Below, one piece after another: positions 1-64,000 of a stretch of DNA of 64,000 nucleotides (the first letter of the stretch is position 1; each line of letters begins with the position of its first letter). Where the stretch lies: the NCBI RefSeq assembly GCF_020531905.1, contig NZ_JAJAWG010000002.1, positions 310,001-374,000 on the forward strand, written 5' to 3'. Both the position numbers and the translations under genes were made by a program. The notes beneath the pieces were generated by a model, which did no database searches, was not told where the DNA came from, and saw nothing but the letters and a program-made list of their open reading frames with translations. This stretch comes from Deefgea salmonis (GTDB taxonomy: Bacteria; Pseudomonadota; Gammaproteobacteria; Burkholderiales; Chitinibacteraceae).

Positions 1-505
1 CAATCCAACCGCCGACGGCATGCACCACCACCGAGCCGGCAAAGTCATGAAAGGGCGCGCCAAACCAAGCTTTAAACACATCTTGCATGCCGAAATTATT
101 ATTCCACACCATGCCTTCAAAAAAGGGATAGATAAAGCCGACCAGTAAAAAAGTCGCTGCCGATTGTGGATGAAACTTGGCGCGCTCGGCAATGCCGCCA
201 GAAACAATGGCCGGAATGGCGGCAGCAAAAGTGAGTAAAAAGAAAAATCGAACCAGCTCAAAACCATGGTTTTGCAGCATGTCGCTGGCGGGGCCAAAAA
301 AATGCACGCCGTAGGCGATGCCGTAGCCAATAAAAAAATAAGCGATGGCGGATACGGCAAAGTCGGTCAAAATTTTAACTAAGGCATTGACCTGATTTTT
401 TTTGCGTACCGTACCTAATTCCAAAAAAGCAAAGCCGGCATGCATCGCCAAAATCATAATGGCGCCTAATAAAATAAATAAAACGTCGACACTACTCGCA
501 CTCAT
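1..505 (-). CDS. amt: Ammonium transporter, Amt family (N-terminal part, runs off left edge)
   Basis: This inner-membrane channel protein takes up ammonium. About 168 codons are visible from an ATG at 505, which is preceded by a good AGGGAG ribosome site; the C-terminal part lies outside the window. The translation opens with a hydrophobic helix and then reads FLELGTVRKKNQVNALVK, a stretch typical of the first two helices of Amt/Rh proteins. Further on it has WNNNFGMQD and a glycine-rich DFAGSVVVHAVGG segment, the conserved Amt pore region. It lacks the signal peptide found in E. coli AmtB, as do many short Amt proteins. A GlnK partner cannot be checked here because it would lie to the left. 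Confidence 0.9.
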   Translation of the reverse strand, partial: MSASSVDVLFILLGAIMILAMHAGFAFLELGTVRKKNQVNALVKILTDFAVSAIAYFFIGYGIAYGVHFFGPASDMLQNHGFELVRFFFLLTFAAAIPAIVSGGIAERAKFHPQSAATFLLVGFIYPFFEGMVWNNNFGMQDVFKAWFGAPFHDFAGSVVVHAVGGWI

Positions 506-676
506 TGCTTGCTCCCTTAGTGATCAGCTTGAAAACGGATCGGCACTAAAAGCAAGCATTATGCCATTGCCATCAAGTGATTGATTTAATAGGTTTATGG
601 CATTGGGTGCGGCAGATTGGTGCTCGATTACTGGCACTGCTGGTGCCAGCGGCGTGCCGCAATGGTGCGTTCGAGT

Positions 677-1462
677 TTATTTTGGTGCGCTTTTTTGCCG
701 TGCATGGCGAAAATAGCGGGTGTTGGCATAAAAGTCGGCGTCTTGCTCGGGCCACCATTGCGGGATGCCCAAATAAGGCAGTGGCGGCAATTGGCGCGGG
801 GTTTGTAGCGCGTGTTGCTCGATTTGTTCGGCAATTCGGCGATCGAGTTCTTGGCGCTGCGCGATTAAATCAAGCGCAAAAAAATCTGTATCGACTTGAA
901 TCGGCCAGCATTTACCGGTTAGGCCAATAAATGGTTGTAATAGGTTCTCTAGCGTAGCGTGGCCAAAAACAAAGGCGCTGATTTCTTGGCCCCATGCTTT
1001 GGCTTCGTCAACAAATAAGGTCTGCCATTGATGCGCGACCATCAGCTCAAGCAGCGCCGGGCGGCTATACGGCAAAATTAGGCCGCATTCATCAAATAAG
1101 GTGGCGGCATCGCGTACTGGCCCACGGATTTTGCTATCGGGATCGGCTTGCATCGCTTTAAAGTGCAGCGCATTGAGTGCCACTTTGCTTTTGGGATAGG
1201 CTTGCCAAATGGTGGCGTTAAACGTGTCATGCCAGTTTAAGCGCGTCGCGACACGGCCTTTTTGGTAGATTTCAAGCTCGTAATATTCGGTGATGCTATC
1301 GGGATCAACAAACTGAATACGTGCGCCACCGTGAGTTTGGATCGGCTCGCTGACCGTTAGCCAATCGGCGTGCAATGGGGCTTGGGAAAAGCGTTGTAGA
1401 TAGGGTAAAACCGGTGCAAAAGCAGGGGTGGTCGAGAAAAAATCAAGGGGCCAAGAGGTCAT
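677..1462 (-). CDS. DUF3025 family protein
   Basis: This 261-residue protein has no known function. It fits the DUF3025 family of Beta- and Gammaproteobacteria: a central segment with ALNALHFKAM, followed by a RDAATLFDECGLIL block and a conserved FGHATLENLLQP motif. No signal peptide or membrane segment is visible, so it is probably cytoplasmic. I use the ATG at 1462 because the in-frame codon at 1471 is only TTG and neither has a clear ribosome site. It lies just downstream of tpx on the same strand, but the hairpin at 1480-1509 probably separates the two transcripts. Confidence 0.75.
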   Translation of the reverse strand: MTSWPLDFFSTTPAFAPVLPYLQRFSQAPLHADWLTVSEPIQTHGGARIQFVDPDSITEYYELEIYQKGRVATRLNWHDTFNATIWQAYPKSKVALNALHFKAMQADPDSKIRGPVRDAATLFDECGLILPYSRPALLELMVAHQWQTLFVDEAKAWGQEISAFVFGHATLENLLQPFIGLTGKCWPIQVDTDFFALDLIAQRQELDRRIAEQIEQHALQTPRQLPPLPYLGIPQWWPEQDADFYANTRYFRHARQKSAPK

Positions 1463-1479
1463 AAAATTCAAAAATCAAG

Positions 1480-1509
1480 CAGGGTTAAACAGTGCGAAGT
1501 TTAACCCTG
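1480..1509 (-). terminator. Hairpin terminator after tpx
   Basis: An 11-bp inverted repeat (CAGGGTTAAAC and its complement) with an 8-base loop lies immediately downstream of the tpx stop. Read on the minus strand, T-rich sequence follows it. Confidence 0.6.
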
Positions 1510-1518
1510 ATCGGGCGC

Positions 1519-2019
1519 TTAAGCTAAAACTTTCAATGCTGCTTCATAGTTAGGCTCGTCTTTAATGTCGGCAACGAGTTCAGCATGCAGCACTTGATCA
1601 TTGCCATCCAACACAATCACCGCACGTGCAGCAACGCCAGCCAGTGGTGCGCTGGTGATGTCAACGCCGTAATTGGCCAAAAACTCACGGCCGCGCATGG
1701 TGGATAAATTCACTACATTTTCAATGCCTTCGGCACCGCAAAAGCGGCTTTGCGCGAATGGCAAATCAGCAGAAATGCACAATACCACGGTGTTTTCGAG
1801 TTTGGCGGCCGACTCGTTGAAATGACGCACTGACATCGCGCAAGTTGGGGTGTCAACGCTAGGGAAAATATTCAAAACTTTACGTTTGCCGGCCAGACTG
1901 GCCAAGCTCACGTCAGAAAGATCTTTAGCCACCAAGCTAAATGCCGGTGCGATGCTGCCAACGGTAGGGAAAGTACCGTTGAGGGTGACTGGATTGCCAC
2001 CAAGAGTCACTGATGCCAT
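1519..2019 (-). CDS. tpx: Thiol peroxidase Tpx (atypical 2-Cys peroxiredoxin)
   Basis: Tpx reduces hydrogen peroxide and alkyl hydroperoxides using thioredoxin. The 166-residue protein matches the family length. It has the peroxidatic cysteine at residue 60 in SVDTPTC and the resolving cysteine at residue 94 in SRFC, the spacing known from E. coli Tpx, plus the conserved STMRGREF segment. The ATG at 2019 has an AAGGAG site at good spacing; an upstream in-frame start would add 11 residues outside the family. The neighbour upstream (2211-2756) is a cysteine-free paralogue, so the pair looks like an old duplication. Confidence 0.95.
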
Positions 2020-2160
2020 GTAATGCTCCTTAGTTTTATATGAATGCTGCATGAAAGTAAGTGGGGCTGTTTAAGTAAAAAAAAAGCACCGCAGCGCTGA
2101 TTTAATCTTATTTTCTTTGGATGAAAGTTGCGGGGTAAGTCGGGCATACTTTGCCGACGC

Positions 2161-2198
2161 AAAAACGCCAAGATGGATCAAGACCCAATCTTGGCGGT
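2161..2198 (-). terminator. Terminator after the cysteine-free Tpx paralogue
   Basis: A 9-bp inverted repeat (CGCCAAGAT and complement) is followed on the minus strand by TTTTTG. It lies 13 bases past the stop of the paralogue and would separate its transcript from tpx. Confidence 0.65.
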
Positions 2199-2210
2199 GT
2201 ATTGCTGATT

Positions 2211-2756
2211 TTATTCGACGCTCAGGACTTCTATTTCGGTGACGACGATCGCTGGTGGATCGAGTAAATCCAGTGCCGATTGATAGTTGGGCTCGGCATT
2301 GAGATCACTCACCAGCTCGGAATACAAAATGGTGTCGTCGACATCCAGCGCAAATAAGGCGGTGGTCATCAGGCCCGATAGTGGAATATCGGTAATCATC
2401 ACGCCGTAGTCTTTATGAAAATCACGCCCGCGTAGGGTCGACATCAGCTGGATTTTACGAAAGCCTTCGCTATCCATAATGCGTGATAGTGCATAGGGGG
2501 TATCGACCGATACCGTCATGATGACGGTGTTTTTCAGCAGATACCCAATGGTTTCGAGTTTTCTAGCAATGGTTAAGCCAATCGCCGCATCTAAGCTGGG
2601 CACCACGGCGATGAGTTTTCTTTGCCCCCAAAATTTGGATAGTGGCACATCGAGTAATTGAATGTCGACCAGCATAAAGCTATGTGCGGTTTCACCAGCG
2701 CGGGGAAACCGACCACCAATACTGACTGGGGTGCTATTGAGCATAACGGTCGACAT
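2211..2756 (-). CDS. Degenerate Tpx-like protein without any cysteine
   Basis: This 181-residue protein aligns end to end with the neighbouring Tpx: same N-terminal strand, SVDTPYALSRI in place of [25 protein letters not shown] in place of [14 protein letters not shown], and an equivalent C-terminal LVSDLNAEPNYQSAL. The catalytic segment SVDTPTC has become SLDAAIG and the resolving cysteine position is isoleucine; the whole protein contains no cysteine. It cannot be a cysteine-based peroxidase. The frame is open, has a good CGGAG ribosome site and its own terminator, so it is probably expressed, perhaps as a binding or regulatory protein. A C-terminal extension of about 15 residues is absent from Tpx. 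Confidence 0.8.
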   Translation of the reverse strand: MSTVMLNSTPVSIGGRFPRAGETAHSFMLVDIQLLDVPLSKFWGQRKLIAVVPSLDAAIGLTIARKLETIGYLLKNTVIMTVSVDTPYALSRIMDSEGFRKIQLMSTLRGRDFHKDYGVMITDIPLSGLMTTALFALDVDDTILYSELVSDLNAEPNYQSALDLLDPPAIVVTEIEVLSVE

Positions 2757-2815
2757 GGATGATCTCCGGAATTAATTTGTCAGTATGACTTTGATTGTCA
2801 TAAAAACAAGCAATC

Positions 2816-4024
2816 TTAATAAAACCAGAACAGAGAATAGCCGGTGGAATGTAACTCGCCTAAATCAAGCTGTAAGAATGCAGGGATTTCTTCGTTGGCT
2901 TCGATACGGTCTTGCTGACGCTCGTTTTGCACTAAATACTGCTTGGCGGTGAACACTTTGCGCACGATAACGCGTTCATTGTCATCGGTCAGTGTGAGCT
3001 CTAGCTTGGGCAAGGCTTGAGCAAAAGGCGCAAGATTCCGTAAGGTGGCATTGAGCTGAATTAAGCGCGGATTATTGGGGATGAAGCTGAGCTCTGAATA
3101 TTCCGAGCGCAGTAATTGCGCTTTTTGTGGCAGCGGCATAGTGCAATCGAGCTTGGCGCACAGGGCCAAATATTTGGGGCGTAAAATAGGAAAATCTTGG
3201 CTGAGCTCCAGCCGGAATTGATACAGCAATTGCAACACCAAAATCATCAATGCCAAGAAGCTAGCTAGCGCCCACCATCCGGTGTGTTGCGCGGTTTTTT
3301 TGTTGGGGATAAATAAATCGTCATCGCTGAGAATCGGCTGATATTCAGCTTGTTCAGCTTGATTGTCGATTTCAACTTGGCTTGGCTTTGGTGCGCTGCT
3401 TAGCGGCGGACGGATCTCTTCTGTCTGCGCTACAGCGGCCAAAGCCAGTTCAATTTCCATTGCCAGTGTCGGGTCTTGTGCTGCGCTTGGCGCAATGGGT
3501 GTTTCTACGTGGCTTGGCGCTACGCGGTCTTTCTCGAGTGCGGGCTCGTCACTGCGGCGAGTGTTGCGAGCGAGCACTTCAAATTGGAGTAAATCGATTT
3601 CTTGGGCAATATCATCGGGTATATTGCTGTCGTCTTTGTTGATTAAAGGCTGTGGCTCAATACCCTGATGATTAGTGAGTGTGTCGCTGGGCTCAAATAC
3701 AGTTGCGATGGTGTCATGGCGGAGTGGATCTTCGGGCTCAGCTGGAAATGCTGGCGCGGATAGTGCGCTGCTAACTGGCTCGCTGGTAACGGTCTCGCTG
3801 GTAACGGCCTCGCTGGCGATGATTTCACTGGCATTGATTTCATCGGTAATGGCGTCGTCAGACGAGTTTGGCCCATTGTCAGCAATGGGCGCTTGCATAA
3901 AATCAGGGGCATGAAACACAAACGCACAGCGGCCACAGCGCACCTTACCTTGGTGCGCTGCGAGCTGCTGATCTGTTACCCGAAAAGCGGTGCTGCAATT
4001 GGGGCAGCAGGTGATTTGGTTCAT
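2816..4024 (-). CDS. Zinc-ribbon / DUF3426 membrane protein
   Basis: The N-terminus carries an MJ0042-type zinc ribbon with CxxC pairs at residues 7-10 and 30-33. A long acidic, low-complexity linker follows (about residues 45-240), with repeated IIASEAVTSETVTSE-like units. A single transmembrane helix sits near residues 246-266 and a C-terminal DUF3426 domain would lie on the far side of the membrane. This layout is standard for the family, which usually sits directly after prmA, as here (13-base gap). The function is unknown. Confidence 0.85.
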   Translation of the reverse strand: MNQITCCPNCSTAFRVTDQQLAAHQGKVRCGRCAFVFHAPDFMQAPIADNGPNSSDDAITDEINASEIIASEAVTSETVTSEPVSSALSAPAFPAEPEDPLRHDTIATVFEPSDTLTNHQGIEPQPLINKDDSNIPDDIAQEIDLLQFEVLARNTRRSDEPALEKDRVAPSHVETPIAPSAAQDPTLAMEIELALAAVAQTEEIRPPLSSAPKPSQVEIDNQAEQAEYQPILSDDDLFIPNKKTAQHTGWWALASFLALMILVLQLLYQFRLELSQDFPILRPKYLALCAKLDCTMPLPQKAQLLRSEYSELSFIPNNPRLIQLNATLRNLAPFAQALPKLELTLTDDNERVIVRKVFTAKQYLVQNERQQDRIEANEEIPAFLQLDLGELHSTGYSLFWFY

Positions 4025-4037
4025 GCGCGAAATTTAC

Positions 4038-4934
4038 TCATTCAGCAGATTGGTGAGTACCGGAGAGGCAAACCCAACCTTCGTGCTCGGCAGCGGGCGC
4101 AAAATCAAACCATTGGCTGTAAATGGCGATAATTTCATGCGCTTGTTCGGCCAAAATGCCCGATAGCACAATTTTGCCACCGCTACGGCAACGGCTGGCC
4201 AGTAATGGCGCTAATGCTTTGAGCGGATTGGTCAGAATATTGGCCACGACCACGTCATAGGTTTTGCTCGGTGCGGCATCAGGCAAATAAAACTGCGCCA
4301 CCACGTTGTTTTGTTCGGCATTTTGCCGGCTGGCGGTCATCGCTTGGGCATCGATATCGACGCCATCGGTGTCACCCGCGCCAAGTTTGAGCGCTGAAAT
4401 CGCTAAAATCCCGCTGCCACAGCCGTAATCAAGCACGTTTTCACCACCAACGAGGTTGGCGTCTAGCCACTGCAAACACAGGCGAGTCGTTGGGTGGCTG
4501 CCGGTACCAAAGGCTAAGCCCGGGTCAAGCTGGATGCTCACTGCAGTGGGATCTGGGCATTCGTGCCATGTTGGGGTAATCCACAGACGCGGTGAAATTG
4601 GAATCGGATCAAATTGCGATTGGGTTAAGCGCACCCAATCTTGATCGGCGACGTCGACAATTTCAAAATGCGGCGCAGGCAGCTGCAGGACTTGCGCTGC
4701 ATGCTCAACAATGGTGGCAACATCCATGTCAACGTCAAACAGCGCCACTACAATGCTGGTTTCCCACAGTTGATCGACCGGTTCACCCGGTTCGCCAAAA
4801 ATCGGTTTTTCAGCGTCGGTGCCCGCTGCTGCGTCTTCAATCGACACGGAAAGCGCGCCCAAATCAAATAAGGTGTCCGAATAGCCTTCTGCTTGTGCAG
4901 AATCGGTTGTTAGGCGGAGTTCTTGCCATGCCAT
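4038..4934 (-). CDS. prmA: Ribosomal protein L11 methyltransferase
   Basis: PrmA uses S-adenosylmethionine to trimethylate ribosomal protein L11 in the cytoplasm. The 298-residue product has the family N-terminus MAWQELRL, an acidic linker domain, the SAM-binding VLDYGCGSGILAI motif near residue 165 and the substrate-site VVANILTNPL motif. The ATG at 4934 gives the family length; an in-frame GTG further upstream would add 16 unrelated residues. It is followed after 13 bases by the DUF3426 gene, probably in one operon. Confidence 0.95.
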   Translation of the reverse strand: MAWQELRLTTDSAQAEGYSDTLFDLGALSVSIEDAAAGTDAEKPIFGEPGEPVDQLWETSIVVALFDVDMDVATIVEHAAQVLQLPAPHFEIVDVADQDWVRLTQSQFDPIPISPRLWITPTWHECPDPTAVSIQLDPGLAFGTGSHPTTRLCLQWLDANLVGGENVLDYGCGSGILAISALKLGAGDTDGVDIDAQAMTASRQNAEQNNVVAQFYLPDAAPSKTYDVVVANILTNPLKALAPLLASRCRSGGKIVLSGILAEQAHEIIAIYSQWFDFAPAAEHEGWVCLSGTHQSAE

Positions 4935-5071
4935 GATGCGGTTCCTAAGTTCGGTAGGGACGTATTTTGCCACGAACCGCACCCGCTCGACGAAAAAGCT
5001 TGTTGTGCTTGTTTACTTGGCATCGCAACGAAGTTGAGGATGGGCTACAAAATCGCAGTCAAAGTCCACGC

Positions 5072-5683
5072 TTAAGCCAATACGATCAACTCGCCATACA
5101 GCAAATAGCATGCCGTTAGCGCCAGCAACGAAGCCATGATGCCGTTAAATAGTTTGAGGTTTTTTGGCACCAGCAAATGGTGGCGTAATGCATCACCCAA
5201 CCACGCCCATACGGCAATACACGGCAAATTAATCAGCGCGCAAATCAGCGCCAAACTGAGTACCGCGCCCAGATTTGCTGGCCCGTGCGGCAAAAACAAA
5301 ATCACCGTATTGAGGACCATCACCCACGCTTTGGGATTGATCCACTGAAACGCCGCCGCCGCCAAAAACGACATCGGCCGCGCAACTTGTTGGCCTTCGG
5401 GTGAGGCGGCACGCCAAATCTGCATTGACAACCACAGCAAGTAAGCGCAACCGATGACGCCCAAAATCGGCCGAACGCTACTGAGTACCGCCATTATCCA
5501 CGCCAAAAACATGCCGACTAAAAACACCTGCACCGCATGGCCAATACTAATTCCCAGCAGATGCGGTAGGGTGCGGCGAAAACCAAAATTGCCACCTGAA
5601 GCGGCGAGCATTAAATTATTCGGTCCCGGCGTGACCGACATAATGGCGACATAAGTTAGTAATGCAATATTCAGCACAAGCAC
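5072..5683 (-). CDS. LysE/RhtB-family amino acid exporter
   Basis: This is an inner-membrane exporter of about 203 residues with six predicted hydrophobic helices. The hallmark TPGPNNLMLAASG motif after the first helix and the QWINPKAWVM motif in the middle identify the LysE/RhtB superfamily; the substrate cannot be read from sequence. The start is uncertain: GTG codons at 5683 and 5677 both precede the first helix and give the family length, while a GTG at 5794 would add a 37-residue extension that does not look like the family. Confidence 0.85.
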   Translation of the reverse strand: MLVLNIALLTYVAIMSVTPGPNNLMLAASGGNFGFRRTLPHLLGISIGHAVQVFLVGMFLAWIMAVLSSVRPILGVIGCAYLLWLSMQIWRAASPEGQQVARPMSFLAAAAFQWINPKAWVMVLNTVILFLPHGPANLGAVLSLALICALINLPCIAVWAWLGDALRHHLLVPKNLKLFNGIMASLLALTACYLLYGELIVLA

Positions 5684-5921
5684 CTCGGCAAAAAAATGAG
5701 CCTTGATAGTAGGGGGGATTTCAGTGGCATGACAGAGGCATTGCCGGGACGAATTGAGGGTTACAGTTTGATTGATCGTGAGGTACAGATGCACTGGACT
5801 GGTTTTTCAGGCCCAAGTCGATGAGGGTGGGATAGCCGCGATGCTCAATTTGAATGTCCGCGTTTTTTATGAGGTATTCATCCGCCGCCGATATCGATGG
5901 CGGGCTAGGGCCCAATACGGT
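5684..5921. other. Intergenic, no gene seen
   Basis: Open frames here are short and not protein-like. The stretch probably holds the promoter of the LysE-type gene. The 265-bp repeat begins at its right end. Confidence 0.4.
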
Positions 5922-6186
5922 GTTCAGATTTGGTGTTGATGCTGTGCCGCGCTCGTCGAGCTGGGGCTTAAAATCCCGTCTAAGCGCACCGAGTGAGGAG
6001 AGAGACAAACGGGTTTATCGTTTGGCTCACGACAATCGAGGGCACAGCGGAGCTGGGCGCGCTCGGGTCGCCTTTCTTTTCCCCCATTTTCTTTGGCGAA
6101 TCAAAGAAAATGGGGTCCCCGTCGCGGACTGCGACTGTAAAACAATGTGCCGCAGGCACTTAAAACCAGCAACACGTAATCTGAAC
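5922..6186 (+). repeat. 265-bp MITE-like repeat, copy 1 (full length)
   Basis: The element begins GTTCAGATT and ends AATCTGAAC. The first and last 20 bases are imperfect inverted repeats, GTTCAGATTtgGTGTTGaTG against GTTCAGATTacGTGTTGcTG. The interior contains an inverted repeat of the type CCCATTTTCTTTG / CAAAGAAAATGGG and a block reading CGTTTGGCTCACGACAATCG. A second copy of exactly 265 bp lies inverted at 48829-49093 and a deleted one at 60605-60820. It ends 31 bases before the acc operon terminator. No clear target-site duplication is visible. Confidence 0.85.
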
Positions 6187-6216
6187 AGCACCGTTGGTTT
6201 GCCAAGAGCAAAATAA

Positions 6217-6244
6217 AAAACGGAGCCCTTGGGCTCCGTTTTCT
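6217..6244 (-). terminator. Terminator of the accB-accC operon
   Basis: AACGGAGCCC and its complement form a 10-bp stem with a 2-3 base loop; on the minus strand it is followed by TTTTTTATTTT. It lies 17 bases beyond the accC stop. Confidence 0.85.
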
Positions 6245-6260
6245 CGGGTTACTGCGAGAT

Positions 6261-7640
6261 TTACTGCGATGCGGCCGTTTTTGCTGCAATCAATTTGCGA
6301 ATTTCCGGCATTTGATGCTCAAGGTAATGAATGCTGGTTTCACCTTTGACAAATTCGGCATCCACCAAGAGCTGCTGATGCAGTGGGATATTGGTTGAAA
6401 TCCCTTGCACCACCATTTCGGACAATGCGATGCGCATCTTCGCAATCGCTTGCTCACGGGTATCGCCGTAAGTAATGATTTTGCCAATCATGCTGTCATA
6501 GTTCGGCGGCACAAAATAGCCTTGATACACGTGCGAATCCACCCGAACGCCCGGGCCACCTGGGGTGTGATACGTGGTGATCCGGCCCGGACTTGGGAAG
6601 AAATTAAGTGGATCTTCGGCATTGATCCGGCATTCAATCGCATGACCGTGGAGTTTAACGTCTGCTTGGGTGTAGCGCAGTGGCAAGTTGGCTGCGACCC
6701 GAATTTGCTCTTGCACAATGTCGATGCCGGTAATCAGCTCAGTCACTGGATGCTCAACTTGTACGCGGGTATTCATCTCGATAAAGAAGAACTCACCATT
6801 TTCATACAAGAATTCAAACGTACCCGCGCCACGGTAGCCCATGCGGCGGCACGCTTCGGCGCAAGACTCGCCAATGCGCTCGCGCTGCTCTTCGGTAATG
6901 CCCGGTGCTGGCGCTTCTTCGAGTACTTTTTGGTGGCGACGTTGCATTGAGCAATCGCGCTCGCCCAAATAAATCGCATTGCCGTGCTGGTCAGCCAAAA
7001 TTTGGATTTCGATATGGCGTGGATTTTGCAAATAGCGTTCCATATACACCACCGGATTGCCAAAGGCTGCGCCGGCTTCCGCTTGTGTCATCGCTACGGC
7101 AGCAAGTAAGTCTTCTTCGCGCTCAACCACGCGCATACCGCGACCACCACCACCACCAGCGGCCTTAATGATGACTGGATAGCCGACTTTACGGCCAATC
7201 TTAATCATTTCAGCGTCATCATCTGGCAATGCGCCGTCCGAGCCCGGTACGCAAGGTACGCCAGCGGCTTTCATTGCATCTTTGGCCGACACTTTGTCGC
7301 CCATTAAACGAATGGTTTCTGGACGTGGACCGATAAACACAAAGCCCGATTCTTCGACTCTTTGGGCAAAATCAGCGTTTTCTGACAAAAAGCCATAACC
7401 TGGGTGGATCGCTTCGGCTTCGGTGACTTCGGCCGCCGAAATCAACGCCGCCATATTCAGGTAGCTTTGCGCCGAAGGATTGGGGCCGATGCAGACTGAT
7501 TCATCTGCCAGCTTGACGTATTTGGCTTCACGATCAATTTCTGAATGCACCACGACGGTTTTGATGCCCATTTCACGGCAGGCACGCAAGATACGCAGTG
7601 CAATCTCGCCGCGATTGGCAATGAGGATTTTTTTAAACAT
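6261..7640 (-). CDS. accC: Biotin carboxylase subunit of acetyl-CoA carboxylase
   Basis: AccC carboxylates the biotin on AccB using ATP and bicarbonate, the first step of malonyl-CoA and fatty acid synthesis. The 459-residue protein begins [18 protein letters not shown], has the glycine-rich ATP-grasp loop [11 protein letters not shown], and the metal and bicarbonate site [14 protein letters not shown]. The ATG at 7640 has a GGAG site; upstream in-frame codons run into a simple repeat and are not coding. It follows accB on the same strand, but the two are separated by 162 bases containing a GTGAGTG-type repeat, which is longer than usual. Confidence 0.97.
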
Positions 7641-7675
7641 AGGAACTCCGCGATCAGTGAGTGCTGCCGATTGGG

Positions 7676-7738
7676 GGGGAGTGGTGAGTGGGGAGTGGTG
7701 AGTGGTGAGTGGTGAGTGGGTTTTACTCACCACTCCCT
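7676..7738. repeat. Simple GTGAGTG-type tandem repeat between accB and accC
   Basis: The spacer holds several imperfect copies of GTGGTGAGTG followed by the inverted form TACTCACCACTCC. The RNA could fold into a long hairpin in the middle of the acc transcript. The copies differ by one or two bases, so the number is probably variable. Confidence 0.7.
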
Positions 7739-7802
7739 ATTCTCTACTCGTCTTATCCCCAGCTTCTTACTTCCCTAATCCCTAACCCGGCATCTCACAG
7801 AA

Positions 7803-8261
7803 TTAGCCAATAATAAACATGGGTTCGCCATATTCAACGGGCTGGCCGTTTTCGACCAAGATAGCTTTAATCACGCCGCTGTGTTCTGCTTCGATTTCAT
7901 TTAATAGTTTCATCGCTTCGATGATGCAGATCGTTTGGCCGGCAGTTACGCTTTGGCCGACTTCAACAAACGGTTTGGCATCTGGGCTTGATGAGCGATA
8001 AAACGAGCCAACCATCGGTGATTTTTGAGTATTGCCGGCCACCACAGGGGCTGCCGCTTCGCTGGTTTCAACGCTCACTGCAGGGGCTGGGGCGGCTGCT
8101 TGTTGCTGCGCTGGAACATGGTATTGCATCGGCTGCATGTATTGCGCATTAGCCACGGTGCGGGTGATGCGGACTTTTTCTTCGCCTTCAGTGACTTCTA
8201 GTTCGGCAATGCCAGATTCTTCAACTAAGTCGATCAATTTTTTAAGTTTACGTAGATCCAT
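7803..8261 (-). CDS. accB: Biotin carboxyl carrier protein of acetyl-CoA carboxylase
   Basis: AccB carries the biotin that shuttles the carboxyl group between AccC and the AccAD carboxyltransferase. The 152-residue protein has an N-terminal [17 protein letters not shown] helix, an alanine/proline/glutamine-rich linker (about residues 50-75) and a C-terminal biotinyl domain with the EAMKLLN motif; lysine 118 is the biotinylated residue. A hydrophobic thumb with SPMVGSFYR is present. It is the first gene of the acc pair; the promoter should lie between 8262 and 8407. Confidence 0.97.
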
Positions 8262-8407
8262 GTTGCAATCCCCTCTGAAAGGTCAAATGGGTGTCCTGTC
8301 GTGCAGGCCACCTTATGGTTTAAACAAATGTGCGTCAGTAAAATTGAGTGTTGTCTCGCGTACTCTATTTGCGTGGCTGTTGATCAGAAAACGGTTGTTT
8401 CGGCCTG

Positions 8408-8863
8408 TTATTTGGCCGATTTTAAGCGGTCGATGACAAACTCGAGTGCGTAGGCATAGCCTTTAGCCCCAAGGCCGCAGATCACGCCAATGGCAAGATC
8501 AGAAAAATAGGAGTGATGACGGAAGGTCTCCCGTGCATGTACATTCGATAAATGCACTTCAATGAAGGGGACTTTGACCCCTGCCAAAGCATCACGAATC
8601 GCCACACTGGTATGGGTGAACGCAGCGGGGTTGATCACGATATAATCCGTGCCGTCTTGTAATGCGGCATGGATGCGCTCGATGATTTCGTATTCGCGAT
8701 TGGATTGAAAAGTTTCGACTGAAACTTTATGGCTAGCACCCAAGTCAATCAGCTGTTGATTGATGCTGGCCAGTGTATTGCTACCGTAATGTTGGGGTTC
8801 ACGTAGTCCGAGTAAATTAAGGTTGGGGCCATGCAAAACCAGAATTTTACCAATGTCGGCCAT
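8408..8863 (-). CDS. aroQ: 3-dehydroquinate dehydratase, type II
   Basis: This shikimate-pathway enzyme converts 3-dehydroquinate to 3-dehydroshikimate. The 151-residue protein has the type II signatures: [10 protein letters not shown] at the N-terminus, the flexible-loop region with the conserved tyrosine and arginine (QSNREYEI), [16 protein letters not shown], and the [12 protein letters not shown] segment with the catalytic histidine. It lies directly upstream of accB-accC, an arrangement common in proteobacteria, and may be co-transcribed with them. Confidence 0.97.
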
Positions 8864-9070
8864 TCGCGAACTCCTTGTAACGCAATGTAATCGACGGAGT
8901 TTGCCGCAAGTTCTGCGAACTTGTCCAGAAAAAGCGTGCTTTTTCTTTTTTACTGAAGGTGTAAACGATCGTTTTAAAACGTGCCTACGTCAATGTTGGC
9001 GCGGCTTATATCGATGTTTGCTGATACAATCTTGTAGTTTTGCTACATATGCGACGAAGGCGTTTTTTTA

Positions 9071-10093
9071 ATGCAGATTGCCGATTTTGATTACCATTTG
9101 CCCGATCAATTGATCGCGCAGTTCCCTCCTGAGGTGCGTGGCGCGAGTCGTTTACTGCATATTGACGGTCAAACGCGACAAGATACGCTGTTTACCGCTT
9201 TACCGAGTTTTTTGCGCGCTGGTGACCTTTTGGTGTTTAACGACACCAAGGTGATTAAAGCGCGTTTATTCGGTGAAAAAGCCAGTGGCGGCAAAATTGA
9301 AGCACTGGTTGAGCGGGTTTTAGATGAACATACCGCTTTGGCGCACGTCAAAGCCTCTAAAGCGCCCAAAGCGGGGACGATTTTGCATTTTCAAGGCGGT
9401 TTCACCGCCGAAATGGTTGAGCGCCAAGGCGATTTATTTAAGTTGCGCTTTGCTGGCGATGTGAGCGTGTTTGAGATTTTGGAGCAATCGGGCTTATTGC
9501 CATTGCCACCGTATATCACGCATGTGCCCGACGATGAAGACGCTAAGCGTTATCAAACCGTTTACGCACGTGACCCCGGTGCAGTGGCAGCGCCAACGGC
9601 GGGATTACACTTTACCGATGAGTTGCTGGCGCAAATTCGTGCCATGGGCGTGGATACGGCGTTTTTGACCTTGCATGTCGGCGCCGGCACGTTTATGCCA
9701 GTGCGCGTTGATGAGATTAGCGAGCACACCATGCATCACGAGCGCTACTTTATTCCGCCAGCGACGATTGCGCTGATTTTGGCGGCCAAGGCGCGCGGTG
9801 GTCGGGTGATTGCAGTGGGCACCACCAGTTTGCGCGCGCTGGAAGCCTCGTCGCAGCAAGGCTTGTTGGCTGAGCCGGTGGGCGACACGGATATTTTTAT
9901 TACGCCAGGTTTTGAATTTAAAGTGGTGGATCGCTTGATCACTAACTTTCATTTACCCAAATCAACGTTATTAATGCTTGTGGCAGCCTTTATTGGATTT
10001 GATACCATGCGCGCAGCGTATGAACATGCCGTGAGTAATGAATATCGCTTCTTTAGTTATGGCGATGCGATGTTGTTGGAGAAGTCGCTCTAG
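9071..10093 (+). CDS. queA: S-adenosylmethionine:tRNA ribosyltransferase-isomerase
   Basis: QueA transfers and isomerises the ribosyl group of S-adenosylmethionine onto preQ1 in tRNA, forming epoxyqueuosine at the wobble position. The 340-residue protein matches the family from [14 protein letters not shown] through [23 protein letters not shown] and [16 protein letters not shown]. It is followed by tgt after 145 bases, so two enzymes of the same tRNA modification are adjacent, although a CAGAGG repeat hairpin lies between them. It is divergent from aroQ; both promoters should lie in 8864-9070. Confidence 0.97.
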
Positions 10094-10111
10094 TCATAAC
10101 GATGAAATTTT

Positions 10112-10179
10112 AACGCAGAGGCGCAGAGGCGCAGAGAAAAAACAAACTGGGTTTCTCTGTGTCTCTGCGTCTCTGCGTT
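10112..10179. repeat. CAGAGG hairpin repeat, copy 1
   Basis: A near-perfect 28-bp inverted repeat: three tandem CGCAGAGG-type units on the left arm and the complementary CTCTGCGT units on the right, with a loop of about 12 bases. It belongs to the same repeat family as 11393-11559, 51293-51416 and 57046-57226. It sits between queA and tgt. Confidence 0.8.
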
Positions 10180-10199
10180 GGATCTTTTGAGTGCTTTAA

Positions 10200-11351
<1,152 letters not shown>

Positions 11352-11392
11352 ACCATTCATTACTGCAGCATTGCTAAAGCCACCGCAAGGTG

Positions 11393-11559
11393 TAATGCCG
11401 TTCACTTAAGCCAAGTGAGCGGCATTTTTTTCTCGATTTCATTGCTGGTGTCGCTTTTGACGCAAAGGTATAGAGAAAATCAATTGCAAAACCCTGAATG
11501 TCCTCCGCGCCTCTGCGCCTCTGCGTCAGGTTTTCAGGGTTTGTCGTTAAGTGAGCTGT
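11393..11559. repeat. CAGAGG hairpin repeat, copy 2, with terminator end
   Basis: The element starts TAATGCCG with an 11-bp hairpin and a T-run, has a central CGCGCCTCTGCGCCTCTGCG block, and ends GTTAAGTGAGCTGT. The same architecture, inverted, is found at 57046-57226. The rest of the gap to 11757 shows no convincing gene and must contain the promoter of the HD-GYP-like gene. Confidence 0.8.
11397..11431 (+). terminator. Rho-independent terminator after tgt
   Basis: GCCGTTCACTT pairs with AAGTGAGCGGC around a 5-base loop and is followed by ATTTTTTTC. It is part of repeat copy 2 and lies 46 bases beyond the tgt stop, so the repeat supplies the terminator. Confidence 0.85.
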
Positions 11560-11757
11560 ATTTACCGCAAAGTGGCTTTTTTCGTATGGATGAAGTCAGC
11601 TTAAATTAAGCTATGCTGGGTTTGATCTTGTGCTACTCAGTATTCCCCGTTGCGGATCGTTTGCGTTCGCGCGCTTGGCTTTAGAGGTGGCGCGTCTGAT
11701 TGCAAGTGGGTCAATCACCTTTAAAGATCTTGATTGTTTTGCCAAGTGAGACGAAAA

Positions 11758-13107
11758 ATGGCTGCAAATTTAAAACTCGCTGAGTTATTGGGTTCGCTCA
11801 GCTACGCCTTGGATCTGACTGAAGGACAGCCCGCAGGGCATTGTGTGCGTTGTTGCTGGATTGGTGTGCATATTGGCCGGCAAATTGGCATGGCAGAGGC
11901 CGAGATTTGGGCTTTGTATTACACCTTATTACTCAAAGATTTGGGCTGCAGTAGCAATGCGGCGCGCATTTGCGAGCTGTATTTGGTCGACGATCAGCAC
12001 TTTAAGCATGACTTCAAATTGGTCGGTAATAATTTATCGCAAGTTTTAGGCTTTGTGTTTGAGCACACCGGCAAAAACGAAAACTGGACCCAGCGCTTAA
12101 CGGCGATTTTAAATATTTTGCGTAATGGCGAACAAATTGCCCAAGAGTTAATTCAAACCCGCTGTGATCGTGGCGCGCGCATTGCCCGGCAGCTGCGGTT
12201 TCCTGAATCCGTGGCCCAAGGGATACATTCTTTAGATGAGCATTGGGATGGCAGTGGCCGACCAGAAGGTTTGCGTGGCAGCGCGATTCCAATCCACGCG
12301 CGGATTGCCTTGTTAGCGCAAGTGATTGATGTGTTTCATTTCTCGCACGGCATGGAAGCCGCCCGTCTAGAAATTCAGCAGCGTGCCGGCGTGTGGTTTG
12401 ACCCTGAATTGGTGGCGGCGTTTAAGGTGGTCGGCCAAGATGCGGCATTTTGGCAGGTATTGAACGACCCCAAGATTGATCAAATCGTGCAGTCGCTCGA
12501 GCCAGCGCAATGGACGCGGCCCTTGGATGAGGCCTATATGGATGATATCGCCTCGGCATTTGGTCAAGTGGTCGATGCCAAAAGCCCGTTCACCGCTGGG
12601 CATAGTGAGCGGGTGGGCTTTTATGCCAATTTAATCGCGCAAGAAATGGGCTTTTCGGCCGAGCGTTGCCAATGGATTACCCGCGCCGCCTTATTACACG
12701 ACGTCGGCAAACTCGGGGTAAGTAGCCGTATTTTGGAAAAACCCGGGCGTTTAACCGATGAAGAATTTCGTGCGGTGCAACAGCACGCCAGCCTAACCGA
12801 AACGATATTAGAAAAAATTGCCCCCTTTGCCGAATTAGCCGTGGTGGCCGCAGCGCATCACGAGCGCCTCGACGGGCAAGGCTATCCACGCAAAATCAGT
12901 GGCGCAGCGATTTGTATGGAAACGCGCATTATCACCGTGGCCGATATTTTTGACGCCATCAGCGCCGAGCGCCCGTATCACGCCGCCAATTCGCCCGAAA
13001 AAACCATTGAGATCATGCGCGGCATGCTGGGATCAGCCATTGATGCCGATTGCTTTGCCGCCTTGCAAAGCGTAGTGATGCGCGAAAGCCTGCTATCGCC
13101 TGCTTAG
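11758..13107 (+). CDS. Tandem HD-GYP-like protein (possible cyclic-di-GMP phosphodiesterase)
   Basis: This 449-residue protein contains two related HD-type halves. The C-terminal half (about residues 265-440) is canonical HD-GYP: GHSERVGFYANLIA, ALLHDVGKLGV with the metal-binding HD pair, HASLTETIL, and HHERLDGQGYP. The N-terminal half looks like a decayed copy, with LDEHWDGSGRP in place of the GYP motif and LLLKDLGC in place of HDVGK. Such proteins hydrolyse cyclic di-GMP; here only the second half should be active. No sensor or transmembrane domain is visible. I use the ATG at 11758; a TTG at 11734 is also in frame. Confidence 0.85.
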   Translation: MAANLKLAELLGSLSYALDLTEGQPAGHCVRCCWIGVHIGRQIGMAEAEIWALYYTLLLKDLGCSSNAARICELYLVDDQHFKHDFKLVGNNLSQVLGFVFEHTGKNENWTQRLTAILNILRNGEQIAQELIQTRCDRGARIARQLRFPESVAQGIHSLDEHWDGSGRPEGLRGSAIPIHARIALLAQVIDVFHFSHGMEAARLEIQQRAGVWFDPELVAAFKVVGQDAAFWQVLNDPKIDQIVQSLEPAQWTRPLDEAYMDDIASAFGQVVDAKSPFTAGHSERVGFYANLIAQEMGFSAERCQWITRAALLHDVGKLGVSSRILEKPGRLTDEEFRAVQQHASLTETILEKIAPFAELAVVAAAHHERLDGQGYPRKISGAAICMETRIITVADIFDAISAERPYHAANSPEKTIEIMRGMLGSAIDADCFAALQSVVMRESLLSPA

Positions 13108-13365
13108 TGGGGTTTGCTCAAGCACTTGTGATATAGCCTATCAACATCAAATCTGAACAAAGCCGATCTCTATGGGGTATTGCCGTGTGGGTCATGTTTT
13201 ATAGATATTACAGTGATATACCCATTTCTTTTACGATTCGGTTTTAAGCGCTTGGCACGGGCGTTGATTGCTAAGGGTAAGTCTGTAGCGGTTTGCCGTG
13301 AATCAATTTAAACCCTGTACCAAGTGTTGTAGATAGGGGAAGCTGGCTCGGGCTTGGCCCATTTT

Positions 13366-13379
13366 TTGATGTAGATCAA
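13366..13379 (+). promoter_or_regulatory. FNR/ANR-type box upstream of bacteriohemerythrin
   Basis: TTGAT-GTAG-ATCAA is a perfect match to the FNR/ANR consensus TTGAT-N4-ATCAA. It lies 51 bases before the ATG of the bacteriohemerythrin gene and suggests oxygen-dependent control. The remaining 13108-13365 shows no gene. Confidence 0.7.
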
Positions 13380-13430
13380 ACAGGGGCGGTGCGCTGCTCG
13401 GCAGTATGGCGGCTTCTGAGGGAGTCAGCG

Positions 13431-13880
13431 ATGAGTTTATTGATTGAATGGAATGATACGTTATCGGTCGGGATTCAAGAGATTGATGAGCAGCATAAAG
13501 TGCTGGTGAATCTATTAAACGAATTACATGATGCGATTCGGCAGCATCATGGCCGTGAGGCCTCGGTGGCGATTTTGCAGCGTTTGGCCGACTACACCCG
13601 AATCCACTTCACGGTTGAAGAAAGCTTGATGCGGATTTTGGGTTATCCCGATTATGAAACACATAAAATGCACCACGAAGAATTGATTGGGCAAATGGTG
13701 GATTTGCAGGCCAGGCTCAATCAAGGTGATGCGGTGTCTTTTGAGTTGCTGCACTTTTTACGCAATTGGCTAACGCGGCACATTATGGAAGCCGATCAGC
13801 GCTATGTAGCGCATTTCTTATCGCGCGGCGTGCAAAAAACGTGGCAAAAGAAAGGTTGGTTAGAGCGTTTTTGGTCTTGA
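13431..13880 (+). CDS. Bacteriohemerythrin
   Basis: This 149-residue protein is a single-domain hemerythrin that binds oxygen at a di-iron centre and is used in bacteria for oxygen sensing or delivery. All expected ligands are visible: histidine in DEQHK, HFTVEE with histidine and glutamate, HKMHHEE, and the final HIMEAD with histidine and aspartate. The ATG at 13431 has a strong GAGGGAG site. A perfect FNR/ANR box upstream fits an oxygen-linked role. A terminator follows at 13918-13943. Confidence 0.93.
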   Translation: MSLLIEWNDTLSVGIQEIDEQHKVLVNLLNELHDAIRQHHGREASVAILQRLADYTRIHFTVEESLMRILGYPDYETHKMHHEELIGQMVDLQARLNQGDAVSFELLHFLRNWLTRHIMEADQRYVAHFLSRGVQKTWQKKGWLERFWS

Positions 13881-13917
13881 TCACGAATCGTGTATCGGTG
13901 CTGATGCCAAACAAAAA

Positions 13918-13943
13918 AACGCACAGCGGGCTGTGCGTTTTTT
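13918..13943 (+). terminator. Terminator after bacteriohemerythrin
   Basis: AACGCACAG and CTGTGCGTT form a stem followed by TTTTT; the A-run on the other side makes it usable for the minus-strand gene at 13973 as well. Confidence 0.85.
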
Positions 13944-13972
13944 ATTGCTAGCTGTGGGCTGCATTTATCACA

Positions 13973-14191
13973 TCACGTGGGTTGATCGTTGCGGCCATTC
14001 ACGGTGTGTTTTGCGGTTTTGGCTGGCGAAAAATACTCGGCATGGGTGTATAGCTGTAAATTAAAATGCGCTTGATCATCGCGATAATCAACGCGGGGTG
14101 CATCGGCGCGATGATGAAAAGCCCACCAGCAATAGATTAAATACACTGCGCCCGCCAAGATTAACGCCCAAGTGATCCAGATGCCGATCAT
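13973..14191 (-). CDS. Small single-pass membrane protein
   Basis: This 72-residue protein opens with one transmembrane helix (residues 3-25, ending YLIYCWWAFHHR) followed by a polar tail. Start at 14191 is supported by a GCGGAG ribosome site. I do not recognise a family. It is convergent with the bacteriohemerythrin gene and shares the bidirectional terminator between them. Confidence 0.6.
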   Translation of the reverse strand: MIGIWITWALILAGAVYLIYCWWAFHHRADAPRVDYRDDQAHFNLQLYTHAEYFSPAKTAKHTVNGRNDQPT

Positions 14192-14265
14192 GATCTATAC
14201 TCCGCAGTCAACAATCAGTCAGCTTAGTAAAAGATACGACGAAAGCAAATGCTTTGTTAGGCGGC

Positions 14266-14384
14266 TCTGATTGACGACGGAGTCCTCGCATCGGTGTGGT
14301 GCTCGGCGATAAAGTCATAGCCAGTACATTCAGTACGTCAACGAGCACAACAACGCCGACGTTTGCTGAACGACTTCAATCAGA
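14266..14384. other. Nested inverted repeat in an intergenic gap
   Basis: Outer arms TCTGATTGA (14266-14274) and TCAATCAGA (14376-14384) enclose inner arms GTGCTCG (14299-14305) and CGAGCAC (14342-14348). The symmetry suggests a folded RNA or a small repeat element of about 120 bp. There is no open frame of interest here. Confidence 0.4.
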
Positions 14385-14416
14385 CTAAGCCTGCTGTGCA
14401 GGCCATATCGACGCAC

Positions 14417-15310
14417 TTATTGCTGGCTGGCTAAACCGGCAGCGGTATTGGGGTAGCGCAATTGCAGTTTGAGCTCATTTTTGGCGCGGGCATTGCCAAT
14501 GCGCCGCGATTCATTCAAATAAGACAATAGGGCGGGCGACAGCCGCGTTTGCGCCGCAACTCGGCTAATGCGTGGCGGACGAGCCAGTTGCATCGCATCG
14601 GCGACTTGGTCAAAATAATCGCCCATTTTATGCGGCTCATCATCCACGATATTGTAAGTGCGTAGCGGCAAACCACGAAACAGCGCCAAACATAGCGCAT
14701 GCGCTAAATCATCAGCATGAATATGATTGCTATAACTGTCTTCTTCGCGGTGTAGCACCGGTTCACCCCGCGCAATGCGCTCCAGCGGTAAACGATTGGC
14801 AGCATAAATGCCGGGCGAGCGTAAAATGCTTAGCCGAACACCGTGCCGTCCAGCCCAATCGCGCAATTGTTTTTCGGCATCGACTCGGCGCAATGCGCGC
14901 AGCGATTGCGTTTTAAGCGGACTGCTTTCATTAATCCATTGCCCAGCATAATCGCCATAAACACCGCTGGTGCTGATGTAAACAGCTCGGCGTAAGCGCT
15001 GTGGTAAAATTTTATTTTGCTTGATGTTGGCGTGGCTTAGAGCGGCAATTAAGGCTCGCGTTCGTTGATCGCCCACGCCGTCACCGGGTGGTGCGCTGTG
15101 AATCAAATACTCAGCAATGCCACTTAAGCGGGCTAAAGATTTTGGCCGATCTAAATCGGCAAGAATAGGGCGTATACCAAGGGTATTGAGCTGCAATGCA
15201 GATTCTTTAGAGCGTGCAGTTGCATACACCGTAAAGTGCTGCTTAAGCCAAGGCAGGGCGCGGCGAACAACATCGCCACAACCAATAATGAGTAAGCGTG
15301 GTTTTTTCAT
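14417..15310 (-). CDS. NAD(P)-binding epimerase/dehydratase-like protein (extended SDR)
   Basis: This 297-residue protein has an N-terminal Rossmann fold with LLIIGCGDVVRRAL, a variant of the GxGxxG motif, then ARSKESALQLNTLG, and an atypical SDR middle with YISTSGVYGDYAG and DAEKQLRDW where the usual YxxxK would lie. It resembles the YeeZ-type group of NAD-dependent epimerase-like proteins, whose substrate is not known. The ATG at 15310 places the Rossmann motif at the N-terminus; 19 extra upstream codons would be uncharacteristic. Confidence 0.7.
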   Translation of the reverse strand: MKKPRLLIIGCGDVVRRALPWLKQHFTVYATARSKESALQLNTLGIRPILADLDRPKSLARLSGIAEYLIHSAPPGDGVGDQRTRALIAALSHANIKQNKILPQRLRRAVYISTSGVYGDYAGQWINESSPLKTQSLRALRRVDAEKQLRDWAGRHGVRLSILRSPGIYAANRLPLERIARGEPVLHREEDSYSNHIHADDLAHALCLALFRGLPLRTYNIVDDEPHKMGDYFDQVADAMQLARPPRISRVAAQTRLSPALLSYLNESRRIGNARAKNELKLQLRYPNTAAGLASQQ

Positions 15311-15391
15311 AGTTTTTAGCTCACAGCGTGGCGTAGTTAAGGGCAGGCATTGGTCAATGCTCGACACGCATTAACACAGTATGGAATGAAT

Positions 15392-16414
15392 ATGAGTCAA
15401 CAACTTACCATCGAACCTTCGGGCCAGCAACTCTCCGTCTTTGAAGGAGAGACCTTGCTCGACGCCGCCATGCGAGAAGGTTTTAACATGCCGTATGGTT
15501 GTAAAAACGGATCGTGCGGCGCCTGCAAAGGCAAGGTGCTCAGCGGCGAAGTCGTCCATGCCCAGCATTCTGAAACCGCACTCAGCCTTGCTGAGCAAGC
15601 GCAAGGCTATGCGCTATTTTGTTGCGCTACACCGGTCAGTGAGCAAGTGAGCATCGAATGCCGCGAAGTCAGCGCCACTAAAGATATCCAAATTAAAACC
15701 TTGCCAACGCGCATCGAGCGCATCGAAAAAGTATCGCCTGACGTCGCGATTTTGACGTTAAAACTGCCATCAACCGAAAAGCTGACCTATCTGGCTGGGC
15801 AGTATATTGATATCCACACCAAAACCGGCAAAAAGCGCAGCTTCTCCATTGCCAATCCACCGCATCAAGAAGGCTTTTTGCAACTGCATATTCGCCATAT
15901 CGACGGCGGCGAGTTTTCTGATTACGTGTGGAACACCATGAAAGAGCGCGAGATTTTTCGCTTTACCGGCCCGCTCGGTAGCTTTTTTTTGCGTGAAGAC
16001 AGCGATAAGCCGATCTTGTTCCTGGCCACTGGCACCGGTTTTGCCCCGATCAAAGGCATGATCGAGCATGCGCTGGCTAATCACACCCAGCGTGAAATGG
16101 TGCTCTATTGGGGCTGCCGCACCTTGGCCGATCTCTATATGCCCGAATTGCCATCACAGTGGCAGCAGCTCTATCCGAACTTTACCTTTATCCCGGTTTT
16201 ATCTAACCCCAAGCCCGAAGATCAATGGCAGGGCCGTACCGGATTCTTGCACGAAGTCGTTTTGGCCGACTTTGCCAGCCTTGCTCACTACCAAGTTTAC
16301 GCTTGCGGGTCCCCTATGATGGTCGAAGCGGCCTATACCGGCTGCCTTTCACACCAACTACCGAGCGATGCGTTTTTCTCTGATGCCTTTTTTACCAGCA
16401 AGGATTTAAAATAA
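15392..16414 (+). CDS. 2Fe-2S ferredoxin / FAD / NAD(P)H reductase (CDP-6-deoxyglucoseen reductase or oxygenase-reductase type)
   Basis: This 340-residue electron-transfer protein has an N-terminal plant-type 2Fe-2S domain with YGCKNGSCGACKGKV and a later CCATP cysteine, then an FAD-binding domain with RSFSIANPP, and an NAD(P)H domain with TGTGFAPIKGM and a C-terminal YACGSPMMVEA. Such reductases serve CDP-deoxysugar formation or feed aromatic-ring monooxygenases. No sugar or oxygenase genes are nearby, so the partner is unknown; many betaproteobacteria carry a stand-alone copy like this. It is divergent from the epimerase-like gene. Confidence 0.85.
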   Translation: MSQQLTIEPSGQQLSVFEGETLLDAAMREGFNMPYGCKNGSCGACKGKVLSGEVVHAQHSETALSLAEQAQGYALFCCATPVSEQVSIECREVSATKDIQIKTLPTRIERIEKVSPDVAILTLKLPSTEKLTYLAGQYIDIHTKTGKKRSFSIANPPHQEGFLQLHIRHIDGGEFSDYVWNTMKEREIFRFTGPLGSFFLREDSDKPILFLATGTGFAPIKGMIEHALANHTQREMVLYWGCRTLADLYMPELPSQWQQLYPNFTFIPVLSNPKPEDQWQGRTGFLHEVVLADFASLAHYQVYACGSPMMVEAAYTGCLSHQLPSDAFFSDAFFTSKDLK

Positions 16415-16460
16415 AAACGTTGTAAAACCATACGTTTATCGATTCTTTTGTAAGTAGTGC

Positions 16461-16489
16461 TTGCCATCAAACAAGTCATTCTATATGAT
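16461..16489 (+). promoter_or_regulatory. Sigma-70 promoter of tRNA-Thr
   Basis: TTGCCA (16461-16466), a 17-base spacer and TATGAT (16484-16489) lie 11 bases before the mature tRNA 5' end. Confidence 0.75.
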
Positions 16490-16500
16490 GCAGTCCTGTT

Positions 16501-16576
16501 GCCGATGTAGCTCAGTTGGTAGAGCACCTGACTTGTAATCAGGGGGTCGCGAGTTCGATTCCTGCCGTCGGCACCA
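16501..16576 (+). tRNA. tRNA-Thr (anticodon TGT)
   Basis: A 76-base cloverleaf with encoded CCA: acceptor GCCGATG/CGTCGGC, D-loop AGCTCAGTTGGTAGAG, anticodon loop CTTGTAA with anticodon TGT, and T-arm with GTTCGATTC. Its 3' half is repeated at 41487-41533, so this gene is the attachment site of the integrated element. The present 3' end and the terminator behind it were supplied by the element. Confidence 0.97.
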
Positions 16577-16577
16577 A
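16531..16577 (+). repeat. attL: left 47-bp direct repeat of the integrated element
   Basis: From ACTTG in the anticodon arm to the base after CCA, 47 bases are identical to 41487-41533. The identity stops abruptly on both sides. It marks the left end of the element. Confidence 0.95.
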
Positions 16578-16584
16578 CAAATTC

Positions 16585-16617
16585 AACGACTTAGCGCGAA
16601 AGCGCTAGGTCGTTTTA
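16585..16617 (+). terminator. Terminator behind tRNA-Thr (element-borne)
   Basis: AACGACTTAGCGC and GCGCTAGGTCGTT form a stem with a GAAA loop, followed by TTATTTT. It lies inside the element. The original chromosomal terminator seems to be the one at 41542-41572. Confidence 0.85.
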
Positions 16618-16635
16618 TTTTGTCCAACGCACTCC

Positions 16636-16653
16636 CAACACACTGCCATACAA
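16636..16653 (+). repeat. Candidate integrase arm-type site, left end
   Basis: CAACACACTGCCATACAA matches 41277-41294 (CAACGCACTGCCGTACAA) at 16 of 18 positions. The two lie within 60 bp and 195 bp inside the left and right att cores, in the same orientation. A shorter CAACGCACT is at 16625. The rest of 16654-16860 shows no gene. Confidence 0.45.
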
Positions 16654-16860
16654 CTCCCTGCAATACACCCCAACACTCACATCAAAACATTTCGTGTCGC
16701 CACCATCATTTTTATGGCGTGGCGCAGCATTGTTGCATCAACGCGACAGGCCATTTTGTTGTCAATTATGGTCGATTATTGTCGGCAATAGGTCAGTTTT
16801 TCTTGCTTGTAAGTGCCTCTAGTTCATTGATTTAATGCGTCAATCAGGAGGTTGTACATC

Positions 16861-17943
16861 ATGGCAAGTATTCAAAAACGCACTACAGCAGCAGGTGTTA
16901 TTCGTTACCAAGTTTCCATTCGACTCAAAGGTCTCCCCCCGCAGTCCGCCACTTTTGATCGTTTAACTGATGCGAAGCGCTGGGCAGCAAAAATAGAATC
17001 GGAATTGCGAGAGGGGCGCTTTTTTAAAACGAAGGCACAGCACAAGCATACGGTCAAAGACGCAATTGAGCGCTATCTACGCGAGGTTATGCCCCACAAA
17101 AGCGAATCCACTATTCGCGATCAAACACAGCAGTTGGCATGGTGGCAAAAAGAGATTGGTTTGGTCATCTTGTCTGAACTCGCTCCCGCACAGATTGCGG
17201 ACTGCAAAACAAAGCTAGCTAACACACCCATGCAAGCGCGAGGACCCAAAAGCAAAGCCGCACCAAGCTATCGCAGCGCAAGCACTATCAATGCATATTT
17301 GCGCGTGTTTTCGCATCTATGCAATACGGCTGCTGGTGAGTGGGAGTGGATCAGAAACAATCCTGTTGAGGCCGTGAAGAAGCCGAAAATCAATAACGCT
17401 CGAACTCGATTTTTAGATGAGACCGAAAAGACTCGGCTACTACTTGAGTGTAGGAAGTTTCCTGACTTGTATTTGGCGGTAGTGCTGGCGTTAACGACTG
17501 CCGCGCGTAAGAACGAAATTTGGTCGCTGCAATGGCACCAGATCGATTTGAATCGTCGAAGCATCACCCTCTATCTCACAAAAAACAAAGATATCCGCTC
17601 ATTGTCCTTAGTTGGCGAAGCGCTTGAATTGCTGAAGGTAAAACATGCTCAAGTACCTCGGCCAAACGACTTTTTATTCCAAGGTAATGTTGTGGGTAAA
17701 TCGTTTGATTTCAGGAAACAGTGGGAGCATTGCGTTGAAGCTGCTGGCCTACACAACTTTCGCTATCACGACCTACGGCATACCGCAGCGAGCTATTTAG
17801 CAATGAGTGGCGCGACATTGCCCGAGCTTGCTGAAATTCTTGGCCATAAAACGATGCAAATGGTGAAACGCTACGCACACTTTAGCCAAGATCATAAGCA
17901 GAGCGTGGTTGAGCGCATGGCGAATACATTTTTAGTCGTTTGA
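16861..17943 (+). CDS. int: Tyrosine-family site-specific integrase
   Basis: This 360-residue recombinase would insert and excise the element at tRNA-Thr. It has an N-terminal arm-binding region, a core-binding domain (about residues 60-180), and a C-terminal catalytic domain. Catalytic residues are visible: arginine in TTAARKNEIWSLQW, HDLRHTAASYL with histidine and the second arginine, the GHKTMQMVKRYAH histidine, and the tyrosine nucleophile in KRYAHF. The ATG at 16861 has an AGGAGG site; an in-frame TTG at 16852 lacks one. Its position beside attL is typical. Confidence 0.95.
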   Translation: MASIQKRTTAAGVIRYQVSIRLKGLPPQSATFDRLTDAKRWAAKIESELREGRFFKTKAQHKHTVKDAIERYLREVMPHKSESTIRDQTQQLAWWQKEIGLVILSELAPAQIADCKTKLANTPMQARGPKSKAAPSYRSASTINAYLRVFSHLCNTAAGEWEWIRNNPVEAVKKPKINNARTRFLDETEKTRLLLECRKFPDLYLAVVLALTTAARKNEIWSLQWHQIDLNRRSITLYLTKNKDIRSLSLVGEALELLKVKHAQVPRPNDFLFQGNVVGKSFDFRKQWEHCVEAAGLHNFRYHDLRHTAASYLAMSGATLPELAEILGHKTMQMVKRYAHFSQDHKQSVVERMANTFLVV

Positions 17944-18025
17944 AAATAAAAATTTTGGATGCATGTATTTAAAAATTTGTTTAAGCTAATCTAGCAAAAT
18001 TAAATTAACTATTTAAAAGGTTTTT

Positions 18026-19045
18026 ATGAATACCATCTCAGTTGCTAATGTTATTAAATACCTTAAGGAGAATAAATATGAATGCATTGATTTTAACGAC
18101 CGAAATCAGTTAATCTTTGAGTTTGTTCGGCGTAGTAGTGACTATATATCTGCCTATGCATCTTATCAATTATTACCGGATGCGGCGAGAGGTTTTAATT
18201 ACGGAACTCCTTGCGTAGAAAACGTATCGCCACATGGAGAATTAGACGCGAAATATGCTGAATTTTATGAACATGATATTCGCAAGCCTGTTACTGAATG
18301 GAATAAAGTCGAGGTTCTTGATGGAACTGTTCAGCAGGTAGAGAGAGAAACAGATTTAGTTTCTCGTTATTTTGGGCATGTTATCTTAAAGAAGTATGGC
18401 CTACTATTTATGATTGACCCAACTCTTAGCCTCGTTAGACAGCCATTTTACAGAAAATTAAAAAGTAATATGGGTAAAGTTGAGAGAGATGCTATTGAGA
18501 ATAGTAATAGAATTTTTGGAGAGCGTTTAGGCGGGGGGTTGGATGAAGATCGTGGGTTTGAATTTATTTCAAAAGAGCATATTCACATGTCTTCCTCAGA
18601 GTTTTGTTTTGTATTTGATGTCAAGGTTCCAATTAATCAACAATTAGCTTCTGCTGAAAATTATTTCAAATATTTTGAAAGGAAACTATTGGATAAATTA
18701 AATTCTCAAGATGAAAGTGCCAAGAGAATTTCTTATCTTTCAAGGCAGAGGTATAGAAATAATAGGATGTATGATTTTGATCTGATGTTACGTTATTATG
18801 ATTTGGTTTCTATTTTTAGAGATCATAGCCGTCCAGTTGAGGCTGTAGCCAAATTTTTAGAACAACATACGGGCAATAGTGCGTTGCATTTAGCACTTGG
18901 GGAGCCTGAAGAGTTACCCGATATCAAAAATATTTATAAAATTACACTGGAGTATATGGATGTAACTAGTACTGGAAAATTCAATGAACTGAAGTTTGTC
19001 CCTCTAAAGGTGGCGCCACCTACCAAGAGTGCTACAAAGTCATGA
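18026..19045 (+). CDS. Hypothetical protein of the element
   Basis: This 339-residue soluble protein is not one I recognise. It is rich in charged and aromatic residues, has no signal peptide or membrane helix, and ends in a short basic TKSATKS tail. The composition is AT-rich, like the rep gene beside it. The start at 18026 is preceded by AAAAGG. Its 3' end overlaps the 3' end of the convergent replication gene by six bases. Confidence 0.7.
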   Translation: MNTISVANVIKYLKENKYECIDFNDRNQLIFEFVRRSSDYISAYASYQLLPDAARGFNYGTPCVENVSPHGELDAKYAEFYEHDIRKPVTEWNKVEVLDGTVQQVERETDLVSRYFGHVILKKYGLLFMIDPTLSLVRQPFYRKLKSNMGKVERDAIENSNRIFGERLGGGLDEDRGFEFISKEHIHMSSSEFCFVFDVKVPINQQLASAENYFKYFERKLLDKLNSQDESAKRISYLSRQRYRNNRMYDFDLMLRYYDLVSIFRDHSRPVEAVAKFLEQHTGNSALHLALGEPEELPDIKNIYKITLEYMDVTSTGKFNELKFVPLKVAPPTKSATKS

Positions 19046-20092
19046 TTTTCTGATTATGAATTTAAACCTTGGTAGATTAAATTTTAATATCTCTTTTGTT
19101 GTCCATATATTAAAATTGCTTGGGTTAAATATTTCTTTTAATGACGTTGTGCTTTGTGTGCTTGCTGGTATGCTTATATTTATTTCATATTCTAATAATT
19201 TTTTTCGATGATTTGCATAGGTCCTCTTGGGTAATATATGTTTCAAGTTTGATCCACGCTCCCATGCGTCATAAGACAGACGCAGGGACGCTCCTTTTAT
19301 TGAATCAATTATCGATCCGAAATGTGTTCTTGCTTCAACGTTTAGATTTGAAAGGTGCTCATTTATTACTTCATTCATAATGAATCTTGGTGTTTTCAAT
19401 GTCCAATTTTTTAGTAGATCTAAATTCTTATGTTCTAGTGGTTTAGTTCTTAGGGTTGCCTCAATCCTAATTTGCTTGCTGACCTCAACTATTAGTCGTT
19501 CTGCTTCAATTTCGGTTAAGTAATTAAGTGCGGCTTGGTAAGTTCTCTTATCTTTTATTTCTTTACTTTTATTGTATATTTTTATTGTGGAATATTTCGA
19601 GCTTTTACCGATGTATAATGTTTCTCCTCCTCCGTCTGAGGTGAAGAAATTTTCCGTATCAACTAGAATATGTTTTAATGCATTAAGTAACTCAAGCTTA
19701 TGAATTTCGTTGTTGGCTAAGAAGGATCCGGCAATATCAACTCTTGAAATTTTAATTTCACCATCTTCTATTTTTTGGTATTCATCTTCTGTTGGTGTTA
19801 TATTTAGTTGTGAAAACACTATTCTTAGTACTTCGTTAATTATTGCTGATAAATTGTTACTTCCAAAAATGTTGTGGCCTTGCAAGAATTTTGCAGGATT
19901 TCCCTCGATCATTAAATGAGTTCCAGATTTTGAGCGTACGGAAATATGATTATCTATTTCTGGGTTAATTATCTTTTTTCGGTTGCTTTTACTAACTGTG
20001 AACTTTTCTCCTGTGCTTTTTTCTATATATAAAATATCAAATGAACTTTGAGAGTTTTCAACTTCTACAGTCATGGAAATGTAATCAATCAT
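19040..20092 (-). CDS. Phage/plasmid replication protein, gpII/X-like
   Basis: This 350-residue protein resembles the gene II/X replication initiators of filamentous phages and related plasmids, which nick one strand to start rolling-circle replication. Supporting features are the N-terminal MIDYISMTV strand, the MIEGNPAKFLQGHNIFGSNN region characteristic of this group, the ISRVDIAGSF strand, and the STIKIYNKSKEI stretch with a tyrosine and lysine suited to nicking. Family assignment is by motif resemblance only. It overlaps the preceding small gene by four bases (ATGA), so the two are translationally coupled. Confidence 0.65.
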   Translation of the reverse strand: MIDYISMTVEVENSQSSFDILYIEKSTGEKFTVSKSNRKKIINPEIDNHISVRSKSGTHLMIEGNPAKFLQGHNIFGSNNLSAIINEVLRIVFSQLNITPTEDEYQKIEDGEIKISRVDIAGSFLANNEIHKLELLNALKHILVDTENFFTSDGGGETLYIGKSSKYSTIKIYNKSKEIKDKRTYQAALNYLTEIEAERLIVEVSKQIRIEATLRTKPLEHKNLDLLKNWTLKTPRFIMNEVINEHLSNLNVEARTHFGSIIDSIKGASLRLSYDAWERGSNLKHILPKRTYANHRKKLLEYEINISIPASTQSTTSLKEIFNPSNFNIWTTKEILKFNLPRFKFIIRKS

Positions 20093-20361
20093 TTGCTAGT
20101 TACCCGTGAGCGACGTTGGTATTGGTTATTTTTCTGCCATTCAAAAAATTGCTCAACGTCGATAAGAATACGCCCCATCGGTCTAGAGATTACATGCTCA
20201 AAATTGCGTCTTTGTGCATGAAAAACAAGATCACGTAGTGCCGCTACAGAAGGCCAGTCAAAGTATTTTGGCCAATGAACTAGTTGAATGTGTGGTGGAA
20301 TATGTGCTGGGCGTACATATTGATTTGTGTTCGGTGTGTTCGGTGTGTTTGATTGTTGCAT
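20089..20361 (-). CDS. Small DNA-binding/excisionase-like protein
   Basis: This 90-residue basic protein has the pattern of an excisionase or AlpA-like regulator: a central WPSVAALRDLVFHAQRR segment that could be a helix-turn-helix, then SRPMGRILIDVEQFFEW, which resembles the wing and C-terminal strand of Xis/AlpA proteins. It is translated just ahead of the replication gene with an ATGA overlap. It probably controls replication or excision; the exact role is inferred. Confidence 0.55.
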   Translation of the reverse strand: MQQSNTPNTPNTNQYVRPAHIPPHIQLVHWPKYFDWPSVAALRDLVFHAQRRNFEHVISRPMGRILIDVEQFFEWQKNNQYQRRSRVTSK

Positions 20362-20773
20362 TCTGTTGCTCCTTGTGAGCTGTATTAAAAAAATGCAGTG
20401 TGCGGCTTTCTGAAAGAAAAAGATTCCAGCAGAAGAAGGACTCTAATGCTTCTTTTTTGGGGTCAAATGCTTATGAAAAATAGCGTTTATGGCTTAAACA
20501 TCATTGACAGTTGAGTTAAAACTTGATTTCTTGTTGTATGCGTTTGATTTTATTAGGTTTATTTTTTGGCTGCTCAGTATATTAAGAGGACTTCTTAAAG
20601 GCTAAATTTGCTCAAATGTGTGTTTTGACCATGAATAGCGAGGCAATAATTTTTCATAAATAGCTATTTTTGTTCTTTACATGACTAAATATTGCTATAA
20701 GTAGTGGTATTACAGTGGTGGCATTGTTGATTTGCCTTCGCCGTCGCGGCTCTGATACGGCTGTCTGATGTGT
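20362..20773. other. AT-rich intergenic region upstream of the replication genes
   Basis: This 412-bp stretch contains no convincing ORF. Being directly upstream of a rolling-circle type initiator operon, it may hold the promoter and a replication origin. I see no unambiguous origin hairpin by eye. Confidence 0.35.
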
Positions 20774-21436
20774 TCATATTGGCAAGGCGATTTGCTTTTT
20801 ATGTATCGCCAGTACCTCGTTGATAGTGATCGTCCACGACTTATCTTGAAACTCATATCGGTTTGAACTCACGCTTTTTCTGTGCACGATAGATGAATGC
20901 AAATTGCCGTGTTCGGGTGGAATGAGTGGGTCGAGTACGTATAGCTTGTTCATTTCGCCGCATTCTGATGTTTCAACGCCAATAATCAGCACCCAGTGAT
21001 CAAGGTGAGCTCGCCAGTTCACAATATTTGCAATGAATAGTGTTTCTGGTGTGTGTTGGTCAAGGAGAAAGCGAATCGAATCCTTGTTGCTACCTTGAAT
21101 TGAGCTGAATTTGAGTTGATCCTTGAACGGGGCAAATATTCGTACTAATCCCCGTAATGGGGTGCAGTGAAGCCAGTAGTCCTGCGCCATCAGCCATGAA
21201 TCAAACATAATGTGCGTTTCATCATCACCCTCTGCCATTGTCATGAGCTGGGTTCGGCTGAGTAGCTTGAAAATCAATAAAGCCATATAAACGCAATGCG
21301 GTCCGCACGCTTTATCAAGAATACTTTGCTGAAGGTAAACAGGCCGTTTTTTGCCATTTGGGGTTGTGCTGACACTCGGGCCTTTCGGCCCTAATGTGAG
21401 ATTGCTATGAATAACCAAGTTGTTCGTCATGCTCAA
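20774..21436 (-). CDS. C39-like/papain-fold cysteine peptidase
   Basis: This 220-residue protein looks like a C39-type cysteine peptidase: glutamine and cysteine in LQQSILDKACGPHCVYMAL, histidine in LDHWVLIIGVE, and aspartate in LYVLDPLIPP. These are in the order Q-C-H-D expected of the papain fold. It has no signal peptide or transporter domain, unlike bacteriocin-processing C39 proteins. It overlaps the upstream small gene by four bases, so the two form a coupled pair. The substrate is unknown. Confidence 0.6.
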   Translation of the reverse strand: MSMTNNLVIHSNLTLGPKGPSVSTTPNGKKRPVYLQQSILDKACGPHCVYMALLIFKLLSRTQLMTMAEGDDETHIMFDSWLMAQDYWLHCTPLRGLVRIFAPFKDQLKFSSIQGSNKDSIRFLLDQHTPETLFIANIVNWRAHLDHWVLIIGVETSECGEMNKLYVLDPLIPPEHGNLHSSIVHRKSVSSNRYEFQDKSWTITINEVLAIHKKQIALPI

Positions 21437-21720
21437 TACTCTTCTGGGAGTAACAAAGTGGTCGAGCTGCGGTCTGCCTCAGTGATGATCCAAATGCGTT
21501 CGCCAGTGGTGAGTGGGTAGTTTGATAAAATTCGCCAGCCATGTTTAACGGCATCTTCATTAGATTGCCAATCCTCCGCTGGCAAGTTGCCCCAGTCGCC
21601 AGTTTGGTGACGAAGTAACAACGTGAGTGCGTTCACAGCAGCTTGATCTAATGCCGTTAGTGCACTGGGGGTGGCAACGGTTTGCCCGAGTGAAAATTTA
21701 GCTTTGTTGAGTGCGGTCAT
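21433..21720 (-). CDS. Small conserved mobile-element protein (LLPEEY family)
   Basis: This 95-residue protein has a signature I know from a widespread family on integrative elements and plasmids: FSLGQTVATPSAL at the N-terminus, LLLRHQTGDWGNL in the middle, and ERIWIITEADRSSTTLLLP at the C-terminus. Its members are often annotated only as plasmid-related proteins. The function is unknown. The ATG at 21720 has a GGAG site. It precedes and overlaps the C39-like peptidase gene. Confidence 0.75.
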   Translation of the reverse strand: MTALNKAKFSLGQTVATPSALTALDQAAVNALTLLLRHQTGDWGNLPAEDWQSNEDAVKHGWRILSNYPLTTGERIWIITEADRSSTTLLLPEEY

Positions 21721-21879
21721 GCTCTTCTCCAAATGAAATGAGCGCCGATCAGCAAGACTGATCGGTGCTCATTGGTGTGTGCTACTGACATCAGCAGCGC
21801 GTAAATAACGGACATGAAAAAAGCGCCTTGAAGGCGCTTGGATGCTTTAAAAATGGGTTGCGTTTATGTGGTCAATTCA

Positions 21880-22620
21880 TCATGAATGACGATTGAGCGC
21901 GATAGCTAATAATTCTGGTAAGGCGTCTCCCGCTGTACTGCGAATTACCCAGCTGGCTAATTCGTCGTGTGCGGTTGGTTGGGGATTAATGACAATGATG
22001 AGTTTGCCGTGCGCCAGAGTCGGGATTGTTGCTGCGGGTTGAACCTCACCGGATGTGCCGACAACAATCAATACATCGCACTGATCGATGTCTTTTTTTA
22101 CTTTTTTCCATGTATGGCTAGAAATGCGTTCTTTAAACCAAACAACGTCTGGTCGTGCGTAGCCACCGCAATGCGTGCATCGTGGAATCGTTACCTGTGG
22201 TGCAATGCTTTCTGGGACGGGTCGATTGCAGCTAAAGCAACGATTACGGAAGATATTGCCATGCAGTTCATGTACGTTCGTACTACCTGCCAATTGATGC
22301 AAACCATCAACGTTCTGAGTTACAACGCTCACAGTGGCTACTTGCTGCTGTAACTGAGCTATTGCGTAATGTGCGGCATTCGGCTGGCAGTGACGCATAT
22401 TTTGACGTCGTTCTTCATACCAATCCCATACGTTTTGCTTGTTTTTTCGGAATGCGTCAGGCGTTGCTAAATTTTTGAGGCTGGCTGTGCCATAGAGTGC
22501 TGTGCTGCTATCCCGATAAGTTGGAATGCCTGATTCAGCTGAGATGCCTGCGCCAGTTAAAAACAACCAGTGCTCGGCTTTTAGCAAGTGATTACTTATT
22601 GAAGCAGGGATTGATTTCAA
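21880..22620 (-). CDS. Sir2-family NAD-dependent deacylase
   Basis: This sirtuin of about 246 residues would remove acyl groups from lysines using NAD, or act as an NAD-consuming enzyme. The NAD site GAGISAESGIPTYRD, the TQNVDGLH and HELHGN catalytic motifs with the histidine, two CxxC pairs for zinc (CFSC, CTHC) and VVGTSGEVQPAA are all present. The ARPDVVWF segment fits the bacterial desuccinylase/deacetylase class. The start is uncertain: the TTG at 22620 has an AAGGA site, while an in-frame TTG at 22641 has none. Its role on the element is unclear. Confidence 0.9.
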   Translation of the reverse strand: MKSIPASISNHLLKAEHWLFLTGAGISAESGIPTYRDSSTALYGTASLKNLATPDAFRKNKQNVWDWYEERRQNMRHCQPNAAHYAIAQLQQQVATVSVVTQNVDGLHQLAGSTNVHELHGNIFRNRCFSCNRPVPESIAPQVTIPRCTHCGGYARPDVVWFKERISSHTWKKVKKDIDQCDVLIVVGTSGEVQPAATIPTLAHGKLIIVINPQPTAHDELASWVIRSTAGDALPELLAIALNRHS

Positions 22621-22817
22621 TTTTAATTCCTTGGCGTTCAATAAAATTGAGCCGCTATTTTATATATTATATAAAAAGATATAATGTTTTGTCAAGTTTG
22701 CTTGTTTTGTTGTTGCGATTGGCTTTTGTGAATTGCGGCTAACTTTTTTAGTTGGCACAAGCGTTATGCTTAACTGATATGGCATAACTCTTGCACTCAA
22801 TTCGCTTGCTGTATTCT

Positions 22818-23405
22818 TTATTTTGTTACGACGCAATTTTGCTCTAGCACATCATCAATAGCGTTTCCGATAAGAAAATCTATCGATCCTGAATCGCCAC
22901 TAGCGCCAAAGCTGCGATTGATATTGATGTACACGGGTTTGTACGCAACTCGTTCAAATTTGTAATAAAGCGTGGAATTGGATGCGCCGTCATCATCGCA
23001 GCTCGTTTTGAGGCTTTTGACATTACCATCGCCAAACAGCTGCTTGATTGAGCTATCGTCATTTGATAGTTCTGGATCGTTTTCAATTGATACTCTGGCA
23101 GTGCTGATGCCTGCCCTTGACCCTGCCAGCGCGACGCTCGTTGCGCCGATGTTCTTATTTTTGTTTTTACCAAACTTTGCCTTTCCTACCATCGTAGCGT
23201 CATGCGCCCCTGACTCATTTGAAGGCCACTTCCACTTGACGCCTTTGATGTTGTTGGCTGAATCCCATGAATTGATGTTGTAGGTCTGAGACTTCTTAAT
23301 GCTGATTGAATCCAGAACCGATTCAAACTGCGCTGAATGAGCAAGTCCCGCAAAGGTAATAAATATTGCGGCTTGCAGGGTAACCAGTATTTTGCTGTTA
23401 AACAT
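22818..23405 (-). CDS. Secreted hypothetical protein
   Basis: This 195-residue protein begins with a clear signal peptide (residues 1-24, cleavage after AHSA). The mature part is lysine-, serine- and asparagine-rich with two cysteines near residues 134 and 191. No family recognised. A GGAACGAAG sequence serves as ribosome site. It is probably periplasmic. Confidence 0.65.
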   Translation of the reverse strand: MFNSKILVTLQAAIFITFAGLAHSAQFESVLDSISIKKSQTYNINSWDSANNIKGVKWKWPSNESGAHDATMVGKAKFGKNKNKNIGATSVALAGSRAGISTARVSIENDPELSNDDSSIKQLFGDGNVKSLKTSCDDDGASNSTLYYKFERVAYKPVYININRSFGASGDSGSIDFLIGNAIDDVLEQNCVVTK

Positions 23406-23468
23406 GCTTCGTTCCTAAGTCGTTATGTTATCGGCATTTATCTATCAAGATGGCTGAACAAGTAAAAA

Positions 23469-24095
23469 TTAGCCATTGGATGGCGCATCATTAAGAATTT
23501 GATCAAACAGTTTTTGCGAGTGCTTAATGATTTCTAATGCGTTTTGTAGCGGCTCTAGTGCAACCTCGAAATCATTGGTTCGGTATGCGTTTGACAGCTC
23601 TTCTGCATCAAGTTGAACTGGCAAGAAAAACTCGCCTTTGCCTAGGTCTCGGAAACCTAGTGCTTGAATATTTTGTATGCTTTTGGGCGATTTCTCTGCC
23701 CAAGCTTGAAAGTTTTTATTCCAAACTGGTTTGCCACCGAAAGCTTTAGTATCAATAAAAAATTTAAACCCTGCTGATGCGCTGGCGTAGCCACACAGCG
23801 CAGCAATTAAATAGCTATCGTCCTCTTCATTGAAGTTGACTAAAGTAAAACCTGCTCGCAGCGCAGGGTCTTCGCTAGACTCTGCTGCATTCCAGATTTC
23901 GGGTGCTAGCCATATTTCAGAATTGCTTTCATAGTAGCCACCAATCCAGCCTTGCCCTTCAGTAGCCTCAATCACGAGTTTTTCCATGGACTCAAAAACT
24001 TCTGGCTGAATCACTGCTTCATACAGCTTGACCGTTTCGTTGAACATCTCTAGCTGAGATAAGATTAATGCACCTGCTTCACGTGTTTCACTCAT
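23469..24095 (-). CDS. Acidic hypothetical protein paired with the PD-(D/E)XK nuclease
   Basis: This 208-residue cytoplasmic protein is strongly acidic (many DE pairs, for example NFNEEDDSY and NDFEVALEP). I do not recognise its family. It lies 12 bases after the nuclease gene on the same strand with an AAGG ribosome site, so the two are almost certainly expressed together. An acidic partner next to a nuclease suggests an inhibitor or specificity factor, which is inference only. Confidence 0.65.
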   Translation of the reverse strand: MSETREAGALILSQLEMFNETVKLYEAVIQPEVFESMEKLVIEATEGQGWIGGYYESNSEIWLAPEIWNAAESSEDPALRAGFTLVNFNEEDDSYLIAALCGYASASAGFKFFIDTKAFGGKPVWNKNFQAWAEKSPKSIQNIQALGFRDLGKGEFFLPVQLDAEELSNAYRTNDFEVALEPLQNALEIIKHSQKLFDQILNDAPSNG

Positions 24096-24107
24096 GGTAT
24101 TGCCTTT

Positions 24108-24923
24108 TTAAAAATTACGAATATAGGAAAGAAAGTGCTTCACACACTCTTGTGCAAGAATTTCTTGCCGTTCAACCGACTCGCCTTGCTGCGCCGAGAT
24201 GTGCTGCCGCAATTCTTTAGAAATCCAATGTGAAAGCTGTGCCCAAGAAATCGTGGTGATTTTGTTTTCGTGAGCACCTGCGGTTTTTGGGGGGGATTTA
24301 TTGGGCGTTAGGAAAATGATTGCCCATGGGCGGCCATGCGCTCGTTTCTCGCAAAGCGCACCATAACGGCTTAGTTGGTCAACTCCTTCTGGCGCATCAA
24401 TCTTGACTTCAATCAGTAAGTAAAAAAGCTCGGCATCAATTTCAATATCTACGCGATTTGTTCGACTGCCGTCTGGATTGCTCTCTGTGCGAACTGTGCA
24501 ATAGCGTGAGTCCGCGATGTTTAAAGTTAAATCGCTATTTGAAACGCCACCAGTCAGTACCTTTAGCGCCAATTTTCCTAAGCCGTGATTACCTTTGGGA
24601 TTGAGTAGCCACGCTAAAATTGCAGAGTTCCTCACTTCATCGCGCTTTACGTTTGCGGTAATCCAAGGGTTAAAGCTAAAGGCTCCTTGCTTTGCTCGAT
24701 CAATTGGCGCTTTCAATGCGTTAAACCAAAGATGCAATTGATCAACGTTAATTTCTGGCGTTAACTTTGTGGGTCGTAAATTTCTCAGTAATGGAGTGAT
24801 TTGTGTAAAAAAACTCTGCAATTTAGTTGTTAGCGCCACAGCCCCTTTGGGCTGAGCTTTGAGCCGATTTAATCCGTCAAAGAATCCCGTCAACTGAGTC
24901 ACGTGCAAGGCGTGTGTTTGCAT
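24108..24923 (-). CDS. PD-(D/E)XK nuclease-superfamily protein
   Basis: This 271-residue protein has a C-terminal restriction-type nuclease core: NRVDIEIDAELFYLLIEVKI supplies the D-x(n)-ExK catalytic triad, with EVRNSAILAWLLNPKG as the N-terminal helix and DQLSRYG as the typical following helix. It resembles the PDDEXK_4 group. It is followed by the acidic gene at 23469. The ATG at 24923 has a GGAAA site. Confidence 0.75.
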   Translation of the reverse strand: MQTHALHVTQLTGFFDGLNRLKAQPKGAVALTTKLQSFFTQITPLLRNLRPTKLTPEINVDQLHLWFNALKAPIDRAKQGAFSFNPWITANVKRDEVRNSAILAWLLNPKGNHGLGKLALKVLTGGVSNSDLTLNIADSRYCTVRTESNPDGSRTNRVDIEIDAELFYLLIEVKIDAPEGVDQLSRYGALCEKRAHGRPWAIIFLTPNKSPPKTAGAHENKITTISWAQLSHWISKELRQHISAQQGESVERQEILAQECVKHFLSYIRNF

Positions 24924-24960
24924 ATTTTATTTCCATGCTATTTTTTCAGATTAATATTTT

Positions 24961-25824
24961 TCAAGGGTTGTTAAATAGACTGGAAAGGAAATCGTACATT
25001 GAAGGATCCGCAATTTTTAATGTTTCATTTGTACATACAGGACCATGATTTCCGTCAGGTACTTTTTTGCATTCGTTCACGTTGTACCAATCTTGAACAG
25101 CGGTAGCGAAATATTCATTTTGGTTCGTGATTGCATAGGTGTTAGCAAATGCACCTGTTGCTACTGCTTTGTTCCATAGATCAACAATTATTTGCTCACT
25201 GTTTGGAATGACCGTATTCATCGCTGGGTACATGATTGCGTGAGCAAATTCATGTACGCAAATATCCTCATTTGGGTAGCGATTCTCAATTGATCTGATT
25301 ATGTTTTCTTCTCCGCAACTCATCAGGGGTAAGATATTGTTTGGACCTAACCCGCGTGCGCGTGCATTCCAATCAACTCCTGGATTATTTGCTGATAGAT
25401 TGATGTATTCAGGAATTGAGGTTAATTCAGCGTTTTTTGGAATAATTGATACGTGAATTTTTTCCGCTAATACTTTTCGTATATCTGGACGCTTTGCCGT
25501 CATCTTTAACACTATTGCTTGCATCCGCCATAGTGCTTCGTCAGACACGCTTCCATTTGCAACGATAGCAATGCCACCTGCGTCGAGATATTTCGTGTAA
25601 TACGATTTATCTACTCCAACAGAGGCTGGCACTGGATTTGTGGTTGGCCATGCGGTCGCCGTTGGTGTTGGTGTTTGAATAGGAGTGGCGGTTGGTATAG
25701 CAACAGCCGTGGGAGATGATCCGCCCCCACCACAACCTGTCGTTAATAAAGCCCCTATTAACGCGCTAGCAAGTCCCTGTTTGAGGCAAATATTATTTTT
25801 GATATAGAACGATGATTGTTTCAA
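24961..25824 (-). CDS. Lipoprotein with HExxH zinc-metallopeptidase motif
   Basis: This protein of about 287 residues starts with a lipoprotein signal (lipobox LLTTGC) and a proline/threonine-rich linker of tandem PTATP units. The catalytic part has the zinc motif HEFAHAI and, about 50 residues later, NQNEYFATAVQDW, where the glutamate would be the third ligand, as in gluzincin peptidases of the lethal-factor-like group. It would act at the cell surface. A TTG at 25824 has a GGAG site; the GTG at 25836 has none. A peptidase is unusual cargo for this kind of element. Confidence 0.65.
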   Translation of the reverse strand: MKQSSFYIKNNICLKQGLASALIGALLTTGCGGGGSSPTAVAIPTATPIQTPTPTATAWPTTNPVPASVGVDKSYYTKYLDAGGIAIVANGSVSDEALWRMQAIVLKMTAKRPDIRKVLAEKIHVSIIPKNAELTSIPEYINLSANNPGVDWNARARGLGPNNILPLMSCGEENIIRSIENRYPNEDICVHEFAHAIMYPAMNTVIPNSEQIIVDLWNKAVATGAFANTYAITNQNEYFATAVQDWYNVNECKKVPDGNHGPVCTNETLKIADPSMYDFLSSLFNNP

Positions 25825-25949
25825 TTGCTTCTCCACGAAAGTTCTTAAATTCGAGCCTGTTGTTAGTCGGTAGGATTGTAAAAGATATGAATTTGTAGAT
25901 TATATTCCGTAGACCTGTAGTCTCGTTCGGGGCGACGATTTGCCCCTAT

Positions 25950-26186
25950 ATGAACGAGTACGATCATCTACGGCAGCAGCTAGGTAAACGAGTGAAGGCG
26001 CGACGTCGCCAACAGCGTTTATCTCAGGAAACGCTCGCCTTTCAAGCAGAAATCGACCGTACCTACGTGTCGCAGATTGAACGCGGCATTAGCAACCCAT
26101 CCCTGCATGTGCTCTGCAAAATTGCCGAAGCACTCCTCGTGTCAGTCACCGATTTATTATCTGAGCCAGAGAGCGCAACTGAGTAA
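25950..26186 (+). CDS. XRE-family helix-turn-helix regulator
   Basis: This 78-residue protein is almost only a Cro/CI-type helix-turn-helix: RLSQETLAFQAEIDRTYVSQIERGISNPSL. Size and position resemble the controller (C) proteins of restriction-modification systems. It is the first gene of the rightward block that contains the type I system and may set its timing. It is divergent from the metallopeptidase gene. Confidence 0.85.
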   Translation: MNEYDHLRQQLGKRVKARRRQQRLSQETLAFQAEIDRTYVSQIERGISNPSLHVLCKIAEALLVSVTDLLSEPESATE

Positions 26187-26400
26187 GCAGCCCACCCTGC
26201 GATACTAGTAAGAATCAATTCAATTTTAACGCAGGTTTGCTTGCCTAGCTTATAAAATGAGACTGTTACTCCCATTTGTAGCATTTTAACCAGACAGCTA
26301 GACTGGCTACACACCAGTCCAGCGTTACTGTTCCTTCCTTGTGTGAGTCGTGGGCTGGTAGTACCATGTACAAAATTCTGTGCAACCACTGAGCCGAGCA

Positions 26401-26691
26401 ATGTCAATTTCTGCAAGTGATGTCGTGCCATTTTCACAAGCACGCGCCAATCTTTCTGAGCTGTGCGAATCAGTAAAGGCTGGCTCTGAAAAAATCATTA
26501 CTAAAAATGGCGAGAGTTATGTGGCTTTGATTGATGCTCGCCGTCTTGATTACTACCACCAACTTGAGCGTGAGCGTATTCACTTGCTACTCATCAATGA
26601 AGCGGTAGCAGGTTTATCTTCAATTCATGATGCCAAGCTCGTTAATTCTGCGGATATATTGCAAGCGATGCAGGATCAATCACGTGCTTAA
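26401..26691 (+). CDS. Phd/YefM-family antitoxin
   Basis: This 96-residue protein has the Phd/YefM fold: DVVPFSQARANLSELCESV at the N-terminus, followed by IITKNGESYVALID. It should bind its own promoter and neutralise the toxin encoded next. The ATG at 26401 is preceded by a weak site. The stop overlaps the toxin start by eight bases, the usual translational coupling. Confidence 0.85.
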   Translation: MSISASDVVPFSQARANLSELCESVKAGSEKIITKNGESYVALIDARRLDYYHQLERERIHLLLINEAVAGLSSIHDAKLVNSADILQAMQDQSRA

Positions 26692-27055
26692 GCCTGTACG
26701 CGCATCAACATACTTCTTGAAAACTTTGTACGAAGTAGTGGTATTACAAGCTAGCTCGACGGTGAGCGACGAACTATGCAATCTAGTCATCCCTAACTTG
26801 CAATCACATCCGTATTTAGGTGGGAATTTTTTACTTCGAAGTATTGGTTCAATTGAGGTAAAAAATGTCACAAGTACACTTAAACAGTCTCTAGCTGCAT
26901 ATCCTGATGCCACGTTGCATGAATACCGTATGCAAAACCATATTCTGCTGTATCTGGTCAATGCGGAAGAAATCATTCTTCTGAGCATTCAACCGTACGC
27001 GCAACTTTCTAAAGATTTTTTGGCGTTGTGGCAACCGTTGCCGCAACTCGCCTAA
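26684..27055 (+). CDS. RelE/ParE-family toxin
   Basis: This 123-residue protein fits the RelE/ParE fold in its C-terminal part: TLHEYRMQNHILLYLVNAEEIILLSI corresponds to the conserved core strands. The GTG at 26684 has an AGGA site eight bases upstream and overlaps the antitoxin gene. RelE-type toxins cut mRNA on the ribosome and ParE-type toxins poison gyrase; the sequence does not tell which. It lies 15 bases before hsdM, so it may share the R-M transcript. Confidence 0.75.
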   Translation: MLKPVRASTYFLKTLYEVVVLQASSTVSDELCNLVIPNLQSHPYLGGNFLLRSIGSIEVKNVTSTLKQSLAAYPDATLHEYRMQNHILLYLVNAEEIILLSIQPYAQLSKDFLALWQPLPQLA

Positions 27056-27070
27056 CTGAGATTAAATTTG

Positions 27071-29425
27071 ATGGATCATTCCGCACACAACAAAATTGTT
27101 TCTTTTATTTGGTCGATTGCCGACGACTGTCTGCGTGATGTATTTGTGCGTGGTAAATACCGTGATGTGATCTTGCCGATGTTTGTTTTGCGTCGTTTGG
27201 ATTGTTTGCTAGAGCCAAGCAAAGCTGTCGTGCTTAAAGAAGTCCACTTTCAGCGTGAAGAGGCCAATTTGATCGAGCTAGACCCACATGGTTTGCAAGA
27301 CGCTTCTGGCTATGTGTTCTACAACGTCTCGCCGTTTACGCTTAAAACCCTGCTTGGCAATCACTCGCAACTTGAAGCCAACTTGAAATATTACCTTGAT
27401 GGGTTTTCCGATAACGTGAAGGAAATCATCGAGAAATTCGATTTGCGTAATCAGATTCGCAAAATGGCGCAATCCGATGTGCTGCATGATGTGATCGAAA
27501 AATTTGTATCAGATGAAATCAATCTCAGCCCTGATGACCGCAAAGGCATGGATGGCCGCACGCAAGTTGGTTTATCCAATCTAGGTATGGGTTATGTGTT
27601 TGAAGAGCTGATTCGTAAATTTAATGAAGAAAATAACGAAGAGGCAGGTGAGCATTTCACGCCGCGTGAAGTAATCAAGCTGATGACTAATTTGGTGTTT
27701 ATCCCTGTAAAGGATCAACTGCCCAATCCGTTAACGATTTACGACCCTGCATGCGGTAGTGGCGGCATGTTGACTGAATCGCAAGATTTCATCACTGATA
27801 CCGAGGGCGAGATTAAAGCCAAGGTTGGCGTCTTTTTGTATGGCAAAGAGGTCAATCCTGAAACGTATGCCATTTGCAAATCCGACATGATGATTAAGGG
27901 TAATGACCCTGAGAACATTCTGTTCGGCTCAACGCTGGCAACGGATGATTTTGCAGGCAAGCGCTTTGACTTCATGCTGACCAATCCACCGTACGGCAAA
28001 AGCTGGAAAGGCGATCAGAAAGGGATTGTTGATGGTAAAGACGTACTTGATCCCCGTTTTCAAGTGAATTTGAGCAATTACACCGATGAGGTAAATGACT
28101 TTTATCCTGCGATACCGCGCTCATCAGACGGCCAACTGCTGTTCATGATGGAGATGGTTGGCAAGATGAAACGCTTGAGCGATTCACCGAACGGCTCGCG
28201 CATTGCATCGGTACACAATGGCTCTGCTTTGTTCACTGGCGATGCGGGTAGCGGTGAAAGCAATATTCGTCGGCATATTTTAGAAAACGATTTGCTCGAA
28301 GCCATCATTCAATTGCCGAATAATTTGTTCTACAACACGGGCATTACCACTTACGTTTGGTTGCTCTCTAACAGCAAGGCCGCTAATCGCGTAGGTAAAG
28401 TGCAGCTGATTGATGCGTCAAATCTGTACCAGAAATTGCGTAAAAATTTGGGTGAAAAGAACTGTGAATTTTCTGAAGAGCACTTAAAGCAAATCACGCA
28501 GCTTTATCTTGATATGCCCAATGACGGTATTTCTAAGGTGTTTAATAACCGAGATTTTGGCTATTACAAAGTCACGGTTGAGCACCCGTTGCGCTTAGCT
28601 GCGCAATTTACCCCTGAACGTATTGCCACTTTGCGCTATACGGCGGGGATGCAAGACATGATGGAATGGGTGTATACCAAGTATGGTGATGAGGTCTATC
28701 ACGATCTGAAATCACACACCGAAGCCATCGAAGACCATATCGAGCGCGAAGAGCTAGCCTTGTCGCCTAAAAATCGTAAAGAACTCTTGAGCGAAAATAC
28801 TTGGTTGGTGCAACGCGAAATCATGCAACGCGCCCAGCAATTAGCAGAATCAATTGGCAATGCCGAACACCTCGATTTCAATGTATTTGAGCAAATCTTC
28901 GATCAAGTCGCCAAGGGCTTAGGTTTGAAGTTGGCAAACAATGAGCGTAAACAAATCTTGAACGCGATGAGCTGGCGTGATGAACGTGCCGCCAAGGTGA
29001 TCAAGAAAGTTCACAAGCTCAATGCCGCCAAGCAGAAAGAGCTGCTTACTGAGCTGGCAACCACTGCCGATAAGTTGGTCGATTACGGTTACTGGCCGAC
29101 AAAGAAATCTGGCGAATATATTGAATACGAAACCGACAGCGAGCTACGCGACACCGAAAACATACCGCTGGATCGCGATAAAACGCGCCATGCCCATGAC
29201 GTAATTCATGCTTACTTTATTCAAGAAGTGCGTCCGCATGTGGATGAGGCATGGTTGGCGATTGATAAGACCGTGATTGGCTACGAGATTAGTTTTAATA
29301 AATACTTCTACCAGCACAAACCGCTCCGCAGTCTTGCCGATGTCACGCAAGAAATTCTCGACTTAGAAAAAGAAACTGATGGCTTGCTCAAAGCTTTGGT
29401 GAGTTTTGTGGGAGTGGCGCAATAA
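27071..29425 (+). CDS. hsdM: Type I restriction-modification methyltransferase subunit HsdM
   Basis: This 784-residue N6-adenine methyltransferase has a helical N-terminal domain, the SAM motif DPACGSGGML near residue 227 and the catalytic TNPPYGKSW near residue 305. A C-terminal extension of about 250 residues goes beyond the classical HsdM length and is helical and charged; similar long HsdM proteins occur next to DUF1016 genes. Its stop TAATG overlaps the next start. It would methylate host DNA as part of the complex with HsdS. Confidence 0.93.
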   Translation: MDHSAHNKIVSFIWSIADDCLRDVFVRGKYRDVILPMFVLRRLDCLLEPSKAVVLKEVHFQREEANLIELDPHGLQDASGYVFYNVSPFTLKTLLGNHSQLEANLKYYLDGFSDNVKEIIEKFDLRNQIRKMAQSDVLHDVIEKFVSDEINLSPDDRKGMDGRTQVGLSNLGMGYVFEELIRKFNEENNEEAGEHFTPREVIKLMTNLVFIPVKDQLPNPLTIYDPACGSGGMLTESQDFITDTEGEIKAKVGVFLYGKEVNPETYAICKSDMMIKGNDPENILFGSTLATDDFAGKRFDFMLTNPPYGKSWKGDQKGIVDGKDVLDPRFQVNLSNYTDEVNDFYPAIPRSSDGQLLFMMEMVGKMKRLSDSPNGSRIASVHNGSALFTGDAGSGESNIRRHILENDLLEAIIQLPNNLFYNTGITTYVWLLSNSKAANRVGKVQLIDASNLYQKLRKNLGEKNCEFSEEHLKQITQLYLDMPNDGISKVFNNRDFGYYKVTVEHPLRLAAQFTPERIATLRYTAGMQDMMEWVYTKYGDEVYHDLKSHTEAIEDHIEREELALSPKNRKELLSENTWLVQREIMQRAQQLAESIGNAEHLDFNVFEQIFDQVAKGLGLKLANNERKQILNAMSWRDERAAKVIKKVHKLNAAKQKELLTELATTADKLVDYGYWPTKKSGEYIEYETDSELRDTENIPLDRDKTRHAHDVIHAYFIQEVRPHVDEAWLAIDKTVIGYEISFNKYFYQHKPLRSLADVTQEILDLEKETDGLLKALVSFVGVAQ

Positions 29426-30519
29426 TGAAAGACCAGCATCCCCAAGCTTCTGGCTCACTGGACGATTTGCTGCTGGCGCTCAGTGAATCACATACCCAAT
29501 TGCAACAGCAGGCCGCCCGTTCCGTTGACCTTGCCTTGGTGGCGCGAAACTGGATTTTTGGTTGGCACATTGTGGAGTTTGAGCACGGTGCAGCGGGTCG
29601 CGTTGAAATGTATGGCAAACGCCTGCTGGATGATTTAGCCCAAAAACTAACCGAAAAGCTGGGTGCGGGTTTCTCCAAACGCACGCTGGAACAATGCCGT
29701 CGTTTTTATCTGAATTACCGCGACATTGCGCAGACACTGTCTGCGCAATCTTTGCCAGCATCGCCAGCCGATACGGTCGCAATCGCCACGCTGCTCGGGC
29801 GGTTTCGCCTTGGCTGGTCGCACTATGTCGCACTGCTCACGCTCAAAAATGCGGATGAACGCCGATTTTACGAAATCGAAGCCATCAATAACAGTTGGGG
29901 CGTGCGTGAACTACAGCGTCAAATGGCTTCATTACTGTACGAGCGTTTGGCCTTAAGCCGCAATCCCACCGAAGTGAAAGCACTGGCACAAGAAGGCCAT
30001 GTCATCACCAAGGCGGCTGATGTACTCAAAAACCCCTATGTGCTGGAGTTTCTCAATCTACCCGAGCACCATGCCTACTCAGAGCATGAGTTGGAAACGG
30101 CCATCATCGACCAATTGCAACTTTTCCTGCTGGAATTGGGCAAAGGTTTTTTATTCGAAGCACGGCAAAAGCGTTTCACTTTCGAAGACGATCATTTTTA
30201 CGTCGATCTGGTGTTCTATAACCGCCTGCTGCGCTGCTATGTATTGATTGATCTGAAACGGGACAAGCTGACCCATCAGGATTTGGGGCAGATGCAAATG
30301 TATGTGAATTACTTTGACCGCTTTGTGAAGCGCGACGATGAAAACGCCACCATCGGCATTATTTTGTGCAAACAGAAAAATGACGCTTTGGTTGAAATCA
30401 CCCTGCCCAAAGATGCCAATATTCACGCCTCTGAATATCAGCTGTACTTGCCGAGCAAAGAAGAATTGCAACAGCGCCTCAATCAATGGGGCACGTTGAC
30501 GAATGAGGAAGAGGCATGA
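29425..30519 (+). CDS. DUF1016 / YhcG-family PD-(D/E)XK protein
   Basis: This 364-residue protein has the DUF1016 N-terminal domain (ARNWIFGWHIVEFEH, GFSKRTLEQCRRFY, RLGWSHYVALLTL) and the C-terminal nuclease-like domain with FYVDLVFYNRLLRCYVLIDLK, in which D and DLK occupy the catalytic positions. It is commonly found inserted between hsdM and hsdS, as here. Its role in restriction is not settled. It overlaps hsdM by one base and the next small ORF by four. Confidence 0.9.
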   Translation: MKDQHPQASGSLDDLLLALSESHTQLQQQAARSVDLALVARNWIFGWHIVEFEHGAAGRVEMYGKRLLDDLAQKLTEKLGAGFSKRTLEQCRRFYLNYRDIAQTLSAQSLPASPADTVAIATLLGRFRLGWSHYVALLTLKNADERRFYEIEAINNSWGVRELQRQMASLLYERLALSRNPTEVKALAQEGHVITKAADVLKNPYVLEFLNLPEHHAYSEHELETAIIDQLQLFLLELGKGFLFEARQKRFTFEDDHFYVDLVFYNRLLRCYVLIDLKRDKLTHQDLGQMQMYVNYFDRFVKRDDENATIGIILCKQKNDALVEITLPKDANIHASEYQLYLPSKEELQQRLNQWGTLTNEEEA

Positions 30520-30773
30520 TGAACCGCGCCGCATTTGGGCAGAGCCTGCCTTTCAATGCAGTTGTTGCAAATTTTGCAATAACTGCCGTCTTTAGCAATC
30601 ATCAGTCTCGTATCATTCGCCTTGCTGCAACCGTTGCAGATTTTGCAACGGTTGGCGTAGAGCGCCGCAGTAGGGTATTTCAAGCTGGAAGAGTGATGAT
30701 TGATTCTTATGGGTATTTCCATCTAGCCATTGCTAATAAATGGCTACAATCCTATACCCGTGAGGTGGCTTAA
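30516..30773 (+). CDS. Small coupled ORF between DUF1016 and hsdS
   Basis: This 85-residue frame starts on the ATGA overlap with DUF1016 and ends on the TAATG overlap with hsdS, so ribosomes would pass through it. The DNA holds two related units reading TTGCAAATTTTGCAA and TTGCAGATTTTGCAA. I do not recognise the protein. It may be a small functional protein or a remnant that keeps translation going. The antisense frame here has CKIC pairs but no ribosome site. Confidence 0.45.
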   Translation: MMNRAAFGQSLPFNAVVANFAITAVFSNHQSRIIRLAATVADFATVGVERRSRVFQAGRVMIDSYGYFHLAIANKWLQSYTREVA

Positions 30774-32077
30774 TGTTGCACTATGAACTTTATAAGCCGA
30801 GTGGCGTTGAATGGATGGGGAGCGTGCCATCGCATTGGGAGGTGTTGCCCTTGCGTGCAGTAACTACTCTAAAGTCTGATCGTAATCGGCCAGACTTACC
30901 TGTTTTATCGGTCTACCGAGAATACGGCGTTATTCTCAAAGACTCTCGCGACGACAACCATAATGCGACATCGTTAGATACCAGCAATTACAAAGTGGTA
31001 AATGAAGGTGATTTGGTCGTTAATAAGATGAAAGCTTGGCAGGGTTCGATGGGGGTAAGCCCTCATCGAGGAATTGTCAGCCCTGCGTACATCACTTGTT
31101 CAACAGATGCTGATCGTGTCCAGCCAACTTATCTTCACTATCTACTGAGATCATCACCATTGATTGGTGTGTATAACGCATTGTCTTATGGTGTGCGGGT
31201 TGGTCAATGGGATATGCATTATGAAGATTTTAAGCAAATCCCTATTCCGTTACCTCCTCGCGTAGAGCAGACTCGAATCGTTAGTTTTCTCGACAAAAAA
31301 ACCGCTGAAATCGACACGGCGATTGCCATGAAGCAACGTTTGATTGAACTGTTGCAAGAGCAAAAAAGCATCCTCATCAATCAAGCAGTCACCCGTGGCC
31401 TCAATCCTGACGTAACTATGCGCGATAGTGGTGTCGAGTGGATCGGGCAGATTCCTGCAAATTGGCAAACAATTCCGCTTAAATATGTTTCATCGGTTCA
31501 AAGTGGTGTGACTTTGGGGAAGAGTTATTCTCAATTGAATGGTATTAAATCTTATCCTTATTTGCGCGTTGCAAATGTTCAGAATGGGTTTTTAGATTTG
31601 TCAGATATTGCTGAAATTAACTTGCCAGTCAGACACGCAAAAAATTACTTTCTAAAAGCAGAGGATATTCTTGTTACTGAGGGGGGCGACATCGACAAAC
31701 TTGGCAGAGGCGCTTGCTGGTATGGTGAAATCGAGGAGTGTTTGCATCAAAATCACGTTTTTGCAATCCGAATTATTCGAACTGTATTACCCGAGTTTGT
31801 TAGTCTGATTACTGGTGTTGCCTATGCAAGGCAATATTTCACAACCACTGCAAATAAGACTACGAATTTAGCATCGACCAATAAAACAAAATTGGGAAAC
31901 CTACCTTTGCTTGTTCCTCCGATTGATGAACAAAAAAACATTCTGAGTCATTGTGAAAATCTTCGTGCTCAATTTGATGTTTTGCTTGGTGGTGTGGCAA
32001 AGGAAATCGCTGTATTGAAAGAGATGAAAAGCACTCTGATTGCAGAGTCAGTTACTGGGAAATTAAGGATTTCATGA
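30773..32077 (+). CDS. hsdS: Type I restriction-modification specificity subunit HsdS
   Basis: This 434-residue protein has the two-repeat layout of HsdS. The first half begins SGVEWMGSVPSHWEVLPLR and ends IPIPLPPRVEQTRIVSFLDKK with a helical spacer AMKQRLIELLQEQK. The second begins SGVEWIGQIPANWQTIPLK and ends LLVPPIDEQKNILSHC with another helix. Each half has one target-recognition domain, so a bipartite site is expected; the bases cannot be predicted here. Confidence 0.93.
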   Translation: MLHYELYKPSGVEWMGSVPSHWEVLPLRAVTTLKSDRNRPDLPVLSVYREYGVILKDSRDDNHNATSLDTSNYKVVNEGDLVVNKMKAWQGSMGVSPHRGIVSPAYITCSTDADRVQPTYLHYLLRSSPLIGVYNALSYGVRVGQWDMHYEDFKQIPIPLPPRVEQTRIVSFLDKKTAEIDTAIAMKQRLIELLQEQKSILINQAVTRGLNPDVTMRDSGVEWIGQIPANWQTIPLKYVSSVQSGVTLGKSYSQLNGIKSYPYLRVANVQNGFLDLSDIAEINLPVRHAKNYFLKAEDILVTEGGDIDKLGRGACWYGEIEECLHQNHVFAIRIIRTVLPEFVSLITGVAYARQYFTTTANKTTNLASTNKTKLGNLPLLVPPIDEQKNILSHCENLRAQFDVLLGGVAKEIAVLKEMKSTLIAESVTGKLRIS

Positions 32078-32080
32078 CCA

Positions 32081-32521
32081 ATGTTTTCCGAAACTAATAA
32101 TCAGGCTTCGCCCTTGGATGGTTTTAATGCTGAGTCAGTTGTTGCTCATCTGCGAGCCAACTTATCTACTGAAGTCATCGGCATTTACGCCTTTGGCAGC
32201 CGCGTTCAAGGCACAGCGAACGCACACAGTGATTTGGACTTGGCGGTGCTGGTTGCGGGTTACGTTGACCCATTGCTGCTATGGCGCTTGGCGGGGGAAT
32301 TGGCCGAACTGGTTGGCTGTGCGGTGGATTTGCTCGATTTACGTGCTGCGAGCACGGTGATGCAATATCAAGTGCTCACCACAGGGCGGCGCTTGTGGGG
32401 CGTTGAACCAGCGGCGGGTTTGTTTGAGTGTTATGTACTGAGCGAAAAAACCGCGCTAGATACCGCACGCAGCGGTTTGCTGGCCGATATTAGTCAACAA
32501 GGGAGCGTGTATGGCCGATGA
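32081..32521 (+). CDS. mntA: MntA-type nucleotidyltransferase antitoxin
   Basis: This 146-residue protein has the minimal nucleotidyltransferase motif YAFGSRVQGTANAHSDLDLA, with GS and DxD. In type VII toxin-antitoxin systems MntA adds nucleotides to the HepT toxin and blocks it. It lies three bases after hsdS and overlaps hepT by 11 bases. I name it by motif and partner. Confidence 0.85.
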   Translation: MFSETNNQASPLDGFNAESVVAHLRANLSTEVIGIYAFGSRVQGTANAHSDLDLAVLVAGYVDPLLLWRLAGELAELVGCAVDLLDLRAASTVMQYQVLTTGRRLWGVEPAAGLFECYVLSEKTALDTARSGLLADISQQGSVYGR

Positions 32522-32939
32522 TGTGCTGATTAATAAGGCGGCAACGATTGAGCGTTGCGTGGCAAGAGCGCGTGAAGAGTACGCCGCAGCCAGTGATTTT
32601 GCGACCGACTTTAGCCGCCAAGATGCCGCAATTTTGAATATTCAACGCGCCTGCGAAGCCGCGCTGGATATGGGGCAACATCTGATTCGCCGCGAACGCC
32701 TCGGCGTACCGCAAAGCGCCCGCGATGTGTTTGCGCTGCTGGCGCAAGCCGATTGGATTGCCAAGCCATTGGCCGATGCGCTGAAGCATATGGTCGGCTT
32801 TCGCAACATCGCCGTGCATGACTATCAAAGCTTGCTCCTGCCCATCACCGTGAGCGTGATCACCGAGCATTTGGATGAATTTTTGCAATACAGCACCGCA
32901 ATCTTGAAACGTGATGGAAATATCAATGCAGAGTCCTGA
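32511..32939 (+). CDS. hepT: HepT-type HEPN RNase toxin
   Basis: This 142-residue helical protein has the HEPN RNase motif GFRNIAVHDY (R-x4-H). Together with the upstream MNT gene it forms a type VII pair, which cuts RNA when released from inhibition. It sits inside the restriction operon between hsdS and hsdR. Confidence 0.85.
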   Translation: MADDVLINKAATIERCVARAREEYAAASDFATDFSRQDAAILNIQRACEAALDMGQHLIRRERLGVPQSARDVFALLAQADWIAKPLADALKHMVGFRNIAVHDYQSLLLPITVSVITEHLDEFLQYSTAILKRDGNINAES

Positions 32940-33666
32940 ACTGATTCACGGCAAAATTAAAGGTGCTGTTGATTATAAAATCTACTGCGATGAAAGTTGC
33001 CACTTACAGCACGATGGTAGCAATGTCATGGTCTTGGGGGCATTGCGTTGTGATGCGTCGCAGGTTGAGCGAATTGTTCGCGAAATCAAAGCGCTGCGCA
33101 TCGCTCATGGCTATCAAACTGAGTTGAAATGGACGAAGTTGCTGGCCAAGCAATGGCCGTTTTATAAGGCTTTGCTGGATTTGTTGCTCACTGAACCCGC
33201 CCTCAATTTCAAGGCGACGGTTGTCCTTAATAAAAACCTACTTAATCACGATCAATATAATTCTGGTTCGCATGGTACGTTTTATTACAAAATGGCGTAC
33301 TATTCCTTGCGTGATTTTCTGATTCCTAGTAATTCGTATCGAATCTATCTTGATTATATGGATACCTTGGGCGCGACCAAAGCGCGCGAATTATCAAACG
33401 TGCTTCACAATCAAATGCGCGGTGCTGTACATGTTGATGTGCAAATCATTCGCTCGCATGAATCCCAATTGATTCAACTTTGTGATTTGTTGATTGGCGC
33501 TGTAGCCTATTCCAATCGAGACGATTTGGAGCGGACGGGAACGGTCAAAGTTGCAATCGTAGATTATTTGCAGCAGCAAATTTGTCGAAAATTGAATGTG
33601 GGAACCCCTCCTTGGGAAGAGAAATTTAACATTTTCATGTTTAGTCCAAGGAGCAATGCATGCTGA
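32926..33666 (+). CDS. DUF3800 family protein
   Basis: This 246-residue protein has the RNase H-like DUF3800 layout: YCDESCHLQHD at the start with the catalytic-type DE, RIYLDYMDTLG in the middle and LIQLCDLLIGAVAY with the final aspartate. DUF3800 proteins are frequent in defence islands; their activity is not well known. I use the ATG at 32926, which has GGAAA seven bases upstream; an ATG at 32914 is also possible. It overlaps hepT by 14 bases and the next gene by seven. Confidence 0.8.
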   Translation: MQSPELIHGKIKGAVDYKIYCDESCHLQHDGSNVMVLGALRCDASQVERIVREIKALRIAHGYQTELKWTKLLAKQWPFYKALLDLLLTEPALNFKATVVLNKNLLNHDQYNSGSHGTFYYKMAYYSLRDFLIPSNSYRIYLDYMDTLGATKARELSNVLHNQMRGAVHVDVQIIRSHESQLIQLCDLLIGAVAYSNRDDLERTGTVKVAIVDYLQQQICRKLNVGTPPWEEKFNIFMFSPRSNAC

Positions 33667-34202
33667 GTGCACCACTCAATCTTGGTCAAGTCGAAGCAAC
33701 GCAAATTTGTGAATTTTTGTACCAATTGTTCCATCGAGATTTTGTTGCTTGTAGAACAATGTTGAACAGAACAATTTATATTGATCCGCAAAGCCAGCGG
33801 CAGGATGAAGGTAAAGAAAATACATTTTGGCATTTAATTACGCGGGATCACGAGCGGCAAGTTCGTGTGGATGGCCGTTATCAGACGGTTAAAGAACGCT
33901 TAACTGACTATCGACGAGCAGAGCGAATTGAATGGGTCAAGCAAATTATTGCTAATCACACCGATCCAGCAGTACGAATTTTTTATCACCAAGAAACTAA
34001 TCAAAAACGTAATATTCGTTTGTATTTATGGGCTTACGAGAATGATTTTGTGGTGATTTTGCAGAAGCTTGGTAGGAGTAGTTCGTTTCTGGTAACGAGT
34101 TTCTACGTTGACCACCATTCGAAACGGGCAGACTATGAGCAACGTTTTGCACGCTACCAAGCAGGTACAGCGCAAGAGTTACATGGATGTGAATGGTTTT
34201 GA
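33660..34202 (+). CDS. Unrecognised protein, possibly a BECR-fold RNase
   Basis: This 180-residue protein overlaps the DUF3800 stop and has an AAGGAG site. Its middle reads ENTFWHLITRDHE, followed by basic segments and a C-terminal VILQKLGRSSSFLVTSFYVDH, a strand-and-basic-residue pattern seen in phage-type barnase/EndoU/colicin/RelE (BECR) nucleases. That reading is inference. A hairpin at 34215-34238 follows. Confidence 0.5.
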   Translation: MLSAPLNLGQVEATQICEFLYQLFHRDFVACRTMLNRTIYIDPQSQRQDEGKENTFWHLITRDHERQVRVDGRYQTVKERLTDYRRAERIEWVKQIIANHTDPAVRIFYHQETNQKRNIRLYLWAYENDFVVILQKLGRSSSFLVTSFYVDHHSKRADYEQRFARYQAGTAQELHGCEWF

Positions 34203-34214
34203 CAATTGAAATGC

Positions 34215-34238
34215 AAACGCCACCCGAAGGTGGCGTTT
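34215..34238 (+). terminator. Hairpin between the possible RNase gene and hsdR
   Basis: AAACGCCACC and GGTGGCGTTT form a 10-bp stem with a CGAA loop. The T-run is only three bases, so it may be a weak terminator or an RNA processing signal. A second, less perfect structure with GTCGCC/GGTGAGCGAC lies at 34248-34312. hsdR may therefore have its own promoter. Confidence 0.5.
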
Positions 34239-34381
34239 ACTGGAATAGTGGTCGCCTATTATAGGCCGGGCGATACGGCCACCTCTTTCTACACAGTGGT
34301 AGGTGAGCGACGTGACTATAGTACGCATTGCGTACCACGACAAATTAATTATAACTATCGATAGCAGGTTTAGCACACACT

Positions 34382-37300
34382 ATGGTCAGCCAAACCAACG
34401 AAGCAGCATTAGAAAACCACCTTGAAAACGCATTAGCAAAAGACGGCTGGTGCATTGGCAATCCCGCTGATTTCAATCGGGAGTTTGCCATTGATGGCGC
34501 TGTGTTTTGGCCGTTCCTTGAAGCAACTCAACCGCAAGAGCTAGCCAAGCTAAAAGATCGACCAAACTGGCAGCGCTTGGTGTTAGAGCGCCTGAATAAG
34601 AAAATTCGCAAAGATAGCGTGTTGGCCGTGCTGAAAAAAGGGCTGGATATTGATGACGCCCATTTCGACTTGCTGTACCGCTTACCCTATAACGACCTGA
34701 ATCCAGACGTCATCGCTAATTATGCAGCGAATCGCTTTAGTGTTACGCGGCAAGTCCATTACAGCGCGACCGATACGTTCAAATCGGTTGATATGGTGCT
34801 GTTTATCAATGGCTTGGCGATTACGACTTTAGAGCTAAAAAATCCGTGGACAGGGCAAAACGTTCATCATGCGATTAAACAATATCGTACTGATCGTGAC
34901 CCGAAAGAGCCGCTATTCGAGTTTGGCCGTTGCTTAGTGCATTTCGCGCTGGATCCCGATGAGGCGTATATGTGCGCCCATTTGGCTGGCAACGACAGCA
35001 ATTTTTTGCCATTCAACAAAGGCCATAACTTTGGTAAAGGCAATCCACCAAACAAGGCTGCGGTGCTACCTGCGGGTGTTGTCGCTGAGGCTAGCGCGGT
35101 TTATCAAGCTGTGGCGGGTACGCTGGGTGGCTATAAAACGGCCTATGTTTGGCAAGATATATTGCAGCGCAAATCGCTGACCAACATCATTGAACAGTTT
35201 GCCAGGTTCACAGTTGAGAAAGACAAGAAAACCAATAAAGAGCGCAAAACCTTATTTTTCCCGCGCTATCACCAGCTCGATGTCGTGCGCCAGATATTGA
35301 ATGACAGCAAAGCTAAAGGTGTTGGTCAAAGCTATTTGATTCAGCATTCGGCAGGCTCGGGAAAATCCAATTCGCTCACATGGCTGGCTTATCAATTAGT
35401 CGAACTCTACGACATTAACGGCATCAAAAATGTGTTTGATTCGGTGGTGGTGGTGACAGACCGCCGTATTCTTGATTCTCAGTTGAAAGACAATCTCAGG
35501 CTGTTCTCTGAAACTAAAAACATCGTCGCTCATTGTGAAAGTGCCGCTGAACTCAAAGCGCATTTGGAGCTGGGTAAAAAAATCATCATTACCACTGTAC
35601 AAAAATTTCCATTCATTGTGGATGGTATTGATGACCTGACGGATCGCAGCTTTGGCGTGATTATCGACGAGGCGCATTCATCGCAATCAGGGAGCGCATC
35701 CGACAAGCTCAATATGACTTTGGGTAGTGACGATGAAGATGTACCAGAGGACACGCAGGATAAAATTTTAGCGGCAATGAAAGGCCGCAAGATGAGTCGC
35801 AACGCGAGTTACTTTGCCTTCACTGCGACGCCTAAACCAGCCACATTGGAAAAATTTGGACGGCAAGGTGTTGATGGAAAATTTTACCCATTTCATCTGT
35901 ATTCAATGAAGCAGGCTATTGAGGAAAAATTTATCCTCGATGTACTGGAAAAATATACCACTTATAACAGTTACTACGAGCTGCAAAAGTCGGTGCAAGA
36001 CAACCCATTGTTTGACACTGCCAAAGCGCAGAAGAAGCTCAAAGCCTTTGTTGAGGCCAGCCCCGATACCATTGCGGTGAAAGCCAAGATTATGGTCGAT
36101 CATTTTATGACTAAGGTTTGGCAGGCGAAAAAGCTGAAAGGCAAAGCCAAAGCAATGGTCGTGACGCGCAATATCGAGTGCGCGATTCGCTACTTCTTTG
36201 CCATTCGTGCCGAGTTACAAGCGGCTAATGGGCCATTCAAAGCGCTGGTAGCGTTCTCTGGCGAGAAAATGATTGATGGCATCAAATACACTGAAGATAC
36301 CTTGAATGGTATCGCTGCACGTGATTTGCCTGAAGAGTTTGAAAAAGACGAATTCAAGATTTTAGTCGTTGCCAATAAGTACCTCACAGGCTTTGATGAG
36401 CCAATGCTGCACACGATGTACATCGATAAGAAGCTGCAAGGCGTTCTGGCCGTACAAGCCATTTCCCGTTTAAATCGCTGTAATTGGAAACTGGGTAAAA
36501 CCGATACCTTTGTCCTCGATTTTTATAATTCAATCGAAGACATCAAAGCCGCATTTGATCCGTTCTATACCGCCACAACGCTGTCGGAAGCGACAGATGT
36601 AAATGTGTTGCATGACATTAAGGACGCGCTCGACGACGTAGGGATTTACGACTGGAGCGAAGTCGCACTGTTTAACGAGAAGTTTTTTAATAGTGCCGAA
36701 GCTGAAGAGCTGCATCCGATTATTGATACCGTCGTGGAGCGCTTTGATGATGAGCTGGACGATGAAGAACGAATCGACTTCAAAATCAAAGCTAAGCAGT
36801 TCGTCAAAATTTACGCCCAAGTCGCCGCAATTATTCCGTTTAATAATGTGCCGTGGGAAATGCTGCACTGGTTCCTAAAATTTTTAATCCCGAAACTCAA
36901 AGTCAAAGACCCTGACCAAGATGCGCTGGATGAACTGCTCAATAGCATTGATTTGAGTTCTTACGGCTTGGAGCGCTCACGGCTGGATACGAAGATTAGT
37001 TTGGATGACGCTGAGTCCGATCTTGAGCCGCAAAATCCAAACTTGCGTGGCGCTCACATGGGCGAAGGTGAAAAAGACCCGCTCGACGCAATTATTCAAG
37101 CATTCAACGAGCGCCATTTTGCAGGCTGGGAAGCTACGCCAGAAGAACAGCGCGTGAAATTCATCAACATCGCCAAGCACGTTGTCGCTCATGCCGACTA
37201 CAAAGCACAGGTCGAAGACAATCCCGATGCACAAAATCGACAGCTAGCCTTAGAAAAACTCATCCAGCACGCCATCAGCATGGAACGCCGACGCGAGCTA

Positions 37301-37405
37301 GATTTGTACAAACGTTATTCGTCCGATGCTGATTTTAAGATGGCGTTTGATGCGAGCATTGCGCGGTTGGTTTCTCAAGAAAAACAATTAATAACACTCG
37401 CTTAA
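34382..37405 (+). CDS. hsdR: Type I restriction-modification endonuclease subunit HsdR
   Basis: This 1007-residue protein has an N-terminal PD-(D/E)XK nuclease domain (VDMVLFINGLAITTLELKNP, near residues 138-157) and a DEAD-box-type translocase: Walker A HSAGSGKSN near residue 321, VVVVTDRRILDSQ, and DEAH in VIIDEAHSSQSG near residue 427. The later helicase motif AISRLNRC is present. It cuts unmethylated DNA after ATP-driven translocation. The frame is intact and full length for the family. Confidence 0.95.
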   Translation: MVSQTNEAALENHLENALAKDGWCIGNPADFNREFAIDGAVFWPFLEATQPQELAKLKDRPNWQRLVLERLNKKIRKDSVLAVLKKGLDIDDAHFDLLYRLPYNDLNPDVIANYAANRFSVTRQVHYSATDTFKSVDMVLFINGLAITTLELKNPWTGQNVHHAIKQYRTDRDPKEPLFEFGRCLVHFALDPDEAYMCAHLAGNDSNFLPFNKGHNFGKGNPPNKAAVLPAGVVAEASAVYQAVAGTLGGYKTAYVWQDILQRKSLTNIIEQFARFTVEKDKKTNKERKTLFFPRYHQLDVVRQILNDSKAKGVGQSYLIQHSAGSGKSNSLTWLAYQLVELYDINGIKNVFDSVVVVTDRRILDSQLKDNLRLFSETKNIVAHCESAAELKAHLELGKKIIITTVQKFPFIVDGIDDLTDRSFGVIIDEAHSSQSGSASDKLNMTLGSDDEDVPEDTQDKILAAMKGRKMSRNASYFAFTATPKPATLEKFGRQGVDGKFYPFHLYSMKQAIEEKFILDVLEKYTTYNSYYELQKSVQDNPLFDTAKAQKKLKAFVEASPDTIAVKAKIMVDHFMTKVWQAKKLKGKAKAMVVTRNIECAIRYFFAIRAELQAANGPFKALVAFSGEKMIDGIKYTEDTLNGIAARDLPEEFEKDEFKILVVANKYLTGFDEPMLHTMYIDKKLQGVLAVQAISRLNRCNWKLGKTDTFVLDFYNSIEDIKAAFDPFYTATTLSEATDVNVLHDIKDALDDVGIYDWSEVALFNEKFFNSAEAEELHPIIDTVVERFDDELDDEERIDFKIKAKQFVKIYAQVAAIIPFNNVPWEMLHWFLKFLIPKLKVKDPDQDALDELLNSIDLSSYGLERSRLDTKISLDDAESDLEPQNPNLRGAHMGEGEKDPLDAIIQAFNERHFAGWEATPEEQRVKFINIAKHVVAHADYKAQVEDNPDAQNRQLALEKLIQHAISMERRRELDLYKRYSSDADFKMAFDASIARLVSQEKQLITLA

Positions 37406-37423
37406 AATTTAAAGAGGTCTTAA

Positions 37424-38524
37424 ATGTCAAATATGGCTGATATTGAAAATGAAGAATTAGAGGGTGAGAGTACCCTTGATGATAAAAGCTCAGAGTATCC
37501 AGATATTGTTATTAACTTAATAAAGGAGCAGTTTAGTCTTTTTGAGTTGAAGCGCCGTAAAGAAGTGTCAAATAAAATTCAAATTGACCCAGATTTTCAG
37601 CGTGGTGGGGTTTGGGATAAAAAACAAAAGTCAGAGTTGATTGAATCAATTTTGATGGGCATACCATTGCCAATAATTTATTTGTTTGAAGACAATTCTG
37701 GTACAAAACAAGTGGTTGACGGTAGGCAAAGATTGACAACCATTTTTGAATATATGAATGGTTCTTTTTTGTTAAGTGATTTGAAAATGTTGAAATCTGA
37801 GAATGAGTCATATTTTAATGGGCTTAGCCCAAAATATCAGTCAAAAATTGAAGATTATCAAATTCAGGCGTATACAATATTACCACCGACCCCAGAGAGA
37901 GTTAAATTTGATATTTTTGATCGAGTAAATAGAGGTGGGACTCGGCTAAACAACCAAGAAATGAGAAATGCTCTATATTCTGGCGCTTCAACTTTGCTGC
38001 TCAGAGAGTTAGCTGTCGATCCTTTGTTTTTAGAAGCAACAGGCAATAGCGTTTCATCAAAGAGAATGAAGGATCGATATATAATATTACGGTTTTTGGG
38101 TTTCTTTTTATTGAGAACAAATAGATTAAGTGGTATCGAATATAAGAGCGATGTGGATGAGTTTTTAGCTGATGTAATGAAGGCGATTAATGGGTTTAGT
38201 GAAAATGAGATACAAGGATTAAAGGACTCATTTAGGGTTGCGATGAGGAACTGTATCGATGTTCTTGGTGATGATGCATTTAGGTTTTTTAATGCGTATG
38301 GAAATAGACGCCCTGTGAGTATGGGTTTATTTGAATGCATTAGCTATATGCTAAGCAATGAAATTCCTGATGGTACAGATTTATCTAGTCTAAAAAATCG
38401 CATAGAATCCGTTAAGGTGGAAATGGACAAGTCAAATATGTTTGGCGGTAGAATTGATACAACTAATGGTATCAAATTTAGGTTTGATAAAGCTGATGCA
38501 ATTAGGAGCGAGTTTTATGATTAA
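37424..38524 (+). CDS. DUF262 (GmrSD N-terminal/ParB-like) protein
   Basis: This 366-residue protein has the DUF262 signatures: DPDFQRGGVWDKKQKSELIE, ILMGIPLPIIYL and the nucleotide-binding VVDGRQRLTTI, followed by FDRVNRGGTRLNNQEMRNALY. This domain is the NTP-binding part of GmrSD-type systems; here the endonuclease half is missing. It follows hsdR after 18 bases with an AGAGG site and overlaps the ATPase gene by eight bases. Composition is AT-rich, unlike hsdR, so this trio may have been acquired separately. Confidence 0.85.
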   Translation: MSNMADIENEELEGESTLDDKSSEYPDIVINLIKEQFSLFELKRRKEVSNKIQIDPDFQRGGVWDKKQKSELIESILMGIPLPIIYLFEDNSGTKQVVDGRQRLTTIFEYMNGSFLLSDLKMLKSENESYFNGLSPKYQSKIEDYQIQAYTILPPTPERVKFDIFDRVNRGGTRLNNQEMRNALYSGASTLLLRELAVDPLFLEATGNSVSSKRMKDRYIILRFLGFFLLRTNRLSGIEYKSDVDEFLADVMKAINGFSENEIQGLKDSFRVAMRNCIDVLGDDAFRFFNAYGNRRPVSMGLFECISYMLSNEIPDGTDLSSLKNRIESVKVEMDKSNMFGGRIDTTNGIKFRFDKADAIRSEFYD

Positions 38525-39557
38525 TGCTTTGAGCGTGGCTGGATATAAAAGTATTTCCAGCGAGGTTTTTGACTTTAAAAAACTGGTTGTATTTACTGGG
38601 GTGAATTCCTCAGGTAAGTCCACCGTTCTCCAAAGTTTGCTTTTAGCTGGTATTTTTTCTGAGAATATTAAAAATGGTTCTTTGAGTGATTATGTTGATA
38701 ATTTCTCTGACTTTTCTTTTTCAAGAAATAAGATTGCTAACTCAAGATTAATTGAGATCGGTGTATCTAGTCCATCAGGAGTGACTAAAATAAACTGGTC
38801 TGAAAGTGAATCAAACGTGGAATGTATTGATGGTGGAGCTGAGCTAGACTTTGAAAAAGAAATATATTATTTGTCCGCTCACCGAACAGGGCCTGAAGAG
38901 TTGGCTATTTACAATGGAAAAGTGAAGTGTGGATTGAATGGTGAGTATTTGTTTGGTTTTTTTGATCAACACAAAGATGATATCTACGATATTGGGGATT
39001 TTAAATCTAAAGACTCCTTAACGTTGAAAAGTCAGTTGAATTGGTGGTTGCAGTATATTCTTGATATTGATATAACGTTGCAGTCGCAAAAGATAACAAG
39101 CTCAAAGGTTAAAGTGTCATTTTCAAGTGGCACTTTGTCTGAGTTAAATCCATTTAATGTTGGTGCAGGAAATAGTTATGTGGCGAAGATTCTAATTCTG
39201 TGCTTGTCTTGCAACAAGGGTGATTCAATTATTATTGAAAATCCTGAGATTCATTTGCACCCAAAGGCACAGGCAAAATTAGGTGAGTTTTTTTATTATC
39301 TAGCAAAAAATGAAGTCCAAGTCATTTTAGAAACGCATTGTGAACATCTCATAAATAAAGTTAGGTATGAGGCATATAAAGATGATGCGTATGACGATTT
39401 AGTTGGAATATTTTACAAGAAGGATAGTGGGCAATTATTTGAGAAAATTGCTATTAATAAAGCTGGATCTTTTGTTGACGAAAAAGGCTTGAAAGTTAGC
39501 TTTCCGACTGGTTTTTTTGATTCCACGCTGGAAAACCTGATGGAGCTGCCTTTGTGA
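38517..39557 (+). CDS. AAA ATPase (OLD/RecF-like ABC ATPase)
   Basis: This 346-residue ABC-class ATPase has Walker A GVNSSGKSTVLQSL near residue 30, SAHRTGPEE, an ABC-type LNPFNVGAGNSYVAK stretch, Walker B DSIIIENPEIHLHP and a switch histidine in LETHCEHLINKVR. This is the pattern of OLD/RecF-like ATPases found in many defence systems. No TOPRIM domain follows. The ATG at 38517 has an AGGAG site and lies within the end of the DUF262 gene. It overlaps the next gene by four bases. Confidence 0.85.
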   Translation: MINALSVAGYKSISSEVFDFKKLVVFTGVNSSGKSTVLQSLLLAGIFSENIKNGSLSDYVDNFSDFSFSRNKIANSRLIEIGVSSPSGVTKINWSESESNVECIDGGAELDFEKEIYYLSAHRTGPEELAIYNGKVKCGLNGEYLFGFFDQHKDDIYDIGDFKSKDSLTLKSQLNWWLQYILDIDITLQSQKITSSKVKVSFSSGTLSELNPFNVGAGNSYVAKILILCLSCNKGDSIIIENPEIHLHPKAQAKLGEFFYYLAKNEVQVILETHCEHLINKVRYEAYKDDAYDDLVGIFYKKDSGQLFEKIAINKAGSFVDEKGLKVSFPTGFFDSTLENLMELPL

Positions 39558-40252
39558 GTAGATCACTAGTATTGTCAGATGAACTGCTAGAAGTTTATTA
39601 TGATTTTTTAAATTGCAAATGCGACCCTGAAAAAGCAAAAGCGTTGCTGTGCTATTATTCTGGATCGCATTTAACCAATGTTAGTCAGCTTCGTCGTATA
39701 GGGAAAGAGGATGCAGCATTACATGCGCAGCTTGCTCAAGCTGGTTATACTAATCAGACTTTAACTGAGTTGGCCGAAACAACAAAGTATAGAATGGTTC
39801 TTTCAACTAACGATGATACCTATCCCAACTTTAATGTTAATAATAAAATATTTCGTAGAGAATTTTGTTTTAATTATGGGGTCGGGGAAGATCGTGCTAA
39901 TTTGATACGATATATAAAAGAACTCTGCATGTCTGCTAACACGATTGTTGCGTATGACATCTATTTTTTTCAGTCTAAAAATGAACGTTTATGGAAGCAG
40001 CTATTTAATCTTTTTCCAAATAGAAAGATGTCTATTATCAATTGCTCTAGCCAAATGAATGGTATTACTGGGAAGGTAAAGGCATTATGTAATAGTTGGA
40101 CTATTAAGTCCGATACAAAAAAGACTTATGATGGCTTACATGATAGGTACTTGAGAATTGATGATTCTGTCGAGGTTGTATTTAGTAGTGGGTTTGAGTA
40201 TTTATTTGATAAGAATAAAGAGTTGAGTTGCATTGTTAAAGTGCTGAATTGA
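39554..40252 (+). CDS. PLD-like putative nuclease, third gene of the DUF262/ATPase cassette
   Basis: This 232-residue protein starts with GTG on the stop of the ATPase gene (GTGA overlap). Its C-terminal part has HDRYLRID followed by EVVFSSGFEYLF, which fits the phospholipase-D-like H-x-K/R-x4-D...GS motif used by single-motif nucleases. The N-terminal half is not recognised. Together with the two genes before it, it makes a compact sensor/ATPase/nuclease set. The PLD-like reading is inference from one motif. Confidence 0.55.
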   Translation: MSRSLVLSDELLEVYYDFLNCKCDPEKAKALLCYYSGSHLTNVSQLRRIGKEDAALHAQLAQAGYTNQTLTELAETTKYRMVLSTNDDTYPNFNVNNKIFRREFCFNYGVGEDRANLIRYIKELCMSANTIVAYDIYFFQSKNERLWKQLFNLFPNRKMSIINCSSQMNGITGKVKALCNSWTIKSDTKKTYDGLHDRYLRIDDSVEVVFSSGFEYLFDKNKELSCIVKVLN

Positions 40253-40354
40253 GCTACTTTAGAGCAAATACTTAGCAATAGCTAAATGTAGGTATGTAGC
40301 TTTAATATTCACTGATTGGCAGGCTGGAAAAATATTTTAGGGGAGTTCTCTTTT

Positions 40355-40687
40355 ATGTCACCACTAGAAGCAAAAGAAATTATAGAATCTCTCGCCAATG
40401 GTATCGATCCAGACACTGGAGAGATTCTAACTAAGCAAAGCATCATCAACCGTCGATTAGTAAAGAAGGCGTTCTCTGTTGCTATTGAGTCGCTTGAAAA
40501 AGCAGTAAAACGTGTTGAACGCGAAAATTCACTTCCTGAAAATGCTGGCTCTTCTTGGTCGGAAGAAGAGGAGGAAACAATTATTTCTGACTATGAATCG
40601 GGTGTTTCTATTAAAGAAATTGCGGCGAAAGTAGGACGTAGTAAAGGTGCAATTTCTTCACGCCTTGCTCGCCTTGGAATGATTTAA
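40355..40687 (+). CDS. Myb/SANT-like DNA-binding protein
   Basis: This 110-residue protein has a C-terminal helix-turn-helix of the Myb/SANT type, SWSEEEEETIISDYESG, continuing SIKEIAAKVGRSKGAISSRL. The N-terminal half has a DPDTGEIL segment common in small regulators beside defence genes. I use the ATG at 40355 with its GGGGAG site. It may regulate the cassette before it. Confidence 0.65.
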   Translation: MSPLEAKEIIESLANGIDPDTGEILTKQSIINRRLVKKAFSVAIESLEKAVKRVERENSLPENAGSSWSEEEEETIISDYESGVSIKEIAAKVGRSKGAISSRLARLGMI

Positions 40688-40869
40688 AATTGCATTGGTT
40701 TTTGCCGTTATGGTGTGTTGAGGAAGATTTTTTAGAGTCAAAGCGTGCCAAGACGTTGAGTAGGTTGTACGCTTGTATGTACGAAGTTAACAGTTATAGC
40801 TCAAAAAATAACAGCGTTGCTTCTGAACCATACTTATAATTTGTGCAACAGATGGTGAGAGGCTTGTTT

Positions 40870-41196
40870 ATGCACCGATTGCTGTTAATCCTCGCTTTGG
40901 GATGTATTGCGCCTACTGCCATCGCGCTTGAATTAGACAAATATATTTATCCTGATACCAGTAACGAGGCGCTAGAGGAGGTCTTTGAACGCTTACCAGC
41001 TGGCTCACGCGATATATGTGCATTTACTATGAATTCTGCATTGGTAGTATGTACGCCTCATGTGCAAGCTGCGGAATGTCAGGCAAGTAAAGGTACGGTG
41101 GTGGTGCGTACTAAGCGGAACCCACGTGTTTTTGTAATGATCGTACCTGAGTGTGAAGGCGATGTTAATACATCCACGGACTCAACCGTACCATAA
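40870..41196 (+). CDS. Small secreted hypothetical protein at the right end of the element
   Basis: This 108-residue protein begins MHRLLLILALGCIAPTAIA, a clear signal peptide. The mature part has four cysteines (CAF, VVCTP, AEC, PEC) that could form two disulfides. Not recognised. The ATG at 40870 has an AGAGG site; upstream in-frame starts add residues before the signal peptide. Confidence 0.55.
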   Translation: MHRLLLILALGCIAPTAIALELDKYIYPDTSNEALEEVFERLPAGSRDICAFTMNSALVVCTPHVQAAECQASKGTVVVRTKRNPRVFVMIVPECEGDVNTSTDSTVP

Positions 41197-41276
41197 ACGA
41201 TTTCACTAGCGGCAGTTGAAATAGTCGCCAAGCCGCACGAACACTCGCTTTCCGCTATAATGACATAACGCACTTA

Positions 41277-41294
41277 CAACGCACTGCCGTACAA
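41277..41294 (+). repeat. Candidate integrase arm-type site, right end
   Basis: CAACGCACTGCCGTACAA matches the site at 16636-16653 at 16 of 18 positions. It lies in the non-coding right arm of the element, 192 bases before the attR core. No gene is seen in 41197-41486. Confidence 0.45.
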
Positions 41295-41486
41295 AAAACG
41301 GCAATAACTGGCAACAATCGCTTGAATCGTTGAGCTTGATCGTGGATTGCGGTGTGTTGTTGTAGCGAGTTGTTTATGCTGTAACGTGTTGATTGCGCTA
41401 AGATATTTGTTTTTTGTGGTGGTGATGGTTAAATGTTCAAGTAATTCAAATACTTGAAGTTGATTGTGAGGCAGCTAAAGCAGCTA

Positions 41487-41533
41487 ACTTGTAATCAGGG
41501 GGTCGCGAGTTCGATTCCTGCCGTCGGCACCAA
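41487..41533 (+). repeat. attR: right 47-bp direct repeat of the integrated element
   Basis: This is an exact duplicate of the tRNA-Thr 3' portion (16531-16577), without the 5' half of the tRNA. It marks the junction back to the chromosome. Confidence 0.95.
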
Positions 41534-41541
41534 AGAACACA

Positions 41542-41572
41542 GGGTTCCAGCTTTTTAGCTGGAACCCTTTTT
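41542..41572 (+). terminator. Former terminator of tRNA-Thr
   Basis: GGGTTCCAGC and GCTGGAACCC form a stem with a six-base loop, followed by TTTTT. It lies nine bases beyond attR and probably ended the tRNA-Thr transcript before insertion. The rest of the stretch to 41961 shows no convincing gene. Confidence 0.85.
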
Positions 41573-41961
41573 CGTTGGCGCTCAAAAAATATTTTATGGT
41601 TCGATTTGCCCCTTCATCACTGCGCTGGGGGTATGTGCTTAATTTGTTGGGCGAGCTGCGGTGTTCGTCAGTTCTAAATATCGTTGGTATGTGCATGTAG
41701 CCCTGATTCAAAAATACCTGCAGCGATATACCACCCAATTACTTGATTAGTTTGGCTGGGCTGTGTGTTTGGACTATCTAGCGACAGTTGGCTGGTATTG
41801 CTGTAGCGGGGCTGATTTTGAATGCTGTCGAGCATCAAATAGCGCCATCGCTTCAAGCGCGCTGATGAGTTTGACTACGCTGCGGCATTAAAAATAAGCT
41901 GCCTTTGCTTGCCAAGCGCCTTTATTATGGTGTGGTTTCGACAAGTTATGGGGTTTTGGCG

Positions 41962-42297
41962 ATGGTAGCGGGTCATAGTCAGGCGCAGGTTTATCTCAAA
42001 GTGCCGTTTAAAGAAAAAGACCAAGCTAAGGCTTTAGGGGCAAGGTTTGATCCTGATGCCAAGGCGTGGTATGTGCCGCATGGCGTGGATGTGGGCCGTT
42101 TTGTCCGCTGGTTGCCCGAGTCGCTCGCTCAGTTTGCGGCGCCAGAATTTAGTGTCGCCCCAGCCAAAAAAGCCAAGCCGCCAGCCGCAAAATCCTCAGT
42201 TGCAAAGTCACCCGCCGTGTTGACCACGCCCCTCGCAGCATTGCGTCCCTTATTGCCCGCCAGTTCAGATCTGAATAATCCACCGTGGGATGTTTAG
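41962..42297 (+). CDS. DUF5710 domain protein
   Basis: This protein of about 111 residues has an N-terminal DUF5710 domain: VYLKVPFKEKDQAKALGARF, then DPDAKAWYVPHG. This short domain occurs in plasmid primases and as a stand-alone protein and may bind nucleic acids. A lysine/alanine/proline-rich tail follows. The start is uncertain; the ATG at 41962 places the domain at the N-terminus, and an upstream ATG or TTG would add about 20 residues. Confidence 0.65.
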   Translation: MVAGHSQAQVYLKVPFKEKDQAKALGARFDPDAKAWYVPHGVDVGRFVRWLPESLAQFAAPEFSVAPAKKAKPPAAKSSVAKSPAVLTTPLAALRPLLPASSDLNNPPWDV

Positions 42298-42654
42298 ATC
42301 GATGTGCCGCTGGGTTTTTAATTCCGGTTTCTAGGGTCGGTTGACGTTTGGTTTGCCAGCCGCGTTTGCGCGGATTTTGGCCCAATCGGCGGCACCAGCG
42401 GCTAATCGCTTGTGGCGCGCTGCGCTTTGCCTGCTCGATTGATGTTGTTGCGCGATGGGGCGCTGGCATGGATTGTCGTTGTCGATCGATCGCTTGCGAT
42501 TGCCGCTGTGCTTCGGTTGGCTTGATCCAGTGCGGTTTTGATCTGACTCAGCCTTGCTGATAATGTGTATTTTATCGATTGATTATCGAGGGTCCGGCGT
42601 GGTACTTTAATGTGTATATTATTTATATGTTTAATTGCCACGAGGATTTTCAGT
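42298..42654. other. Intergenic, no gene seen
   Basis: No frame here has a ribosome site or recognisable protein. The last 60 bases are strikingly AT-rich compared with the rest and should contain the promoter of the DUF2249-nnrS genes. I could not identify an operator with confidence. Confidence 0.4.
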
Positions 42655-42939
42655 ATGCATCCAGCTCAAATTGTCAGTCACATTGATGTGCGCCAAATTG
42701 CACCAGCCGAGCGTCATGCTTTGATTTTTAATACCTTTACTGCACTTAAAGTGGGCGAGGCGTTGGCGTTGACCAGTGATCATCGGCCAAGTCCTTTAGA
42801 GGCGCAGTTTGCCGAGCGATTTGCGGGCTTATTTCAATGGACGTATGTGCAAGCGGGACCTGCGCTTTGGCAAGCGACGATTGCCAAAATCAGCGATGCG
42901 AGTCTTGGCGCGCCGTGTTGTGGGCATTGCAATGGTTAA
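42655..42939 (+). CDS. DUF2249 domain protein
   Basis: This 94-residue protein has the DUF2249 pattern: IDVRQIAPAERHALIF, FTALKVGEALALTSDHRPSP, and FQWTYVQAGPALWQATIAKI. The C-terminus ends in a CCGHC cluster that could bind a metal. Proteins of this type are usually found with nitric-oxide-response genes; nnrS follows. The ATG at 42655 has a GAGGA site. Confidence 0.85.
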   Translation: MHPAQIVSHIDVRQIAPAERHALIFNTFTALKVGEALALTSDHRPSPLEAQFAERFAGLFQWTYVQAGPALWQATIAKISDASLGAPCCGHCNG

Positions 42940-43006
42940 GCGAATGGTTAAGCAAACGGTGAAGCAAACGGTGAAGCAAACGGTGAAGCGAATAGGGGGT
43001 TGCTGA
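42932..43006 (+). CDS. 24-residue repetitive coupling ORF before nnrS
   Basis: The ATG overlaps the end of DUF2249 and the TGA overlaps the nnrS ATG (TGATG). The peptide is built of VKQT repeats (MVKRMVKQTVKQTVKQ, then TVKRIGGC) from a 12-bp tandem DNA repeat, GGTGAAGCAAAC. It may be only a spacer that carries ribosomes from DUF2249 to nnrS; a functional peptide is not shown. Confidence 0.4.
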   Translation: MVKRMVKQTVKQTVKQTVKRIGGC

Positions 43007-44214
43007 TGTTTAAGGTGCTGCTGTCTCGTTATCAACAAACACAGCTGGCGCCACATCGCTTGGGATTTTTGGCGGGTGGCGTGTTGCTGGTTTTAAGTTT
43101 TGCTTGGTGGGCGGCGCAGATGCTGGGCCGCTGGCAAGGGCTGGCTTTACCGAGTGCCGTTGTGCCGATGTTTTTGCACGGCTATAGCATGACGTATAGT
43201 TTTTTTCCGCTGTTTATGCTCGGTTTTATCTATACCGCTGGGCCACGCTGGCTAGGGGTTGCGAGCCCGAGTCGGGCAGTTTATGCGCCGATTATGCTGG
43301 GGTATTTGCTCGGGGGCCTTTTAGTGCTTGCTTCAGCGACTAATACCACTTTGCTTAGCTGGGGCATCGTTTTGCAATTAACGGCGTGGTTAGCAGGATT
43401 GGCTTTGTGGCTTCGGGCCATTTTCGCCAGTAGCGTGCAAGATCAATTGCATGCGCGCATGGTCGCGCTGGGGTTTGCTTTGGGCGCTGTGGGTTTAAGC
43501 TTGGCGCTGTATTGGGCGCTCAGTGGCGAATATTCGGCGTGGTTTGCTGCAGTGCAAATCGGCATTTGGGGCTTGCTATTGCCGGTATTTTTGGCGGTGA
43601 GTCACCGAATGATTCCGTTTTTTTCGGCGAGTGCTTTGCCTATTTATACCCCATGGCGACCAAAATGGTGGCTATATACCCTGGTAGGGTGTTCGTTGCT
43701 ACGCCTTGTTTTGATTGGTTTTGCTATTAATACGCTTGTTGTTGACGCGGTGATGGCGAGTATTTTGTTGTATACCACTTGGCGCTGGGATTTAAAAAAA
43801 TCGTTTCAGGTTAAATTACTGGCGATGCTGCACGCGGCTTTTGCGTGGGCGGGGGTGGCGATGCTGCTGTCGGTGATCAGTGATGTATTGCAGCTATACG
43901 GGCATTTGGGTTTGGGTTTTGCGCCGTTGCATGCGCTGACTTTGGGGTTTTTCTGTTGCATGTTGTTGGCGTTTGTTACGCGAGTGACTTTGGGGCATTC
44001 CGGTCGGCCTTTACTGGCTGGCGGTTTGGCTTGGACGTGTTATTGGTTGATGCAAGGCGTGGCGCTGGCGCGCGTCGTGGGCGAGTTAATGCCATCTATT
44101 CAAGCGTTGGCGTATGCGGTGGCGGCCAGTTTGGCGATGGTTGCGATATTGAGTTGGAGTCGGGTGTATTTGCCGATGTATTGGCAGGCGCGGGTGGATG
44201 GCGGCGCGGGTTAA
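43006..44214 (+). CDS. nnrS: NnrS family protein
   Basis: This 402-residue inner-membrane protein with about 12 helices matches NnrS: GYSMTYSFFPLFMLGFIYTA, HRMIPFFSASALP and HALTLGFFCCMLLAFVTRV with histidines that may bind heme, then GHSGRPL. NnrS protects cells from nitric oxide stress and belongs to NO regulons in many bacteria. The ATG at 43006 follows GGGGG. Confidence 0.93.
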   Translation: MFKVLLSRYQQTQLAPHRLGFLAGGVLLVLSFAWWAAQMLGRWQGLALPSAVVPMFLHGYSMTYSFFPLFMLGFIYTAGPRWLGVASPSRAVYAPIMLGYLLGGLLVLASATNTTLLSWGIVLQLTAWLAGLALWLRAIFASSVQDQLHARMVALGFALGAVGLSLALYWALSGEYSAWFAAVQIGIWGLLLPVFLAVSHRMIPFFSASALPIYTPWRPKWWLYTLVGCSLLRLVLIGFAINTLVVDAVMASILLYTTWRWDLKKSFQVKLLAMLHAAFAWAGVAMLLSVISDVLQLYGHLGLGFAPLHALTLGFFCCMLLAFVTRVTLGHSGRPLLAGGLAWTCYWLMQGVALARVVGELMPSIQALAYAVAASLAMVAILSWSRVYLPMYWQARVDGGAG

Positions 44215-44416
44215 GCTGGCATTGCAAGGGCCAAGTCGTGGCGACGCTGCGGCAGCTCGGTTTACATATTGGTTTTTGAACTGCGGCGACTCGCCATCTC
44301 AATACGCAGCCGTGTTGCCCAATAAAACCACAGTGCAATGACGCGTGCTTTTGAAGTTATTATTTAGGGTATTGTTATCTATGCCATGTAAATCATAGGC
44401 TGGATGGCAATACCCT

Positions 44417-44722
44417 TTATTTTTGTTTCTGCGGCTTGATCGTACCGATAAAATCATTTTTCGGCTTACAAAAATGTTGTAATCTCTGCCGCTGAAATAA
44501 GGGCAGAGCTTCTTTTGTCGCTAGTTCTAATACACCGAATGTCAGTTTGAATGCTTGAGTCACTGCGCTATTGACATTGCTATGGGTGTTCACTGGGGCG
44601 TGAAAATGCAAATCTGCGGTGTCACGCGGCTTTGTCTTGGGCCTACGTTCTATTTCAGGCTGCGGATCGTAAGGCAACGGATCGATCGTCCAATCTATTT
44701 TTCCCGCCGCCCGTGCCGTCAT
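44417..44722 (-). CDS. Hypothetical small protein divergent from chrA
   Basis: This frame of about 101 residues begins MTARAAGKIDWTIDPLPYD and has a basic C-terminus ending TIKPQKQK. Composition is protein-like but no ribosome site is visible and the family is unknown. It could be spurious. The preceding stretch 44215-44416 shows no gene. Confidence 0.35.
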   Translation of the reverse strand: MTARAAGKIDWTIDPLPYDPQPEIERRPKTKPRDTADLHFHAPVNTHSNVNSAVTQAFKLTFGVLELATKEALPLFQRQRLQHFCKPKNDFIGTIKPQKQK

Positions 44723-44759
44723 TGATGGCGTGTGGCTGCGCTTGATGCTCGGAAATTCA

Positions 44760-46136
44760 ATGAATCCAGATAAAACCCCCACCGCCGTATCCACTGAACT
44801 GCCGCCAGCGCCGGTGAGTTTTTGGCAGGCATTTTGGTTTTGGTTAAAACTCGGTTTGATTAGTTTTGGCGGGCCTGCTGGGCAAATCGCCATCATGCAC
44901 CAAGAGCTGGTTGAGCGTCGGCGCTGGATTTCAGAAAAACGTTTTTTGCACGCGCTGAATTATTGCATGGTGTTGCCCGGCCCCGAGGCGCAGCAATTGG
45001 CGACGTATATCGGCTGGTTGCTGCACACAACGCGAGGGGGTATTGCCGCAGGAGTGTTATTTGTATTGCCTTCGCTGGTAATACTAATTGTATTGTCGTG
45101 GCTGTATATTGCGTTTGGCGATGTGCCGCTAGTGGCGGGCTTGTTCTACGGGATTAAGCCGGCGGTGACAGCGATTGTGCTGCAAGCGGCGCATCGCATT
45201 GGCTCGCGCGCACTGAAAAACAATCTGTTGTGGGGCATTGCCGGCGCGTCGTTTGTGGCGATTTTTGCGTTAAATGTGCCGTTTCCATTGATTGTTGCCG
45301 CCGCTGCGGTGCTGGGTTATTTGGGCGGCAAATTCGCGCCCGACAAATTTAAAACCGGCGGTGGGCATGGCAAAACGGGGGCATCTTACGGCGCGGCGCT
45401 GATTGACGACCATACCCCAACGCCTGCACACGCGATGTTTAGCTGGTCACGCTTAGTTAAAATCATCGTTATCGGTGCGCTGCTGTGGCTGGTGCCGATG
45501 GCGGTACTGATGGCGTATTTCGGCTGGCAACACACCTTCACGCAAATGGCGTGGTTCTTTACCAAAGCCGCGCTGCTGACGTTTGGCGGGGCGTATGCGG
45601 TGCTGCCGTATGTGTATCAAGGCGCGGTGATGGATTTCCAATGGCTGACGCCCACGCAAATGATCGATGGTTTGGCGCTGGGTGAAACCACGCCCGGGCC
45701 GTTGATTATGGTGGTGGCGTTTGTTGCTTTTATCGGCGGCTATACCCAAGCGCTGTTTGGGCCTGAATCGGTATTTTTAGCCGGGGCGCTCGCCGCTTGT
45801 TTGGTGACATGGTTTACTTTTTTGCCGTCATTTTTGTTTATTTTTGCTGGCGGCCCGTTGATTGAAACCACCCACAATGATTTGAAATTTACCGCGCCTT
45901 TAACGGCGATTACGGCGGCAGTGGTCGGGGTGATTGTGAATCTGGCGCTGTTTTTTGGCTACCACGTATGGTGGCCAACCGGCTTTGCTGGCGGCATGGT
46001 CAGCTCAGTCGATTGGATCGCCGTATCGATCTCCAGCGCCGCGGCCATCGCTTTATTTAAATACCAACGCAATGTCATTCATGTGATTGCCGCCAGTGCG
46101 GTGTTGGGTTTATTGCTGAAAACGGGTTTGCAGTAA
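44760..46136 (+). CDS. chrA: Chromate transporter ChrA (two-domain CHR family)
   Basis: This 458-residue inner-membrane protein expels chromate or a related oxyanion. Both CHR halves are visible: LGLISFGGPAGQIAIMHQEL with CMVLPGPEAQQLATYIGW in the first, and ALLTFGGAYAVLPYVYQGAV with LALGETTPGPLIMVVAFVAF in the second. The ATG at 44760 has a GGAAA site. It is a stand-alone gene without chrB. Confidence 0.95.
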   Translation: MNPDKTPTAVSTELPPAPVSFWQAFWFWLKLGLISFGGPAGQIAIMHQELVERRRWISEKRFLHALNYCMVLPGPEAQQLATYIGWLLHTTRGGIAAGVLFVLPSLVILIVLSWLYIAFGDVPLVAGLFYGIKPAVTAIVLQAAHRIGSRALKNNLLWGIAGASFVAIFALNVPFPLIVAAAAVLGYLGGKFAPDKFKTGGGHGKTGASYGAALIDDHTPTPAHAMFSWSRLVKIIVIGALLWLVPMAVLMAYFGWQHTFTQMAWFFTKAALLTFGGAYAVLPYVYQGAVMDFQWLTPTQMIDGLALGETTPGPLIMVVAFVAFIGGYTQALFGPESVFLAGALAACLVTWFTFLPSFLFIFAGGPLIETTHNDLKFTAPLTAITAAVVGVIVNLALFFGYHVWWPTGFAGGMVSSVDWIAVSISSAAAIALFKYQRNVIHVIAASAVLGLLLKTGLQ

Positions 46137-46428
46137 GGCACGGCTGGCCGCGGCCGGAATCGATACAGGGTGCTTGTCGCGGCCAGCGGCGTTGTGGCAA
46201 GCGCATAAATGACGGCGGATGAGATCGTGATTCGCCGCGAAAATCGCCCCCGCGTGGCGACAAACCAAACATCAATCGGTTCTCGATGGATTTAACGCCG
46301 TAGCAGTAGCAGTAGTAGCATGTTGCTTGCGCGTTGTTTGAAGCGTGTTTTCTGTGTTGGCTAGTTCATGGTGTTATAGTCATCTTCGAGTCAGTATTTT
46401 TAATGCGTTGATTAATCAGGAGTCAGCC

Positions 46429-47802
46429 ATGCACGTTATTCGATCCTCTCTTACCAAGCCTTTTTCGGCGGCGCTGACCGCTTTTTTACTCGCTTGGCCA
46501 ACTTTGGCGCACAGCGCCGATCTACCATTAGCGCCTGCGGTGCTGGCGCAATTGAATGCGGTGGTTGATCAGGATAATCCACGGTTGCTGGCGATATTTA
46601 AAGATTTACATCAGCATCCAGAGTTGGCTTTTACCGAGGTGCGCACCGCTGCAATTGTGGCCAAAGAACTCAAACAGTTGGGTTTTAGCGTCACCGAAGG
46701 CATCGCCAAAACTGGGGTGGTGGGGGTATTAAAAAATGGCCCGGGCCCGACGGTGTGGTTTCGTGCCGACATGGATGCGATTTCGGTTAAAGAAGCCACT
46801 GGACTCGCGTATTCGCCCAAGCAAAAACAAAAGCTGGCCGATGGCAGTGAAGTCGATGTGATGCATGCTTGCGGGCATGACGCGCATATTACGTGGTTGC
46901 TGGGCATGGCCAAGGCGATGGTGGCGCTACGTAAAGACTGGTCGGGCACCTTGGTGGTGTATGCCCAGCCCGCAGAAGAAGTCGGTTTGGGCGCGCAAGC
47001 CATGGTCGATGATCAGCTGTGGGAGCGGGGGTTTGCTAAGCCCGATTATGCATTTGGCGCGCACACTGCGCCGGGGCCTGTGGGCTATGTATCCAGCTCG
47101 GCGGGAGTTCGAATGGCCGGGGTCGATCAGCTCGACATTACCTTTAAAGGGATTGGTGGGCATGGCTCAACGCCGCAAATGACGATTGATCCGATTGTCA
47201 TGTCGGCTCAGGCGGTCTTGGCGTATCAAACGATTATTAGCCGCAATCTTGACCCGCAAGCTGCGGCGGTGCTGTCTGTTGGCGCGATTGAAGCTGGGCG
47301 CGACAATAATGTGATCCCTGAAACGGCGCTGCTTAAGCTCAATTTGCGTTGGTTTACCCCCGAAGTGAGGGCGCAAATATTGCGCCGAATTGATGAAATT
47401 AATCAAGGCATCGCCGTGGCTGCCGGCGTACCCGCCGATAAAATGCCGGTGCGGACGATGAAAGGGCACTCTGGCCCGTTGATTAATCAGCGTGAATTGG
47501 TCGAAACGATTAATCCTGCGCTGGTGCAGTTATTGGGCGCCGATCAAGTGATCGATCAGTTTCCGGCGGTGATGGGCTCGGAGGACTTTCAAGAAGTCTT
47601 TAACTTACACCAAACCCCATATGTGTTTATCTTGGTGGGGGTGGCACCGCTAGCGCAATTTACCGCTGCGCGTGCGAAGGGACAGCCTTTTCCTTACTCA
47701 AATCACAATCCTAACTTTTTTGTCGATTTAGCGGCGATTCCAATTGGGGTAAAAGCCAATGCCGTTGCCGCTTTGAGCGTATTGAAAAAAACACCGCAAT
47801 AA
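46429..47802 (+). CDS. Secreted M20-family amidohydrolase
   Basis: This 457-residue protein starts with a signal peptide (residues 1-27, ending AHSA) and then has the M20D amidohydrolase features: HQHPELAFTEVRTA, VWFRADMDAI, HACGHDAHITWLLG with metal-binding residues, and VMGSEDFQEVF near the C-terminus. It would deacylate N-acyl amino acids or hippurate-like amides in the periplasm. The ATG at 46429 has an AGGAG site. The 46137-46428 gap holds no gene. Confidence 0.9.
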   Translation: MHVIRSSLTKPFSAALTAFLLAWPTLAHSADLPLAPAVLAQLNAVVDQDNPRLLAIFKDLHQHPELAFTEVRTAAIVAKELKQLGFSVTEGIAKTGVVGVLKNGPGPTVWFRADMDAISVKEATGLAYSPKQKQKLADGSEVDVMHACGHDAHITWLLGMAKAMVALRKDWSGTLVVYAQPAEEVGLGAQAMVDDQLWERGFAKPDYAFGAHTAPGPVGYVSSSAGVRMAGVDQLDITFKGIGGHGSTPQMTIDPIVMSAQAVLAYQTIISRNLDPQAAAVLSVGAIEAGRDNNVIPETALLKLNLRWFTPEVRAQILRRIDEINQGIAVAAGVPADKMPVRTMKGHSGPLINQRELVETINPALVQLLGADQVIDQFPAVMGSEDFQEVFNLHQTPYVFILVGVAPLAQFTAARAKGQPFPYSNHNPNFFVDLAAIPIGVKANAVAALSVLKKTPQ

Positions 47803-47998
47803 GCACGACCGCTGGATGGCTTCGTCTCGCGCGGCTCAATCAGGCCGCGCAGAGCGAGGCGACATCGCCGATTGCTTGATGCCAATGAATTTCAAAGTCT
47901 TCGTCATCAAATAGACATGTATGTTTCAGCTAAAACCATGCAAAATAGCAAGGTAAAGTGTTTATACGGTTTATATCTTTTTATTGATGGAGCTTTTG

Positions 47999-48763
47999 AT
48001 GACTAAATCTACAAATCCAGCGTTGGCGAGCGAGCAAGACCCAAAAAAGGCCGTAGAAATCCCAGCAACACCAGCGCCTGCCGCAGCGCCAACGACCGCG
48101 CCAAAAACCAGCGCCAGCACTGCGCGTAAACCGACCACGCGCCGCGCTCGAACTACGCCAGCAACACCGACTACTAGCACCGCGCAAGCGAGCGCCGTTG
48201 TGGTTGAGCCGTCAGCGCCAAGCGTGGCCAAGGCCAGCCCCGCTGCTGCGAGCAAAACCGCTGCGCGCAAGCCCGTCGTAACTAAAACCGCCACAACTAA
48301 AACCACCGCAGCAAGACCCGCCGCAGCCAAAGCCGATACCAGCAAAGCCGATATCACCCAAGCCAGTTCGGTCGCCGAAGTGCCCATGGCCAAAGTCAGC
48401 AGTAAACGCAAAGCCACCGCCTCAGTCGATGATATGGAAGCATTGGCCACGCATTTACTCAGTGAGCAATCGAGCGCCGCGCCGCAAGTTAAAATGGGTA
48501 AAAAACTCGATAAAGCCAGCCAGTTGCCCGCAAAAAAAGCAGCTAAAAAAGCCAAATTGATTCGCGATAGTTTTACCTTCCCCGAAGCCGACTACGCCTT
48601 GATTGCCGCCTTAAAGCAGCGGGTGATTGGTGCCGGACTTGAAGTGAAAAAAAGCGAATTGATTCGTGCTGGCTTAAATGCCTTAACCGCCTTAGCCGAT
48701 CAAGAGCTGCATCAAATGCTGCAGCAGCTAGAAAAAATCAAAACCGGCCGCCCAGCCAAATAA
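47999..48763 (+). CDS. Histone H1-like Ala/Lys-rich protein with C-terminal ribbon-helix-helix-like domain
   Basis: This 254-residue protein has a long low-complexity N-terminal region (residues 1-175) of alanine, lysine, threonine and proline, including AAKPADTSK-like units, resembling bacterial H1-like DNA-binding proteins. The C-terminus (about 190-254) is ordered: RDSFTFPEADYALIAALKQR, then VKKSELIRAGLNAL, which fits a ribbon-helix-helix DNA-binding domain. It probably binds DNA and may help organise the nucleoid. The ATG at 47999 has a GGAG site. Repeat length is likely to vary between strains. Confidence 0.7.
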   Translation: MTKSTNPALASEQDPKKAVEIPATPAPAAAPTTAPKTSASTARKPTTRRARTTPATPTTSTAQASAVVVEPSAPSVAKASPAAASKTAARKPVVTKTATTKTTAARPAAAKADTSKADITQASSVAEVPMAKVSSKRKATASVDDMEALATHLLSEQSSAAPQVKMGKKLDKASQLPAKKAAKKAKLIRDSFTFPEADYALIAALKQRVIGAGLEVKKSELIRAGLNALTALADQELHQMLQQLEKIKTGRPAK

Positions 48764-48828
48764 GGGTATTGCTTTAAAGGCTTTTAAATATAAATCCTGC
48801 AGGCATATACCCAATAAAAAAGGGGGAT

Positions 48829-49093
48829 GTTCAGATTACGTGTTGATGGTTTTAAGTGCCTGCGGCACATTGTTTTACAGTCGCAGTCCGCGACGGGGAC
48901 CCTATTTTCTTTGACTCGCCAAAGAAAATAGGGGAAAAGAAAGGCGACCCGAGCGCGCCCAGCTCCGCTGTGCCCTCGATTGTCGTGAGCCAAACGATAA
49001 AACCGTTTGTCTCTCTCCTCACTCGGTGCGCTTAAACGGGATTTTAAGCCCCAGCTCAACGAGCGCGGCACAGCATCCACACCAAATCTGAAC
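48829..49093 (-). repeat. 265-bp MITE-like repeat, copy 2 (full length, inverted)
   Basis: This copy has exactly the length of copy 1 (5922-6186) and is inverted relative to it: it starts GTTCAGATTACGTGTTG and ends CAAATCTGAAC. Sequence identity is high throughout, including the CGATTGTCGTGAGCCAAACG block and the central hairpin. It lies just after the H1-like gene and before a bidirectional terminator. Confidence 0.85.
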
Positions 49094-49102
49094 ATTGCCT
49101 AA

Positions 49103-49132
49103 AAAAAAGCGAAACCGAAGTTTCGCTTTTTT
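49103..49132. terminator. Bidirectional terminator between the H1-like gene and prlC
   Basis: AAAAAAGCGAAAC and GTTTCGCTTTTTT flank a short loop with a T-run on both strands. Confidence 0.85.
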
Positions 49133-49195
49133 ATTACCGTTTCACATTGATCTTCGCGCGCTTTGCAGCAAGCAGCGCTGGGCAGCGTGATCGAC

Positions 49196-51241
49196 TTATT
49201 CGGTCAAACCATTGTGGCGTAGCAGCGCATCAATCGCTGGTGCGCGGCCACGGAAGGCGGCGAACGACTCGGCTGCAGGGCGTGAGCCACCGACGGCTAA
49301 AATTTCTTTACGGAAACGTGCGCCGACTTCGGCATTCACTACGCTGCTGCTGGTTTGATCCGCAGCTTCTTCAAATGCTGCGTAGGCATCGGCGCTGAGT
49401 ACTTCGGCCCATTTATAGCTGTAATACCCTGCGGCATAACCGCCAGCAAAAATATGGCTAAACGATTGCGGGAAGCGGTTGTATTCCGGTGGCAATGGCA
49501 GCGCCAATTCTTGCTGCACCGCTTGGGCAAAGGCGCTTAAATCTCCGGCAGAAACCGCTTCGGATTTTTGATGCAAAGCCATATCAAAAATCGAGAAATA
49601 CAATTGGCGTTGCAAGCCAGAGCCGCTATGGAAGTTTTTTGCCGCCAACATTTTATCGAACAATGGGCGGGGTATTGCTTCGCCGGTATCGGTGTGATGC
49701 GTCAGCGCAGGCAATACCTGCCATTCCCAGCAGAAGTTCTCCATAAACTGGCTTGGCAATTCCACTGCATCCCATTCCACGCCGCTAATGCCTGAAACTT
49801 CCAATTCATCGACTTCAGTCAGCAAATGATGCAGCGCATGGCCCATTTCGTGGAACAGCGTAATCACATCGTCGTGTGGCAACATCGCATCTTTGCCGTC
49901 CACGCCGCTGGCGAAATTACACACAATCAGCGCCACTGGCGTTTGCACGGTGCCATCCGCGCGCAATTTACGGCCGCGCACATCATTCATCCACGCGCCG
50001 CCTTGCTTGCCTTCGCGGGCATGCAAATCCATATACAGGCCACCGACCAAACTGCCGTCATTGTTCTTGAGATCAAAGTAGCGTACATCGGTATGCCACA
50101 CTGGGGCTTGGCTCGCAACGAACTGCAGGCCATACAGCTCAGAAATCAATTTAAATAAGCCAGTCAGCACTGTTGGCTCGGTGAAGTATTGTTTTACTTC
50201 TTGCTCGCTAAACGAGTATTTTTGCTCGCGCAGGCGCTCAGACACCAAGGCCACATCCCAAGCTTGCAGCTTTTCAATGCCAAATTCAGCCTTAGCAAAG
50301 CTTTCAAGCTCGGCACGATCGGCCAGCATAAACGGCTTGGCGCGTTGGGCCAAATCGCTTAAAAAGGCTATGACTTGCTGTGGGCTATCGGCCATTTTAG
50401 TGACCAGTGATTCTTCGCCAAAATTCTTAAAGCCCAATAAAGTCGCCGCTTCTTGGCGTAGCGCCAAGATTTCTGGGATCAATTTACCGTTATCCCATTC
50501 AGCCTTGCCAAATTCCGAAGCGCGGGTGGAATACGCTTTATACAGTTGCTCGCGCAAAGCGCGATTTTGCACGTATTGCATTACCGGCATATACGACGGC
50601 ATTTTTAGCGTGATTTTGTAGCCGTCTTTTTCGTCGGCTTTTGCCGCCGCTGCCGCAGCCGAAAGGTTATCGGCTGGCAAGCCAGTCAATTCTGCCGCAG
50701 TGACATACAGCGCAAAATCATCAGTGGCATCGAGTACGTTTTGCGAGAATTTAGTCGTGAGCTCAGATAGTTTTTCTTCGATATCTTTAAAGCGATCTTT
50801 TTGCTCAGTTGGTAATTCCGCGCCCGACAAGACAAAGCCGCGAATCGCATCATCAATCACCGTTTTGCGGGTTGGATTTAAGCTGGCGTATTCGCGCTCT
50901 TTCACCGCTTTGTATAGTGCGAATAGCTTTTCGTTTTGGCCGATTTCAGTAAAAAAGTTTGAAATCCGTGGAATATTGGCGTTATACACTTCGCGCAATT
51001 CGGGTGAATTGACCACCGATTCCAAATGCGCCACCACCCCCCAAGCGCGGCCAAGGTTTTCGAGCGGGGCTTCGAGCACACTCAAACTATCCCAAGACGC
51101 ATCGCTAATTTGCTCAGCTTGGGCAATTGCCGCCGCCGCAGTGGCTAACAAAATATCCAGCGCCGGATTCACGTGTTCAGGTTTGACTTCGCTGTAGCGC
51201 GGTAAATCGGCAAAATCGAGTAGGGGATTGGCTTGGGTCAT
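49196..51241 (-). CDS. prlC: Oligopeptidase A (M3 family metallopeptidase)
   Basis: This 681-residue cytoplasmic zinc peptidase degrades short peptides, including cleaved signal peptides. It has the M3 motif TLFHEMGHALHHL near residue 465 with the downstream glutamate in GVEWDAVELPSQFMEN, and the C-terminal FSHIFAGGYAAGYYSYKWAE segment typical of oligopeptidase A. The ATG at 51241 gives family length; an upstream extension runs into a CAGAGG repeat. Confidence 0.95.
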   Translation of the reverse strand: MTQANPLLDFADLPRYSEVKPEHVNPALDILLATAAAAIAQAEQISDASWDSLSVLEAPLENLGRAWGVVAHLESVVNSPELREVYNANIPRISNFFTEIGQNEKLFALYKAVKEREYASLNPTRKTVIDDAIRGFVLSGAELPTEQKDRFKDIEEKLSELTTKFSQNVLDATDDFALYVTAAELTGLPADNLSAAAAAAKADEKDGYKITLKMPSYMPVMQYVQNRALREQLYKAYSTRASEFGKAEWDNGKLIPEILALRQEAATLLGFKNFGEESLVTKMADSPQQVIAFLSDLAQRAKPFMLADRAELESFAKAEFGIEKLQAWDVALVSERLREQKYSFSEQEVKQYFTEPTVLTGLFKLISELYGLQFVASQAPVWHTDVRYFDLKNNDGSLVGGLYMDLHAREGKQGGAWMNDVRGRKLRADGTVQTPVALIVCNFASGVDGKDAMLPHDDVITLFHEMGHALHHLLTEVDELEVSGISGVEWDAVELPSQFMENFCWEWQVLPALTHHTDTGEAIPRPLFDKMLAAKNFHSGSGLQRQLYFSIFDMALHQKSEAVSAGDLSAFAQAVQQELALPLPPEYNRFPQSFSHIFAGGYAAGYYSYKWAEVLSADAYAAFEEAADQTSSSVVNAEVGARFRKEILAVGGSRPAAESFAAFRGRAPAIDALLRHNGLTE

Positions 51242-51292
51242 GGTTGGTCTCGGGTAGAATGGCTTTAATTGAAAGTTTGTAAAAAGCTTTTT

Positions 51293-51416
51293 ACCACAGA
51301 GGCACAGAGGCACAGAGAAAACCAATTTAAGGGTGAGGTGTTTGGTTAAAAATCATTCCCCAGACACCTGAACCTGCATCTTACGTTTTTCCTCTGTGTC
51401 TTTGTGCCTCTGTGGT
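51293..51416. repeat. CAGAGG hairpin repeat, copy 3
   Basis: ACCACAGAGGCACAGAGG on the left and CCTCTGTG...CTCTGTGGT on the right form an inverted repeat around an unrelated 75-base interior. It lies between the divergent prlC and gamma-carbonic anhydrase genes. Confidence 0.75.
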
Positions 51417-51495
51417 GGGTTTTTAATGTGCTTGCAGATCGCAAGTTTTGATCATTATTAAATGGGCGTGAGTCGCCTTAATTCAAGGAGCAACA

Positions 51496-52032
51496 ATGTC
51501 GATTGAACAATTTGACGGTATCCACCCAGAAATCGGCGCCGGAGCTTGGGTACACGCGCAAGCGAGTGTGATTGGTGAAGTCAAACTCGGTGACAACGTC
51601 TCAATTTGGCCGGGCGCTGTGCTGCGTGGCGATGTGAATCATATCCACGTTGGCAAAGACAGCAATGTGCAAGACAACAGCGTGCTACACACCACCCACA
51701 AACGCCCTGATGATCCACTTGGCGCACCACTGATGATCGGCGAGCGTGTCACCATCGGCCACGGCGTGATGCTGCACGGCTGCACCATCGGTAATGAATG
51801 CCTCATCGGCATGGGCACCATCGTGCTCGATCGCGCCATCATCGAAGACCACGTGATGATCGGCGCCGGATCCTTAGTGCCACCAAATAAAGTATTACGC
51901 TCGGGCTATTTGTATATGGGCCGACCGGTGAAAGAAGTGCGGGAATTAAGCGCTGATGAAATTAAGCATTTTGCTTATTCGGCAGCGCATTATGTGCGGT
52001 TGATGGGGAAGTATGTGGGGAATTTTTTATAG
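51496..52032 (+). CDS. Gamma-carbonic anhydrase family protein (YrdA-like)
   Basis: This 178-residue protein is a left-handed beta-helix of hexapeptide repeats (VSIWPGAVLRGDVNHI, ERVTIGHGVMLHGCTIG, CLIGMGTIVLDRAIIED). Metal-binding histidines of the gamma-class are visible in NSVLHTTH, TIGHG and MLHGC. Enzyme activity in this subgroup is variable. The ATG at 51496 has an AAGGAG site. Confidence 0.9.
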   Translation: MSIEQFDGIHPEIGAGAWVHAQASVIGEVKLGDNVSIWPGAVLRGDVNHIHVGKDSNVQDNSVLHTTHKRPDDPLGAPLMIGERVTIGHGVMLHGCTIGNECLIGMGTIVLDRAIIEDHVMIGAGSLVPPNKVLRSGYLYMGRPVKEVRELSADEIKHFAYSAAHYVRLMGKYVGNFL

Positions 52033-52098
52033 ATTCGGATTTGATTTTTAGTATTTGGGGTTATACATGTGCATCAACGATATTTAAGGACAAAGGTT

Positions 52099-52797
52099 AT
52101 GAGATTTGTTTTTTTATTTGCAGTTATTGCCCTTACTTTAACTGGCTGTGCTAGTAATAGTGGCCGCTTTGGTATTAATTCATTCAATGCTGGGAATGCG
52201 GTAACAGACCCCGATGAGAAGCTGCAGTTTTACACCAAGGCTTTTGAAGAGGCTAAAACTGCAGAAGTTAAAGGAATGGCTGCTAATAATATTGGAGCAG
52301 TTTATATATCAAAAATGAAGCTAGAAAAAAGAAGAAGCTCTGAGCAATACAAATTAAAATGGGAAGGGATAAAATGGTATGCGCTTGCAGCTCGTTATGG
52401 TAACAAAATGGCAATTCAAAATTTAGAAGGAGCCGGTGAAAAAATACCAGAGCCAGATCTCGCTAATTATAAAGAAAATAGCCAAGACTCACAGGTTAGC
52501 AATGACGTTATAACATTGTTACTTCAAGTTGCAGGAGGGCTGGCGCAAGGGTATGCCAATGCAAACACCAATTCTTATGATTCATCTTCAGGTGCATTTA
52601 ACCCTGAATTAAGTACTGGGAAGCTAAACATATCAAGAAAAGATGATAATTTTTATGAAGTTACCAATACAAGCAACACAATTAAAACAAAATTTTGCTT
52701 TGAGTATGTGTATTACGAAGATGTTACTTACGTTAAAAACTTGTCGAAATTATTTTTTAAAAATGGAAAGTCTTGTGATGTTGATGCCATTTATTAA
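52099..52797 (+). CDS. Lipoprotein with a Sel1-like repeat region
   Basis: This 232-residue protein has a lipobox (ALTLTGC, cysteine near residue 16). The N-terminal half has helices resembling Sel1/TPR repeats (AANNIGAVYISKMK, GIKWYALAARYGNKMAI), then a region with YGYAN-like low complexity, and a C-terminal beta-rich part with two cysteines. It is AT-rich compared with its neighbours, suggesting transfer. Function unknown. Confidence 0.6.
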   Translation: MRFVFLFAVIALTLTGCASNSGRFGINSFNAGNAVTDPDEKLQFYTKAFEEAKTAEVKGMAANNIGAVYISKMKLEKRRSSEQYKLKWEGIKWYALAARYGNKMAIQNLEGAGEKIPEPDLANYKENSQDSQVSNDVITLLLQVAGGLAQGYANANTNSYDSSSGAFNPELSTGKLNISRKDDNFYEVTNTSNTIKTKFCFEYVYYEDVTYVKNLSKLFFKNGKSCDVDAIY

Positions 52798-53365
52798 ATA
52801 AGCACTGTAGGTACGATTAGCGAAGCGTAATCGTACGCATGTGTCCATTCCCCCGATTTCGCTTTGCTCTATCGGGGCTACGGAACTGATAAAGTCCAAC
52901 GTTTACCGCGAGTATTGATGCAAACAAAACCGCTGGATTATTCCAGCGGTTTTGTTGTTTATGCGGCTGCGCCGCGTGGTTTTGGTGCGCGTTCCGCCGC
53001 GCGGGCGGGAAGGGGCCTTTGCTTCTGCAAAGCCCCCTTCACCCCAAAGCAGCCCCCGGTATCTGCGCCGACTTCGTCGGTGCCCTCGCTGCGGACAATC
53101 GAGGCGGTTGCGCTCAAAACTCGGCCTGCGGCCTCAAACAATGAGCGCAAAAACCCCGCCCCGCTTGTTCCTCGCTCGGCTTGATACAGGGGATAGAAAA
53201 CCATAATTCCACCATTGGCGTGCTTGGTTTCGTGCTGGTGCTGGGTCAGCATGGCTGGGTTCGGGTTCGGGTTCGGGTTCGGGTTCGGGTCTGTGATGGT
53301 ATTTTCTTGTAGACCTTGAATTACAAAGCGTTGCTGGCAATACATCTAAATATGATCTTGATCGT
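52798..53365. repeat. Repeat-rich intergenic region with several small palindromes
   Basis: No convincing gene is seen. GTACGATTA and TAATCGTAC (52811-52836) form a hairpin of a type common in proteobacterial intergenic repeats; CCCCGAT/ATCGGGG follows at 52852-52880. From 52942 on, long GC-rich segments of another dispersed repeat read through all frames. At 53256-53289 there are five copies of GGGTTC in a row (the last one varies). Confidence 0.6.
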
Positions 53366-53620
53366 GGGTCTGGGGCTTGAGATCCCGTCCAAGCGCACCG
53401 AGTGCGAAGCGAGACGAACAGTTTTATCGTTTGGCTTGCGACAATCGAGGGCATCGGGGACCGATGCGCGCTCGGGTCGCCTTTCTTTCGCCTACCTTGC
53501 TTTGGCGAAGCAAAGAAAGGTAGGTGCCGCGCGGCATGAGCGCGACTTCCTGCGAAAGAACACGGTCTTGTACCGCGAACGGCGCAATAGCATAGGGTGC
53601 TGAAAGCGACGCGAACGCAC
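53366..53620 (+). repeat. Distant relative of the 265-bp repeat
   Basis: The block TCTGGGGCTTGAGATCCCGT, then CAAGCGCACCGAG and CGTTTGGCTTGCGACAATCG are shared with the 265-bp element, and a GCCTTTCTTTC...GAAAGGTAGG hairpin lies where that element has its own. The outer inverted repeats are missing, so this is a degenerate or different subfamily copy. Confidence 0.6.
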
Positions 53621-53719
53621 CGTTGCAATGGTTATTTGCACCGCATACGGCGCAATTGGCGGTGAAATTTAAAACCGTCAGATCATTCTGGCGGTTTTTT
53701 TATGTGCTGCGTTGTGGGT

Positions 53720-54076
53720 TTAAAACTTAATGCACGGGCGGCCAGCGGCGAGGGCGTAGCAGGGGCAGTTGTCGAATGTGCCGTTGGGATTGACGACTAA
53801 ACGATGGGCGTCGATTTTGCACCAGCGTTGGCTGCTGGGCTCTTGTGCATGGTCGATGTCTAGGCTGTTGCTGCTGCTTTCTCCGGCGGCAACGAAGTAG
53901 AATGCGCTATTGTCATCCCACACTTTGACTGGTTTTTGGCTGTGATTGATCACTCGACCATTGAGCGGCCATGGCCAATGACCATCGTGCTCTTTTTCTT
54001 TGAGGATAAAAAAAGCCATTGCCACACCGAGGAGGCTCAAGGCGATGAGCGAAAAAAAGAAAGTCTTTGCAGTCAT
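53720..54076 (-). CDS. Small secreted/anchored protein, paralogue of 62309-62614
   Basis: This 118-residue protein has a hydrophobic N-terminus (residues 5-24) and then a domain shared with the protein at 62309-62614: WPWPLNGRVINHSQKPVKVWD, an AAGESS segment, DIDHAQEPSS, RWCKID and a final CPC. Shared cysteines suggest a disulfide. The family is unknown to me. It would lie in the periplasm, possibly anchored by the uncleaved N-terminus. Confidence 0.65.
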   Translation of the reverse strand: MTAKTFFFSLIALSLLGVAMAFFILKEKEHDGHWPWPLNGRVINHSQKPVKVWDDNSAFYFVAAGESSSNSLDIDHAQEPSSQRWCKIDAHRLVVNPNGTFDNCPCYALAAGRPCIKF

Positions 54077-54677
54077 ACGGGGGGGATAAAAAATGTAGGT
54101 GGTTTATTTTATCTGTAAAACGCTAGTAAGATTTAATTTGTTGCGCTGCGGCATTCAATGACGCCGATGCCGTGTGCTAAAGCAATCGGTATTGATTCGT
54201 GCGAGATTGGCTGTTCATCGCCAAAGCGGGTAGCGCCTCATCGTCGAAAGCATGATATCCAATGCTAATCGCATTATTGGCGAATTGCCGCTTCGTGCCG
54301 AATATATGATGGTATTGCTCTGTAGCACTTGATTTGTAATGCCTTTATGGCAATACCGCGATGGGTATGGTGTGTTGTTGGTAAGGGATTGGCGGGTTAG
54401 GTCTTCGGCGAATCGCACCGTGGCGATGGTTATTTGCGGCTGATGCGGTGCAACGCCCTACGTCGCGATAGCAGTATGCTGGCAAGTTGTGGTTGAGCGT
54501 TACGCTATTGCCAATCCCCAATCCCCAATCCCCAATCCCCAATCCCCAATCCCCAATCCCCAATCCCTAACCCAACACTTATTTGACTTTGATCTTACTT
54601 GCGGTGTTGGCTTTGTGGCGTGACTGGCCTATGATGGTGCGGTTGGATTTGATTGTTCACTTTTTGGAGTAAGACGA
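54077..54677. other. Intergenic region with short tandem repeat, no gene seen
   Basis: The stretch contains no convincing reading frame. Its right part holds the CCAATCC tandem repeat (54511-54566), and the promoter of the gene at 54678 should follow it. Confidence 0.5.
54511..54566 (+). repeat. Eight tandem copies of a 7-bp repeat CCAATCC
   Basis: Eight perfect copies of CCAATCC in a row, followed by CTAACCC. On the other strand this is a G-rich GGATTGG array that could fold into a G-quadruplex or change length by slippage. It lies 112 bases before the start of the next gene. Confidence 0.9.
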
Positions 54678-55256
54678 ATGAAAAAAGGTTTAATTTGCAC
54701 GGGTGCTTTGTTGCTTGCGTTGTCTTTACCGGCTTTAGCGTCGAGCGCTGAAGAGTTGGTGGCATCGTCGGCACCGGGTGCGGTGACTTTGCTCGAAGCA
54801 GTGAAGGCCAATGGCACGATTGCTGCGATTGATACCGCAACGCGTAAAGTCACGTTGAAAAACGCTGCGGGCCAAACCATGAGCGTGATGGCGGGGGAAA
54901 ATGTTAAAAACTTTGACAAGCTCAAAGTAGGCGACAAAGTAAATGCCGAATACTTGCAAGTGCTGACTTTGGAATTGCTAGGTTCTGGCTCGAATGTACG
55001 TGAGCGGATTACTGAAACCAGCAGCGCTTCAGCACCTGCGGCCAAGGCCGGTGGTTTTGTTGGCGAGCAGCTCACTGTGGTGGGTAATGTAATTGGTGTG
55101 GATGCCAAAAAACACACCATTCGTGTGCAAGGCGTGAATCGCACCGTGACTTTAAAAGTGCGTGATCCAGCGCAGTTTAAAATGATCAAAAAAGGCGATC
55201 AAATCAAAGGCACTTACACGCAAGCTTTGGCGATGCTAGTTTCTGCGGCTAAATAA
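54678..55256 (+). CDS. Periplasmic protein with two OB-like halves
   Basis: This 192-residue protein has a signal peptide (residues 1-24). Two similar beta-rich units follow: ANGTIAAIDTATRKVTLKN...GDKVNAEY and VVGNVIGVDAKKHTIRVQG...GDQIKGTY, each like the small OB-type domain of DUF5666 and related proteins. It would be periplasmic and might bind metal or ligand, but this is not shown. A terminator follows. Confidence 0.75.
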   Translation: MKKGLICTGALLLALSLPALASSAEELVASSAPGAVTLLEAVKANGTIAAIDTATRKVTLKNAAGQTMSVMAGENVKNFDKLKVGDKVNAEYLQVLTLELLGSGSNVRERITETSSASAPAAKAGGFVGEQLTVVGNVIGVDAKKHTIRVQGVNRTVTLKVRDPAQFKMIKKGDQIKGTYTQALAMLVSAAK

Positions 55257-55291
55257 GCCTAAATCAGCGCAGTGAGCCTCATTGGCTTACA

Positions 55292-55317
55292 AAAGCCTCG
55301 CGTTGGCGAGGCTTTTT
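55292..55317 (+). terminator. Rho-independent terminator
   Basis: AAAGCCTCGC and GCGAGGCTTT form a stem with a three-base loop followed by TTC, 35 bases after the stop of the periplasmic protein gene. Confidence 0.85.
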
Positions 55318-55517
55318 CTTGGGCGCGACTTGGGTTTTGGCTGGGTTTTCTGGGGATAAATGGGTTTTATTACCATTTTAGGTGCGAGTGAGTTGGGCTT
55401 GAGTTGTGGTTTTTTCGTGCAAATTCAGTGTTTTTATTACCAATCAGCTTGGCATCGCGGTGTTGCCGACGTTGCGCTGGCTTGACAGCAATGATCGCTA
55501 GACTGGATGATGTCGCC

Positions 55518-55601
55518 ATGTTACTGAATTCGACCCCTACATATTTTTCTTATTATTATCTGGCTCGCCAACCGGCAGCCCGATGGGTCGCGTTCATTTA
55601 A
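55518..55601 (+). promoter_or_regulatory. Tyrosine-rich leader peptide upstream of an NSS transporter
   Basis: A 27-codon frame starts at ATG 55518 (GGATGA upstream) and contains TYFSYYYLA, four tyrosine codons (all TAT) within six positions, plus phenylalanine. It ends at 55601, just before a strong GC hairpin (55622-55647). This is the architecture of a transcription-attenuation leader sensing charged tRNA-Tyr. The downstream gene encodes a transporter of a family that includes tyrosine and tryptophan carriers. An in-frame ATG at 55491 is possible. Region 55319-55517 shows nothing else. Confidence 0.6.
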
Positions 55602-55621
55602 ATTACACCAAATGAATGATC

Positions 55622-55647
55622 CAAGGCCGCCGTAATGGGCGGCCTTG
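55622..55647 (+). terminator. GC-rich hairpin after the leader peptide (candidate attenuator)
   Basis: CAAGGCCGCC and GGCGGCCTTG form a perfect 10-bp stem with a six-base loop. The following sequence TTGCATTGG is only mildly T-rich, so termination may be partial or depend on another factor. Confidence 0.55.
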
Positions 55648-55713
55648 TTGCATTGGTGCCGCCCCAAAACGTTTGTCTGGATCTGGATTGTTGGTTTACG
55701 ACAAAGGATCATG

Positions 55714-57030
55714 ATGACAACTCGTTCGACTTGGGGCTCTAAGCTGGGTTTTATTTTGGCGGCCGCTGGCTCGGCCATTGGCTTGGGCGCGATTTGGAAA
55801 TTCCCCTATGTCACCGCGATGAATGGCGGTGGCGTGTTTATTTTATTATTCCTGTTGTTTAGTTTTACCCTCGGCTTGGCGCAGATGGTCGTCGAGTTCA
55901 CGCTGGGCCGCAGCGCGCAAACCGGGCCGGTGGGCATGTTTGGCCAATTGGCGGGTAAAGCTTGGCCGCTGATTGGCTTGATGGGGATTTTTGCCGGCTT
56001 TGTTTTATATAGTTTTTACAGTGTGATTGGCGGCTGGACTATTGGGTATCTGGTACTAGCGCTTGATGGCAGTGTTGTTACCGGTAATACCCAAGTATTA
56101 AAGTCTATCTTTACTGGCTTTGTAGCGCACAGCTATTGGCCGATTTTGGCGCACGCCGCTTTTGTTTTAGCCACGCTGGGTATTGTGATTGGCGGGGTAG
56201 AAAAAGGCATTGAGCGCGCCAGTAAGTTATTGATGCCGGCGCTGTTGCTGCTGATGTTGATCTTAATTGCTCGGGTGTTAACCTTGCCCGGGGCGTGGGA
56301 TGGGGTGAAGCTGTTTTTTACGCCGGATTTTTCTAAGCTCACGCCGACGATGGCGATGGATGCTTTGGGTTTGGCGTTTTTCTCTTTGTCTTTGGGTACG
56401 GGCGGCATGATCGCGTATGGCTCTTACCTTAAGCAGCAAACGCCGGTGTTGCATTCGGCGATGTGGGTGGTGGGTTTATCGTGCGCGGTGGCGATTTTGG
56501 CCGGTTTGATGATTTTTCCGGCGCTGCATGTATTTGGGCTCGATCCGGCGGCGGGGCCGGGTTTAACCTTTATGACCATGCCGGTGGTGTTTGCCAGCTT
56601 GCCCTTGGGCCAGTTGTGGGCGATTGCTTTTTTTGCTTTATTGACGCTGGCGGCACTGACGTCATCGGTTTCGATGCTCGAATTGATCGCAACGCTGTTT
56701 TTGGATGAATTTAAATTACCGCGTCGGCCAGTGATTTTGCTGTTGTCGCTGGTGGTATTTTTGTGTGGTATTCCAGCCTCTTTGTCGTTTGGCCCATGGG
56801 CTGATGTGACTGCGTGGGGCAAAAATATTTTTGAACTGATGGATTACAGCGTGGCCAATGTCATGATGCCGATTGGTGGGATTGCCGTGGCGCTGTTTGC
56901 TGGCTGGCGAGTTTGGCCGCATGTGGCGCAGCATTGTGGTTTAGCAGGCGGGGCATTATGGGGCTTAAAGTGGAGTTGCCGCGTGCTCGCGCCGGTGTCG
57001 ATTGGCGTGTTATTACTCAAGAATTTATAA
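55714..57030 (+). CDS. Sodium-dependent amino-acid transporter, NSS/SNF family
   Basis: This 438-residue inner-membrane protein belongs to the LeuT/SNF family of Na+-coupled transporters, with about 11 helices. The first helix has GSAIGLGAIWKFPYVTAMNGG, the canonical unwound sodium/substrate site, followed by FTLGLAQMVVEFTLGR; SLGTGGMIAYGSY corresponds to helix 6. Bacterial members carry tyrosine, tryptophan or other amino acids. The leader upstream points to an aromatic substrate. ATG at 55714 is spaced six bases from AAAGG; ATG 55711 is also possible. Confidence 0.9.
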   Translation: MTTRSTWGSKLGFILAAAGSAIGLGAIWKFPYVTAMNGGGVFILLFLLFSFTLGLAQMVVEFTLGRSAQTGPVGMFGQLAGKAWPLIGLMGIFAGFVLYSFYSVIGGWTIGYLVLALDGSVVTGNTQVLKSIFTGFVAHSYWPILAHAAFVLATLGIVIGGVEKGIERASKLLMPALLLLMLILIARVLTLPGAWDGVKLFFTPDFSKLTPTMAMDALGLAFFSLSLGTGGMIAYGSYLKQQTPVLHSAMWVVGLSCAVAILAGLMIFPALHVFGLDPAAGPGLTFMTMPVVFASLPLGQLWAIAFFALLTLAALTSSVSMLELIATLFLDEFKLPRRPVILLLSLVVFLCGIPASLSFGPWADVTAWGKNIFELMDYSVANVMMPIGGIAVALFAGWRVWPHVAQHCGLAGGALWGLKWSCRVLAPVSIGVLLLKNL

Positions 57031-57045
57031 AGCAGCGATCTAAAC

Positions 57046-57226
57046 ACAGTTCACTTAACGCAAAACCTTGAAAATCTGACGCAGAGGTGCAGAGGTGCAG
57101 AGGTGCAGAGGCGCAGAGGAAATTAAGGGGTTTTTCGATTGATTTTCTCTGCGTCAAAAGCGATAGCAGACATGAAATCGAGGGGAAAAAAATGCCGCTC
57201 ACTTGGCTTAAGTGAGCGGCATTACA
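57046..57226. repeat. CAGAGG hairpin repeat, copy 4, inverted
   Basis: Begins ACAGTTCACTTAAC, has four GCAGAGG units in the middle and ends with the GCCGCTCACTT hairpin and ATTACA. It is a homologous, inverted version of copy 2 (11393-11559) and lies between two convergent genes. Confidence 0.85.
57194..57220 (-). terminator. Terminator end of repeat copy 4
   Basis: GCCGCTCACTT and AAGTGAGCGGC are a perfect 11-bp stem; on the minus strand ATTTTTTTCCCC follows. It lies 51 bases past the porin stop. Confidence 0.85.
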
Positions 57227-57270
57227 GCCGAGGCTGGGTTTACTGCCAATCGGATCAACAGGAAAATCGA

Positions 57271-57975
57271 TTAGAAGCTGTAAGTGCTACCAAAACGAAT
57301 GCGCCATTCAGCATCGTGTTGTTTGTTGGCGGTTTCGCCTAAGTAACCGACTTCGGTGTAAACGCGAACTGCAGGCGTTAGTTTGTATCCCAAGCCCACG
57401 TTGTGTTCGTAGTAGTTGCTGCTGTTGTTCACGTATTCAAAGTCATTGAGTTTGTGATCCCAACGGAAGTTGTAATAAGTGCTGGTTTTTTCGTCCAATG
57501 TTTTGTGCAACCAGAAGTCAGCACGCAGCACTTCGTCGTGTTCAAACTTGCCGTTTAAGTCTTTTTCTGACCAGCCTTTAAAGTCGTAACGCAAACGGCT
57601 GTCAAAGCGCCAAGTTGGGGCAAATTCCCAGTTGGCACGCACGTAGGCTTTGTAAGCTTCGCCTTTGTTTTTAACGGTTTGCACCAAGAAACCGGGCTGC
57701 AAAGTCACCGCCGCATTGAGTTTGTGTTTGTAATACAGTTCAAACTCGGTATCGATCCAGTTCATTTGATCAATCCCTTCGCCCGAACGGCTGGTATTGC
57801 TCATCGTGTACTCAACACCACCACCAAAACCATTGGCCATTTCGTGGCTTAGTAAAAAGCGAGATTCGTATTTTTCGCTGCCCGTTTTGTAGCCGCCACG
57901 GAAATCGATGCTTGTTGCGTGTGCTTGAATGGCAATGGCGCTGCAAGTCAGAGCGATCAGGTATTTAATCTTCAT
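57271..57975 (-). CDS. KdgM-family outer-membrane porin
   Basis: This 234-residue protein has a signal peptide (residues 1-20, ending HAT), alternating aromatic beta strands and a C-terminal phenylalanine (FGSTYSF), the usual signal for outer-membrane insertion. It resembles oligogalacturonate-specific porins of the KdgM family (SIDFRGGYKTGSEKYESRF, DSRLRYDFKGW). The sugar it passes here is unknown; no pectin genes are nearby. Confidence 0.8.
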   Translation of the reverse strand: MKIKYLIALTCSAIAIQAHATSIDFRGGYKTGSEKYESRFLLSHEMANGFGGGVEYTMSNTSRSGEGIDQMNWIDTEFELYYKHKLNAAVTLQPGFLVQTVKNKGEAYKAYVRANWEFAPTWRFDSRLRYDFKGWSEKDLNGKFEHDEVLRADFWLHKTLDEKTSTYYNFRWDHKLNDFEYVNNSSNYYEHNVGLGYKLTPAVRVYTEVGYLGETANKQHDAEWRIRFGSTYSF

Positions 57976-58417
57976 GATTTAAATTCTCGAATAAAATGGA
58001 AAGTAAAATGGCCGTGCCATTACGTTGATCATAATTCGCTTATATTTGGCAGGTAAATGGTATTTATTACAATTTATCTTGGCTTTTGCGATTTTGTTTA
58101 ATGTTTCTGTGGTTGTCAGAAATTGGAAATAAAAAAGTAACTTGAGGTCATTCAGCTGTTTGGCGGAATGACGGCGTATAAAATCGATTGTTGTAAAATT
58201 GATTCATTAAATTAAATTTTATTGCCACGAGCGCTATATTTAATATATGAACTTAAATAATTAAATATGACATTTAATTATTTAAGTCGAAATTGGTGAT
58301 TAATAAAAAGCGCATTGTGTAGATTTAATTTTAATGGATCAATGACGCGCAAGCGCTTGGCCGCTGTAGAATGCAGACTTATCTGAGATTGAGATTGTCG
58401 TCGTCAATGGAGTTGTG
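57976..58417. other. AT-rich regulatory region between the porin gene and the DUF502 gene
   Basis: No gene seen. The stretch is much richer in A and T than its surroundings and contains the perfect inverted repeat at 58252-58286. Two divergent promoters should be here. Confidence 0.5.
58252..58286. promoter_or_regulatory. Perfect 15-bp AT-rich inverted repeat (candidate operator)
   Basis: CTTAAATAATTAAAT, a five-base spacer ATGAC and its exact reverse complement ATTTAATTATTTAAG. There are no G or C bases except at the tips. It sits between divergent genes, 277 bases from the porin start and 132 from the DUF502 start, and looks like a protein-binding site. Confidence 0.6.
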
Positions 58418-59107
58418 ATGTTGTTACAGCGTGGTTTAAAAAGCGTGTTGACCACTTGGTTGTCGGGTCTATTGGCTTTGTTGCCTTTTTTGCTCACTAT
58501 TTCGCTGTTGGCGTGGGTGGTGAATTTACTCAATGATTATTTAGGCCCCAATAGTTTGGTCGGGCGCTTATTTTCGATTATTGGCCAGCCGGTGGTGGAT
58601 CATCCTATCTTTGGTTATTTGATTGGCTGGGTGATGCTACTTGGGTCGATTTATCCCTTGGGTATTTTGGTGCGCTCGCGATTAAAAAAACCATTGGCGG
58701 CACTGGTCGATAGCACGGTGCGACGGATTCCGGTGATTGGCAGTTTTTATAATATGGCCGATCGCTTTGTGAGCTTGCTCGATCAAAAGCAAGACGCTGA
58801 TATTGGCGCGATGAGTCCGGTGTGGTGTTTGTTTGGCGGGGATGGCGTGGCGGTCTTGGCCTTGATGCCCAATCCCGTGCCGATTGAGATTGATGGTCGC
58901 GAGTATCAGGCGATTTTAGTGCCGACCGCGCCAGTGCCGATTGGTGGTGGTTTGTTGTATATCCCCAAGGAATGGATACGGCCTGCGAATATTGGCGTGG
59001 ATAAACTGACCAGTATTTATGTGTCAATGGGGATTACACCGCCGCCGTCACTGAAAAAAGCCAGCCAAATGACGCCGGTGATTTATCCCGACTCACGGGC
59101 TTTATAG
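58418..59107 (+). CDS. DUF502 family membrane protein
   Basis: This 229-residue inner-membrane protein has two N-terminal helices and the DUF502 pattern: TWLSGLLALLPFLLTI, DHPIFGYLIGW, RIPVIGSFYNMADR and VPTAPVPIGGGLLYIPKEW. Its function is unknown. The ATG at 58418 follows GGAG; a GTG at 58415 is in frame. It ends before a bidirectional terminator. Confidence 0.85.
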   Translation: MLLQRGLKSVLTTWLSGLLALLPFLLTISLLAWVVNLLNDYLGPNSLVGRLFSIIGQPVVDHPIFGYLIGWVMLLGSIYPLGILVRSRLKKPLAALVDSTVRRIPVIGSFYNMADRFVSLLDQKQDADIGAMSPVWCLFGGDGVAVLALMPNPVPIEIDGREYQAILVPTAPVPIGGGLLYIPKEWIRPANIGVDKLTSIYVSMGITPPPSLKKASQMTPVIYPDSRAL

Positions 59108-59142
59108 GCTTGATGCTGATGCAGCGATTGCGCCGCAGTAAA

Positions 59143-59170
59143 AAAACGCCCGAATCACATCGGGCGTTTT
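59143..59170. terminator. Bidirectional terminator
   Basis: AAAACGCCCG and CGGGCGTTTT with an eight-base loop lie between two convergent genes. Confidence 0.9.
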
Positions 59171-59181
59171 GTTTTGAGCGT

Positions 59182-60243
59182 TTAGACCACCCACTGACCA
59201 TCACGGTAGACGACGTCATCGCCAAATTGGACTGAATCGGTAATGGCAAATACGTCGATATGATATTTGCCTTCACCACGCTTGATGTGCGGCTTGGCGT
59301 AAATACCGTGCTTCATGCCCAGTGATAAATGAATGCCACACATTCGTTCATAGCTGCCAATATCGCTGACGGTACGCGCAAAACTAAAGGCGCGGTTCAT
59401 GCCCAGACCCAGTTCTCGAACCCAGACCACGCCGCCTTCATCGGCGCGAATCATCGCCAGCATAGCGTCAAATTCAGGCGTGGAGTCAATCACCTCAATC
59501 ACTTGGCTTTTTGCAATCACCAAGGTGATGGGCGTAGCGGGGCGGTTCACGCGAAAGCGGGTGTCGCCAAAAATAAAGATCCGCACTCGACCATGCACCA
59601 AATCTAAATCCGCCGCTTCGGTAAACACTTCACCCAATGGAAATTGCCCGCCGGTATTATTCATCTGGCGGTAGTCGCCAATATTGAGTTTGGCCGATTC
59701 AAATGGCGTCGCAAAAATCAGTTGATTGCCGGCGCCGCTATCGATCATGCCGTGCGGTGCGGCATCGATTTTGGCTTTGAGCGCATGGCCTACGTCGCGG
59801 TAATAGCTTGGATCGTAAGCCAATGAGTCGATGTAGTAGGCGACTTCTGCGCCGGGCATTCGGCCTAAGTGAGGATGCTCAATCACTTTGAGGCCGCGCT
59901 TAAACAGCTCAACCCGAATCCGAAAGGCTTCAAGGCGAAAGTGCGTCGATTGCACCAATACGACTAAGTCTTTGGCGGCAAGATCGGCAAATTCGGCCAG
60001 CACTTGCTCGGGCGTGCTGTGGTCAAAATCAATAAAATGGGCGTGCGGCAGGCAATGGCGGTAAGCGGCGGTGAGGGTGACGGCCAATTCGCTGCGGCTA
60101 TCAAACACCACCACCGCTTTTTCTGCCGCGCTGTGTTCAAAGGCAATGCGCAGTACATCGCTTAAATGCTGCTGGGCAAGCGCCACCAGCGCGCTGGACG
60201 CGGTAAAAATCGGGCTTTCAGGATTGCTGCTTGAGTCGTTCAT
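59182..60243 (-). CDS. M29-like leucyl aminopeptidase family protein
   Basis: This 353-residue cytoplasmic protein resembles the thermophilic metallopeptidase (M29) group. Candidate metal ligands are glutamate in GQFPLGEVFTEAA and the C-terminal HLSLGMKHG with HIDVF. A Rossmann-like N-terminal half (VVVFDSRSELAVTL) precedes it. It would remove N-terminal amino acids, but activity is inferred from family resemblance only. The M29 dimetal site is not fully conserved as far as I can see. Confidence 0.6.
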   Translation of the reverse strand: MNDSSSNPESPIFTASSALVALAQQHLSDVLRIAFEHSAAEKAVVVFDSRSELAVTLTAAYRHCLPHAHFIDFDHSTPEQVLAEFADLAAKDLVVLVQSTHFRLEAFRIRVELFKRGLKVIEHPHLGRMPGAEVAYYIDSLAYDPSYYRDVGHALKAKIDAAPHGMIDSGAGNQLIFATPFESAKLNIGDYRQMNNTGGQFPLGEVFTEAADLDLVHGRVRIFIFGDTRFRVNRPATPITLVIAKSQVIEVIDSTPEFDAMLAMIRADEGGVVWVRELGLGMNRAFSFARTVSDIGSYERMCGIHLSLGMKHGIYAKPHIKRGEGKYHIDVFAITDSVQFGDDVVYRDGQWVV

Positions 60244-60339
60244 CGTTGGCTTGGCTTATCAAATTAAATGGCAAAAATCGGGCGGATTGGCCGCAGTCTG
60301 TTAGGACGTATGATTCTGATTTTCTGCGGGCCGCTGCGC

Positions 60340-60549
60340 TTAGCGCCGCATGCGTGCGTCGAGCTGCTCAACTTGTGCGCGCGCCCATGGCGTACGGCGC
60401 AAAAAAGTGAGGCTGGATTTGATCGACGGCTCATTGGAAAAACACTTGATCGGAATGCGCCGGGCGAGCTCTTTCCAGCCAAAATGATCGACTAAGTCGG
60501 TGAGCATTTTTTCTAGTGTAATGCCGTGCTGCGGGTCTTGGTTGTACAT
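60340..60549 (-). CDS. VF530-family DNA-binding protein (DUF2132)
   Basis: This 69-residue protein is nearly identical in layout to the VF530 family: NQDPQHGITLEKMLTDLVDH, FGWKELARRIPIKCF, PSIKSSLTFLRRTPWARAQVE. The structure of a Vibrio member suggested DNA binding; its role is unknown. Full family length. Confidence 0.92.
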   Translation of the reverse strand: MYNQDPQHGITLEKMLTDLVDHFGWKELARRIPIKCFSNEPSIKSSLTFLRRTPWARAQVEQLDARMRR

Positions 60550-60604
60550 ACTGCGGTCCTCGATTGGGATTATTTTTAACCCATTTAGATCATTATTGAG
60601 CGTT

Positions 60605-60820
60605 GTTCAGATTGGGGGTTGATGCTGTGCCGCGCTCGTTGGTCTGGGGCTTAATCACCCGTTCAAGCGCACCGAGATCAACATCGCCTTTCTTTTCCCC
60701 GTTTTAGCTACGCAGAAACTTCGTTTTCTTTGGCGAGTCAAAGAAAGAGGGGCCGCCACTGACTGCGACTGTAAACAGCCGTGCCGCAGGCACTTAAAAC
60801 CATTAACACATAATCTGAGC
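60605..60820 (+). repeat. 265-bp MITE-like repeat, copy 3 (216 bp, internal deletion)
   Basis: Begins GTTCAGATTGGGGGTTGATG and ends AACACATAATCTGAGC, so both ends are kept. The interior lacks about 50 bases covering the CGTTTGGCTCACGACAATCG block, and the hairpin has changed. It is in the same orientation as copy 1. The rest of 60550-60903 shows no gene. Confidence 0.8.
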
Positions 60821-60903
60821 TTCACTCGTAATTAATAGGTATCTTTCGCTATGACTTATGGTATGACTGCTAGCGGCATATACCCATTGTTAATGCTGAA
60901 TCA

Positions 60904-60932
60904 ATAAAAAAGCCCAACTGCGCGTTGGGCTG
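60904..60932 (-). terminator. Terminator of the D-Ala-D-Ala carboxypeptidase gene
   Basis: AGCCCAAC and GTTGGGCT with a four- or five-base loop; on the minus strand TTTTTTATTG follows. It lies 22 bases beyond the stop. Confidence 0.85.
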
Positions 60933-60953
60933 ATTGTCGCTAAGGTGGGCAGT

Positions 60954-62096
60954 TTAATTAAATAAACCTTTCCACCACAAACGAATCGTATCCCATGCCC
61001 GGCCAAAAATATTGGCTTCTTCAACTGAAGTAATCGCTACCACTTGGCGCTCAGAAAGGACCTTGCCGTCGAGGCTGATTTTCATCATGCCAACCACTTG
61101 GCCTTCTTTGATCGGTGCCATTAAAGGTTGCTGGCTGACTAGGTCAATTTTAAGCTTTGCGGCATCACCTTTGGGAACGGTGATGTATTGGTCTTGCATA
61201 AAGCCAACGCCAACGGTGTCGGCTTTGCCTTTCCATACCGGCACTTGCTGTACGGCTTGTTTGGCGGTGTACAGGCGTGGCGTTTCAAAAAATTGTGCGC
61301 CCCAGTTGAGTAATTTTGACGACTCGGTGGCGCGCACTTCTGGGCTGGTGGTACCGACAACCACTGAAATCAAGCGACGACCATCGCGTTTACTTGAGGC
61401 GACTAGATTGTAGCCAGCAGAAGCCGTGTGGCCGGTTTTCATGCCGTCAACAAAGGGGTCGCGGTAGAGCAATAAATTGCGATTGGGCTGGCTGATATTG
61501 TTGTACTTGAATTCTTTAATGCCATAAATCGGGTAGAACTCAGGGAAGTCTTTGATGATGGCGGTGGCTAAACGGCCTAAATCACTGGTGGTGACCAATA
61601 AAGCCGGGTCAGGTAAGCCGGTGCTATTGGTAAAAAATGAGTTGTGTAGACCAAGGCGTTTGGCTTCTTTGTTCATCAATTGCGCAAACACTTCTTCGCT
61701 ACCGGCAATGGCTTCGGCCAAGGTGACGCAAGCGTCGTTACCGCTTTGCACAATCATGCCTTTGATCAGATCATCCACGGTGGCTGGCACTTTAGGGTCC
61801 AGATACATCCGCGAGCCTTCGGTGCGCCAGCCTTTATCCGAAACCAGCAAGGTTTGGTCAAGTTTGAGTTTGCCTTCTTTCACCATTTTAAAGGTGATGT
61901 AGGCGGTCATCATTTTAGTGAGCGATGCGGGCTCGATTTTCATGTCCGGATCACGCGCAGCCAGAACTTGGCCGCTTTGCTTGTCGTAAAGGTAGTACGA
62001 CTTGGCCGCGATTTCGGGAACCGGCGGCACAAATGCGTGGGCAAGGCTAGGTAGAGCGATTAAGGCGGCAATCAGGCTGGTTTTCATCGAATTCAT
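60954..62096 (-). CDS. dacC: D-alanyl-D-alanine carboxypeptidase (PBP5/6 type)
   Basis: This 380-residue protein trims the terminal D-alanine of peptidoglycan pentapeptides. A signal peptide (ending AHA) precedes the penicillin-binding domain with the S-x-x-K motif SLTKMMT, the SGNDACVTLAE motif and KTGHTASAGYN. A C-terminal beta domain and an amphipathic helix (ARAWDTIRLWWKGLF) that anchors the protein to the membrane follow. The gene symbol is by type; dacA would be equally reasonable. An ATG nine bases downstream is an alternative start. Confidence 0.93.
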   Translation of the reverse strand: MNSMKTSLIAALIALPSLAHAFVPPVPEIAAKSYYLYDKQSGQVLAARDPDMKIEPASLTKMMTAYITFKMVKEGKLKLDQTLLVSDKGWRTEGSRMYLDPKVPATVDDLIKGMIVQSGNDACVTLAEAIAGSEEVFAQLMNKEAKRLGLHNSFFTNSTGLPDPALLVTTSDLGRLATAIIKDFPEFYPIYGIKEFKYNNISQPNRNLLLYRDPFVDGMKTGHTASAGYNLVASSKRDGRRLISVVVGTTSPEVRATESSKLLNWGAQFFETPRLYTAKQAVQQVPVWKGKADTVGVGFMQDQYITVPKGDAAKLKIDLVSQQPLMAPIKEGQVVGMMKISLDGKVLSERQVVAITSVEEANIFGRAWDTIRLWWKGLFN

Positions 62097-62308
62097 GGCT
62101 ATTTAAAAGTGGGTCGGAGCACAAAGGACAGATTATACGGCGTTTAGTGCCGCGAAAACGGGGATTGAATGTCTTTTGCTGCGTTGAAAATTTACATTCA
62201 CAATAAGCTTGAATGCATTGAGACAAAATACCTAAATTCTTGGGCATTAGGTCACGGGGGATTACGTTTGGCTTTGCGAAAATGCACTTCCTACCTAGGG
62301 AGTTGCCG

Positions 62309-62614
62309 ATGCGCTATTTTTTTGTGTTGTCTTTTTTTGTACTGCAGCCCGCGATGGCGATGATTTGGCCTTGGCCGATGAATGGCAAGGTGATCAATTA
62401 TAGTATTTTGCCCGTTGCTGTTTGGGACGGTGAGCATGGTATCTATACGTTAGCGGCCGGTACCTTTAGCGGCAAGCAAGCGGATATTGATCATATTTTT
62501 GATTTTGGCAGCTTTCGCTGGTGCAAGATTGGCCCCAATACGGTGATTGTGAATCGTAAAGGTGAAGTGGAGTCTTGTCCCAAATGGGTGAGTGGTCCGG
62601 GTGCTGCGAGTTAA
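62309..62614 (+). CDS. Small secreted protein, paralogue of 53720-54076
   Basis: This 101-residue protein has a signal peptide (residues 1-17, ending AMA) and begins its mature part IWPWPMNGKVINYS, matching the paralogue at 53720. It shares VWD, AAG, DIDH, RWCKI, VN-G and CP at the same spacing. The ATG at 62309 has an AGGGAG site. No known family. It is periplasmic by prediction. Confidence 0.7.
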   Translation: MRYFFVLSFFVLQPAMAMIWPWPMNGKVINYSILPVAVWDGEHGIYTLAAGTFSGKQADIDHIFDFGSFRWCKIGPNTVIVNRKGEVESCPKWVSGPGAAS

Positions 62615-62627
62615 TTTCACATCAGAA

Positions 62628-62674
62628 TAAAAAACCGCGCACGGCCACCTTGGATCAAGGTCGCTGTGCGCGGT
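62628..62674 (-). terminator. Terminator between convergent genes
   Basis: ACCGCGCAC and GTGCGCGGT enclose a second, inner pair CCTTG/CAAGG; on the minus strand TTTTTTATTC follows. It serves the M60-type gene. Confidence 0.8.
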
Positions 62675-62683
62675 GATTGCGAT

Positions 62684-64000
62684 TTAAAACGGATAAGTAG
62701 GTGCTTGAGCTGAGAGATCGAGCCAAACACCAGTACTGACTTGGTTATATTTAGTGGTTGCGAGTGCGTAAAAAGTTTCCGGTAAGACATCAAGTCCTAA
62801 GGCCGCGACTGAACTGATTGCGGTTGGGGTGAGTGTGATGCCATACATCGCGAAAATGTTTTTTAAGTCTTTGCCGATGATTTTTGAGCTTAAAACATAG
62901 AGTAAATCAGGGTTGTTAATGGTCTTGTTGTCGGCATAGCTGCCCATTGCGTATTTGCCTTTATTATTGGCATCCCACGCGCGGCTCACCAAGCGATCGC
63001 CCTTGGTCAGTAGCGTGAAATAATCCAGACTGGCTTCCATGCTGGGTTTGGCTTCGTTGGCGCGATATTTGCTAAATAAAAACGCCAATTGAAAGTGTAC
63101 GGCGCGCATTGGGTCTTGAGCTGCCATGGTCCAGAGTCGTTTTTGCATATCGAGGATTTTGGCGTCGCCACTTAAGCCGGTTGCTCGATTGGCCGTGATG
63201 TATTGATACAGTAATGGGTGGTTGGTGGTGTGCCCCGTATCCACGCCGAGCGTTTTAAATTGCCGCATCATCTGCGCGCTGGCGAGGATGTTGTTATTGC
63301 ATTCAACGACACAACCTTGGCCATTAAAATCAATACTCATCACGCGCTGCACCGTGTTGTGACCGAGCTCATGCGCGTGTCCCCAGCCGGTGCCACTGAT
63401 ACCGGCAAAGCCATCGGATGGATTGCCCGAGCAAAGAAATCCACATTGTGCAATCCAGCCAACAAAGTGCTGCACACCTGGTGCGCGATGATATTGCGCA
63501 TCACTGCATTGCCAGCCAAATTGAGTGCACAACTCTGATACTTTGCTGCTCATTGGCATATTGCTATAGCCATTGGCGATGTGATTGCTATCGAATAAGC
63601 TGCCTTTGATTTGATCCAAGATATAGACCTTAGGGTCGATATTGCCCATCGCTTGATTGGCGTAATAAATGGTTTGTTGGATTTCACCGCCGACAAATTT
63701 CGCCGTTTGCCAGCCAAAGTCTTTGCGTTTGAGCGCGGCAACGGCCTCGTCAATTTCAGCATCGCTTTGCGGCTTGGTAAAGTCAAAATGCGCATATTTG
63801 GCTGTGCCGCGAATTTTTAGTGTGACCGTCTGTCCTGCCACTGCGTTGCCGTAGTTGAGATAGAGCGGACCACCAAAGGGCGAAACAAACACCGTGGCTT
63901 TGCTGGTATTGAGTGGCATGGCGAACGATTGCGGACGACGCGGGCGTTTATAGCCTTCGGCCACGTTGTCGGTGAGTGGGTTGCCATAGGCACGCACGTG
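62684..64000 (-). CDS. M60/ImpA-type metalloprotease, C-terminal part (runs off right edge)
   Basis: About 439 codons are visible and the N-terminus is outside the window. The peptidase core has HELGHNTVQRV in GTGWGHAHELGH, the zinc-binding HExxH motif of M60-type enzymes, and the N-terminal visible part ATVFVSPFGGPLYL as in ImpA/SslE-like proteins. Cysteines in CQFGWQCSD and CGFLCSG suggest disulfides and secretion. Such enzymes cut mucin-type glycoproteins. The first in-frame ATG in the window lies at 63997 but is internal. Confidence 0.8.
   Translation of the reverse strand, partial: HVRAYGNPLTDNVAEGYKRPRRPQSFAMPLNTSKATVFVSPFGGPLYLNYGNAVAGQTVTLKIRGTAKYAHFDFTKPQSDAEIDEAVAALKRKDFGWQTAKFVGGEIQQTIYYANQAMGNIDPKVYILDQIKGSLFDSNHIANGYSNMPMSSKVSELCTQFGWQCSDAQYHRAPGVQHFVGWIAQCGFLCSGNPSDGFAGISGTGWGHAHELGHNTVQRVMSIDFNGQGCVVECNNNILASAQMMRQFKTLGVDTGHTTNHPLLYQYITANRATGLSGDAKILDMQKRLWTMAAQDPMRAVHFQLAFLFSKYRANEAKPSMEASLDYFTLLTKGDRLVSRAWDANNKGKYAMGSYADNKTINNPDLLYVLSSKIIGKDLKNIFAMYGITLTPTAISSVAALGLDVLPETFYALATTKYNQVSTGVWLDLSAQAPTYPF

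Follow-up and report, generated by a model that had tools for sequence, protein, structure and literature searches.

A putative tyrosine-codon attenuator in front of an MhsT-like transporter gene in Deefgea and its relatives

Introduction

Why should a gene for a sodium-dependent amino-acid transporter be preceded by a very short reading frame crowded with tyrosine codons and by a GC-rich hairpin? The locus that raises this question lies in a window of Deefgea DNA, by which we mean the whole 64-kb stretch that was analysed; the leader, its RNA elements and the transporter gene are all on the + strand. A preliminary description had interpreted the arrangement as possible attenuation, and had held that a leader without conservation, the lack of an alternative fold or a transcription start downstream of the leader would speak against this. 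None of the three is what the sequence holds and the interpretation is supported in silico; as judged from the DNA, the locus is very probably a transcription attenuator in which translating ribosomes sense the supply of charged tRNA-Tyr, and its target would be a sodium-coupled, MhsT-like importer that most likely takes up tyrosine.

The leader and its presumed control codons

The leader peptide ORF, MLLNSTPTYFSYYYLARQPAARWVAFI, runs from 55518 to 55601, with 27 codons from ATG to TAA, and is kept in relatives; the Tyr-rich ORF with TYFSYYY reported earlier in front of a hairpin and a transporter is thus confirmed. Its presumed control codons (55542-55559) specify Tyr-Phe-Ser-Tyr-Tyr-Tyr, with TAT at 55542, 55551, 55554 and 55557; the earlier wording, in which the four TAT codons form a row that a Phe and a Ser interrupt, is correct only if it is read as Y-F-S-Y-Y-Y. 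As one Phe codon stands amid the Tyr codons of this leader, some response to Phe is possible.

An ORF of this kind, defined as one starting with ATG, having 12-40 codons and including a stretch of six codons of which four or more are Tyr, occurs once in the 64-kb window when both strands are considered. Among 100 dinucleotide shuffles of the window the mean number of such Tyr-rich ORFs was 0.03, and in none of the 100 was one followed by a hairpin. Elsewhere in the window a 17-codon ORF, MFYRYYSDIPISFTIRF (13194-13247, +), has a small Tyr cluster and no hairpin 3' of it, at a frequency that is as expected by chance.

Promoter and predicted leaderless start

A sigma-70 promoter is predicted at 55482-55511, with a -35 box TTGACA (55482-55487), an 18-nt spacer and a -10 box GATGAT (55506-55511), and the leader ATG starts 6 nt behind this -10 box. 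The same order of TTGAC(A/G/T), 16-18 nt, a -10 box, 6-10 nt and an ATG is found at 20 of 20 Tyr and Trp leaders, near-copies included. When a -35 box with at least five of six matches was looked for together with a -10 box and an ATG 6-10 nt downstream, it was also found at 8 of 11 further leaders, where one -35 box reads TAGACA; the three that lack it, of which two are Phe leaders and the third a Trp leader, all have a poorer -10 box. As a background, the same combination occurs at 14 of the window's 2153 ATGs.

The spacing between promoter and ATG would place the start of transcription on, or within ~3 nt of, the AUG. A start at the AUG would mean that the leader is translated without a Shine-Dalgarno sequence, and the leader is therefore probably leaderless. 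Another ATG in the same frame, at 55491, falls between the two promoter boxes and is for that reason probably unused. As for a start downstream of the leader, sequence prediction places the best promoter-like site upstream of it.

Predicted terminator and alternative RNA folds

Segments 3 and 4 form the predicted terminator hairpin (55622-55654), the stem of which is the 10-bp GC hairpin noted previously before the transporter; it is indeed present, as CAAGGCCGCC-GTAATG-GGCGGCCTTG at 55622-55647. Behind the GGCGGCC arm comes the tail UUGUUGCAUU, a U-tract that starts inside the end of the stem and is weak in Deefgea (UUGUUGC), and the hairpin is absent from the listing of a strict terminator scan of the window that asked for at least five T in eight. 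The GGCCGCC/GGCGGCC stem is present in all 15 orthologues with readable upstream DNA, and the U-tract in these is UUUUUG in seven and broken in eight, including that of the window. The U-tract is the weakest point of the attenuator reading at this site, where efficient termination would have to be presumed. Since the hairpin ends ~60 nt before the start of the transporter gene, translational control is unlikely.

Three mutually exclusive pairings can be drawn for the leader RNA. Segment 1 (55558-55569) would pair with segment 2 when it is not covered by a ribosome, as indicated by predicted folds and pair counts; segment 2, GGCAGCC (55574-55580), is the antiterminator arm and pairs at six of seven positions with segment 3, GGCCGCC (55625-55631), which is also the 5' arm of the terminator. 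The predicted folds further contain an inner antiterminator (55585-55622), in which GGGU (55585-55588) pairs with AUCC (55619-55622) and a UUCAUUU/AAAUGAA stem is added. The RNA from 55518 to 55654 folds with a z of -4.9, a value that 0 of 200 shuffles equalled.

The pairings were followed in an alignment (A4) of 12 leaders, from which that of genome G459 was omitted because its spacing differs, though it was counted in the stall folds and duplex tests below. Row by row, 6-7 of the seven 2:3 pairs, all seven 3:4 pairs and 6-10 of the 11 1:2 pairs can be formed; 92% of the 2:3 cells are paired, against 17-52% when the partner is slid by 1-3 columns. The alternative fold that the preliminary description had asked for thus exists, segment 2 pairing with segment 3 in 12 of 12 rows, but the covariation it had proposed as a check is not significant: as segment 3 is almost invariant, the values observed in alignments A2 and A4 are equalled by those of many shuffles, and covariation is not used as support here. 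Changes in segment 2 mostly stay complementary by way of G-U pairs in A4, and the 1:2 columns 12/24 are U-A in four rows, C-G in five and unpaired in three. Single-sequence shuffles of the 2:3 duplex gave a negative z-score for each of 18 leaders, but p was <=0.05 for no more than six of them.

With a ribosome placed at the last Tyr codon and the RNA extended to segment 3, the 2:3 pairing is clearly predicted in 12 of 13 Tyr leaders; the exception is G459, where a stall at the last Tyr codon gives no strong antiterminator and the ribosome would have to stop at the YY pair that precedes it. Once segment 4 is added behind the stalled ribosome, 9 of the 13 favour the terminator at equilibrium, so that antitermination would have to be kinetic, occurring during RNA synthesis, and in known attenuators the choice is kinetic. 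With the ribosome at the stop codon the remaining RNA is predicted to fold into the terminator in 13 of 13.

Proposed mechanism

In attenuators of the trp type a leader carrying codons for the sensed amino acid is combined with alternative pairing of segments 1:2, 2:3 and 3:4 and with an intrinsic terminator. If the locus in Deefgea works in this way, transcription would start at or within ~3 nt of the leader AUG and ribosomes would load on the leaderless mRNA. When tyrosine is ample the ribosome would reach the stop, 13 codons beyond the last Tyr codon, and cover segment 2, upon which the 3:4 terminator would form and transcription would end before the transporter gene. When tyrosine is short the ribosome would stall on the Tyr codons and cover segment 1, leaving segments 2 and 3 to pair, so that no terminator would form and the transporter would be made. 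Were the leader not translated at all, 1:2 and 3:4 would both form and transcription would again end.

Conservation of the leader

The set of orthologues comprises 16 genomes found by protein-first searching at an identity of at least 69%, the window's own included; 7 of 61 genomes were found at 82% identity or more (again with the window's own), followed by 7 of 61 and 2 of 6 at 69-77%, the second and third searches covering matches listed at an E of 1e-160 or better. Upstream DNA could be read in 15 of the 16, that of genome G300 being cut 51 nt upstream of the gene, and in 15 of 15 there is a leader with 2-4 clustered Tyr codons followed by the same terminator stem. The leader is hence conserved in genomes of Deefgea, Iodobacter, Crenobacter, Chromobacterium and Laribacter type. 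Examples of the peptides are MMNLTRIYSYYYLACPLAARWVAFI (Iodobacter-type) and MDKTHRIAVTGYVYYPASSLVAGRLVLS (Crenobacter), others being MTNTHPAALCATYYYPVCDLAAGRIVCV, MMNASPTFALAYYGNYYPVRHPAAWRASFI, MTNRVDLPVANYSNYYYPVCRKALRRAAFVQ, MMMYMTRQPFHYYAAYPTRASRRIMCR and MLTCRPFAYATRYYRDCPEAVAAMTCS, together with MKNAQRAARFGQSYYPVLHLVAGEFARV, which has only two Tyr. These peptides are strongly divergent and TAT and TAC are interchanged, with the Tyr cluster retained even though the codons that flank it change. Across 13 Tyr leaders ranging in total length from 25 to 31 codons, the distance from the last Tyr codon to the stop is 13 codons in 11, the other two having 14 and 11.

A search of contigs gave seven loci of at least 75% identity, in genomes that partly overlap the orthologue set, and the leader is present in five of the five that have upstream DNA, two being cut. 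An RNA model of the element (R1) found it in 13 of 43 genomes of the family at an E of 1e-21 or better; 12 of these have full leaders, with the transporter downstream in eleven and the contig of G065 ending before it. Among the 13 are five Iodobacter-type genomes added by R1, in four of which the transporter lies directly downstream, the fifth being cut by a contig end. In the thirteenth genome, a Deefgea MAG (G005, locus L130, G005:C2:127138-127243), the leader start codon, the Tyr codons and the promoter are gone, and the transporter is present as a fragment only, with a 46-residue match. Leader and transporter appear to have decayed jointly in this genome, and a fault in the assembly of the MAG is possible.

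Across 399 genomes of the order R1 gave three weak matches outside the window's genome (L138-L140), none of them before an NSS gene, in a search with strict filters and nine candidates scored per genome, in which weak members can be lost. With no NSS gene behind them, these three were taken as chance and rejected as members.

The transporter

The gene behind the hairpin (55711-57030) encodes an NSS (SNF) sodium-dependent amino-acid transporter of 439 aa, with a Shine-Dalgarno-like AAAGGA at 55703-55708. Its earlier assignment to the LeuT family of NSS transporters is borne out by the Pfam SNF domain (PF00209), which scores 191 bits against a cut-off of 27 and extends over most of the protein. 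The closest solved relative is MhsT (PDB 4us3; 339 bits over residues 3-436), for which Trp, Tyr, Phe and also branched amino acids are given as substrates in PMC9350835. That the Deefgea protein most likely imports tyrosine is something we infer from these relationships and from those described below.

Paralogues with tryptophan and phenylalanine leaders

Beyond what the preliminary description had noted, paralogous transporters, some of them in tandem, carry leaders with Trp (WW/WWW) or Phe (VFFSFYF) in place of the Tyr cluster. In six genomes reached by protein-first searching the Trp leaders of paralogues are MTTHFLTLSCCSGNWWWRP, MNISMTAVFLAGWWRA, MTTNFMFLSITCTCGYWRA (one Trp), MNTNNLNHSATWWRI, MNTNTLNHSATWWRFY and MNTKQINSFAGWWRF; a seventh Trp-type copy, in G013, has the stem and a leader without Trp, and another, in G300, is cut. 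Two further RNA models, R2 and R3, gave 39 and 45 matches in 40 chosen genomes, and reading 32 of the loci added ten Trp leaders before NSS genes that enter the tree below, for example MNPMTVTFRSNWWRLF and MMKQIISLQTQYWWWRG, as well as two Phe leaders before NSS genes, MNRNAVFFSFYFMVRPTRAARTVAHN and MNRDAVFFAFSFMVRPLRAAGTVASF. Many of the weak loci among the 32 look like ordinary terminators or chance matches and were set aside. In the five Trp leaders for which it was counted, the last Trp codon is 2-3 codons from the stop, as against the 13 of the Tyr leaders, so the two types of leader differ in geometry.

All three kinds are found together in genome G454, where Tyr, Phe and Trp leaders, each with an NSS gene behind it, stand in a row within 3.2 kb of a single contig; the Tyr leader here has only two Tyr codons. 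Not every copy has a leader: in four Iodobacter genomes that were read none was seen for the second copy of the tandem, a protein grouping with those of Phe type, nor was one seen upstream of the second copy in G459, and none was found in the upstream DNA read at L149 and L151. The intergenic regions between the first and second NSS genes in four tandems of Iodobacter type (L168, L171, L174 and L177) are long and share a repeat-like, GC-rich sequence with no aromatic leader in it.

A tree was made of 62 transporters, with leader labels assigned from reading of the upstream DNA and the long-branch rows L003, L117 and L036 dropped. All 17 Tyr rows fall together in a single clade (99/96), the 15 Trp rows are in one clade of 17 (100/99) together with the degenerate copy and one copy cut upstream, and the two Phe rows lie within a five-row clade that adjoins the Tyr clade. 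Leader labels change six times on this tree, the minimum possible, compared with a mean of 33.9 for shuffled labels and 0 of 200 shuffles as low, a statistic that is inflated by near-identical rows and that includes Trp and Phe rows from RNA models, which are a biased sample. Leader type follows the transporter tree.

The proteins themselves differ in a corresponding manner. Nine positions are fixed differently in the Tyr and Trp clades, three of which are 228, 230 and 232, where the residues are L/T/G in the Tyr clade, V/A/C in the Trp clade and L/V/A in the Phe-type clade. These three residues align with LGMGA of MhsT, a stretch that we take to be the unwound part of TM6. According to PMC9350835, substrate recognition by MhsT involves the unwound part of TM6. 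The Thr of the Tyr clade as against the Val of the Phe-type clade is what would be expected if the pocket contacts a phenol hydroxyl in the former and has none to contact in the latter. On balance we favour the view that the NSS paralogues of these Neisseriales-type betaproteobacteria are separate carriers for Tyr, Phe and Trp, in which the codons of a leaderless attenuator have been swapped together with the substrate pocket.

NSS genes ~50% identical to the window's transporter were also seen in Aeromonas (L103, L108, L112, L098 and L077), preceded by short Phe-containing ORFs (for example MSLFTLSFGRFFNRFFAVA) together with a T-run behind a GC hairpin; these may possibly be Phe attenuators outside Neisseriales.

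Tryptophan leaders before trpS

Leaders with Trp codons are not confined to NSS genes. In the window's own genome (L248, G000:C23:66078-66151) and in one other (L245, G004:C5:111088-111160) the Trp leaders MNLSKHTLSVSYYWWRL and MNSIKHTLSVSYFWWRL, respectively, stand directly before trpS, with a terminator-like hairpin and T-run, a TTGACG promoter-like site upstream and a trpS product over the cut-off of TIGR00233; they are a probable Trp attenuator of tryptophanyl-tRNA synthetase. In three Iodobacter-type genomes (L132/L225 in G062, L134 in G035 and L136 in G066) a different leader precedes trpS together with a GCCGCC/GGCGGC hairpin. In G062, the one genome of the three for which the trpS family was checked, this leader reads MNATQASLFATTPAPSWCYRPYILLAA and has a single Trp.

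Alternative explanations

It could be that the attenuator is real and senses aromatic amino acids more broadly, Phe along with Tyr, in front of a general aromatic carrier. The Phe between the Tyr codons of the window's leader and the wide substrate range of MhsT would fit such a view, as would the Phe-Tyr-Phe leader of C. glutamicum, which responds to Phe and not to Tyr (PMC11802643). Most other types of the leader, however, have a Tyr cluster without Phe (SYYY, TYYYP, SYYP, YVYYP, NYYYP), and the occurrence of separate Phe and Trp leaders before separate paralogues suggests one amino acid per switch; we consider broad sensing unlikely.

That the leader is instead a small functional protein, or an arrest peptide of the antibiotic type, with a hairpin serving solely as an RNA stability element, would seem very improbable. 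Deefgea and most Iodobacter leaders share the C-terminal AARWVAFI unchanged, but the near-identical part of the DNA contains segment 2, and in other genomes this end of the peptide has become LVAGRLVLS or EAVAAMTCS with the pairing kept. In front of paralogues, moreover, Trp or Phe takes the place of the Tyr cluster.

A riboswitch, a T-box or a repressor site of the TyrR type in place of a translation-dependent switch is hardly credible either. Tyrosine control of transport in E. coli does work through TyrR, but the Tyr codons are explained by none of these, Rfam at its curated (gathering) thresholds matches nothing in the window except a tRNA (16501-16573), and no TyrR-box-like pattern with up to three mismatches to the consensus occurs between 54861 and 56002, the window as a whole having 34 matches where 39.9 are expected. 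An additional repressor might still act alongside the attenuator.

Least probable of all is a chance run of Tyr codons beside the terminator of an upstream transcript, the transporter having its own downstream promoter, an idea that gains a little from the weak U-tract of the window and is opposed by the 0 of 100 shuffles, the leader kept in 15 of 15 readable orthologues and the promoter-like site before the leader in 20 of 20. We retain an attenuator sensing charged tRNA-Tyr as our reading of the locus.

Comparison with known systems

Ribosome-mediated attenuation is already known as a class, and where proteobacteria adjust transcription to tyrosine, the regulator TyrR is the main agent known. 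The sensing of tyrosine, the transporter as a target and the set of Tyr, Phe and Trp leaders appear to be new within the literature searched. This consisted mostly of papers open without subscription, in which no Tyr-sensing attenuator was found. A comparative survey of attenuators was reportedly made by Vitreschak and colleagues in 2004. The available parts of PMC11802643, PMC13410324 and PMC8262941 contain no case of a Tyr-sensing attenuator, and the first of these names the trp, pheA and pheST attenuators.

Should the paralogues indeed be separate carriers, this would be the first case of an attenuator that senses Tyr and the first in which transporters under attenuation make up an aromatic trio, and the leader would read out the specificity of the transporter behind it. 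With Tyr, Phe and Trp leaders in front of NSS paralogues, specificity that is otherwise hard to predict in this family would become predictable from DNA alone, and the loci would amount to a natural experiment in which the codons of the regulator and the pocket of the transporter were changed together.

An attenuator for tyrosine would also fill a gap, as the one Tyr-codon leader that was found, that of C. glutamicum aroR, is reportedly unresponsive to tyrosine. The aroR leader resembles those described here in having a Tyr codon (Phe-Tyr-Phe) before a gene of the aromatic pathway, and differs in responding to Phe, with the availability of Tyr having no effect, and in having DAHP synthase as its target (PMC11802643). 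S. meliloti trpL, encoding peTrpL, provides a published case of a leader ATG at the 5' end of the transcript, as is predicted here (PMC7298713), and differs in its Trp codons, its biosynthetic target trpE(G) and its alphaproteobacterial host. MhsT, the nearest solved relative of the transporter, differs in its broad range of substrates (PMC9350835).

A further parallel lies with the enterobacterial attenuators trp, pheA, pheST and his, in which, as at the Deefgea locus, a leader ORF carries clustered codons for the sensed amino acid and segments pair as 1:2, 2:3 and 3:4. They have an intrinsic terminator before the first structural gene, in the position of the predicted one with a weak U-tract in Deefgea. 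Unlike these, the attenuator proposed here would sense Tyr, would control an NSS importer rather than biosynthesis or a synthetase, is predicted to be leaderless and has 13 codons from its last control codon to the stop.
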